Assembly (NCBI GenBank): GCA_027053355.1
Contig: JALUDX010000004.1
Coordinates: forward strand, 30,537 to 66,659
Direction of reading: 5' to 3'
DNA from: Anaerolineales bacterium
GTDB taxonomy: Bacteria; Chloroflexota; Anaerolineae; Anaerolineales; DRMV01
DNA: 36,123 bases
Shown here one piece after another: positions 1 to 36,123 of this stretch. The notes under the pieces were generated by a model. The model did no database searches and was not told the DNA's origin. It worked only from the letters and a program-made list of their open reading frames with translations. The translations under genes were made by a program, and so were the position numbers. The first letter of the stretch is position 1; each line of letters opens with the position of its first letter.

Positions 1-355
1 TCGCCCCTACGGGCTGAAGGCTGCGGCTGACGCCGTTTTCCCATTTAGGCAAAAAGAGGCGTCGCACTCGTGCCTACAACCGGCCCAATTAGATGCAATT
101 GCCCTGACCCAAAAGTCATCGTTGACACCTCCCCGTTGCTGTGCCCCGCGCAGGCCATAGGGCGCAGCGGCGCTGCGCCCCTACAATCATGCGTGTGGGC
201 GTGGTGTTTTGTAAGGGCGAACGGCCGTTCGCCCCTACGGGCTGAAGGCTGCGGCTGACGCCGTTTTCCCATTTAGGCAAAAAGAGGCGTCGCACTCGTG
301 CCTACAACCGGCCCAATTAGATGCAATTGCCCTGACCCAAAAGTCATCGTTGACA
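1..355. repeat. 127-bp direct duplication, period 228 bp
   Basis: Bases 1-127 recur at 229-355, apparently without a mismatch. Both copies run from CGCCCCTACGGGC through a stretch ending in TTGACA. The 101-bp spacer holds two palindromes. The left copy may extend beyond the window edge. I see no convincing gene in 1-441. Confidence 0.9.
160..238. repeat. two REP-like palindromes ending in CGCCCCTAC
   Basis: GGGCGCAGCG/CGCTGCGCCC around a single G lies at 160-180. A perfect 20-bp palindrome (GGGCGAACGG/CCGTTCGCCC) lies at 215-234 and extends with one mismatch to 211-238. Both are followed by CTAC, as is a related hairpin at 31038-31061. Confidence 0.75.
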
Positions 356-377
356 AACGGCCAAGAAGTGAGATAAT
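350..377 (+). promoter_or_regulatory. sigma-70-type promoter of the lipoprotein gene
   Basis: A perfect -35 box TTGACA (350-355) is followed after 16 bp by GATAAT (372-377). The -35 is the last part of the duplicated segment, while the -10 lies in unique sequence. The copy of TTGACA at 122-127 has no matching -10. The gene starts 65 bp downstream behind AAAGGAGG (427-434 region). Confidence 0.7.
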
Positions 378-441
378 GGAAATGGCCCGCACGCAGCGGG
401 CAATTCCATTTCCTCAACGACCGAAACAAAGGAGGTAGGCT

Positions 442-1602
442 ATGCTTGCGCGACATCGATGGCTTTATTTTGCCCTTGGGATAACCGTGGCGCTGGTTTT
501 GGGGGCGTGCAGTTTATTCAATCTCGTCCGCCAGGCGCAAGAAACCCTGCCCACGGCAGAAGCCCTGGCTACCGCAGTGGCCCCCACCATCCAGGCCGCG
601 GCCTCGGCACTCCCTCAGCCCACAGAAGCCGCCACGGCTCCCGCCCTTACGCCCACCGCGCAAGGCGCGGAAGCGCAAAACAACGACGATTTTTCCTTTC
701 CCGAGGCGAAATCTGCCAAATTCCAACGCTTTCGCGAGCAAATGCAATACCGGGTGAGCCTGCCAAAACTTTCGCAGCAAAAGGTAGTCGAAATTGTTAC
801 CGATGTGGTCAGCGGCCAGGGGCAGCATCAAATCATGAAAGTGGATGGAAAACTCGCATGGGAAACAATTACGACTGCCGAGCATACTTGGTTCCGCGGC
901 GAAGACGGCAATTGGACGATGTTGAACGTCGGCAATGCGATGGGTGAACTGACCGATACCGCCATGGGGCTATTGGTCGCCCCCCCTGTATGGAGTACCG
1001 ATATGGAAGCCGACGGCACCGTGGAAGTCAATGGCCTCTCGGCCAAGCGTTACCATTTTGAGACAAATCAACCCGCACTGCTGAATTCAGGGGATTGGGA
1101 AGGCGTGGTTTCTGGCTTGGACGCGGCAGCAGACATTACCAACGTGCGTATCCAACACATCACCGGCGAAATCGACGCCTTAGACGACCATACCATTGTG
1201 CGGATGACCTACCACATCACCGGCGAGGCCGATTATCAGGGGCAGAAGACCCCGCTGGAGGTGGATTTCACGTTCGAAGTTAGCCACATCAACGACCCGG
1301 CCATCAAAGTGGAACCCCCGGCAGAGGCTCAGGCCAAGGCGCCGTTGCCCCTGCCGCCCGGCGCTCAGTTGCAAGGCAGCGTGGCGACCATGCAGATGTA
1401 TTCTATCCCCAAGATGAAAGCCCAAGAGGTATTGCAGTTTTTTGAACAGACCTTGCCTTCCCAAGGGTACACCATTACCCAAAAAATGGGCGATAGCAAC
1501 CAAGGATGGTTGCTCACGGTCAAGACCCCTGAAGGGAAATCTTATCACGTCAAATTTGCCGACAACGCGCAAGGAGACACGGACTTGGTGATCCTGCCGT
1601 AG
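442..1602 (+). CDS. Putative secreted lipoprotein, LolA/LppX-like
   Basis: 386 aa. The start follows a strong AAAGGAGG site. The N-terminus is a type II signal peptide: basic MLARHR, a hydrophobic stretch, and lipobox LGAC with Cys23 as the predicted acylated residue. A Thr/Pro/Ala-rich low-complexity linker (about 35-75) is typical of Gram-positive-style surface lipoproteins. The remainder (about 80-295) is beta-rich, with paired 'HITGE' segments; in spacing it recalls LolA/LppX-type lipid-binding folds, but this is only a resemblance. A short C-terminal module (about 305-386) follows a proline linker. The gene is monocistronic, with its own promoter and terminator. The function is unknown; a role in envelope lipid or lipoprotein handling is inference. 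Confidence 0.8.
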   Translation: MLARHRWLYFALGITVALVLGACSLFNLVRQAQETLPTAEALATAVAPTIQAAASALPQPTEAATAPALTPTAQGAEAQNNDDFSFPEAKSAKFQRFREQMQYRVSLPKLSQQKVVEIVTDVVSGQGQHQIMKVDGKLAWETITTAEHTWFRGEDGNWTMLNVGNAMGELTDTAMGLLVAPPVWSTDMEADGTVEVNGLSAKRYHFETNQPALLNSGDWEGVVSGLDAAADITNVRIQHITGEIDALDDHTIVRMTYHITGEADYQGQKTPLEVDFTFEVSHINDPAIKVEPPAEAQAKAPLPLPPGAQLQGSVATMQMYSIPKMKAQEVLQFFEQTLPSQGYTITQKMGDSNQGWLLTVKTPEGKSYHVKFADNAQGDTDLVILP

Positions 1603-1625
1603 GGATGGCAAAGGCCGTAAGCCGT

Positions 1626-1668
1626 GCGCCGAGTGGGTAGAGGAAAGCCCCTCGGCGCTTTTGTTTTT
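1626..1668 (+). terminator. Rho-independent terminator of the lipoprotein gene
   Basis: GCGCCGAG (1626-1633) pairs with CTCGGCGC (1651-1658), with an inner GGG/CCC extension, followed by TTTTGTTTTT. It lies 24 bp after the stop codon. Confidence 0.85.
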
Positions 1669-1764
1669 GGGGTGGTCATGGTTCAAACCACCGAGATTAC
1701 GCGAAAAAACATCCACAGATTTTACAGATGAGCACCGATGGAGCGAAAAATGCTTTCCGCCAGC

Positions 1765-2006
1765 GTAACGGTTCAGCCTTTGGAAAACAGCCCCCGGATG
1801 AACGCGGATGATGGCGGATGGACGCGGATTTTAGAGCGCCGAGGCGTCGGGAGAGGCGCCTGAGGAACCAAGCAACCAGCCTTCCACCCTTTAGCCCCTC
1901 ACCTCTTCCCGCATCCCGCATCACGCCTTGACTTCCCACTTTCTGTGTCTTCTGTGGTTTTCTATCTGCGCTATCTGCAGCATCTCTTCGAGGCTGAACA
2001 AAGTTG
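1765..2006. mobile_element. MITE-like repeat element, full-length copy
   Basis: The left end is GTAACGGTTCAGCCT (1765-1779) and the right end is AGGCTGAACA plus AAGTTGC (1991-2007), an imperfect inverted repeat. Inside are CGGATGAACGCGGATGATGG (about 1797-1816) and, near the other end, CTTCTGTGGTTTTCTA. The same blocks occur in the same order, in opposite orientation, at 16823-17015. No transposase and no clear target-site duplication is visible, so it would be non-autonomous. The whole 1603-2149 gap is otherwise non-coding. Confidence 0.65.
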
Positions 2007-2069
2007 CCTACCAACGACCTTTGCCCGTTCCCAGGGTTGCTTTTTAGAAGGAAGGACGCCAGCAACCAA

Positions 2070-2078
2070 TGGTATAAT
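2070..2078 (+). promoter_or_regulatory. Extended -10 promoter of the yebC operon
   Basis: TGGTATAAT combines a perfect TATAAT (2073-2078) with the TGn extension. No good -35 is seen at 16-18 bp. The same nonamer precedes alaS and rpsO. Confidence 0.6.
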
Positions 2079-2149
2079 CAAAATATCATCAGCAAACAAG
2101 ACGCACAGGGGCCGCCCCTCGCGCGTTGATTTTTCGAGAGGAGTTGGGT

Positions 2150-2902
2150 ATGTCTGGACATTCCAAATGGTCGACCATCAAACGTAAAAAAGCCGCAGAA
2201 GATGCCAAGCGGGGCAAAATTTTCACCCGGCTGGCACGCGAAATCACTTTGGCTGCCCGCGAAGGGGGCGGCGACCCAGAGGCCAACGTCCGTTTGCGAC
2301 TGGCAATTGAGCGGGCGAAGGCTGCCAATATGCCGAAGGACAACATCGAACGAGCGATCAAACGCGGCACCGGCGAAGACAAAGAAGGCGGCAGTTTCGA
2401 GGAAATTTATTACGAGGGTTACGCCCCCCATGGCGTGGCTTTGATGATTTATTGCGTCACCGACAACCGCAATCGCACCGTCTCCGACGTGCGCCATATC
2501 CTCAACCGTTATGGCGGCAGTTTGGGCGAAGGCGGCTCGGTGGCCTGGCAGTTCAAGCGCATGGCTTATTTTGCCCTCCCCGCGGCGGGGCAAGATGCCG
2601 ACGCGATTTTCGAGTTGGCCGTCGAAGGCGGCGCCGACGATGTGAACTTCGAGGACGAGGTGATCGAGATCGTCGGGCCTGTCGATTCGTTCAAGACCAT
2701 CGGCGACCAGTTGCGCCTGGCCGGCATCCAGCCCGAGGAAGCCGGTATCAAGATGATCCCCACGCAGGAAATGAACCTCCCCACCGAGCAGGCGGTGCAG
2801 GTGCTCAAGGTCATCGAGGCTTTGGAGGAACTGGACGACGTGCAGGAGGTCTATTCCAACCTGAACATCAGCGACGAAGCGGTTGCTCAGATGACCGGGT
2901 AA
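2150..2902 (+). CDS. yebC: YebC/PmpR-family regulatory protein
   Basis: 250 aa, the normal family length. The start at MSGHSKW is set by AGAGGAG at 2137-2143 and by the family's conserved N-terminus (GHSKWSTIKRKKA, then KIFTRLAREI). The central YEGYAPHGVA and TDNRNRTVSDVRH motifs are diagnostic. YebC proteins bind DNA and act as transcription regulators, and some members resolve ribosome stalling at proline stretches; which role applies here cannot be told from sequence. It is first in an operon with ruvC (12-bp gap), ruvA and proC. The yebC-ruvC-ruvA order is common in bacteria. ruvB is not present in the window. Confidence 0.95.
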   Translation: MSGHSKWSTIKRKKAAEDAKRGKIFTRLAREITLAAREGGGDPEANVRLRLAIERAKAANMPKDNIERAIKRGTGEDKEGGSFEEIYYEGYAPHGVALMIYCVTDNRNRTVSDVRHILNRYGGSLGEGGSVAWQFKRMAYFALPAAGQDADAIFELAVEGGADDVNFEDEVIEIVGPVDSFKTIGDQLRLAGIQPEEAGIKMIPTQEMNLPTEQAVQVLKVIEALEELDDVQEVYSNLNISDEAVAQMTG

Positions 2903-2914
2903 AACCGCGAGATA

Positions 2915-3469
2915 GTGACGGTGTTGGTTCTTGGCATTGACCCCGGCACGGCCACGACCGGTTATGGCCTGGTAGAGGCGAGCGCAGATGGGCAGGTCGT
3001 GGCCGTCCATTATGGCGTGTTGACCACGCCGGCCGGTGCGGCTTTGCCCCAGCGGTTGCTGAGGTTGCACCGTGCCTTGCAGCAGTTGCTGGAGCAGTAC
3101 CAACCCCAGGCCGCGGCGGTAGAGAAGTTGTTTTTTCAGCGCAACGTGACCACCGCGATGAGCGTGGGCCAGGCGCGCGGGGTGGTGTTGCTCACCTTGG
3201 CCGCCCAGGGCTTGCCGGTGGCCGAATACACGCCCAACGAGGTCAAAGAGGCAATCACCGGTTACGGCAGCGCGGGGAAAAGCCAAATGCAGCGCATGGT
3301 GCAGATGTTGTTGAACCTGGAAACGCTGCCCCGCCCCGACGATGCCGCCGACGCGTTGGCCGTAGCCCTGTGCCACGCGCAATATCTGCGCTGGCAGGCG
3401 TCGGTCGACTGCCAGGAAAGCCCCTCGGCAGGCAGACCGACCCCTTTCCCCAAAAAGGATAGGCGATGA
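2915..3469 (+). CDS. ruvC: Crossover junction endodeoxyribonuclease RuvC
   Basis: 184 aa. RuvC is a dimeric Mg-dependent resolvase that nicks Holliday junctions symmetrically with RuvAB. The RNase H-like fold is recognisable: LGIDPGTATTGYG carries the first catalytic Asp, VEKLFFQRNVTTA the catalytic Glu, and RPDDAADALAVALCH the C-terminal Asp pair. The start is GTG at 2915, or GTG at 2921 (two residues shorter); neither has a strong Shine-Dalgarno, which suggests translational coupling to yebC. The C-terminal tail after about residue 160 is not conserved. The stop overlaps the ruvA start by 4 bp (ATGA). Confidence 0.96.
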   Translation: MTVLVLGIDPGTATTGYGLVEASADGQVVAVHYGVLTTPAGAALPQRLLRLHRALQQLLEQYQPQAAAVEKLFFQRNVTTAMSVGQARGVVLLTLAAQGLPVAEYTPNEVKEAITGYGSAGKSQMQRMVQMLLNLETLPRPDDAADALAVALCHAQYLRWQASVDCQESPSAGRPTPFPKKDRR

Positions 3470-4044
3470 TCGCCAGGCTGGAAGGCGTGCTGGTGGCCCG
3501 TGAGGGCGAACGCCTCACGCTGCAGGTGGGGCCGGTGGGGGTGTGGGTGTTCGTGCCCCGCCCTACCGCCGAGGCTGCCACCGTGGGGCAGCCTTTGCGC
3601 TTGTACACTTTTTTGGTGGTGCGCTCGGAGCAGATCGCCCTTTATGGCTTCGAGCAGGCCGAGGCGCGCGACTTGTTCGCCGTGCTGCTGGGTGTGAACG
3701 GCGTGGGGCCGCGGTTGGCGCTGGCCATTCTTTCCGCGCTCACCCCGGCTACCCTGCGGCGGGCCGTGGCTCACGAAGAGGTCGACGTGCTGCGGCGGGT
3801 GCCCGGCGTGGGCAAGCGCACCGCACAGAAAATTTTGCTCCACTTGCAAGACCGGCTGACCGCCGCGGAAACCTTAGAGGAAGTGGCCGCACTGCCTGAA
3901 GTGGACACGCAGGTGCTGGAAGCCCTCACCGCGTTGGGGTATAGCGTGGTCGAGGCGCAAACCGCGTTGCAGTCCCTGCCCCCTTCCGCCCCAGACGATG
4001 TGGAAACGCGCCTGCGTTTGGCGCTGCAATACTTTAGTCGGTAA
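3466..4044 (+). CDS. ruvA: Holliday junction DNA helicase subunit RuvA
   Basis: 192 aa, the usual size. RuvA forms a tetramer that binds the Holliday junction and loads the RuvB motor. An N-terminal OB-fold (MIARLEGVLVAREG..., about 1-62) is followed by two helix-hairpin-helix motifs: LLGVNGVGPRLALAILS and RRVPGVGKRTAQKILL. The C-terminal three-helix RuvB-contact domain follows a flexible linker and contains ALTALGYSVVEAQTAL. The start ATGA overlaps the ruvC stop, indicating coupled translation. The partner ruvB must lie elsewhere. Confidence 0.96.
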   Translation: MIARLEGVLVAREGERLTLQVGPVGVWVFVPRPTAEAATVGQPLRLYTFLVVRSEQIALYGFEQAEARDLFAVLLGVNGVGPRLALAILSALTPATLRRAVAHEEVDVLRRVPGVGKRTAQKILLHLQDRLTAAETLEEVAALPEVDTQVLEALTALGYSVVEAQTALQSLPPSAPDDVETRLRLALQYFSR

Positions 4045-4066
4045 CCCTATTTTCTTGGAGAGGATC

Positions 4067-4411
4067 ATGAACGAAGAAGCAACCCCCATCAGCGAAGTCG
4101 AAGAACAAACTTTCGCCGAAGCCGCAGCCGAAGAGGCTGCCACCTGGCACGACACGGCCAAAACCTTGCGTTTTGCCATGATCGCGCGCATTACCGCGCG
4201 GGTGGTGTTGGTGCTGGTTCTTATCGGTTTTGGTTATGTGACCTACGATGTCATCAAAACCGCGTCGATGATGCCGCAGCAAAACTTGTGGCGCAATTTG
4301 TTGGGGCAGTACCTGGCCTTTGTCTCTCTGGTGATGGCTGTGGTGGTCATGGAGGGCGTTGCCCATTTCTTGGAATTGCTGGTTGACATCGAAGAGAACA
4401 CGCGCAAATAA
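4067..4411 (+). CDS. Small two-TM membrane protein, unknown function
   Basis: 114 aa from the ATG preceded by TTGGAGAGG. The first 40 residues are very acidic (runs of Glu/Ala). Two hydrophobic segments follow, at about 45-66 (ITARVVLVLVLIGFGYVTYD) and 85-105 (LAFVSLVMAVVVMEGVAHFL), with a short loop between. This predicts a small inner-membrane protein. It sits 22 bp after ruvA and 2 bp before proC, so it belongs to the operon, but neither neighbour explains it. I do not recognise a family. Confidence 0.75.
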   Translation: MNEEATPISEVEEQTFAEAAAEEAATWHDTAKTLRFAMIARITARVVLVLVLIGFGYVTYDVIKTASMMPQQNLWRNLLGQYLAFVSLVMAVVVMEGVAHFLELLVDIEENTRK

Positions 4412-4413
4412 CC

Positions 4414-5265
4414 ATGACCGAGACATCTTCAAATACTTTGGCCTTCATTGGCCCCGGCACCATGGCCGAGGCCATGATTGCCGGTTTGCTGCGGCAGGGC
4501 GTGGCGACGCCTGAGCAAATCGTCGCCGCGGGGCCGCGGCGGCCGCGGTTGGAAGAACTGGCCCATCGTTACAACATCCGCACCAGCACCGACAACGCAG
4601 AGGCCGCCCGCAGCGCCGACGTGGTGGTGCTTTCGGTCAAGCCTCAGGTGTTGAAAAAGGTGTTGCCCGAACTGCACGGGCAACTGCGGGCTGAGGCCTT
4701 GGTGCTTTCTATCGTGGCCGGCGCGCCGATCGAGCGCTTGAGCGCAGGCCTGGCGCATCAGGCCGTTGTGCGCGCCATGCCCAATACGCCGGCCCAAATC
4801 GGCCAGGGCATTAGCGTGTGGACGGCTTCGGCCGCGGTTTCGGGCGCGCAGCGCGCCCGGGCCGAGCAGATCTTGGCCGCGCTGGGCGAAACGGTTTTCA
4901 TGGAAGACGAGGTGTACCTGAACATGGCCACCGCCCTGTCGGGCACCGGGCCGGCGTATGTGTTCTTGTTCATGGAAGCCTTGGTCGACGCGGGGGTGCA
5001 TTTGGGCTTCCCGCGGCGGGTGGCCGAGCACTTGGTGGTGCAGACCGTCAAAGGCTCGGCGGCCTATTACGAAATGCACCGTGGCGACGTGCATCTGGCG
5101 CATCTGCGCAACCAGGTGACCTCGCCGGGAGGTACGTCCGCGGCTGCGTTGTATTATCTGGAAAAGGCGGGCTTCCGCACGGCCATTTCGCGGGCGGTGT
5201 GGGCTGCCTATGAGCGGGCTTTGGCCCTGGCCCAGGGCGGCAAGCCCCAGCCGCCTAAGGGGTGA
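4414..5265 (+). CDS. proC: Pyrroline-5-carboxylate reductase
   Basis: 283 aa. It catalyses the last step of proline synthesis: NAD(P)H-dependent reduction of 1-pyrroline-5-carboxylate. The N-terminal Rossmann motif is LAFIGPGTMAEAMIAGLL. SVKPQVL and VRAMPNTPA are family signatures. The C-terminal dimerisation domain carries LSGTGPAYVFLFMEAL and LRNQVTSPGGTSAAAL. The start lies 2 bp after the preceding stop, with no separate Shine-Dalgarno apart from sequence inside the upstream gene, so translation is probably coupled. Last gene of the yebC operon, followed by a strong hairpin. If YebC here relieves stalling at prolines, linkage to proC would be a curious match, but that is speculation. Confidence 0.96.
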   Translation: MTETSSNTLAFIGPGTMAEAMIAGLLRQGVATPEQIVAAGPRRPRLEELAHRYNIRTSTDNAEAARSADVVVLSVKPQVLKKVLPELHGQLRAEALVLSIVAGAPIERLSAGLAHQAVVRAMPNTPAQIGQGISVWTASAAVSGAQRARAEQILAALGETVFMEDEVYLNMATALSGTGPAYVFLFMEALVDAGVHLGFPRRVAEHLVVQTVKGSAAYYEMHRGDVHLAHLRNQVTSPGGTSAAALYYLEKAGFRTAISRAVWAAYERALALAQGGKPQPPKG

Positions 5266-5313
5266 AATGCTTGGCGACCGATTTCCCCAGACTGAAGCGT
5301 GACGATTAAACTT

Positions 5314-5352
5314 CTGCGGCCTACCCGTTCCTTGGGTAGGCCGCAGGTTTTG
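5314..5352. terminator. Bidirectional terminator between proC and the SLH gene
   Basis: CTGCGGCCTACCC (5314-5326) pairs perfectly with GGGTAGGCCGCAG (5334-5346): a 13-bp stem with a 7-nt loop. It has TTTT after it and AAA before it, so it can serve the convergent genes on both strands. Just upstream, AGACTGAAGCGTGAC (5290-5304 region) resembles an end of the dispersed repeat family. Confidence 0.9.
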
Positions 5353-5366
5353 TGCCGCGCCGATTG

Positions 5367-6176
5367 CTACGGCAAGTCGAAGGCGCGGATGAGGAACACG
5401 GACATCTCCGCACGGGTCACGATTTGGTCAGGGTGGTAACTCCCGTCCGGGTAGCCTGAGGTGATACCCTCCACGGCCAGTTGTTCGATCCAGTCTTTGG
5501 CCCAGTGGTCGTCGGGCACGTCGCTGAAGCGGGAGTGTTCCGCCGCGGGCGGGGTGTAATCCGCCCCGTGTTCGGCCTTGAGCAGGAACGCGGCCATCTC
5601 GGCGCGGGTGACGCCGTTGTCGGGACGGTAGGTGCCGTCCGGGTAGCCCGAGGTGATGCCTGCGGCCTTGAGGGCTTCGATCCAATCTTCAGCCCAATGG
5701 CCAGCCGTGTCGGGGAAGGTAGGGTCGACGTCCGGCGGGGTGTAGGCTTCGGGGTAGTGCATGCCCTTGAGGAGGAAGACGGCCATCTGGGCGCGGGTTA
5801 CCTGGTCGTCGGGGCAGTAGCGCAGCGGGTCCGTGGCGCAGCCGGTGGTGATGCCGTTCCGGTACAGGCGGTTGATGTAGTTCACGGCCCAATGGTCGTC
5901 GGGGACGTCGACGAAGGCGTTGGTGAGCATGGCGCTAAAGGGCCAGAAGCCCCCGCTGAGGGCGTAATCGCCGCCCTGCATGGGGCCTCCGGCCTCGGCC
6001 TGGCCGGCGGTGCCGCTCAGGTTGAAATCACCACCCTGGCTGACGCCGCCGCCCCCGGCCGCCCGACCGCGCCAGAAAATCCAGCCGTCGGTCTCGGCCA
6101 GTTGGGTGGCCCAGGTCATGGCCGCCAGGCCGAGAAGGGCCAGCAGGGCAAGGAGAAGGAGGAGATGGCGTTTCAT
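5367..6176 (-). CDS. SLH-domain cell-surface protein
   Basis: 269 aa. A signal peptide (MKRHLLLLLALLALLGLAAMT, cleavage probably after WATQ or nearby) precedes a Gly-rich module with two related segments: GGDFNLSGTAGQ and GGDYALSGGFWPF. Three SLH domains follow (about 90-145, 150-205, 212-269), each with the ITxGYPDGxYxP and VTRAEMAxFL pattern. SLH domains anchor proteins to pyruvylated secondary cell-wall polymer. The ATG is 2 bp after the stop of the upstream giant gene, and its ribosome site GGAAGGAGGGG is the last coding sequence of that gene, so translation is coupled. It probably helps attach or organise the beta-roll protein at the surface; this is inference from coupling. Confidence 0.9.
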   Translation of the reverse strand: MKRHLLLLLALLALLGLAAMTWATQLAETDGWIFWRGRAAGGGGVSQGGDFNLSGTAGQAEAGGPMQGGDYALSGGFWPFSAMLTNAFVDVPDDHWAVNYINRLYRNGITTGCATDPLRYCPDDQVTRAQMAVFLLKGMHYPEAYTPPDVDPTFPDTAGHWAEDWIEALKAAGITSGYPDGTYRPDNGVTRAEMAAFLLKAEHGADYTPPAAEHSRFSDVPDDHWAKDWIEQLAVEGITSGYPDGSYHPDQIVTRAEMSVFLIRAFDLP

Positions 6177-6178
6177 GG

Positions 6179-9100
6179 CTACCCCTCCTTCCGCTGCCGC
6201 CTCAGCACAAGGGCGAGGCCGAGCAGCAGCACCGCGCCGGGGAGCAAGCCGGAGGAAACAGGGGAGGCCGGCGAGCCGCCCCGCTCCAACGCGGTGAGCC
6301 GCTCGTTCATGCTTTCCAGTTGTTCCTGCTGGCTGGTCAGTTGCGCCTTGAGGGTTGCATTTTCCTTCTCCAGTTGCTCGATGCGGGCGGCCTGCTGCTG
6401 GTTTTCGGCGTACAGCCCCTGGATGGCGGCAAAGGAGACGCCCACCGCATCTTCCATGTTGATGCCCCGGTTGGTCTCGCCATAGCCGAAGGCCGCGTAG
6501 AAGTCCTGCGCCACCGGGCCGAGGTGGCGGATGCCGGGGGCCTGGTTCTTGATGTGGTATTCACGCACGGGCATGGCAGCCAACCGCTCCAGCAAATTTT
6601 CCTCGTCCACAGGCGTAAAGTTTTCCTTGGTAGCGCGGTCGCTGACCGCCGTCCAGGAGTTGGCGCCGGAAGGCAGGTACACACCGGTGCTGAGATCAGC
6701 GCTGGTGTAGATGTAGAACCCGCCGGTGGAGCGGAAGAGGGTGCGGTTGTCGTCGTTGCAGGCCAGAGGGTGATTGGTGTCTTCGTTACTGTCGCCCCAG
6801 ACGAAGCAGCCGTTGTTGTTAGCCTGGGCGTGATACCCGGCGGCGAAACTGTAGTCGCCGGCCGCGGTGTTCCCACTACCACCTGGTACCGTGGCCGCAT
6901 TGCCGCTAGCGGTATTGCCCTCGCCGCCGCCTACCGTCGCATGAAGAGCTGAGGCCTGGTTGCCCTCGCCGCCGCCCACTGTGGCAGCGTTACCGCTGGC
7001 CGTGTTACCGCCACCGCCAGCCACCGTGGCACCATCACCGCTGGCGGTGTTGCTCCTGCCGCCGGCCACCGTGGACATATTGCCGCTGGCGGTGTTGCCT
7101 ATGCCGCCGGCTACCGTGGCATGAGAAGCCGTGGCCTGGTTGCTCTCGCCGCCGCCGATGAAGGCGTGATCGCCATGTGCGGCAATGGTGTTGCTCTGCC
7201 CGCCGGCGATGGCCGCGTATTGGGCCGCGATGGGGTTGTCCGGGTCCGTGGTGGCATCGGCCTGGATGGTGTTGTCCTTGCCGCCGGCGATGGTGGCGTA
7301 GTCGGCCGCGATGGTGGTGTTGGTGTCGTTATCGGTGCTCTGCTGGATGGCGTTGCCATAGCCGCCGGCAATGGTGGACGCCGCGGCCTGAGCCTCATTG
7401 CCGTCATGGTTGGAGCCGTCCCAGCCACCGCCGCCTACGAACGCGCCTGCGCCGCTGGCGACATTTGTCCGGCCACCGGCCACTGTGGCATAACCGCCGC
7501 TGGCGATGTTCCAACCGCCGCCGCCTACCGCGGCCTCTCCGCCGCTGGCGGTGTTGCTCAGGCCACCGGCCACCGTGGCTTCATAGCCGCTGGCGGTGTT
7601 GTGATAGCCGCCGGCCACCGCGGCATAACCGCCGCTGGCAGTATTACCGTTGCCGCCGCCTACTGCGGCATGCTCGGCGCTGGCGACGTTGCTCTCGCCG
7701 CCAGCCACCGTGGTGTAAGAAGCCGTGGCCTGGTTGCTCTGGCCGCCGCCGATGAAGGCGTGACCACCGGCCGGGGCAATGGTGTTGCCTTCGCCACCGG
7801 CGATAGCCGCGTACTGGGCCGCGATGGGGTTGTCCGGATCCGTGGTGGCGTCGGCCTGGATGGCGTTGCCCTTGCCGCCGGCGATGGTCGCGTAGTCGGC
7901 AGCGATGGTGGTGTTGGTGTCGTTATCGGTGCTCTGCTGGATGGCGTTGCCATAGCCGCCGGCGATGGTAGATGCCGTGGCCTGGGCCTCATTGCCGTCC
8001 CAGTTGGAGCCGTCCCAGCCGCCGCCGCCGACGAAAGCGCCCGCGCCGCTGGCGGTGTTGCCTATGCCACCGGCCACCGTGGCGTAGTAGCCGCTGGCGG
8101 TGTTGCCCCCGCCGCCGCCCACCATGGCGTAGTCGCCGCTGGCGGTGTTGTCATCGCCGCCGCCCACCGCAGCCCGGTCGCCGCTGGCGGTGTTGCTATA
8201 GCCGCCGGCCACCGTGGCATAACCGCCACTGGCCTGATTCTCCTCGCCGCCGCCCACCGCAGCCCGATTGCCGCTGGCCGCGTTGATTGCGCCGCCGGCC
8301 ACCGTGGCGTAGGGGCTGCTGGCGGAGTTGAGGGCGCCGCCGGCCACCGTGGCACCCCAGCCGCCGCTGGCGTCGTTGTAATAGCCGCCGCCCACCGTAC
8401 CGTAGTTCGCCGTAACCTGGTTAGGATAATCTTTCAGCCCACCACCAGCGATGGTAGCGCCTACCACGCCGTCGGCCACGCTGTTGCCGCTCCAGCCACC
8501 GATGATGTTGGGGGCGTCGTCGCTGTCAGTGGGCTCAATGCGCAGCGCCCGCTGGCCGTTCACCTTGACCACCAGGGGCTGGTTGTCGGTGGTGCCGAGG
8601 AAGTCGGTGCCGGGGTTGGTGCTCGCGTTGCCCGTCAGGGACCAGAAGGTGGTGGTGTCCTGGTCGTTGGCGCACACCCACTGGCTGCCGTTCCAACTGG
8701 CGATCTGCCCGTTGGCGCATCCCTGCGGCAACTGATAGGGCGTGGTGATGCTAAAGGCGCCGTCGTTCAGCGCCAACCCGGTGCCCGCGGTGTAGGTGGT
8801 GTCGTCATCGGCCTCGCACACCACCGTGCCGTCTTCGTTCACCACCCGGATGGACGAGCCTTCGGGGCACGTGCCGCTCACCCGCCGCTGCAGGTAAGTG
8901 GTGTCCGCGCTCAGGGTCACATCGCCGCTGTCGCCGCCGCCGGTGAGCCCCGTGCCCGCGTTCACCGCCGTGATGTCGCCCGTACCCGCGTCGGCGCACA
9001 CCCATTGGCTGCCATCCCAACTGGGCACCTGCCCGTTGGCGCATTCCTGCGGCAGTTGGTAGGAGGGTGCAATGCCAAGGGTCACATCGCCGCTGTCGCC

Positions 9101-9763
9101 GCCGCCGGTGAGCCCCGTGCCCGCATTCACCGCCGTGATGTCGCCCGTACCCGCGTCGGCGCACACCCATTGGCTGCCATCCCAACTGGCGATCTGCCCA
9201 TTAGCGCATCCCTGCGGCAACTGGTAAGACGCAGCAAGGCTGAACGCCCCGCCGCTCAGCACCAGCCCCGTGCCCGCCGCGTAGGTGGTGTCGTTGTCCA
9301 CCCCGTCGGCAAAACCGGCCGGTACACCCACCAGCCCGCTCCACGGCGCATGCAGGCTGTAGATGGCGTACGGCGTGGTTGTCAACGCCTGCCGCGGCGT
9401 CAGCGCCACATAATCCTCGCTATTTTGATTCTTCACCGACACTTCCAGCCAGAGGGCCTGGCCGTTGAACACACTCTCGCCAAAGTCCAACTGCACGGTA
9501 AACACCCCCTGCAGCACCTGCACATCGTCCAGTGACACCGTGTTCCCGACCTGATTGCCCTCGCTGGCTGCATCGTAGAGGCGAAACTGAAAGTCGAAAG
9601 TGCCGTTGGCGGGCTGCCCATTTTGTGTCAGGTAGCCCTGATAGGTGAAAGCAGTGCTTATGCTTTCCGCGGGGAGCAGGGAACGGGCTTGGGCCAGCCC
9701 CAGACTCCCTACGAGCAACACGAGAGCCACAAAGGCTCCAAGAAGGAGACGTTGACGGTTCAT
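6179..9763 (-). CDS. Giant YadA-head-like beta-roll surface protein with S74 chaperone domain
   Basis: 1194 aa from the ATG behind GAGAGGAGGAAG; an upstream in-frame extension is rejected. In order: signal peptide (1-25); a Chloroflexota-type exoprotein module (FTYQGYLTQNGQPANG..., about 35-150); three CANGQ(I/V)-xSWxGSQWVCA repeats mixed with AGTGLTGGGDSGDVTL segments (about 180-370); then about 30 tandem 15-residue repeats of the form GNTASGxYATVAGG (about 430-970). These match the left-handed beta-roll repeats of YadA/Hia heads. Ser1041-Asp1042...Lys1046 (SDRATKENF) opens an intramolecular-chaperone domain of the peptidase S74/endosialidase type. A coiled coil follows (about 1120-1160) and then a C-terminal TM helix with a basic tail (RRQRKEG). 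Likely a trimeric adhesin or fibre. Codon use matches the neighbours. Confidence 0.88.
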   Translation of the reverse strand: MNRQRLLLGAFVALVLLVGSLGLAQARSLLPAESISTAFTYQGYLTQNGQPANGTFDFQFRLYDAASEGNQVGNTVSLDDVQVLQGVFTVQLDFGESVFNGQALWLEVSVKNQNSEDYVALTPRQALTTTPYAIYSLHAPWSGLVGVPAGFADGVDNDTTYAAGTGLVLSGGAFSLAASYQLPQGCANGQIASWDGSQWVCADAGTGDITAVNAGTGLTGGGDSGDVTLGIAPSYQLPQECANGQVPSWDGSQWVCADAGTGDITAVNAGTGLTGGGDSGDVTLSADTTYLQRRVSGTCPEGSSIRVVNEDGTVVCEADDDTTYTAGTGLALNDGAFSITTPYQLPQGCANGQIASWNGSQWVCANDQDTTTFWSLTGNASTNPGTDFLGTTDNQPLVVKVNGQRALRIEPTDSDDAPNIIGGWSGNSVADGVVGATIAGGGLKDYPNQVTANYGTVGGGYYNDASGGWGATVAGGALNSASSPYATVAGGAINAASGNRAAVGGGEENQASGGYATVAGGYSNTASGDRAAVGGGDDNTASGDYAMVGGGGGNTASGYYATVAGGIGNTASGAGAFVGGGGWDGSNWDGNEAQATASTIAGGYGNAIQQSTDNDTNTTIAADYATIAGGKGNAIQADATTDPDNPIAAQYAAIAGGEGNTIAPAGGHAFIGGGQSNQATASYTTVAGGESNVASAEHAAVGGGNGNTASGGYAAVAGGYHNTASGYEATVAGGLSNTASGGEAAVGGGGWNIASGGYATVAGGRTNVASGAGAFVGGGGWDGSNHDGNEAQAAASTIAGGYGNAIQQSTDNDTNTTIAADYATIAGGKDNTIQADATTDPDNPIAAQYAAIAGGQSNTIAAHGDHAFIGGGESNQATASHATVAGGIGNTASGNMSTVAGGRSNTASGDGATVAGGGGNTASGNAATVGGGEGNQASALHATVGGGEGNTASGNAATVPGGSGNTAAGDYSFAAGYHAQANNNGCFVWGDSNEDTNHPLACNDDNRTLFRSTGGFYIYTSADLSTGVYLPSGANSWTAVSDRATKENFTPVDEENLLERLAAMPVREYHIKNQAPGIRHLGPVAQDFYAAFGYGETNRGINMEDAVGVSFAAIQGLYAENQQQAARIEQLEKENATLKAQLTSQQEQLESMNERLTALERGGSPASPVSSGLLPGAVLLLGLALVLRRQRKEG
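7139..8055 (-). repeat. Internal large duplication within the beta-roll gene
   Basis: About 320 bp at 7139-7458 recurs at 7732-8055 (offset near 594). The encoded segment has GGGGWDGSNxDGNEAQ, QQSTDNDTNTTIAADYATIAGG and DATTDPDNPIAAQYAAIAGG in both copies. This larger unit interrupts the regular 45-bp (15-residue) repeats, so the array grew by both small and large duplications. Confidence 0.85.
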
Positions 9764-9915
9764 GACTTCCTCCTCTCGATGGTGTGGAAAAAACGGATAC
9801 GAAACGGACGAGACAGTTCCCCCGATATCCCCTTGGGTTCGTTCAGTCCTGGGTGTTCGGGAAACGGCCTTCCTCTGGAAGCAAAGCAGCACCATGCGGC
9901 GATGTGCGAGGCCCG

Positions 9916-9969
9916 CCTCACCTCACCGTGCGAGCCGTTGCGGCTTGCCGGGGTGAAGAGGAGGTGAGG
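9916..9969 (-). other. Structured 5' leader candidate of the beta-roll gene
   Basis: CCTCACCTC (9916-9924) pairs with GAGGTGAGG (9961-9969), enclosing a second hairpin, GCGAGCC/GGCTTGC (9930-9936/9942-9948) with a 5-nt loop. It lies about 150 nt upstream of the gene start, in a 500-bp stretch without a credible gene (9764-10280). It matches no riboswitch class I can recall. Confidence 0.35.
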
Positions 9970-10283
9970 CTGCGGAAAGAGACGGGTGAATATCACCGCC
10001 GATGCTCCTGCTTCCCCAGGACACAGGGCGAGTCGGCTGTACGGCCGTTGCCGCGCAAAGAGCACTCGCAGGAAATCGTTGCCTTCAGCGTTGTATTGTG
10101 GTTTTAGAGGAGAGCACACCGCCCTCGGCCCCCTGACTCGTCGTACGGGCGTGGCTTGGGGTCAAGCAACGTCCATGGGCGGTTGTGCGCGAACATGGGA
10201 GTTGAAAATGTGCGCCCTTGCTGTGCTCTTGCGCGGCGAGCAGCGATGAAGCCCTCGCCATGAAGAAGAACCAAAGAGGTTTT

Positions 10284-10486
10284 GTGACTGCTCAGCCTTG
10301 AGGCGATAGGCCGCGGATGACGCGGCTGGCAACGGATTCCCGCGGCTTTTCAAGACGCCAAGCCGTAAGCAACGGAAGTAAGCGTGCCGCTTTTCAGCGT
10401 TTTTTTGCTCAATCTGTGCTCATCTGTCTGTAGATGTTCCCGGTGGAATTCTGGCACTCTTTTTCGCACCGAGGCTGAGCAGAGAC
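10284..10486. mobile_element. MITE-like repeat element
   Basis: The left end is GTGACTGCTCAGCCT (10284-10298) and the right end is AGGCTGAGCAGAGAC (10472-10486); the reverse complement of the latter matches the former at 13 of 15 positions. The internal ATAGGCCGCGGATGACGCGG block parallels 32352-32452. Same family as 1765-2006 and 16823-17015. Confidence 0.6.
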
Positions 10487-10712
10487 GTTTTTAGTATACA
10501 ACATCCATTTTGCCAAATTTTTGCCATTCGATAGGTTCTTGTATTTTTTATTTGTCGTGTAATTGTTCGATCCTGAGAAAATCGGCCGCGGATGAGGCGG
10601 CTGGCAACGGATTCCCGCGGCTTTTCAAGACGCCAACCCGTAAGCAACGGAAGTGAGCGTGCCGCTTTTCAGCGTTTTTTGCTCAATCTGTGCTCATCTG
10701 TCTGTGGATGTT
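10309..10712. repeat. 130-bp direct repeat in the adhesin/ugd gap
   Basis: 10309-10438 and 10584-10712 are nearly identical: GGCCGCGGATGA, then CGGATTCCCGCGGCTTTTC, GCCGCTTTTCAGCG, and ATCTGTGCTCATCTGTCTG. They differ by a few substitutions and one T in a T-run. The first copy lies inside the element at 10284-10486; the second has lost the termini. Confidence 0.85.
10493..10526 (-). promoter_or_regulatory. Promoter-like block shared with 30844-30877
   Basis: Read on the minus strand: TGGCAAAAATTTGGCAAAA (10526-10508), nine bases containing GATG, then TATACT (10498-10493). The plus-strand site at 30844-30877 has the same elements with the same spacing. It sits in AT-rich DNA next to a repeat-family end, and no gene directly follows it. 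Confidence 0.45.
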
Positions 10713-10819
10713 TCCCTGCGCAATCTGTGGTTTCTCCTTGCCGCGGCGCGGGTGGGGTTTGGCCGGCGCGGTTTTCGCGCTCCTCGTTCCCCCTGCCCGA
10801 CCAATCACCTTATACAACG

Positions 10820-10861
10820 ACACAGGCTGCACCCCGACGCGTGATAGGGTGCAGCCTGTGT
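10820..10861 (-). terminator. Hairpin after ugd
   Basis: ACACAGGCTGCACCC (10820-10834) pairs perfectly with GGGTGCAGCCTGTGT (10847-10861): a 15-bp stem with a 12-nt loop, starting 22 bp past the ugd stop. On the minus strand it is followed by CGTTGTAT and no long T-run, so termination may be partial or the hairpin may stabilise the 3' end. Confidence 0.6.
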
Positions 10862-10882
10862 TCGTCCTTCGACGAGAGTCGT

Positions 10883-12235
10883 TTATTCGGCGTCAGTCTC
10901 GTCCGCGGCAGGCGGCTTTTCTTCCGCACAGGGGCCCTTGTAGCCCCGCCCCATACCGCGATAGTGGAAGCCCAGCGCGCACATCTGTGCAGGATCGTAA
11001 ATGTTGCGGCCGTCGAAAATGACCGGCTGACGCATTAGATCGCGGATCTGCTGCAGATCCAACTGCTTGAACTCGTTCCAATCCGTCACCACCACCAAGG
11101 CGTCGCTGCCCTTGGCCAGGGCGTAAGGGTCGGCGCACATGGTCACCTGCGGGAGCAAGTCGCGGGCGTTGTCCATGGCGATGGGGTCGTAAGCCCGCAC
11201 TTCCGCGCCCTTTTCTGACAACATCTGGGCGATGTCGATGGCCGGGGCTTCGCGCATGTCGTCGGTGTTGGGCTTGAAGGCCAGGCCCAACAGCCCCACG
11301 GTTTTGCCTTGTAAATCGCCTAGCATTTCTTCCAGGCGCTCGACGGCAATGCGCCGGCGATCCGCGTTGATGTCCATCACCGCGTGCAGCAATTGCGGCT
11401 GGCGCCCCTTTTCCTCGGCCATGTGGGCCAGGGCTTTTACGTCTTTGGGGAAGCAGGAGCCGCCGTAGCCCAGCCCCGCTTTGAGGAAGAGAGGCCCGAT
11501 GCGTGGGTCGTAGCCCATGCCCACGGCCACTTCTTCGACGTCCGCACCTAGGGCTTCGCAGATGTTGGCAATTTCGTTGATGAACGAAATTTTGGTAGCC
11601 AGGAAGGCGTTGGAGGCGTACTTGATCATCTCCGCGGTGCGCAGATCGGTCACGATGATGGGTGCACGCAAGGGCAGGTGCAGTTGGGCCACCTTTTCGG
11701 CGGCCTCGGGGTCGGTGGAACCCAACACCACCCGATGGGGATGCATGAAATCGCTAATGGCCGAGCCTTCGCGCAGAAATTCCGGGCACGAAACCACTGA
11801 GAAGGGCATGGGTTGCGGCTGGTGTTCGCGAATGATATCGGCGACCCAGTCGCCGGTGCCTACCGGCACCGTAGATTTGTTGATCACAATCAGCGGGTTG
11901 GTCATGGCCTGTGCGATGGAACGGGCCGCGGCCTGAACGTAACGCAAGTCGGCTTCCCCATCGCCGCCTTCGGGGGTGCCCACCGCGATGAACGCAAATT
12001 CGGTGCCCTCCAGTGCTTCAGCGTAGGAAGTGGTGAACTGTAGCCGGCCGGCATGGACGTTGCGACGTACTAATTCTTCTAACCCTGGTTCGTAAATGGG
12101 CATTCGTCCTTGCTTGAGACGAGCGATTTTGCGTTCGTCGATGTCTAAAGCGATGACTTTGTTTCCCAAGTCGGCAAAGCAGGCTGCAGTGACTAACCCC
12201 ACGTAGCCTACGCCAACAACGGCAATTTGTTTCAT
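10883..12235 (-). CDS. ugd: UDP-glucose 6-dehydrogenase
   Basis: 450 aa from the ATG preceded by AGGAGAGGATC. It oxidises UDP-glucose to UDP-glucuronate with 2 NAD+, supplying uronic acids for exopolysaccharide or cell-wall polymers. The N-terminal Rossmann motif is [16 protein letters not shown]. Substrate and catalytic signatures include the FVAVGTPE-like [16 protein letters not shown] and [10 protein letters not shown] with catalytic Cys261. The C-terminal UDP-binding domain contains [18 protein letters not shown]. The tail after about residue 425 is basic/acidic and not conserved. The gene is divergent from an SLH exoprotein, in keeping with envelope synthesis. Confidence 0.95.
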
Positions 12236-12285
12236 TTGATCCTCTCCTGCGTGACGAAAGTATTGCTCTGGCCGAGCGCGAGACA

Positions 12286-12294
12286 ATCATACCA
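12286..12294 (-). promoter_or_regulatory. Extended -10 promoter of ugd
   Basis: On the minus strand this reads TGGTATGAT, 51 bp upstream of the start codon. It matches the TGGTATAAT form used by yebC, alaS and rpsO at 8 of 9 positions. Confidence 0.5.
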
Positions 12295-12308
12295 CGCCCG
12301 CATCCATC

Positions 12309-12337
12309 GCGACAACCCGCGCAAAGTGCGTTATAAT
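12309..12337 (+). promoter_or_regulatory. Promoter of the large SLH exoprotein
   Basis: GCGACA (12309-12314), 17 bp, then TATAAT (12332-12337). It lies within the 186-bp divergent gap with ugd, about 85 bp before the start codon. Confidence 0.55.
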
Positions 12338-12421
12338 TAGTAGCGAAAGGGGGCGGTTTTGGTGTTTTCAGTGTCTGAAGGGAAAACTTTCCCCTTCCTC
12401 ATTTGCTTTTGGAGGAATGTG

Positions 12422-15073
12422 ATGCAGCAAAGAACAAGAACATGGTTGCTTGGGGGAGTGTTGATTGCCCTGGTGGGGTTGACCATGGGGTGGGCCGTAT
12501 TTTCGGCAACGGCAGCCCCAGCCGTCGTGTTGAGTGATGGTGGGCCGTCTATCATGTCGCCTGTGCATTATCAACAGACCGATACGTTGAGAGAGTTGTC
12601 TTCCCGACCTCAACCTGCAGTGCCTGAAAACAAAGCCTTAGCAGCCTGGCGCGCCCAACCCCACCCCCTCCCTTCGGCTGCACGCGGTTTGGGGCACGAC
12701 CATGGCACGAGCGATTGGTCGCGGGTGCAAAGTTCCGCCCCCGAGATCTTGGCCATGCCTACCCCCGTGGCTGCTTTTGATGGCATTGACCATCATAACG
12801 GCAGAGGCATCCCTCCTGATACCGACGGCGCGATCGGCTGGGATCCGACAACTGCGAAGAAGTACTACTTCCAGACCATCAATTCTGCGTTTGCTATTTG
12901 GGACGTAAGCACGCCCTCTTCGCCTCACCAGGTTATTAGCCCTACAGCCAACAACGTCTTTTGGGATGGGTTTGGCACCCTGTGCGAAACCCACAACGAC
13001 GGCGACCCCATTGTGCTCTACGACCGGATGGCCCACCGCTGGTTGTTCAGCCAGTTCGCGGTGGATCGCGACGCACACGAGTATCATGAATGCATTGCGG
13101 TTTCCAGCAGTGCTGATCCTACCGGCACCTGGTATGCTTACGACTATCAGTTCAGCAAGTTTAACGATTACCCCCACTTTGGCGTGTGGCCGGATGGCTA
13201 CTACATGACCGTGAATCAATTTAATGATGATGATTCTTGGGGAGGGGAGGGCGTCGTAGCCTTTGAGCGCGAAAAAATGCTGGCCGGTCAAAGCGCTCGT
13301 GAGATATATTTCGACTTAGGTAATACAAATTTGTTCTACGCTGGGCTATTGCCTTCTGACTTGGAAGGCAACAACCTGCCGCCGGCGGGCACGCCCAATT
13401 TTTTTATGGAATGGGTTAATGTTACCGGCATTGGCAACACCGACGCGTTATACATTTGGGAGTTTCATGTAGATTGGGCGACGCCGTCGAATAGCACCTT
13501 TGGATCTAACGCTCAGCACGACCCCAACGCTATTGTGGGCACTGTCGACGTGGACCCCGATATGTGTGGTTGGGCGAGAAACTGCATCCCGCAGCCCAAC
13601 GGCAATGGTTTGGACGCCATCGCCGACCGGTTGATGTACCGCTTGGCTTTTCGGGTGCTCAACGACGGCACGTTCACGGTGGTGGGGAACCATACCGTTG
13701 ACGTGGACGGGAACGACCACGCAGGTATCCATTGGTTCCAGTTGCACTACGACGGGTCGGCCTGGTCGATGGGGCAAGAAGGTGTCTACGCGCCCGACGC
13801 CAAGCATCGCTGGATGGCCAGCGCGGCTACAGACAAACTGGGCGACCTGGCGTTAGGCTTTTCGGTAAGCAGCAGTAGCGTGTATCCCTCTATTGCCTAC
13901 GCTGGCCGGTTGGCTTCTGACGCAGCAGGTATTTTGGCCCAAGGCGAGCATACCCTGGTCACCGGCAGCGGCTCTCAGGAAACCGCCAATCGGTGGGGCG
14001 ATTACAGTGCCTTGACCCTTGACCCCCAAGACGACTGCACTTTCTGGTACACCCAAGAATACGTCGCCGAAGATGGGTTCTTCGTCTGGAAAACGCATAT
14101 TGGGGCCTTTGCCTTCGATGCCTGCCTGGCCACGGTGTTAGATAACGACTTGTCAGCCACCCCGATGACCCTTACCCGCCCCCAGAGCGTGCAGCAAAAC
14201 GCGGCATACGCTTCCTTTGGCGCCGAAGATCCTACTATTTGTAGCCAGCAGGCCTACAACACCCTTTGGTATGCTTGGACGCCTACGGCAGACCGCAAGG
14301 TGGGCTTTGACACCTTTGCCAGTAACTTCGACACGCTTTTAGGGGTGTACACTCGCTCGGGCGACACGTTCAACCCTGTGGCCTGCAACGATGACGACGC
14401 CTCGACGACCCAATCGCATGTTTCCTTCCAGGCGCAGGCCAACACCACCTACTACATCGTGGCTGGCGCGAAGACCCAGGGCGCGGCAGGCAACCTGCAC
14501 CTGCACCTCTCTTCTTTCCCTGACGTGACCGGCGATGCGTGGTATTGGAAGTACGTCGAAGGGTTGGTCGCTCAGGGTGTTACCTTGGGCTATGAGGATG
14601 GTACCTATCGGCCCGGCAACCACGTCACCCGCGCCGAAATGGCGGTGTTCCTGTTGCGTTCCATCCATGGCAGCAGTTATAGCCCGCCTCACGCTTCTTC
14701 TTACTCGTTCAGCGACATTAACGGCTGTTGGGCTGCCGACTGGATCGAGGAAGCCAAGCAAGAAGGGCTGGTCAAAGGTTACCCCGACGGCACGTATCGG
14801 CCGGGCAACCCGGTTACCCGGGCGGAAAGCGCGGCACTGCTGCTGAAAGGCAAATATGGCGGCGATTACACGCCTCCCCACGCCTCTTCTTACTCGTTCA
14901 GCGACATCGACGGCCATTGGGCTGCCGACTGGATTGAAGACTTGCATCAAAAAGGCTTTGCCAACGGCTACCCCGACGGCACTTACCACCCCAACAACCC
15001 GGTCACCCGCGCTGAAATGGCGACCATGTTAGACTCGGTGTTTGGTTTTACCGTGCCCAACCTGACGCCGTAG
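12422..15073 (+). CDS. Large secreted protein with PPC-like and three SLH domains
   Basis: 883 aa. The start ATG follows GGAGGAATGTG. The signal peptide (about 1-35) contains LLGGVLIALVGLTMGWAVF. The bulk (about 100-570) is an all-beta exoprotein region with GRGIPPDTDGAIG, HRWLFSQFAVD and DYPHFGVWPDGYYMT segments, reminiscent of a beta-propeller; I cannot assign an enzyme. A pre-peptidase C-terminal (PPC)-like domain (about 575-697) includes NTLWYAWTPTADRKVGFDTF and LLGVYTRSGD. Three SLH domains (about 698-883) end the protein, each with GYxDGTYxPxNxVTRAEMA. It is expected at the cell surface, bound to wall polymer. Two hairpins follow the stop. Confidence 0.9.
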   Translation: MQQRTRTWLLGGVLIALVGLTMGWAVFSATAAPAVVLSDGGPSIMSPVHYQQTDTLRELSSRPQPAVPENKALAAWRAQPHPLPSAARGLGHDHGTSDWSRVQSSAPEILAMPTPVAAFDGIDHHNGRGIPPDTDGAIGWDPTTAKKYYFQTINSAFAIWDVSTPSSPHQVISPTANNVFWDGFGTLCETHNDGDPIVLYDRMAHRWLFSQFAVDRDAHEYHECIAVSSSADPTGTWYAYDYQFSKFNDYPHFGVWPDGYYMTVNQFNDDDSWGGEGVVAFEREKMLAGQSAREIYFDLGNTNLFYAGLLPSDLEGNNLPPAGTPNFFMEWVNVTGIGNTDALYIWEFHVDWATPSNSTFGSNAQHDPNAIVGTVDVDPDMCGWARNCIPQPNGNGLDAIADRLMYRLAFRVLNDGTFTVVGNHTVDVDGNDHAGIHWFQLHYDGSAWSMGQEGVYAPDAKHRWMASAATDKLGDLALGFSVSSSSVYPSIAYAGRLASDAAGILAQGEHTLVTGSGSQETANRWGDYSALTLDPQDDCTFWYTQEYVAEDGFFVWKTHIGAFAFDACLATVLDNDLSATPMTLTRPQSVQQNAAYASFGAEDPTICSQQAYNTLWYAWTPTADRKVGFDTFASNFDTLLGVYTRSGDTFNPVACNDDDASTTQSHVSFQAQANTTYYIVAGAKTQGAAGNLHLHLSSFPDVTGDAWYWKYVEGLVAQGVTLGYEDGTYRPGNHVTRAEMAVFLLRSIHGSSYSPPHASSYSFSDINGCWAADWIEEAKQEGLVKGYPDGTYRPGNPVTRAESAALLLKGKYGGDYTPPHASSYSFSDIDGHWAADWIEDLHQKGFANGYPDGTYHPNNPVTRAEMATMLDSVFGFTVPNLTP

Positions 15074-15094
15074 CCCCCTTCTCTTTCGAACATC

Positions 15095-15169
15095 CGATGC
15101 CCGCTCCTGGGGCGGGGCATCGGCTTGCAGAAAACATCGGCCTGGCATCACGCCAGGCCGATGGGTTTT
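15095..15169 (+). terminator. Tandem hairpin terminators after the SLH exoprotein
   Basis: Hairpin one is CGATGCCC (15095-15102) with GGGCATCG (15115-15122). Hairpin two is CATCGGCCTGGC (15135-15146) with GCCAGGCCGATG (15152-15163): a perfect 12-bp stem with a 5-nt loop, followed by GGTTTTA. Confidence 0.85.
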
Positions 15170-15175
15170 AGGGCA

Positions 15176-15402
15176 GCAACTATTCAGCCACGTAGACCAC
15201 GGAGGGCCCGGATAGTCACAGATACTCACGGATTTTCAGGTCGCCAAGCAACGCGAAGCGCGCAAAGGAACACAGAGACGCGGAGAGGGAAACGCCATAC
15301 CGCCCAGAAACGAAGGGGAGCGTCGCGCTTTTTAGTTTTTTCGCCCAATCTGTGCCAATCTGCGTAATCTGTGGTTTCTCCTTGCCAAGGCTGAGCGTCT
15401 AC
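15176..15402. mobile_element. MITE-like repeat element
   Basis: Left end GCAACTATTCAGCC (15176-15189), right end AGGCTGAGCGTCTAC (15388-15402). The inside carries GGAACACAGAGACGCGGAGA and CAATCTGTGCCAATCTGCG blocks typical of the family. It fills the gap between the SLH exoprotein and the enoyl-CoA hydratase; no gene is seen. Confidence 0.55.
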
Positions 15403-15449
15403 TTTGGGTGTTAGAACGGGGAAGCCTGCAGGCGTCAAGCCAGCGCCGG

Positions 15450-16226
15450 CTATTGCCCGCGCCAGGCAGGTTCACGCTTTTCCAAAAAGGCTTGCATCCC
15501 TTCTTTTTGGTCTTCGGTGGCGAAGAGGAGGAAGAACACCCGCCGCTCGTAGGCCAGCCCCTCGGTGAGGGAGGTTTCCAAAGCCTTGTTGACCGCCTCT
15601 TTGGCAATGCGCAAAGCCAGGGGCGCGCGGGCCGCTAATTGTTCGGCTAACGTTAGCGCCTCGTCTAAGTAGCGTTCGACCGGCACCACCCGATTGACCA
15701 GCCCCCACCGCGCGGCCTCCTCCGCGCTCAAACGCCGGTCGTTGAGCACCATTTCCATGGCCAGGTATTTCCCCACCGTGCGCGTCAGGCGTTGGGTGCC
15801 CCCCGCGCCGGGGATGATGCCCAAATTGATCTCCGGCTGGCCGAACTTGGCGCTTTCCGACGCGATGATCATATCGCAGGTCATTGCCAGTTCGAACCCG
15901 CCGCCCAAAGCCCACCCCGACACCGCGGCGATGATGGGCTTGGTGACGCTGCGGATGCGGTCGAAAAGGTCGATGTAGCCGCTGACGAGCATGTCGACCG
16001 GGGTGGCGGTGGACATTTCCCGAATGTCGGCGCCCGCGGCAAACACCCGCTCGTTGCCGGTAATCACGATGGCGCCTACCGCGGGGTCGGCATCCAGCGC
16101 GGTTAGGGCGTTGGTGAGTTCGCGCATCAACTGGCTGTTGAGCGCATTGAACGCGCGGGGGCGATTCAGGCGAACCAGCCCTACCCGCCCGCGGGTTTCG
16201 ACAAGGATGGTTTCGTAAGCGTCCAT
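15450..16226 (-). CDS. Enoyl-CoA hydratase/isomerase family protein
   Basis: 258 aa, full crotonase length. The start is behind AAAGGAGACTGACC. Members hydrate trans-2-enoyl-CoA in beta-oxidation or related acyl-CoA chemistry. Both catalytic glutamates of the classical hydratase are present: Glu112 in GGGFELAMTCD and Glu132 in FGQPEINLGIIPGAGGTQRL. The oxyanion-hole segments (FAAGADIREM and SGWALGGG) are intact. The exact substrate cannot be told; short-chain enoyl-CoA hydratase is the best guess. No other fatty-acid genes adjoin; the methylmalonyl-CoA mutase 18 kb away is the only other acyl-CoA gene in the window. Confidence 0.92.
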   Translation of the reverse strand: MDAYETILVETRGRVGLVRLNRPRAFNALNSQLMRELTNALTALDADPAVGAIVITGNERVFAAGADIREMSTATPVDMLVSGYIDLFDRIRSVTKPIIAAVSGWALGGGFELAMTCDMIIASESAKFGQPEINLGIIPGAGGTQRLTRTVGKYLAMEMVLNDRRLSAEEAARWGLVNRVVPVERYLDEALTLAEQLAARAPLALRIAKEAVNKALETSLTEGLAYERRVFFLLFATEDQKEGMQAFLEKREPAWRGQ

Positions 16227-16260
16227 GGTCAGTCTCCTTTTGAGGAAGGGGTGCTGGGGA

Positions 16261-16299
16261 ATTGAGGGATTGAGGGATTGAGGGATTGAGGGATTGAGG
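16261..16299. repeat. Octamer tandem repeat (ATTGAGGG x 4.9)
   Basis: Five near-perfect copies of ATTGAGGG, ending in ATTGAGG, in the gap upstream of the enoyl-CoA hydratase gene. Confidence 0.95.
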
Positions 16300-16359
16300 T
16301 AAAAAGGAGGGTTCCCGATCGTTTTCTCTGCGTGGAAGGGGGGGCTGCCGGGGCAGAGG

Positions 16360-16794
16360 TTATGCCCGGAAGGCCGCCAGGCGGCGCAGGGCGCGTTGCC
16401 CGTGGGCCAGGCTGGCCTCGACCCACCACTGCACGGTGCGCAGGCCGTGGTGCGGATGGCGCCCCAGCAAAGACCATACCCGCGGGCACGCCCCTTCCAG
16501 CCAGGCCAGCGCCTGCACCCGGCTGCGGCGATAATCGGTGAGCGCCTGGGGGATGGGCGGCAGCGGGGCGCTCAGCGGTACGAGGGTATGCGAGGGCGGT
16601 CGGCCTTCCAGCAGGGCACGCAAGTTAGGCAGACCGACTTGCGTTTCCCACTGCCAGAGGGCGAGGACGACGGCTTGGGTGGCCGTGCTTTGCCACGCCG
16701 AGCGCGGCATGGCCTGCCAGGCCGCGGCCAGTGCTTCGGGTTGCCGCGCCCAGGCGGCCAGCAGCCCAGCCCGATAACGCTGCAGACCGTTCAT
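16360..16794 (-). CDS. Small DinB-like protein, tentative
   Basis: 144 aa. The start is preceded by GAAGG. Rich in Ala, Leu, Trp and Arg, predicted all-helical. The C-terminal segment HPHHGLRTVQWWVEASLAHG (about 114-133) resembles the last helix pair of DinB/YfiT four-helix-bundle proteins, where a His in this region binds metal. The N-terminal His of that family is not evident, so the assignment is weak. Its start-side gap is occupied by a repeat element (16823-17015), which separates it from pheA. Confidence 0.6.
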   Translation of the reverse strand: MNGLQRYRAGLLAAWARQPEALAAAWQAMPRSAWQSTATQAVVLALWQWETQVGLPNLRALLEGRPPSHTLVPLSAPLPPIPQALTDYRRSRVQALAWLEGACPRVWSLLGRHPHHGLRTVQWWVEASLAHGQRALRRLAAFRA

Positions 16795-16822
16795 GCTTTG
16801 CCTTCAGTGGGGGTGCTCCTCG

Positions 16823-17015
16823 GTAACAGTTCAGCCTCAAAGAGACCCTGTAGAGACGCAGGCAGAAAACCACAGAAGACACAGAGAAGGCACAGAAAGT
16901 GGGGAGGCGGGAACCGGGATGCGGCCGTTGGCGTCATCTCGGCGCCCTAAAAGCCGCGGCTATCCGCCATCATCCGCGTTCATCCGTAGGCTGTTTCCCG
17001 CAGGTTGAACAGTTA
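16823..17015. mobile_element. MITE-like repeat element overlapping the pheA 3' end
   Basis: Left end GTAACAGTTCAGCCT (16823-16837), right end AGGTTGAACAGTTAC (17001-17015), matching at 13 of 15 positions as an inverted repeat. Inside are AGAAAACCACAGAAGACACA (about 16864-16883), CCGGGATGCGG and CCGCCATCATCCGCGTTCAT (about 16964-16983). These occur in the same order in the reverse complement of 1765-2006. The last 15 or so codons of pheA lie inside it. Confidence 0.7.
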
Positions 17016-17833
17016 CGCTTCTCAGCGGCGGGGTAAGCGCCCAACAGTTTCACGAACGCGGCGCGAGAGAGCAAGCCGATGAGCGCCTCTTGCACCCGCG
17101 GCTCGGTGGGGTGCCCTTCGAAATCCAGATAAAACACGTAGTGCCAGGGCTTGTTGCGCCGGGGGCGGCTTTCCAATTTGGTGAGATTGATGTGGCGGCG
17201 GGCAAACTCGCCCAGGCAGGCGTGGAGCGCACCAGGCCGGTGGGGCACGGCGAAAACCAGGGACGTTTTGGCGCGCGGCGTGGGCGGCGCTTCGTCGTGA
17301 CCGATGACGAAGAAGCGGGTGATGTTCCAGGTGAGGTCTTGAATGTCCGAGGCCAAGATTTGTAGCCCATAAATTTCCGCGGCCAGGCGGCTGGCGATGG
17401 CCGCCACGCCCGCTTCGGGATGCGCGGCCAGGTCTTTGGCGCTGCCCGCGGTGTCGTACCACGGCTCAGGATGCCAGCCGCGCTGGGCCAGATAGTCCTC
17501 ACATTGGGCTAATGCCTGCGGGTGAGAGCGCACCCGGCGGATGTCTTCCAGCCGCGTGCCCGGCGGGGCCATCAGGTGATGGCGCACGGGCAGGTAAATT
17601 TCGCCGCTGACCCGAAGGTCGTGGGTGAGGAGCAAATCGTAGGCTTTGTTGATCGACCCCGCGACCGCATTTTCTACCGGCAACACGCCGTAGTCGGCTT
17701 CGCCTTGCTCGATGGCCGTGAAGATGCCCTCGAAAGTGCGCTGGGGCAAACTGACGGCCGCGTCGTCGAAGTGTTGGCGTAAGGCTTCTTCGGAATACGC
17801 GCCGTGCTCGCCTTGGAAGGCTACGGTGGTCAT
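16970..17833 (-). CDS. pheA: Prephenate dehydratase
   Basis: 287 aa, monofunctional: a catalytic PDT domain (1-180) and a C-terminal ACT domain. It converts prephenate to phenylpyruvate in phenylalanine synthesis. Signatures: [28 protein letters not shown], and the catalytic TRFFVIG. The ACT domain carries [19 protein letters not shown], the ESRP motif that binds phenylalanine for feedback inhibition. The start ATG overlaps the aroH stop by 4 bp. The domain is expected to end near LLGAYP; the following tail ([18 protein letters not shown]) and the stop codon come from the repeat element at 16823-17015, so the original stop has been replaced. Confidence 0.94.
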
Positions 17834-18279
17834 GGTTGCTCCTGCTGTTTTTGGAAAGCCGCGACCTGCTCGGCGATCCAGGCTTCCAGTTCCTGCCAGT
17901 TGACGGTTTGCAGGTGAATTTGGTCGGGACGCAGTTTAGCGGCTTCGCCCAGGTAGACGTGCACAATCTCTTCTTGGCTTTTTTCAGTGTTCCAGTGCAC
18001 CAACACCCGCACCACCCGGGGCATTTGGCCGGGCACGTTCATCTCGTGGCCGCACAACAGCGGCACGTGCCGCCACCCCAATTGGCGGGCGGCCAACGCG
18101 GGGAATTCCGCGTTCAGGTCGGGGGTGGTGGTGAGGATGGCACTGGCCACGTCTTCTGCCTGGATGCCGTTGAGGTGAATCATCAAGGCCAGCAGACGCC
18201 GCGTTTCCCGCAAGATGGCGGCCTGGGTGTTTTCGGGCACGGTGGCCGCGCCGCGCACACCACGGCAACGCAAACTCAT
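17830..18279 (-). CDS. aroH: Chorismate mutase, AroH (B. subtilis) type
   Basis: 149 aa. It rearranges chorismate to prephenate, the substrate of the next gene product. It belongs to the trimeric pseudo-alpha/beta-barrel class, not the helical AroQ class. [14 protein letters not shown] supplies the active-site Arg (Arg7 of the B. subtilis enzyme), CGHEMNVPG the Glu78 equivalent, VVRVLVHW the Arg90 equivalent and [15 protein letters not shown] the Tyr108 equivalent. The C-terminal tail (about 125-149) is longer than in B. subtilis. Overlaps both neighbours by 4 bp (hpt stop, pheA start), so all three are translationally coupled. Confidence 0.95.
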
Positions 18280-18860
18280 GGGGCTTCCTCAGGGTCTGGT
18301 TGGGGCGGGCGGTAGCGTTCCAGGTCGGGCACCGCGATGAAGGGCAGGTTGCGGTAGTATTCGTCCATATCCAGCCCGTAGCCGAAGACGAATTCGTTGG
18401 GAATCACGAAGCCGCGGTAGTGGATGGGCACTTCCACCTCGCGGCGCTCGGCCTTGTCGAGCAGGGTGCACACTTTGAGGGATTTGGGCTGGCGCAGCGA
18501 GAGGATGTTGAGCACCTCGGCGATGGTGTGGCCACTGTCGATGATGTCTTCCACCAGCAGCACGTGGCGGCCGGTGATGCTGGTGCGCAAATCCATGGTC
18601 AGGCGCACCCGCCCCGCGCTCTGCCGCGCGCCCGCGCCGTAGGACGAAATCGCCATGAAGTCGATGGCGTGGGGCACGGTGACGTGTTTCATCAAGTCGG
18701 TGAGGAACATCACCCCCCCGCGCAGAATGCACACCATGAGCAATTCTTCGCCTGCGTAATCACGGCTGATTTCCGCACCCAGTTCGGCGATGCGAGCCAT
18801 CAGGCGGTCTTCGGGAATCAGGATTTTGTCGAGGAAGTCGTGATAATCTTGGATGGGCAT
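18276..18860 (-). CDS. hpt: Hypoxanthine phosphoribosyltransferase
   Basis: 194 aa from ATG at 18860; a TTG 39 bp upstream would add non-conserved residues derived from repeat DNA. It salvages hypoxanthine/guanine with PRPP to IMP/GMP. The PRPP loop is [31 protein letters not shown] and [10 protein letters not shown] (flexible catalytic loop) are family features; [20 protein letters not shown] is the typical C-terminus. First gene of hpt-aroH-pheA, with 4-bp overlaps. Linking purine salvage to phenylalanine synthesis is not a standard operon; both pathways draw on the pentose-phosphate supply, but a functional reason is not visible. Confidence 0.95.
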
Positions 18861-18895
18861 GGGCAATTCTCGTGTAACGAAGGGATTGAAAGAGG

Positions 18896-18945
18896 GCAAT
18901 TGTTCAGCCCTGGCAAAGGGGAACCACAGAAATCACAGAAAAATT
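18896..18945. repeat. Partial copy of the dispersed repeat family
   Basis: GCAATTGTTCAGCCCTGG (18896-18913) followed by GGGAACCACAGAAATCACAG. Left end and first internal block only; no right terminus found before 19030. Confidence 0.5.
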
Positions 18946-19029
18946 CTTCGTGTCTTTCGCCTTCTTTGCGGCTTTTGCTTTCTTCGCAACTTTGCGGGTA
19001 ACGCTTTGGCGTCATTGCCGTTTCAACTT

Positions 19030-19605
19030 TCAATGCCTGCTTCCTGCAGGGCGCGCCAGCAAATCGTGCACGCGGAGTTCAGCAGCCCATTTCTGCAGGT
19101 AATCCAGGTCCAGTTCATCGGCGCGCACTTTCAACACACCGAGCACGTCGCGCCACTGGCGTTCGGAAACCTCACCGCCCTGCTGATACCATTCCAGTTT
19201 GGAGAGGATGATGTCTTCGGGGCTGGCAAATCTGGCGCTGACCTCGGTTTCAAAAGTGAAACTCTGCAGCCGGGCACGGGCAAACTGCGATTGCAAAAAG
19301 GTGTGCGGGCGAGGGACAAAGATGTCCACCTTGAACATGGTTTCACGATGAATAAGGTTGAAACTTCCATGCCGCCGGATGGCTTCAGCGATCATCTTAT
19401 CATCTACGTAAAACTCCCCCTGCATCGCCTCTACAAAAGGTTTGAGATGTTCAGGCCGCATTTCAGCCACGATGTCCACGTCCTGCGTGGTGCGTATCAT
19501 ACCGTAAAGTGCGGAGGCCAGCGAACCGCCAATGAAATAGGGAATGCCGAGTTTCTCAAGTATCCCCGTTACCTTAAGGGTAACTTCCAATGGCTCATTT
19601 TGCAT
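19030..19605 (-). CDS. Nucleotidyltransferase-fold protein
   Basis: 191 aa from ATG behind GGAGATATTTCCC. The polymerase-beta-type nucleotidyltransferase core is complete: GGS at 26-28 (FIGGSLASALYG), the metal-binding DVD at 42-44 (RTTQDVDIV), and a third acidic residue at Asp94 (FKVDIFV). The C-terminal half (SPEDIILSKLEWYQQGGEVSER) resembles AbiEii/DUF6036-like proteins that set aminoglycoside-transferase-like folds to toxin or modification roles. It overlaps the upstream 84-aa gene by 11 bp. Substrate unknown. Third gene of a compact cassette with an AbrB-like gene; a toxin-antitoxin-like role is inference. Confidence 0.85.
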   Translation of the reverse strand: MQNEPLEVTLKVTGILEKLGIPYFIGGSLASALYGMIRTTQDVDIVAEMRPEHLKPFVEAMQGEFYVDDKMIAEAIRRHGSFNLIHRETMFKVDIFVPRPHTFLQSQFARARLQSFTFETEVSARFASPEDIILSKLEWYQQGGEVSERQWRDVLGVLKVRADELDLDYLQKWAAELRVHDLLARPAGSRH

Positions 19606-19849
19606 GGGAAATATCTCCATACACCTTGCAGGCAAGGTCTTTTCCCAGCAGCAAATCAGCCAGCCGGCGGCGCAGTTCGGCTTCGCTGGCCTGTGGATAG
19701 CGGGCGCGCAAACCCGCCAAGGCCAGCGTTCGGGTAGCAGCATTCAACTGAGCAAGCATGTGCATTTTGCGAGTTGGACTGGCCTGACGCCAGAGTTCAA
19801 TTTGCAACGTTTCCATCTCGGAGGAGGTATCAGAATAAAGCGTGCTCAT
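19595..19849 (-). CDS. Small helical protein of nucleotidyltransferase cassette
   Basis: 84 aa, start after GGGAGCGCGAAC. No named family recognised. It is predicted helical, with METLQIELWRQASPTRKMHM and LALAGLRARYPQASEAELRR segments. The latter (ALxGLRxRxPxASxxELRRRLADLLLG) recurs widely next to small nucleotidyltransferases in Chloroflexota and cyanobacteria as I remember it; this needs a search. It overlaps both neighbours (20 bp with the AbrB-like gene, 11 bp with the nucleotidyltransferase), which suggests that the proteins work together. Confidence 0.75.
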   Translation of the reverse strand: MSTLYSDTSSEMETLQIELWRQASPTRKMHMLAQLNAATRTLALAGLRARYPQASEAELRRRLADLLLGKDLACKVYGDISHAK

Positions 19850-20051
19850 GTTCGCGCTCCCTGCTCAACGGATTAAATCCTTTGACCTGCACAGGATGGC
19901 GGAGCAAGTGGTCTATGAAATCACTTTCCCGCTTTGGCTTCTCTTCAATCAGCACAATAACGCGCACCTGCCGGGCGATTTTGCTGCGGTACTGGCGAGG
20001 AATTTCAATCTTGCCGTCTTTGACTTGCGCCTGAAATTCTATCGTTTTCAT
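19830..20051 (-). CDS. AbrB-like small protein, possible antitoxin
   Basis: 73 aa from ATG behind AGGAGTTCAGGA. The N-terminal half (MKTIEFQAQVKDGKIEIPRQ) has the swapped-hairpin AbrB/SpoVT-like pattern 'x-I-x-x-DGKIxIP', followed by VRVIVLIEE. The C-terminal half is basic and may be disordered, as in antitoxins. First gene of the three-gene overlapping cassette. An autoregulatory DNA-binding role fits the family. Canonical partners of such proteins are PIN toxins; here the cassette has a nucleotidyltransferase instead. Confidence 0.75.
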   Translation of the reverse strand: MKTIEFQAQVKDGKIEIPRQYRSKIARQVRVIVLIEEKPKRESDFIDHLLRHPVQVKGFNPLSREREHEHALF

Positions 20052-20134
20052 TCCTGAACTCCTGCCGCTACCCCGAGGCAACGAATTTACGACACAACGA
20101 CACACGAACCTTCAATCTGCGTAATCTGCGGTTG

Positions 20135-22855
20135 TTATTCGCCCAACTTCTTCTCAACCCACCCGGCCACCGCGGCTAAAGCCTCATCCAGCCGCGCGGG
20201 GTCTTTGCCGCCGGCCTGGGCTAAGGTGGGCTTGCCGCCGCCACCGCCGCCCACGAAGCCGGCCACGAATTTCGCCAGTTCGCCTGCGTGCAGGCCTTTT
20301 TTGGTCAGCGGCTTGCCCACCGCGGCCACGATGAGGGGGCGCCCGTCGCGCACGGTGGCGAGCACTGCCACGCCTTCGGGGTGTTGCTGGCGGAAGCGGT
20401 CGGCCAGGCGGCGCAGGGCGTCGGCGTCGGCATCGGGCACGCGCACTGCCAGCACGGGCACGCCCGCGACGCGCGGCGGCTCGGCAATTTGCCGCTCTAC
20501 CGCGGCTTCGGCCACCCGGCGGCGCAACGCGCCGGCCTCTTTGCGGGCTTCGGCCAGTTCCGCCTGCAGGTGCGCCACCTTTTCGGGCACGCCCTCGGGC
20601 GGCGATTTCAGCAGCGCGGCGGCTTCTTCCAGCGCGTCCATGCGCCCGCGGGCAAAGCGGTAGGCTCCCCGCCCCGTCACGGCTTCAATGCGGCGCACCC
20701 CCGCCGCGGCGCTCCCCTCGCTCACGATGAAGAACGCTCCGATGTCGGCGGTGCGGCTCAGGTGCGTGCCGCCGCAGAGTTCGCGGGAAATCGGCTCCGC
20801 GTCGCCGATGGTGATGGTGCGCACCACCTCGCCGTATTTCTCGCCGAAAAGCGCCATCGCTCCCTCGGCAATGGCTTCCTCGCGCTTCTTGAAGGCCACC
20901 CGCACGGGGTAATCGGCGGCCACCGCGTCGTTCACCCATTGCTCAATGCGGCGCAACTGCTCGCGGGTCAGGGCTTCGGGGTGGGTGAAGTCAAAGCGCA
21001 GGCGGTCGGGTGCGACTAACGAACCCGCCTGCCGGGCGTGCTCGCCCAAAATCGCGTGCAGCGCGGCGTGCAGCAGATGGGTCGCGGTGTGGTTGCGCAT
21101 GATGTCCTTGCGGCGGGAGGCATCCACCGCGGCCAGGGCCGCATCGCCCACGCGGGGCGTGCCCTTCACCACCTCGCCGATGTGCACGATCAAGCCCGCG
21201 GCGGGCTTGCGGGTGTCGGTCACACGGATTTCCCAGCGCGGCTCGGCAACCGAAACGATGGTGCCGGTGTCGGAAACCTGCCCGCCCGATTCCACATAGA
21301 AGCACGTTTCGGGCAAAATCACGCCCACGATGTCGCCCTCGGCCACGCTTTCCACGGGCTGGTTGTCTTTCATCAGGGCGAGCACCTCGCCTTCCACTTC
21401 CAGCGCGCCGTAGGGGTCGTAGCGCACGCCCTCGGGCGGCAGTTTGCCCTCGGCTTGCAGGCGCTCGGCAAGGGCGCGGTAGGCGTCCACGTCGTCTTCC
21501 ACCAACGGGCCAAAGGCTTTGCCCTTGCCCGAGGCCAGGCGGTGGGCATCCATGGCCTTGTGGAAGCCGGGCTCGTCGACGTCCATGCCGTGCTCGCGGG
21601 CGATGTCGCGGGTGATTTCCAGCGGCAGGCCGTAGGTGGCGTAGAGTTGGAAGGCGTCTTCGCCGCCGATGATGCCCTTGCCCTCGGCCTGCAGGCGCGC
21701 CATCAGGTGCTCAAGGTAAGCGGTGCCGGTTTCCACCGTACGGGCGAAGCGGATTTCCTCGCGGGTGATGGTTTCCAAAATGGCATCGCGGTGCTTGACG
21801 ATTTCGGGGTAAACATGCCCAAAGCGTTCAATCACGGTTTCGGCGACTTGAGCCATGAAGGGTTCGGTGAAGCCGATTTTGGCGCCAAAGCGGGCCGCGC
21901 GGCGGATGATCATGCGGCAGACATAGTTGCGGCTTTCGTTGCCGGGCACCACGCCGTCGCCGATGAGGAAGGTGGCCGCGCGGGTGTGGTCGGCGACCAC
22001 CCGGTAGGCGACCAAATGCTCCTGCCGCTGGGCGTCGGTGTGCCCCGCCAGCCGCTGGATGGTGTCCATGATGGGCGTGAAAAGGTCGGTGTCGTAGGAA
22101 TTGTCCACGCCCTGCAAAATCATGGTGATACGCTCCAGCCCCATGCCGGTATCCACGCCGTGCTTGGGCAGGGGGGAACGGGAGCCGTCGGGCGCCTGGT
22201 TGAACTGCATGAAGACCAGGTTCCAAATTTCCAAAAAGCGGTTGTCGGGGTTTTCGTCCAAGTGGTAGGCCAGTTCCTCACCGTAAAGTTGGCCGCGTTC
22301 GGGGAAGAAATCGTAGTGAATTTCGGAAGTGGGGCCGCAGGGGCCGACGTCGGCCATCTGCCAGAAATTGGTGGCGTCGCCCAGGCGGGCAACCCGTTCC
22401 GCAGGCACGCCCACTTCCTCCACCCAAATGCGGTAGGCTTCGTCGTCGGAGTGGTGGACGGTGAAGTACAGCCGCTCGGGGGGGAGGCCGTAAACTTTGG
22501 TCAGCAGTTCGTAAGCCCAGGTGATGGCCTCGCGCTTGAAATAGTCGCCAAAGGAAAAATTGCCCAGCATCTCAAAGAAAGTGTGGTGGCGGGGGCTGGG
22601 GCCGACGTTTTCCAGGTCGTTGTGCTTGCCCGAGACGCGCATACAGCGCTGGACGGTGGTGGCGCGGGTGTAGGGGCGCTTGTCCAAGCCGAGGAAAACG
22701 TCCTTAAACTGCACCATGCCGGCGTTGGTGAAGAGCAGGGTCTGGTCGCCGCCGGGCACGAGGGAAGAAGAGGGCACGATGGTGTGCCCCTTGGATTCAA
22801 AGAATTTGAGGAAGGTGTCGCGGATCTGGTCGCCGGTCATCTTTTTGTTGGGCAT
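20135..22855 (-). CDS. alaS: Alanyl-tRNA synthetase
   Basis: 906 aa from ATG behind AGAGGTTTCACC (MPNKKMTGDQIRDTFLKFFE); the in-frame extension upstream is repeat DNA. It charges tRNA-Ala in two steps. The class II catalytic core (1-250) contains GHTIVPSSSLVPGGDQTLLFTNAGM split over motif 1, and RHHTFFEMLGNFSFGDYFK (motif 2). The editing domain (about 560-720) carries the zinc-binding HTATHLLH and CGGTH motifs. The C-Ala domain (about 760-906) ends with a Gly-rich GGGGGGKPTLAQAGG segment of the DHHA1 type. Complete. It has a long leader of about 340 nt filled with repeats; no T-box is recognisable. Confidence 0.97.
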   Translation of the reverse strand: MPNKKMTGDQIRDTFLKFFESKGHTIVPSSSLVPGGDQTLLFTNAGMVQFKDVFLGLDKRPYTRATTVQRCMRVSGKHNDLENVGPSPRHHTFFEMLGNFSFGDYFKREAITWAYELLTKVYGLPPERLYFTVHHSDDEAYRIWVEEVGVPAERVARLGDATNFWQMADVGPCGPTSEIHYDFFPERGQLYGEELAYHLDENPDNRFLEIWNLVFMQFNQAPDGSRSPLPKHGVDTGMGLERITMILQGVDNSYDTDLFTPIMDTIQRLAGHTDAQRQEHLVAYRVVADHTRAATFLIGDGVVPGNESRNYVCRMIIRRAARFGAKIGFTEPFMAQVAETVIERFGHVYPEIVKHRDAILETITREEIRFARTVETGTAYLEHLMARLQAEGKGIIGGEDAFQLYATYGLPLEITRDIAREHGMDVDEPGFHKAMDAHRLASGKGKAFGPLVEDDVDAYRALAERLQAEGKLPPEGVRYDPYGALEVEGEVLALMKDNQPVESVAEGDIVGVILPETCFYVESGGQVSDTGTIVSVAEPRWEIRVTDTRKPAAGLIVHIGEVVKGTPRVGDAALAAVDASRRKDIMRNHTATHLLHAALHAILGEHARQAGSLVAPDRLRFDFTHPEALTREQLRRIEQWVNDAVAADYPVRVAFKKREEAIAEGAMALFGEKYGEVVRTITIGDAEPISRELCGGTHLSRTADIGAFFIVSEGSAAAGVRRIEAVTGRGAYRFARGRMDALEEAAALLKSPPEGVPEKVAHLQAELAEARKEAGALRRRVAEAAVERQIAEPPRVAGVPVLAVRVPDADADALRRLADRFRQQHPEGVAVLATVRDGRPLIVAAVGKPLTKKGLHAGELAKFVAGFVGGGGGGKPTLAQAGGKDPARLDEALAAVAGWVEKKLGE

Positions 22856-22891
22856 GGTGAAACCTCTTGGGGAATGGGGTGGTAACGCAAA

Positions 22892-23069
22892 GGTTAACGC
22901 AGAGGCGCAGAGAAACGCCAAGGACGCCAAGGAAGTAATGCAAAGACGCAGAGGAAGCAGAGACGCAGAGAGCGCAAAGAGGTTAACGCCAAGGGCGCCA
23001 AGAAACCAAAGGACGCCAAGAAAGTAACGCAAAGACGCAGAGAAAGCAAAGGCGCAAAGAGCGCAAAGA
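22892..23069. repeat. 89-bp tandem duplication in the alaS leader
   Basis: 22892-22980 and 22981-23069 are imperfect tandem copies, each starting GGTTAACGC and ending GAGCGCAAAG. They are built from smaller purine-rich units such as ACGCAGAG, ACGCCAAG and GCGCAAAG. Low-complexity, no coding signal. Confidence 0.85.
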
Positions 23070-23178
23070 AAAAATTCTGTGTTCTCTGCAAATTTCTGTG
23101 CTTTCTGTGGTTTTCCTTCAATCGGTGGATGAAAACCACAGTTTACACGGTTTTTTCTGCAGAATCTGCGGTTTCTTT

Positions 23179-23191
23179 GCTGAATAGTTGC
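23179..23191. repeat. Isolated end of the dispersed repeat family
   Basis: GCTGAATAGTTGC is the reverse complement of the left end at 15176-15188. It closes the repeat-rich stretch 22892-23191 in the alaS leader; the CTGTGGTTTTCC and ATCTGCGGTTTC blocks just before it are family-like. Confidence 0.45.
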
Positions 23192-23203
23192 TCGTTGGCG
23201 CCA

Positions 23204-23212
23204 ATTATACCA
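23204..23212 (-). promoter_or_regulatory. Extended -10 promoter of alaS
   Basis: Minus strand TGGTATAAT. No clear -35. Predicts a leader of about 340 nt before the alaS start at 22855. Confidence 0.55.
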
Positions 23213-23217
23213 GCCCC

Positions 23218-23245
23218 TTGGAAGACGCCGATTTTCTGGTATAAT
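23218..23245 (+). promoter_or_regulatory. Promoter of rpsO, divergent from alaS
   Basis: TTGGAA (23218-23223), 16 bp, then TATAAT (23240-23245) with the TGG extension. Only about 30 bp separates the two back-to-back -10 elements. Confidence 0.7.
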
Positions 23246-23259
23246 CAGCGCCGACTCGA

Positions 23260-23288
23260 CCAGGCGACGGCCGCGGCTATCGCCTTGG
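23260..23288 (+). promoter_or_regulatory. rpsO leader hairpin, possible S15 autoregulatory site
   Basis: CCAGGCGA (23260-23267) pairs with TCGCCTTGG (23280-23288) with one bulged T, just before the Shine-Dalgarno (AAGGAG, 23301-23306). S15 represses its own mRNA through leader structures in several bacteria; whether this hairpin does so is inference. Confidence 0.35.
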
Positions 23289-23316
23289 AGACTTGCACAA
23301 AAGGAGATGCATGGTC

Positions 23317-23592
23317 ATGGCTTTAGACAAAAGCACCAAAACCGAGGTCATTCAGGCGTATCACCGGCACGAGCAGGATACAGGCTCGCCTGAAGTCCAA
23401 ATCGCTATCCTGACAACCCGCATCAAGCAACTCACCGAGCACTTGAAGGTGCATAAACACGACGAATCGTCGCGGCGGGGGTTGCTGAAGATGGTGGGGC
23501 GTCGCCGCCGTTTGCTCAACTACTTGCGCCGTACCAACTACTCGCGTTACTTAGAAGTCACCGAGCGCTTGGGCATTCGGCGCAAGGGCTAA
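23317..23592 (+). CDS. rpsO: 30S ribosomal protein S15
   Basis: 91 aa from ATG at 23317 (MALDKSTK), 10 bp from AAGGAG; an ATG at 23311 would add Met-Val but at only 4 bp spacing. S15 binds the 16S rRNA central domain early in small-subunit assembly. Diagnostic stretch: [20 protein letters not shown], then [20 protein letters not shown] and [10 protein letters not shown]. Full length. Followed by two hairpins and pnp, the classical rpsO-pnp order. Confidence 0.97.
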
Positions 23593-23606
23593 ACGCGACC
23601 TCAAGG

Positions 23607-23645
23607 GACGAGTAGGTGACCGGGTCATCTACTCGTCTCGTTTTT
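23607..23645 (+). terminator. rpsO terminator
   Basis: GACGAGTAG (23607-23615) pairs with CTACTCGTC (23629-23637), and the stem extends inward by a further four pairs including one G-U. TTTTT at 23641-23645. It lies 14 bp after the stop. Confidence 0.9.
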
Positions 23646-23663
23646 GAGCAAGGCGTTTGTCCA

Positions 23664-23732
23664 GGGGGACGCCAGGGAAGGCTTGGTTCCCCCTTTTATC
23701 CCAATTCAACCTGCCCGCCGGTTGGGAATTGG
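23664..23732 (+). promoter_or_regulatory. Structured pnp leader: two hairpins
   Basis: GGGGGA/TCCCCC (23664-23669/23688-23693) followed by TTTT may be a second terminator. Next, CCAATTC/GAATTGG (23701-23707/23726-23732) with inner AACC/GGTT forms another stem. PNPase commonly represses its own mRNA through a cleaved leader hairpin; the same could apply here. Confidence 0.5.
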
Positions 23733-23807
23733 CGCGCGCGGTCAACCTTGGGTTTGCCGTGGGCGCCAGTCCCTGACCGGACGGGCCCCTGTAACGGAGG
23801 TTATCTG

Positions 23808-26009
23808 ATGAAACCCGAGAGCAAGATCTACCAAATCCCGGTCGGGAACAAAGAAATCGTCATCGAGACCGGCAAACTGGCCATGCAGGCCAACGGTGCG
23901 GTGACCGTGCGCATGGGCGACACCGTGGTGTTTGCCGCGGCCACTATGAGCAAAGAGCCGCGCGAGGGCATCGACTTCTTCCCCTTGCGGGTGGACTACG
24001 AAGAGCGGATGTACGCGGGCGGCCGCATTCCCGGCTCGTTCTTCCGCCGTGAAGGACGGCCTTCAGAAGAAGCCATCCTCACCGCTCGCCTGGTCGACCG
24101 CCCCATCCGCCCCCTCTTCCCCAAAGACCTGCGCAACGATGTTCAGGTGGTGCTGTATTCCATCTCGGCCGACGAAGAACACCCCATCGACATCCTGGCC
24201 ATCAACGCGGCCTCGGCTGCGCTGATGATTTCCGACATCCCGTGGGCCGGGCCGGTAGGCGCGGTGCGCATCGGCCGCATCGGCGGCGAGTTCGTAGTCA
24301 ACCCCACCTTCCCCGAACTGGAGCAGTCGGATTTAGACCTGCGCATTGCGGGGACGCGTGAAGCCATCCTGATGGTAGAAGCCGGTGCGCAAGAGGTGCC
24401 CGAAGACGTCATGGTCGAGGCTTTGGCTTTCGGCCACCAGGCGTTGCAGCCGATGATCGACATCCAGGAACGCATGGCAGCCGAAATCGGCAAACCCAAG
24501 CGCGAATACACGCCCTTCGTGGTCGAAGAAGACCTGAAGGCGCAAATCGCCGACCTGGCGGCGCAGCGCCTGCGCGACCTGCTGGCCGCCCCCCACAGCA
24601 AAGCCGAACTCAACGATGGCCTGGATGCGCTCCGCGAAGAAATGCTCGCCACCTTGGCCGGGGACGACGCGGCCCAGGCGCTGAAGGTCAAAGTCGCGTT
24701 CGACGATGTGCTCAAAACCGTGGTGCGGCAACGCATTTTAGAGGAAGGGGTACGCCCCGACGGCCGAGGCTATACCGACATCCGTCCCATCTGGTGCGAA
24801 GTGGACATCAGCCCCCGGGCCCACGGCTCAGGCCTGTTCACTCGCGGCGAGACCCAAGTCCTCACCTTGGCCACCTTAGGCACCCCCCGAGAAGCCCAGG
24901 AAATCGACGGCCTCACCCCCCTGGAAAGCAAACGCTACATCCACCACTACAACTTCCCGCCGTTCTCGGTGGGCGAAGTGCGCCCCATGCGCGGGGCTTC
25001 GCGGCGAGAAATCGGCCACGGCGCTCTGGCCGAGCGCGCCCTGCTGCCTGTCATCCCGCCCGAAGACCAATTCCCCTACACCCTGCGGCTGGTTTCGGAA
25101 GTGCTCTCTTCCAACGGCTCTACCTCGATGGCCTCGGTGTGCGGCTCAACGTTGGCGCTGATGGATACCGGCGTGCCTATCAAAGCGCCGGTGGCCGGTA
25201 TCGCCATGGGCCTGATCAAAGAAGGCGAACGCTATGCGGTGCTTACCGACATCCAGGGCATGGAAGACCACTTAGGCGATATGGATTTCAAGGTCGCGGG
25301 CACCGAAAAGGGCATTACCGCGTTGCAAATGGACATCAAAATTGCCGGCATCACCAAAGAAATCATGCGCCAGGCGTTGGCGCAGGCGCGCGAGGCGCGG
25401 CTGTACATTTTGGGCAAGATGCTGGAAGTGATCCCCGAACCGCGGCCGCAGTTGAAAGCCCACGCGCCGCGGATGCTGGTGGTGCGCATCCCGGTGGAGA
25501 AAATCGGCGCTATCATCGGCCCCGGCGGGAAGACCATCCGCGCGCTGCAAGAAGAGACCGACACCAAAATCGACATCATGGAAGACGGGTTGGTTTACAT
25601 TGCCTCGACCCACGGCGGCGGCGCAGAAGAGGCCCGCGACCGCATCGAAGCCATGACCGAATCGCCCGAAATCGGGCGCATCTACACCGGCAAGGTGGTG
25701 CGGGTGACCGATTTTGGCGCTTTCGTGGAAATTTTGCCCAACACCGACGGCATGGTGCACATTTCGCAACTGGATTCTGAACCGGTGCGGCGGGTGGAAG
25801 ACATTGTCCGCGTGGGCGACGAGATTACCGTGATGGTCACCGACATCGACCCCACGGGGCGCATTCGCCTTTCTCGCCAGGCCGTGCTGGAAGGGTGGAC
25901 GCCCGAAGAGGCCCGGGCGCGCGACAAGGCCAACCGCGAGCGCCGTGGTCGCAACAGCAACCGCCGCGACAACCGCCGCGGCAGCCGGGATCGCAACCGA
26001 CGCCGCTAA
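23808..26009 (+). CDS. pnp: Polyribonucleotide nucleotidyltransferase (PNPase)
   Basis: 733 aa from ATG behind CGGAGGTTATCTG. A trimeric 3'-5' phosphorolytic exoribonuclease of mRNA decay. Domains: RNase PH 1 (about 12-145, with [20 protein letters not shown]), a helical linker, and RNase PH 2 (about 325-545, with [15 protein letters not shown] and SDI-like [20 protein letters not shown], which contains the catalytic Asp pair). KH domain (about 555-610) with IIGPGGK, S1 domain (about 622-695) with [16 protein letters not shown] very basic Arg/Asn tail ([14 protein letters not shown]) ends the protein, likely RNA-binding. The linkage with rpsO is conserved widely. Confidence 0.97.
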
Positions 26010-26034
26010 CCCCGACGGCCCGACCGTGACCCCC

Positions 26035-26067
26035 ACCGCCCTGCCAAAAGGCAGGGCGGTCTGTTTT
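26035..26067 (+). terminator. pnp terminator
   Basis: ACCGCCCTGCC (26035-26045), AAAA loop, GGCAGGGCGGT (26050-26060), then CTGTTTT. A perfect 11-bp stem. Confidence 0.92.
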
Positions 26068-26173
26068 CGGCGTGGGGCGCGGCGGCTGTTTGACGTGATA
26101 GGATACAGGGCAGCGCGCTCTGTAAATTATCTCCTCGGTTTCAGCCCGAGAAAGCCATCCCTTTTCGCTGTTT

Positions 26174-26203
26174 CCGATAAACTTCCGATAAATGGCCGAT
26201 AAA
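26174..26203. promoter_or_regulatory. Three CCGATAAA direct repeats at 11-bp period
   Basis: CCGATAAA at 26174, 26185 and 26196, each exactly 11 bp apart, one helical turn. The array lies in the AT-rich part of the pnp-gyrA gap, about 180 bp before the gyrA -10. It looks like an operator or iteron array; the binding protein is unknown. Confidence 0.5.
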
Positions 26204-26234
26204 ATACCGTCAAAATTTGTCATATCCAAAATGG

Positions 26235-26350
26235 GGTGTAGGGGCGACGAGAGCCTTCTGCCCTTACTGAAACCCGATCAGCGCACCCTGGCGGCAAAAG
26301 AGGCGCAACCATACGGCCAAATTGTAGAGGTGTTTCCCCCGCCCTACACC
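26235..26350. repeat. REP-like element with GGTGTAGGGGCG ends
   Basis: GGTGTAGGGGCG (26235-26246) is inverted as CGCCCTACACC (26340-26350). The ends match the GTAGGGGCG family at 160-238 and 31038-31061, here separated by about 95 bp with no coding signal. Confidence 0.5.
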
Positions 26351-26380
26351 TCACTCTTCCGTGCAAATTTACCTTTTTTG

Positions 26381-26389
26381 TGTCATAAT
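26381..26389 (+). promoter_or_regulatory. gyrA promoter candidate
   Basis: TGTCATAAT: extended -10 with CATAAT at 26384-26389; GTGCAA 17 bp upstream is a weak -35. The gene starts 70 bp downstream. Confidence 0.5.
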
Positions 26390-26459
26390 ATCCCTGCACA
26401 AAGCCGCAGCGCCTTTGAGCCACTGCATCTCGGCACTTTGCCGTAAAGGATGGGCTTTT

Positions 26460-28865
26460 ATGGAAATAGGACTTGTCCGCCGGATTGACATCAGCGAAGA
26501 AATGCGCCAGGCCTACCTGGACTACGCGATGAGCGTCATCGTGGCCCGCGCCCTGCCCGACGCCCGCGACGGTCTCAAACCCGTCCAGCGGCGCATCCTC
26601 TACGCCATGTACGACATGGGCTTGCGCAGCAACAGCGCCTACAAGAAATCAGCCCGCATTGTCGGCGAGGTGTTGGGCAAGTACCACCCCCATGGCGACC
26701 AGGCCGTGTACGACGCCATGGCGCGCATGGCGCAGGATTTTTCCATGCGCTACCCCCTGGTGGACGGCCAGGGCAACTTTGGCTCGGTGGACGGCGACCC
26801 GCCCGCCGCGATGCGCTACACCGAAGCCCGCCTCAGCCCCATCGCCGAAACCCTGCTCGCCGACATCGCCAAAGACACCGTCGATTTCGCCCCCAACTTC
26901 GACGAAAGCCTGCGGGAACCCACCGTGCTCCCCGCGGCCTTCCCCAATTTGCTGGTCAACGGCGCTACCGGCATCGCGGTGGGTATGTCCACCAACATCC
27001 CGCCGCACAATTTGGGCGAGGTGATCGACGCCTTGGTGCTGATGCTGGAAAAGTGGACACGCCTGGACAGCCTGAGCGTAGACGACCTGATGAAGCACAT
27101 CCCCGGGCCAGATTTCCCCACCGGCGGGCTGATCGTGCAGGCCGAGGGGGAGGATGGCCTACGCAGCGCCTACAGCACCGGCCGCGGCAAAATCACCGTG
27201 CAGGCCTTAGTGCACACCGAAAGCATCGGCCGTGGCCGCCACGCGCTCATCGTTACCGAATTGCCGTATGCGGTCAACAAAGCGTCTTTGTTGGAACGCA
27301 TTGCCCAACTCACCCGCGACGGCAAACTGGAAGGCATCACCGACCTGCGCGACGAATCCGACCGGCAGGGAATGCGCATCGTCATCGAACTGGGCAAAAA
27401 CGCGGCGCCTGACGAGGTGCTGGCCGCCCTTTACAAACATACCCCCCTGCGCACCACCTTCGGCGTGATCATGCTCGCCTTGGTAGCCGGCTCGCCCCGC
27501 CTGCTCCCCCTCAAGCAAGCGCTCAAGATCTACCTGGAACACCGGATCGAAGTCGTCCGCCGGCGCAGCGAGCACGACCTGGCGCGCCTGCGCCAGCGCG
27601 CCCACATCCTGGAAGGGCTACTCATCGCCCTCAACAACCTGGATGAGGTCATCCAGACCATCCGCAAATCGCGCACCGCGGAGACCGCGCACAAAAACCT
27701 GCGCAAGCGCTTTGGCTTCACCCCCCAGCAGGCGCAGGCGATTTTGGATATGCCCCTGCGCCGCCTGGCCGCGCTGGAGCGCAAAAAATTAGAAGCCGAA
27801 TACAAAGAGACCAAAAAGCAAATCAAAACCCTCGAAGCCTTGCTGCGTTCGCCCAAGAAAATGCGCAGCGCCATCGCCGAGGAACTGCTGGCCCTCAAAG
27901 CCCAGTTTGCCGACCCGCGGCGCACCCGCATCGTGCACCTGGCCGCGGAGCAGGCCGGCAAAGCCCTCACCGTAGACGCCCTGCTGCCCGACCAGACCGT
28001 GTGGGTGGCGTTAGACGCGGCGGGTCGTCTGGCGCGCCTTCCGGCAGGCAAAGCCCCGCGCCTGAGCGGCCGCCACGCGCCTGTGGCCGTGACCAGGGCC
28101 AGCACCCGTGGGGTGCTCTATCTCATCGCCGCGGACGGTCAGGCTGCCGCCCTGCCCGTCCACACCCTGCCTGAAGCCGCGACCCCTGCCGAAGGCGCGG
28201 CCTGGCACACCCTGACGCCGGGCCTGCGTGACGCGCCGCCTGTGGCCTTGGCCGCGCTCCAGCCTGAGCAGCAGGGCTACATCCTCACCGTGACCCGGGG
28301 GGGCATGGTCAAAAAGAGCGCATTGGCCGCCCTGCCCGGCCCCGGCGCGCAGCCTTTCACCCTGGTCAAAGTGGGGGAAGGCGATGCCCTGCGCAACGTG
28401 CTGCTCACCGGGGGCAAAGACGATTTGCTGCTGGTCACAGCCCAGGGCATGGCCATCCGCTTTTCCGAAGCCGATGTCCGCCCCATGGGGCTGGTGGCCG
28501 CGGGCGTGGCGGGCATCAAACTCAAGCCCGGCGACGAAGTGGTCGCCGCAGTCAAAGTGACGGCGAAGAAAGACGCGGCCGTGCTGTTGGTCGCCAGCAC
28601 CGGCAGCGCCAAGCGAGTGCTGTTTGGCGAATTCCCCCGGCAAAAGCGGTACGGCCAGGGCGTGGTGGCCTGGAAACTGCCCCGCGGCGCCCGCCTGGTC
28701 GGCGCGGCCGTGGGCAAACCCAGCGCCAAGGTGGGGCTGCACTTTCGCCGGGCTGCGGCCAAAGCCGTGCGCCTCGACGCCGCGCCGCTGCGCAAACGCA
28801 GCAGCGCGCGGGGCGTTAAACTGGTACAACCCAAAACCGGCGATGAGGTCGTCGCCGTGACCTGA
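26460..28865 (+). CDS. gyrA: DNA gyrase subunit A (type IIA topoisomerase)
   Basis: 801 aa from ATG preceded by TAAAGGA. Breakage-reunion subunit: catalytic Tyr120 in [12 protein letters not shown], with [21 protein letters not shown] and [20 protein letters not shown] before it. At the position of E. coli Ser83 there is Gln81, while the Asp87 equivalent (Asp85) is kept. A coiled-coil gate lies at about 350-475. The C-terminal beta-pinwheel (about 500-801) holds a GyrA-box-like QKRYGQG only at 728-734, late in the domain, so gyrase versus topoisomerase IV cannot be settled by that motif. gyrB/parE is not nearby. The next gene starts 60 bp downstream and may be cotranscribed. Confidence 0.9.
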
Positions 28866-28925
28866 CCCTGCCATCCCCGTGGCCTTCCGCAGCCTCAGCA
28901 GGCCACCCCGCACCAGAGGAGCCTT

Positions 28926-30344
28926 ATGCCCCGGGTTTACCTGCTTTCCCCCCAGCGCTACCCGCCCGAAGTGATCGCCGTGGCCTTTGCCAAGGCCTCT
29001 CGCTCGCCGCAGCCCTTAGACGAGACCGCGGCCTCGTTAGACCAGTCCAAGAGCAGCCGCTTTCACGAAAAGTGGGTCATTGGTTACGGCCACGCGTCGG
29101 TGGCCGAGCACGCGGTGTTGCACATTGCGGTGGAAGGGGTCTCCCGGCTGGCCATCGAAACCCTGGAATCGAACCGCCTGGCTTCCTACACCGAAAAGTC
29201 CACCCGCTATCAGCCCTTTGGGCCTGAAGACTTCGTCACCCCACCCGAACTGGCCGAGCGCCCCACGCTGCAGGCGCGCTATCAGCAGAGCGTGCGCAGC
29301 CTGTTTGCCGCCTACCACCGTTGCATGGACGCCGCGCGGTCTGAAATCGCCCGCCGCCACCCCCCGCAGCCGGGCGAAAGCCCCGCCCGCTGGGATGCCC
29401 GGCACCGCTCCCAATACGCCGACGTCTGCCGCTTCTTGCTCCCTGCGGCCGCGCAAGCCCACTTGGGAATTACCATCAACGCCCGCGCGTTGGCGCACGC
29501 GCTGCGCAAAATGCTTTCGCACCCCCTGGCCGAAGTGCGCTCGGTGGGCGAGGCCATCCGCCGGGCGGCTGCAGCGGAAACGCCCACCCTGCTCCGCTAC
29601 GTGGAAGCCGTGCCCGCCTGGCAGCAGGCCGACGCCGCGCTGCGGCTCGAAGCGGCCGCCTGCCCCGCAGCCGAGGACGATTGGTGCCGTCTGCTCGATT
29701 GGCGTCGTGATGGCGAGGCGCACGTTTTGGCCGCGCTGCTCTACCGCTTTTCTGCCCAGCCTTTTTCCGCCTGCCTGGCTCAGGTGGAAAAGATGCCCCC
29801 TTCGGCCCGCGGCAGGCTGGCCGAACAGGTGTTGGGCGTGTTGGGCGAGCACGATATGCCCCCGCGGGAACTGGAGTATGCCTGGTACGAATTCGACGTG
29901 CTGATGGACCAAGGGGCTTATTACGAATTCAAGCGCCATCGGATGATGACCCAGACCCTCCAACCGCTGAGCACCCGCTGGGGCTACGCTTTGCCGCGCC
30001 TGATCGTGGAAATCGGCCTGGAAGCCGATTACCGCGCGGCCATGGCCGAGGCCGCGGCCACTTATGAAGCCCTGGCTGCATGGAACCCGGACGTCGCGGC
30101 TTACGTGGTGCCCAACGCGTTCCACCGCCGTGTGCTGGCGGCCTTCAACCTGCGCGAAGCCTACCACTTTTTGCGGCTGCGCACCGCGGCCAACGCGCAC
30201 TTTTCCATCCGCCGGGTAGCCTGGCGCATGGCCGAACACATTACCGCGGTCACGCCCTTGCTGACCGCGTTTTTGCGCCTGCCCGCCGGCGAAACCTGGC
30301 AAGACGTCACCCGCCGCTATTTTGCCGCCTGGCGGGTGGAATAA
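28926..30344 (+). CDS. Tandem ThyX-like protein (divergent flavin-dependent thymidylate synthase family)
   Basis: 472 aa, about twice a ThyX (210-250 aa), start behind AGAGGAG. ThyX makes dTMP from dUMP with FAD and methylene-THF; its signature is RHRxxSxNExSxRY. The N-terminal half has YGHASVAEHAVLHIAVEGVS followed by SNRLASYTEKSTRY (82-95): the second part of the motif is kept but RHR has become SNR. The C-terminal half has YEFKRHRMMTQTLQPLSTRW (333-352): RHR (337-339) is kept, but the rest has diverged and gained two residues. So each half keeps a complementary part of one motif. It could form a pseudo-dimer with one hybrid site, or be a non-catalytic relative. Acts in the cytosol. Position after gyrA suggests a DNA-metabolism role. 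Confidence 0.8.
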   Translation: MPRVYLLSPQRYPPEVIAVAFAKASRSPQPLDETAASLDQSKSSRFHEKWVIGYGHASVAEHAVLHIAVEGVSRLAIETLESNRLASYTEKSTRYQPFGPEDFVTPPELAERPTLQARYQQSVRSLFAAYHRCMDAARSEIARRHPPQPGESPARWDARHRSQYADVCRFLLPAAAQAHLGITINARALAHALRKMLSHPLAEVRSVGEAIRRAAAAETPTLLRYVEAVPAWQQADAALRLEAAACPAAEDDWCRLLDWRRDGEAHVLAALLYRFSAQPFSACLAQVEKMPPSARGRLAEQVLGVLGEHDMPPRELEYAWYEFDVLMDQGAYYEFKRHRMMTQTLQPLSTRWGYALPRLIVEIGLEADYRAAMAEAAATYEALAAWNPDVAAYVVPNAFHRRVLAAFNLREAYHFLRLRTAANAHFSIRRVAWRMAEHITAVTPLLTAFLRLPAGETWQDVTRRYFAAWRVE

Positions 30345-30374
30345 AGCCGCGCGTCTCGCAGCCCATTTCCCCAA

Positions 30375-30388
30375 GGCCGAACGGTTAC
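30375..30388. repeat. Isolated end of the dispersed repeat family
   Basis: GGCCGAACGGTTAC, the reverse complement of a GTAACCGTTCGGCC terminus. 30345-31222 has no credible gene; it holds this end, another at 30581-30594 (GTATCCGTTCGGCC), a mini-element, a candidate RNA, a REP palindrome and the next promoter. Confidence 0.5.
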
Positions 30389-30440
30389 AGCCCTTTCCCC
30401 TTGGCGCCGCGGTGCTGGGCCAGCCGGGCATTAAAGCACC

Positions 30441-30468
30441 GAGAGCCGGGTAAACCGCCCCGGCTCTC
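30441..30468 (+). other. Hairpin with following Shine-Dalgarno
   Basis: GAGAGCCGGG (30441-30450) pairs perfectly with CCCGGCTCTC (30459-30468), loop 8 nt, no T-run. AAGGAGG follows at 30471-30477, then GTG at 30485 opening a 17-codon frame. This may be a 3'-end stabiliser of the ThyX-like mRNA or a chance arrangement. Confidence 0.4.
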
Positions 30469-30610
30469 TCAAGGAGGAGAAGAAGTGTTTGTCGCCCTTC
30501 ACCCTTCATCATACCCCTTTTCTCGTTTTCTTACTTGACGCTTACCCTACGATTACCCTACGATTGCAAACGCCACGGGGGTATCCGTTCGGCCTCAGCA
30601 GAGAGAAGCC

Positions 30611-30655
30611 GTAACTGTTCATCCGGGGGCTGTTTTCCAAAGACTGAACAGTGAC
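30611..30655. mobile_element. Internally deleted mini-copy of the MITE-like family
   Basis: 45 bp: GTAACTGTTC (30611-30620) to GACTGAACAGTGAC (30642-30655). The sequence between, ATCCGGGGGCTGTTTTCCAA, matches the terminal part of the element at 1765-2006 in reverse complement. It is therefore both ends with the middle lost. Confidence 0.65.
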
Positions 30656-30843
30656 ATGCAGATGACGCAGACAAAAACGCCGGGTGGGATGTCCTTCTGT
30701 CCCGTCAGGGTATTTTTTACGTCCAAAAATCCGCGGGAATCCGTCGCCATTCCCGGCATCCGCGGCCGATTTCCTCGAGACTGCCACGAATTTCGAAAAC
30801 TCGTTTTGGGCGTTGTGTATAAAATCTAAGCAAACATTAATTT

Positions 30844-30877
30844 TGGCAAAAATTTGGCAAAAACGATGGTTTATACT
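30844..30877 (+). promoter_or_regulatory. Promoter-like block with 11-bp spaced repeats
   Basis: TGGCAAAAATTTGGCAAAA (30844-30862), nine bases including GATG, then TATACT (30872-30877). Two GGCAAAA units are 11 bp apart. The same arrangement, with equal spacing, occurs at 10526-10493 on the minus strand. TGGCA-N10-GCA also resembles a sigma-54 -24/-12 element; which reading is right is open. Confidence 0.5.
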
Positions 30878-30883
30878 GACCAT

Positions 30884-30980
30884 GGTTGCAACAGCATGTG
30901 CTGCTCAAAGCAGGAAGCAGGGGACGAATAAGGCAAAGCCGGTGGAGCCTGGGGGAGGGTACCCACCGGTTTTGCCTTTT
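30884..30980 (+). ncRNA. Candidate small RNA of about 100 nt
   Basis: Bounded by the promoter block at 30844-30877 and a terminator hairpin at 30930-30978. The 5' part contains short self-complementary GCTGCT/AGCAG units (about 30900-30920). No frame with a Shine-Dalgarno is seen. It matches no RNA family I recognise; SRP RNA and 6S were considered and not supported. The existence of the transcript is inference. Confidence 0.35.
30930..30980 (+). terminator. 16-bp stem terminator
   Basis: AAGGCAAAGCCGGTGG (30930-30945) pairs with CCACCGGTTTTGCCTT (30963-30978), with a single G-U, followed by TT. No annotated gene ends just upstream, so it implies a transcript starting within the gap. Confidence 0.7.
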
Positions 30981-31037
30981 AACGCCAGATGGCGAGGGGT
31001 TGGGAAGAGTTGCCTGGTTGCTTGGGTGTTTGGGTGC

Positions 31038-31061
31038 GGGCGAGGCACGCCTCGCCCCTAC
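31038..31061. repeat. REP-like palindrome ending in CGCCCCTAC
   Basis: GGGCGAGGC (31038-31046) pairs with GCCTCGCCC (31049-31057), followed by CTAC. Same family as 160-238. Confidence 0.7.
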
Positions 31062-31133
31062 TTCGCGCCTCTCGGCGTTAGCACAAAATTCGCGTGCAGA
31101 TGCCTATGCTTTGCCGCCTTCCCCAGGGCGCTG

Positions 31134-31142
31134 TGCTATAAT
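31134..31142 (+). promoter_or_regulatory. Extended -10 promoter of the L,D-transpeptidase gene
   Basis: TGCTATAAT with perfect TATAAT (31137-31142); TTGCCG (31111-31116) is too far for a standard -35. Between it and the gene, GTCTCTGTTCGGCC (31160-31173) and GGCTGAACGG (31181-31190) form a very short pair of repeat-family ends that would lie in the 5' leader. Confidence 0.6.
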
Positions 31143-31222
31143 GGCCGCGCCGTGGCAGTGTCTCTGTTCGGCCTCAGCGCGGCTGAACGGCGGTTCCAAA
31201 ATCCTGCCCCGTGGAGGTCATG

Positions 31223-32305
31223 GTGTCGCTCTCGCGACGGGATGTGCTCAAATTGGCCGGTGCAGGGCTGGGCGTGTGGGCTTTGGCCCCCTGGCTGCCC
31301 TCGCACCGTCTGCCCGCAGAACCCGCCCCCTTCCCCCAGGCGGAGCATTTGGGGCGGGTGTGCATCGGCGGCAAGGTGGAAATCAAAGCCCGCCCCGACG
31401 CGGACAGCCCCACCGTGGGCATCTTGTACGAGGACGCGGTGGTGGCCTGGGAGCGCGAGGTGGTGGGCGTGAACCTACACCGGGTAAACCAGCGCTTTGT
31501 ACAGACCCCCCAGGGCTTTATCTGGGAACCGGTGCTTCAGCCTGTCCGCAACCAGCCCAACCAGGCGTTGACTTCCTTCCCCTACGCGGCGGAGGGCATG
31601 TGGGTGGAGGTCACCGTGCCCTATGTGGATATTTTTCTGGCCAACCCGCCGGCCCGCTCGCCCTGGTTGGAGCACGCGGCCCGACCGCGTTTGTATTACA
31701 GCCAGGTGCTTTGGGTCGACCAGATCAAGAAAGACCAACAGGGGGTGGTGTGGTATCGGGTCAACGAGCGGTACGGGTCTTACGGCGATATTTTTTGGGC
31801 GCGCGCGGAGGCTTTTCGGCCTATCACCCCCGACGAAATCGCGCCGCTGCACCCCCAGGCCGAGAACAAACGGGTGGTGATCAACGTGGATTATCAGACC
31901 ATGGCCTGTTACGAGGGCAAGGAAGAGGTGTTTTTTACCCGCGTGTCCACGGGGGCAAAGTTCAACGCGGCGGGCGAGGCGGTGGACAAATGGGCTACCC
32001 CCGTGGGCGCCAACCCCATCTGGCGGAAGTTGATTTCGGTACACATGAGCGGCGGCACCACAGGCGGCGGCTACGACTTGCCCGGCATCGGCTGGGCCAT
32101 GCTATTCGTGGGCACGGGCATTTCCATCCATTCGACGTTTTGGCACAACGATTACGGCGTGCCCCGCTCTCACGGCTGTGTGAACGCCCGCCCCGAAGAT
32201 GCCAAGTGGGTGTTCCGCTGGACGTTGCCGGTGGTGCCCTACGACCCCGGCGACGTCACCATCCCCATGCCTGGGGGCACGCTGATCGAAGTGGTGGAAG
32301 GGTGA
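31223..32305 (+). CDS. Tat-exported L,D-transpeptidase (YkuD family)
   Basis: 360 aa from GTG at 31223, 5 bp after GGAGG; ATG at 31220 or GTG at 31211 are alternatives adding 1-4 residues. The N-terminus SLSRRDVLKLAGAGLGVWAL is a twin-arginine signal. An SH3-like segment (about 45-95, VCIGGKVEIKARPDADSPTV) precedes the YkuD domain (about 225-355). The catalytic motif is ISIHSTFWHNDYGVPRSHGC followed by VN, with His in IHST and Cys319 as nucleophile. Such enzymes form 3-3 peptide cross-links in peptidoglycan or attach proteins to it. Convergent with the YhaM-like gene. Confidence 0.93.
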   Translation: MSLSRRDVLKLAGAGLGVWALAPWLPSHRLPAEPAPFPQAEHLGRVCIGGKVEIKARPDADSPTVGILYEDAVVAWEREVVGVNLHRVNQRFVQTPQGFIWEPVLQPVRNQPNQALTSFPYAAEGMWVEVTVPYVDIFLANPPARSPWLEHAARPRLYYSQVLWVDQIKKDQQGVVWYRVNERYGSYGDIFWARAEAFRPITPDEIAPLHPQAENKRVVINVDYQTMACYEGKEEVFFTRVSTGAKFNAAGEAVDKWATPVGANPIWRKLISVHMSGGTTGGGYDLPGIGWAMLFVGTGISIHSTFWHNDYGVPRSHGCVNARPEDAKWVFRWTLPVVPYDPGDVTIPMPGGTLIEVVEG

Positions 32306-32319
32306 TGCCTGGCCGCCGT

Positions 32320-32452
32320 GTCACTGTTCGGCCCCAAGGAAACGACCACGGGTAACTGTTCGGCCCTGGGAAAATAGGCCACGGATGAACGCGGATAATT
32401 GTGGTTTTCTGGCTGCGTCATCTGCGGTTCCCCCTGCGGGCTGAGCCGTGAC
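32320..32452. mobile_element. MITE-like element with an extra left end
   Basis: GTCACTGTTCGGCC (32320-32333) and GTAACTGTTCGGCC (32352-32365) are two left ends 32 bp apart; the right end is GGGCTGAGCCGTGAC (32438-32452). Inside are AATAGGCCACGGATGAACGC and GTGGTTTTCTGGC. It fills the gap between the convergent genes. Confidence 0.6.
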
Positions 32453-32501
32453 GCCGAAATTTCGCTTTTTTGCCCGCGCGCAGCCAAGCCGGGCGCGGTC
32501 T

Positions 32502-33512
32502 TCATTCCCGCTGCCCTTCTTCCTCGGGACTGAGTTCCCCTTCGCCCGCGTAAAGCCGCCGGGCCAGCAGGCGGTCGTAAGAGGTCCACACTTCGCCGGG
32601 CTGGCGTTGTTCCAGCAGCAGCAAAAAACGGTTGACCTGCGCGCTGAGGTCGTCAATTTTGGCCAACGCAATGGCTTCTAACGTCTGAGGACGGCGGGGC
32701 GAGCCCCATTCGTAGCGATTGTGGTGGGCCAAAATCATATGGCGCAGGCGGAGGGCCAATTCGGGGGGAAAGTCGGGCATCTGGGCGATGGCCTGGCCGA
32801 GCATTTCGTCGCCCAACACCACGTGACCAATCAGCCGGCCCTCGTCGGTGTAATCCAGGTTGAGCCCCCAATGGAGTTCACGCACTTTGCCCACGTCGTG
32901 CAGCAAGATACCGGCCAGCAGCAGATCGGCGTCGATTTGCGGGTACAGGTCGAGCACCGTTTCGGCCAAAGCGAGCATCTCGGTCAGGTGTTCCAGCAGG
33001 CCGGCCAGGTAGGCGTGGTGGATTTTCTTGCCCGCGGGCGCCCAGCGGAGGGCTTCGACGAAGTCGGGGTCGGCATAGAATTGGGCGACCAGCCCGCGCA
33101 GGTGGGGGTTTTGGATGCGCTCGGCGGCCTCGGCTACCTGGGCGAGCATTTCGTCGGGGTCGCGCGGGGACGCGGGGAGCATGTCGCGCCAGTCGTATTC
33201 CCCCTCTTTGGCCGGGCGGATGCGGAGGACGCGGATTTGAGGGCGATCCAGGTAGGATTCCATTTCGCCCTGGACTTTGACCACCTGCCCCACTTCGATT
33301 TGAGCGGCGGTTTCTTCCGCGTTTTCCCAAACTCGCGCCACCCGTTGGCCGCTCCGGTCGCTCAAAATCAGGGTGAGGAAGTGCCCGCGGCTGGGATCGC
33401 GGAAGGGCTCCAGGTCTTTGCGGTGGACGAGGTAGAAGCCGATAAAGCCTTCGCCCACTGCGATTTCACGCAAAAAAGGCCCTTTTTGGGGGTGTCGGGT
33501 GGTGTCGGTCAT
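32502..33512 (-). CDS. YhaM-like 3'-5' exoribonuclease (OB-fold plus HD domain)
   Basis: 336 aa. An N-terminal OB-fold (about 15-100; FLTLILSDRSGQRVARVWEN, QVVKVQGEMESY) is followed by an HD phosphohydrolase domain (about 140-315) with His165 in KKIHHAYLAGLLEHL, His205-Asp206 in LLAGILLHDVGKV, and HMILAHHNRYEWGSP. This order is that of B. subtilis YhaM, a Mn-dependent 3'-5' exoribonuclease that also acts on DNA. The C-terminal tail is acidic. Starts 12 bp after the SDR gene stop and follows GGAGAACCCC, so likely cotranscribed with it. Confidence 0.9.
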   Translation of the reverse strand: MTDTTRHPQKGPFLREIAVGEGFIGFYLVHRKDLEPFRDPSRGHFLTLILSDRSGQRVARVWENAEETAAQIEVGQVVKVQGEMESYLDRPQIRVLRIRPAKEGEYDWRDMLPASPRDPDEMLAQVAEAAERIQNPHLRGLVAQFYADPDFVEALRWAPAGKKIHHAYLAGLLEHLTEMLALAETVLDLYPQIDADLLLAGILLHDVGKVRELHWGLNLDYTDEGRLIGHVVLGDEMLGQAIAQMPDFPPELALRLRHMILAHHNRYEWGSPRRPQTLEAIALAKIDDLSAQVNRFLLLLEQRQPGEVWTSYDRLLARRLYAGEGELSPEEEGQRE

Positions 33513-33524
33513 GGGGTTCTCCGC

Positions 33525-34253
33525 TCAGGTGAGGTGCCGCCCGCCGTCCAGATGGATGATTTCGCCGGTGATGTAGGCCGGGCCGGTGAGCAGAAAGCGC
33601 AGCGTCGCGCCGACTTCTTCGGGCTGTGCCCAGCGGCTGATGGGCGTGGCGTGCAGCACTTTGGGGGCGGGCTGCCCGTCGGAAGGCGGCAGCACCGCGC
33701 CTAAGGCGATGCCGTTCACCGTGATGCGGGGGGCGAAGGCTACCGCAAGAGATTGCGTCAGCGCCACCAGCCCTGCCTTGCTGATGGTGTAGGGCAGGTG
33801 GTCGGCGCCGGGGCGCAGGGCGCGCCAATCCAGAATGTTGACGATGCGCCCCTCGGCCTCGGGCTCGGCCAGCAGGCGCCGCGCGAAGGCCTGCGAGAGC
33901 AGGAACGGTGCGGTCAGGTTGATGCGCAGGTGGCGCTCCCACGCGGGGAGGTCGGTGCTCTGCCAATCAAGGTTTTCAAAAATGGCCGCGCTGTTGACCA
34001 AAGCGTTCAGGCTGCCCAAAGCCTGCCACGCCCGCTCCACCAGCGCGGCGGCTTCTGCGGGGTTGTTCAGGTCGGCCTGCAGCAGCGCCACGGTGGCGCC
34101 GCGGGCGCGCAAAGCCGCCGCGGTTTGTTCCGCGGCCTCGCGTGAACGGCCGTAGTGCAGGGCTACGTTGCCGCCCGCTTCGGCTACGGCCTCGGCCAGT
34201 ATCTTGCCTACCCGCCGCGCCGCGCCGGTGATCAGTACATTGAGCGTCGCCAT
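33525..34253 (-). CDS. SDR oxidoreductase, pteridine-reductase/FolM-like
   Basis: 242 aa. NADPH-binding motif TGAARRVGK (9-17): TGAxRR is characteristic of pteridine reductases and FolM rather than TGxxxGIG SDRs. LVNSAAIF is the NNAG-equivalent. The catalytic Tyr155 and Lys159 (YTISK) are present, and the usual Ser is replaced by Asp142 (VNILDWRA), 13 residues before the Tyr, as in PTR1 (Asp181/Tyr194/Lys198). It may reduce dihydrofolate or dihydromonapterin/biopterin. Located between the YhaM-like gene and the mutase gene, about 3 kb from the ThyX-like gene. No folA in the window. Confidence 0.85.
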   Translation of the reverse strand: MATLNVLITGAARRVGKILAEAVAEAGGNVALHYGRSREAAEQTAAALRARGATVALLQADLNNPAEAAALVERAWQALGSLNALVNSAAIFENLDWQSTDLPAWERHLRINLTAPFLLSQAFARRLLAEPEAEGRIVNILDWRALRPGADHLPYTISKAGLVALTQSLAVAFAPRITVNGIALGAVLPPSDGQPAPKVLHATPISRWAQPEEVGATLRFLLTGPAYITGEIIHLDGGRHLT

Positions 34254-34305
34254 GATTTTGTCAGCAAGGGAGAGGAACCGCAGATTTCACAGATTGGCAT
34301 AGAGG

Positions 34306-34435
34306 GCGATTTAGGATTAGCGATTTAGGATTAGCGATTTAGGGCCGGCGGCATCACCTGCCACTGGGGCACTGGGCATCATTGCACTGAGCATCTGGGC
34401 ATCCCTGCACCGGGCATCCCTGCACCGGCCATCCC

Positions 34436-34436
<1 letters not shown>
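34306..34436. repeat. Short tandem repeats between SDR and mutase genes
   Basis: GCGATTTAGGATTA x 2.8 (34306-34344, 14-bp period) and GGGCATCCCTGCACC x 2.6 (34397-34436, 15-bp period, reaching the mutase stop codon). The gap between them is also TGGGCATC-rich. Confidence 0.9.
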
Positions 34437-36121
<1,685 letters not shown>

Positions 36122-36123
36122 TG

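What the first reader, a model, noticed from the sequence alone, without database searches (positions are those of the whole stretch)
28926..30344. Fused double ThyX-like protein with the signature motif split between halves
N-half: SNRLASYTEKSTRY keeps S, E, S, R, Y of RHRxxSxNExSxRY but lost RHR. C-half: RHRMMTQTLQPLSTRW keeps RHR but lost the rest. In ThyX tetramers the active sites lie at subunit interfaces, so a tandem fusion could build one working hybrid site, or have become a different flavoenzyme. The complementary loss is unlikely in a simply decayed pseudogene with a clean 472-codon frame.
Basis: partly seen in the sequence, partly recalled or inferred. Interest (0 to 1): 0.65.

Follow-up and report, generated by a model that had tools for sequence, protein, structure and literature searches.

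The report
Thymidylate synthase with divided active site
This bacterium's only detectable enzyme for making the DNA letter T is a double version of the flavin enzyme ThyX, in which each half has kept only the active-site parts that it must lend to the other half, a division conserved across a large bacterial group and some giant phages.

Summary
ORF 28926-30344 (+, 472 aa) holds two Thy1/ThyX domains. Each superposes on solved ThyX in a confident AlphaFold model. It is the only Thy1 gene found in a genome scored 100% complete, which lacks ThyA and DHFR.

The split is real and systematic. In 119 tandem relatives the N-half keeps the S-x-R-Y loop, and the C-half keeps RHR and the last active-site arginine. 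Single ThyX proteins keep all of these. Published structures show that each ThyX active site takes RHR and that arginine from one subunit, and the S-x-R-Y loop from another (PMC6514825, PMC3498832). The fusion is therefore divided along the subunit boundary of the ancestral active site.

Best explanation: a working thymidylate synthase in which two fused chains form one ThyX-like tetramer with two composite active sites and two retired ones. In 66 of 68 sampled Chloroflexota genomes with it, no ThyA was found.

Duplicated ThyX in Chloroflexi was noted as uncharacterised in 2009 (PMC3224940). I found no description of the division in the papers held here. Activity and stoichiometry are untested.

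The parts
28926..30344 (+). tandem ThyX gene, 472 aa
   Evidence: ORF; two Thy1 matches; TIGR02170 above cut-off
28926..29645 (+). N-half (residues 1-240), ThyX fold
   Evidence: model residues 8-236 on M. tuberculosis ThyX 3gwc_E: Z 15.1, rmsd 3.6 over 207 residues
29097..29099 (+). S58, equivalent of T. maritima T55 / M. tuberculosis S71 (role B in the active site)
   Evidence: 119/119 in tandem relatives; replaced by R314 (115/119) in the C-half
29169..29210 (+). N-half half-motif S82-Y95 (SNRLASYTEKSTRY): E86/S88/R90/Y91 equivalents kept, R78/H79 lost
   Evidence: E90, S92, R94 119/119; Y95 118/119; R at position 82 in 2/119, no H at position 83 among those counted
29430..29432 (+). R169, equivalent of T. 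maritima R147
   Evidence: 119/119; the C-half column (residue 392) is Q/A/S
29676..30296 (+). C-half (residues 251-457), ThyX fold
   Evidence: on T. maritima ThyX 4gtd_C: Z 17.1, rmsd 2.4 over 190 residues
29934..29942 (+). C-half RHR (R337-H338-R339); the following S-x-R-Y loop is shortened by about six residues
   Evidence: R337 and H338 119/119, R339 118/119; gap in the alignment with singles
30180..30182 (+). R419, equivalent of T. maritima R174 / M. tuberculosis R199
   Evidence: 119/119 in the C-half; the N-half has K195 (K or R in 26 of 30) at this column

Best explanation
The gene encodes an active, tandem-fused, divided ThyX: a flavin-dependent thymidylate synthase that makes dTMP from dUMP, methylene-tetrahydrofolate and NADPH. 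Ordinary ThyX is a homotetramer with four sites, each taking RHR plus a distal arginine from one subunit (role A), the S-x-R-Y loop that binds dUMP from a second (role C), and a Ser and an Arg contacting FAD from a third (role B). Here an ancestral gene was duplicated and fused, and the copies then specialised: the C-half plays only role A, the N-half plays role C and probably role B. Two fused chains should assemble into one pseudo-tetramer of four ThyX modules with two complete composite sites and two retired ones, so one FAD and one dUMP per chain. Shown here: both folds, the residue partition, its conservation, and sole-synthase status. Inferred: activity, assembly, stoichiometry, and which half plays role B.
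For: Residue partition in 119 tandem proteins: N-half E90, S92, R94, R169, S58 119/119 and Y95 118/119; C-half R337, H338, R419 119/119 and R339 118/119. Twelve single-domain ThyX plus T. maritima ThyX keep R78, H79, R80, S88, R90, R147 and R174 13/13, and Y or F at 91. Published subunit roles: M. tuberculosis R95-97 and R199 from subunit A, S71 and R190 from B, R87, S105, R107 and Y108 from C (PMC6514825); PBCV-1 ThyX Q75 and R182 from monomer A, S88 and Q89 from monomer B (PMC3498832). Residues kept strictly by only one half fall on the expected side. Model pLDDT 92.8, pTM 0.89; both halves match solved ThyX. The whole two-half arrangement also matches independently predicted phage tandem proteins (TM 0.74 and 0.69). 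Only Thy1 gene, no ThyA, no DHFR in the genome. Tandem ThyX in 68 of 201 sampled Chloroflexota genomes, ThyA in only 2 of those, against 19 of 27 genomes with no Thy1. N-halves and C-halves each form one clade and mirror each other. Low dN/dS in both halves.
Against: No biochemical evidence. Neighbouring motif residues are not independent events, so the partition is fewer than seven separate coincidences. The N-half keeps R84 (third residue of RHR) and a Lys at the R174 column, so its loss of role A is not total. R410 (R165 equivalent) is kept in both halves and R314 replaces the Ser in the C-half, which leaves role B ambiguous. The genome has two thymidine kinase genes, so thymidine salvage could in principle replace synthesis.
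Confidence: 0.78

Rival explanations
1. The tandem protein has become a different flavoenzyme, such as a nucleotide hydroxymethylase or a UMP/dUMP methylase like PolB, and thymidylate comes from salvage or an unrecognised synthase.
For: The contiguous signature is broken in both halves and the C-half loop is shortened; two thymidine kinase genes are present; PolB (4p5a/4p5b), a UMP/dUMP methylase, shares the fold.
Against: All published dUMP- and FAD-contacting residues listed have a conserved counterpart in one half or the other; no ThyA was found in 66 of 68 genomes with the gene; absence of DHFR fits ThyX-type dTMP synthesis.
Confidence: 0.1
2. One half is only a scaffold, and a single modified half carries the active site alone.
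For: Asymmetric pseudo-dimers with one dead partner are common among duplicated enzymes (general knowledge).
Against: Neither half has a complete set: the N-half lacks R78 and H79, the C-half lacks S88, R90, Y91 and R147 equivalents. Both halves keep invariant active-site residues, and both are under purifying selection.
Confidence: 0.08
3. A decaying, inactive duplicate.
For: Each half has lost signature residues.
Against: Clean 472-codon frame, dN/dS 0.13-0.18, conservation across 23 sampled families and phages, sole synthase.
Confidence: 0.02

Closest known systems
ThyX / FDTS, flavin-dependent thymidylate synthase (Pfam PF02511, TIGR02170; T. maritima TM0449, M. tuberculosis ThyX)
   Same: Fold of each half, the GHxS region, every listed FAD/dUMP residue when the two halves are pooled, and an inverse genomic pattern with ThyA.
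   Different: Two modules in one chain; RHR and S-x-R-Y in different modules; probably two rather than four sites per tetramer.
Duplicated ThyX of Chloroflexi noted by Valas and Bourne 2009 (PMC3224940)
   Same: Almost certainly the same protein family: a ThyX with a domain duplication in non-Dehalococcoides Chloroflexi.
   Different: That paper says it had not been characterised and, in the passage read, does not mention the division of active-site residues.
Tandem ThyX of phages and large plasmids (Tunturiibacter phage Tunturi_5, Vibrio phages Yong MS32 and BONAISHI, Microcystis phage LMM01; Bacillus, Paenibacillus, Euzebya and Parabacteroides plasmid records)
   Same: Where sequenced here, the same layout: N-half with S-x-R-Y, C-half with RHR; their halves fall in the same N and C clades.
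   Different: 20-31% identical to the window protein; the Bacillus plasmid protein reads RHN instead of RHR.

Membership tests
ThyX (PF02511 / TIGR02170) | Profile match above the curated cut-off | tested here: met
   Thy1 179.4 bits against 24.8, two stretches, each half above the cut-off; TIGR02170 102.7 against 87.9
ThyX (PF02511 / TIGR02170) | ThyX fold | tested here: met
   C-half Z 17.1 and N-half Z 15.1 against solved ThyX
ThyX (PF02511 / TIGR02170) | Contiguous signature RHRxxSxxE/QxSxRY in one module | tested here: not met
   N-half lacks the first two residues of RHR; C-half lacks S-x-R-Y. Hence filed as a divided variant, not an ordinary ThyX
ThyX (PF02511 / TIGR02170) | All published FAD/dUMP side-chain contacts present somewhere in the protein | tested here: met
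   R78, H79, R80, R174 in the C-half; T/S55, S88, R90, Y91 and R147 in the N-half; R165 in both (roles)
ThyX (PF02511 / TIGR02170) | Replaces ThyA in the genome | tested here: met
   No ThyA in G000; 2 of 68 genomes with the tandem have a ThyA match, against 19 of 27 without any Thy1
ThyX (PF02511 / TIGR02170) | FAD binding, dTMP synthesis, tetramer | not testable with these tools
   Needs protein

The most novel reading that the evidence does not exclude
The same division of the ThyX active site between fused halves evolved more than once. A second tandem ThyX in another Chloroflexota family (G126, G174, G190; 557 aa from its likely start) has HHH in place of RHR but SEQVSQRY in its N-half, and RHR plus the distal arginine but no S-x-R-Y in its C-half. 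It keeps the loop length and the RLCxxAQWEI segment typical of single ThyX. The AU test does not reject a shared origin (p 0.55 and 0.51).
Probability: 0.3. Interest if true: 0.65.

Novelty: new variant of a known kind. Interest (0 to 1): 0.52.

Why it matters
ThyX sites shared between subunits are known from crystal structures and mutants. Here evolution has separated the subunit roles into two linked modules, which gives a natural way to mutate one role at a time, test how many of the four sites are needed, and trace how an obligate asymmetric enzyme arises from a symmetric one. It also appears to be the only thymidylate synthase of many Chloroflexota, and is carried by some jumbo phages.

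Tried and rejected
PNAS 2004 paper on the three-subunit site (PMC409905): not held. Model coordinates: not exposed in the Python box, so no distances between RHR and the loop. Text searches for a described divided or tandem ThyX found only the 2009 remark; subscription papers are not covered. First alignment script mis-translated the minus-strand loci and was replaced. An intermediate tandem with both motifs in both halves was looked for among the second tandem type and not found there. A common origin of the two tandem types was neither shown nor rejected. A search with the second tandem type failed because of wrong coordinates and was not repeated. Pseudogene: rejected on dN/dS and conservation. 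The long antisense ORF 29037-30512 (-) is treated as a by-product of high G+C, not a gene.

Full report
What is there. The frame 28926-30344 on the + strand is a clean 472-codon gene lying about 60 bases downstream of a gyrA/parC-type gene. Pfam Thy1 matches it twice and TIGR02170 thyX matches above its cut-off. The window lies in a 2.45 Mb genome assembly in 215 contigs, scored 100% complete, whose nearest named relatives are Anaerolineales (Chloroflexota). In that genome the two Thy1 matches of this gene are the only ones; no ThyA and no DHFR of the PF00186 type was found; two thymidine kinase genes were.

Fold. An AlphaFold2 model built on 52 tandem homologues has mean pLDDT 92.8 and pTM 0.89. 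Residues 251-457 superpose on T. maritima ThyX (Z 17.1, rmsd 2.4, 190 residues) and residues 8-236 on M. tuberculosis ThyX (Z 15.1, rmsd 3.6, 207 residues). Against predicted viral structures, the whole chain matches a 461-aa phage protein (TM 0.74) and the Microcystis phage LMM01 ThyX (TM 0.69) over nearly the full length at about 20% identity, so the packing of the two halves is reproduced in separately made predictions.

The split. The N-half was aligned with 12 single-domain ThyX proteins and a stretch of T. maritima ThyX. It keeps the equivalents of T55 (S58), E86 (E90), S88 (S92), R90 (R94), Y91 (Y95) and R147 (R169) but not R78 and H79. The C-half keeps R78, H79, R80 (R337-H338-R339) and R174 (R419), but its S-x-R-Y loop is shortened by about six residues and R147 is lost. 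R165 is kept in both (R187, R410). In all 119 tandem proteins collected, E90, S92, R94, R169, S58, R337, H338 and R419 are invariant, Y95 and R339 are 118/119. The 13 single sequences keep R78, H79, R80, S88, R90, R147 and R174 without exception. Two caveats: the N-half keeps R84 at the R80 position in 114/119, and has Lys or Arg at the R174 column in 26 of 30, so the loss of the second role there is not complete.

Why the split makes sense. In solved ThyX each of four sites is built by three subunits. For M. tuberculosis, RHR 95-97 and R199 come from subunit A; S71 and R190 from B; R87, S105, R107 and the lid Y108 from C (PMC6514825 section 9). The viral enzyme gives the same split: Q75 and R182 from one monomer, S88 and Q89 from the other (PMC3498832). 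The listed residues kept strictly by only one half therefore follow the subunit border: role A in the C-half, role C in the N-half. S58 suggests that the N-half also plays role B, but R410 and the conserved R314 of the C-half leave that open.

Function. dTMP synthesis is supported by genomics. Among 201 sampled Chloroflexota genomes, 68 in 23 family groups carry the tandem gene. ThyA was found in 2 of these, against 19 of 27 genomes with no Thy1 at all (Fisher p about 8e-12; counts transcribed by hand from the tables, and related genomes are not independent). In 64 of the 68 the Thy1 tally is exactly two matches, which fits one tandem gene and no separate single ThyX. dN/dS is about 0.13 in the N-half and 0.17-0.18 in the C-half.

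Origin and spread. In a tree of 30 tandem proteins cut in half with 13 single sequences, all N-halves form one group and all C-halves another (SH-aLRT 100 each), and the two subtrees mirror each other, as one old duplication and fusion predicts. The family includes jumbo phages and large plasmid records. A second tandem type in another Chloroflexota family shows the same partition with a different sequence; whether it arose independently is unresolved (AU p 0.55 and 0.51).

What is known. [quoted passage not shown] I found no description of the division of the active site in the open papers searched; the library does not hold most subscription journals, so prior description cannot be excluded.

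Verdict. It is a new variant of a known kind, interesting to ThyX and enzyme-evolution specialists; the decisive evidence (activity, FAD stoichiometry, structure) is experimental.

Noticed in passing
L139:1-1901, L140, L144 (genomes G126, G190, G174): A second, very divergent tandem ThyX (557 aa from its likely start) with the same complementary split: HHH...SEQVSQRY in the N-half, RHR without S-x-R-Y in the C-half.
   Followed up: partly
L147, L148, L149 (genomes G141, G197, G173): Single-domain ThyX-like proteins with KYR in place of RHR and an insertion of several dozen residues before NEASRRY; another departure from the signature, not explained.
   Followed up: no
L119:538-2094, L120:520-1905, L124:484-1926: Jumbo phages (Tunturi_5, Vibrio phages Yong MS32 and BONAISHI) encode tandem ThyX; the Yong MS32 copy is annotated hypothetical.
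   Followed up: partly
window 29091-29093 (residue 56) and the alignment column: The folate-stacking H53 of T. maritima is His in Anaerolineales tandem proteins but Asp in 16 of 119, mostly the more distant ones (GYGDDSVAE).
   Followed up: no
window 25934-26024 (-): ARAGORN reports a tRNA with a four-base anticodon overlapping the 3' end of the PNPase gene; no Rfam match reaches threshold, so probably a false call.
   Followed up: partly
window 12359-36121: Neighbouring genes by Pfam: SLH-domain protein 12359-15073 (+), alanyl-tRNA synthetase 20135-23032 (-), PNPase 23616-26009 (+), gyrase/topoisomerase IV subunit A 26361-28865 (+), YkuD L,D-transpeptidase 31211-32305 (+), HD-domain protein 32502-33512 (-), short-chain dehydrogenase 33525-34253 (-), methylmalonyl-CoA mutase 34436-36121 (-). 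No obvious nucleotide-metabolism operon.
   Followed up: no
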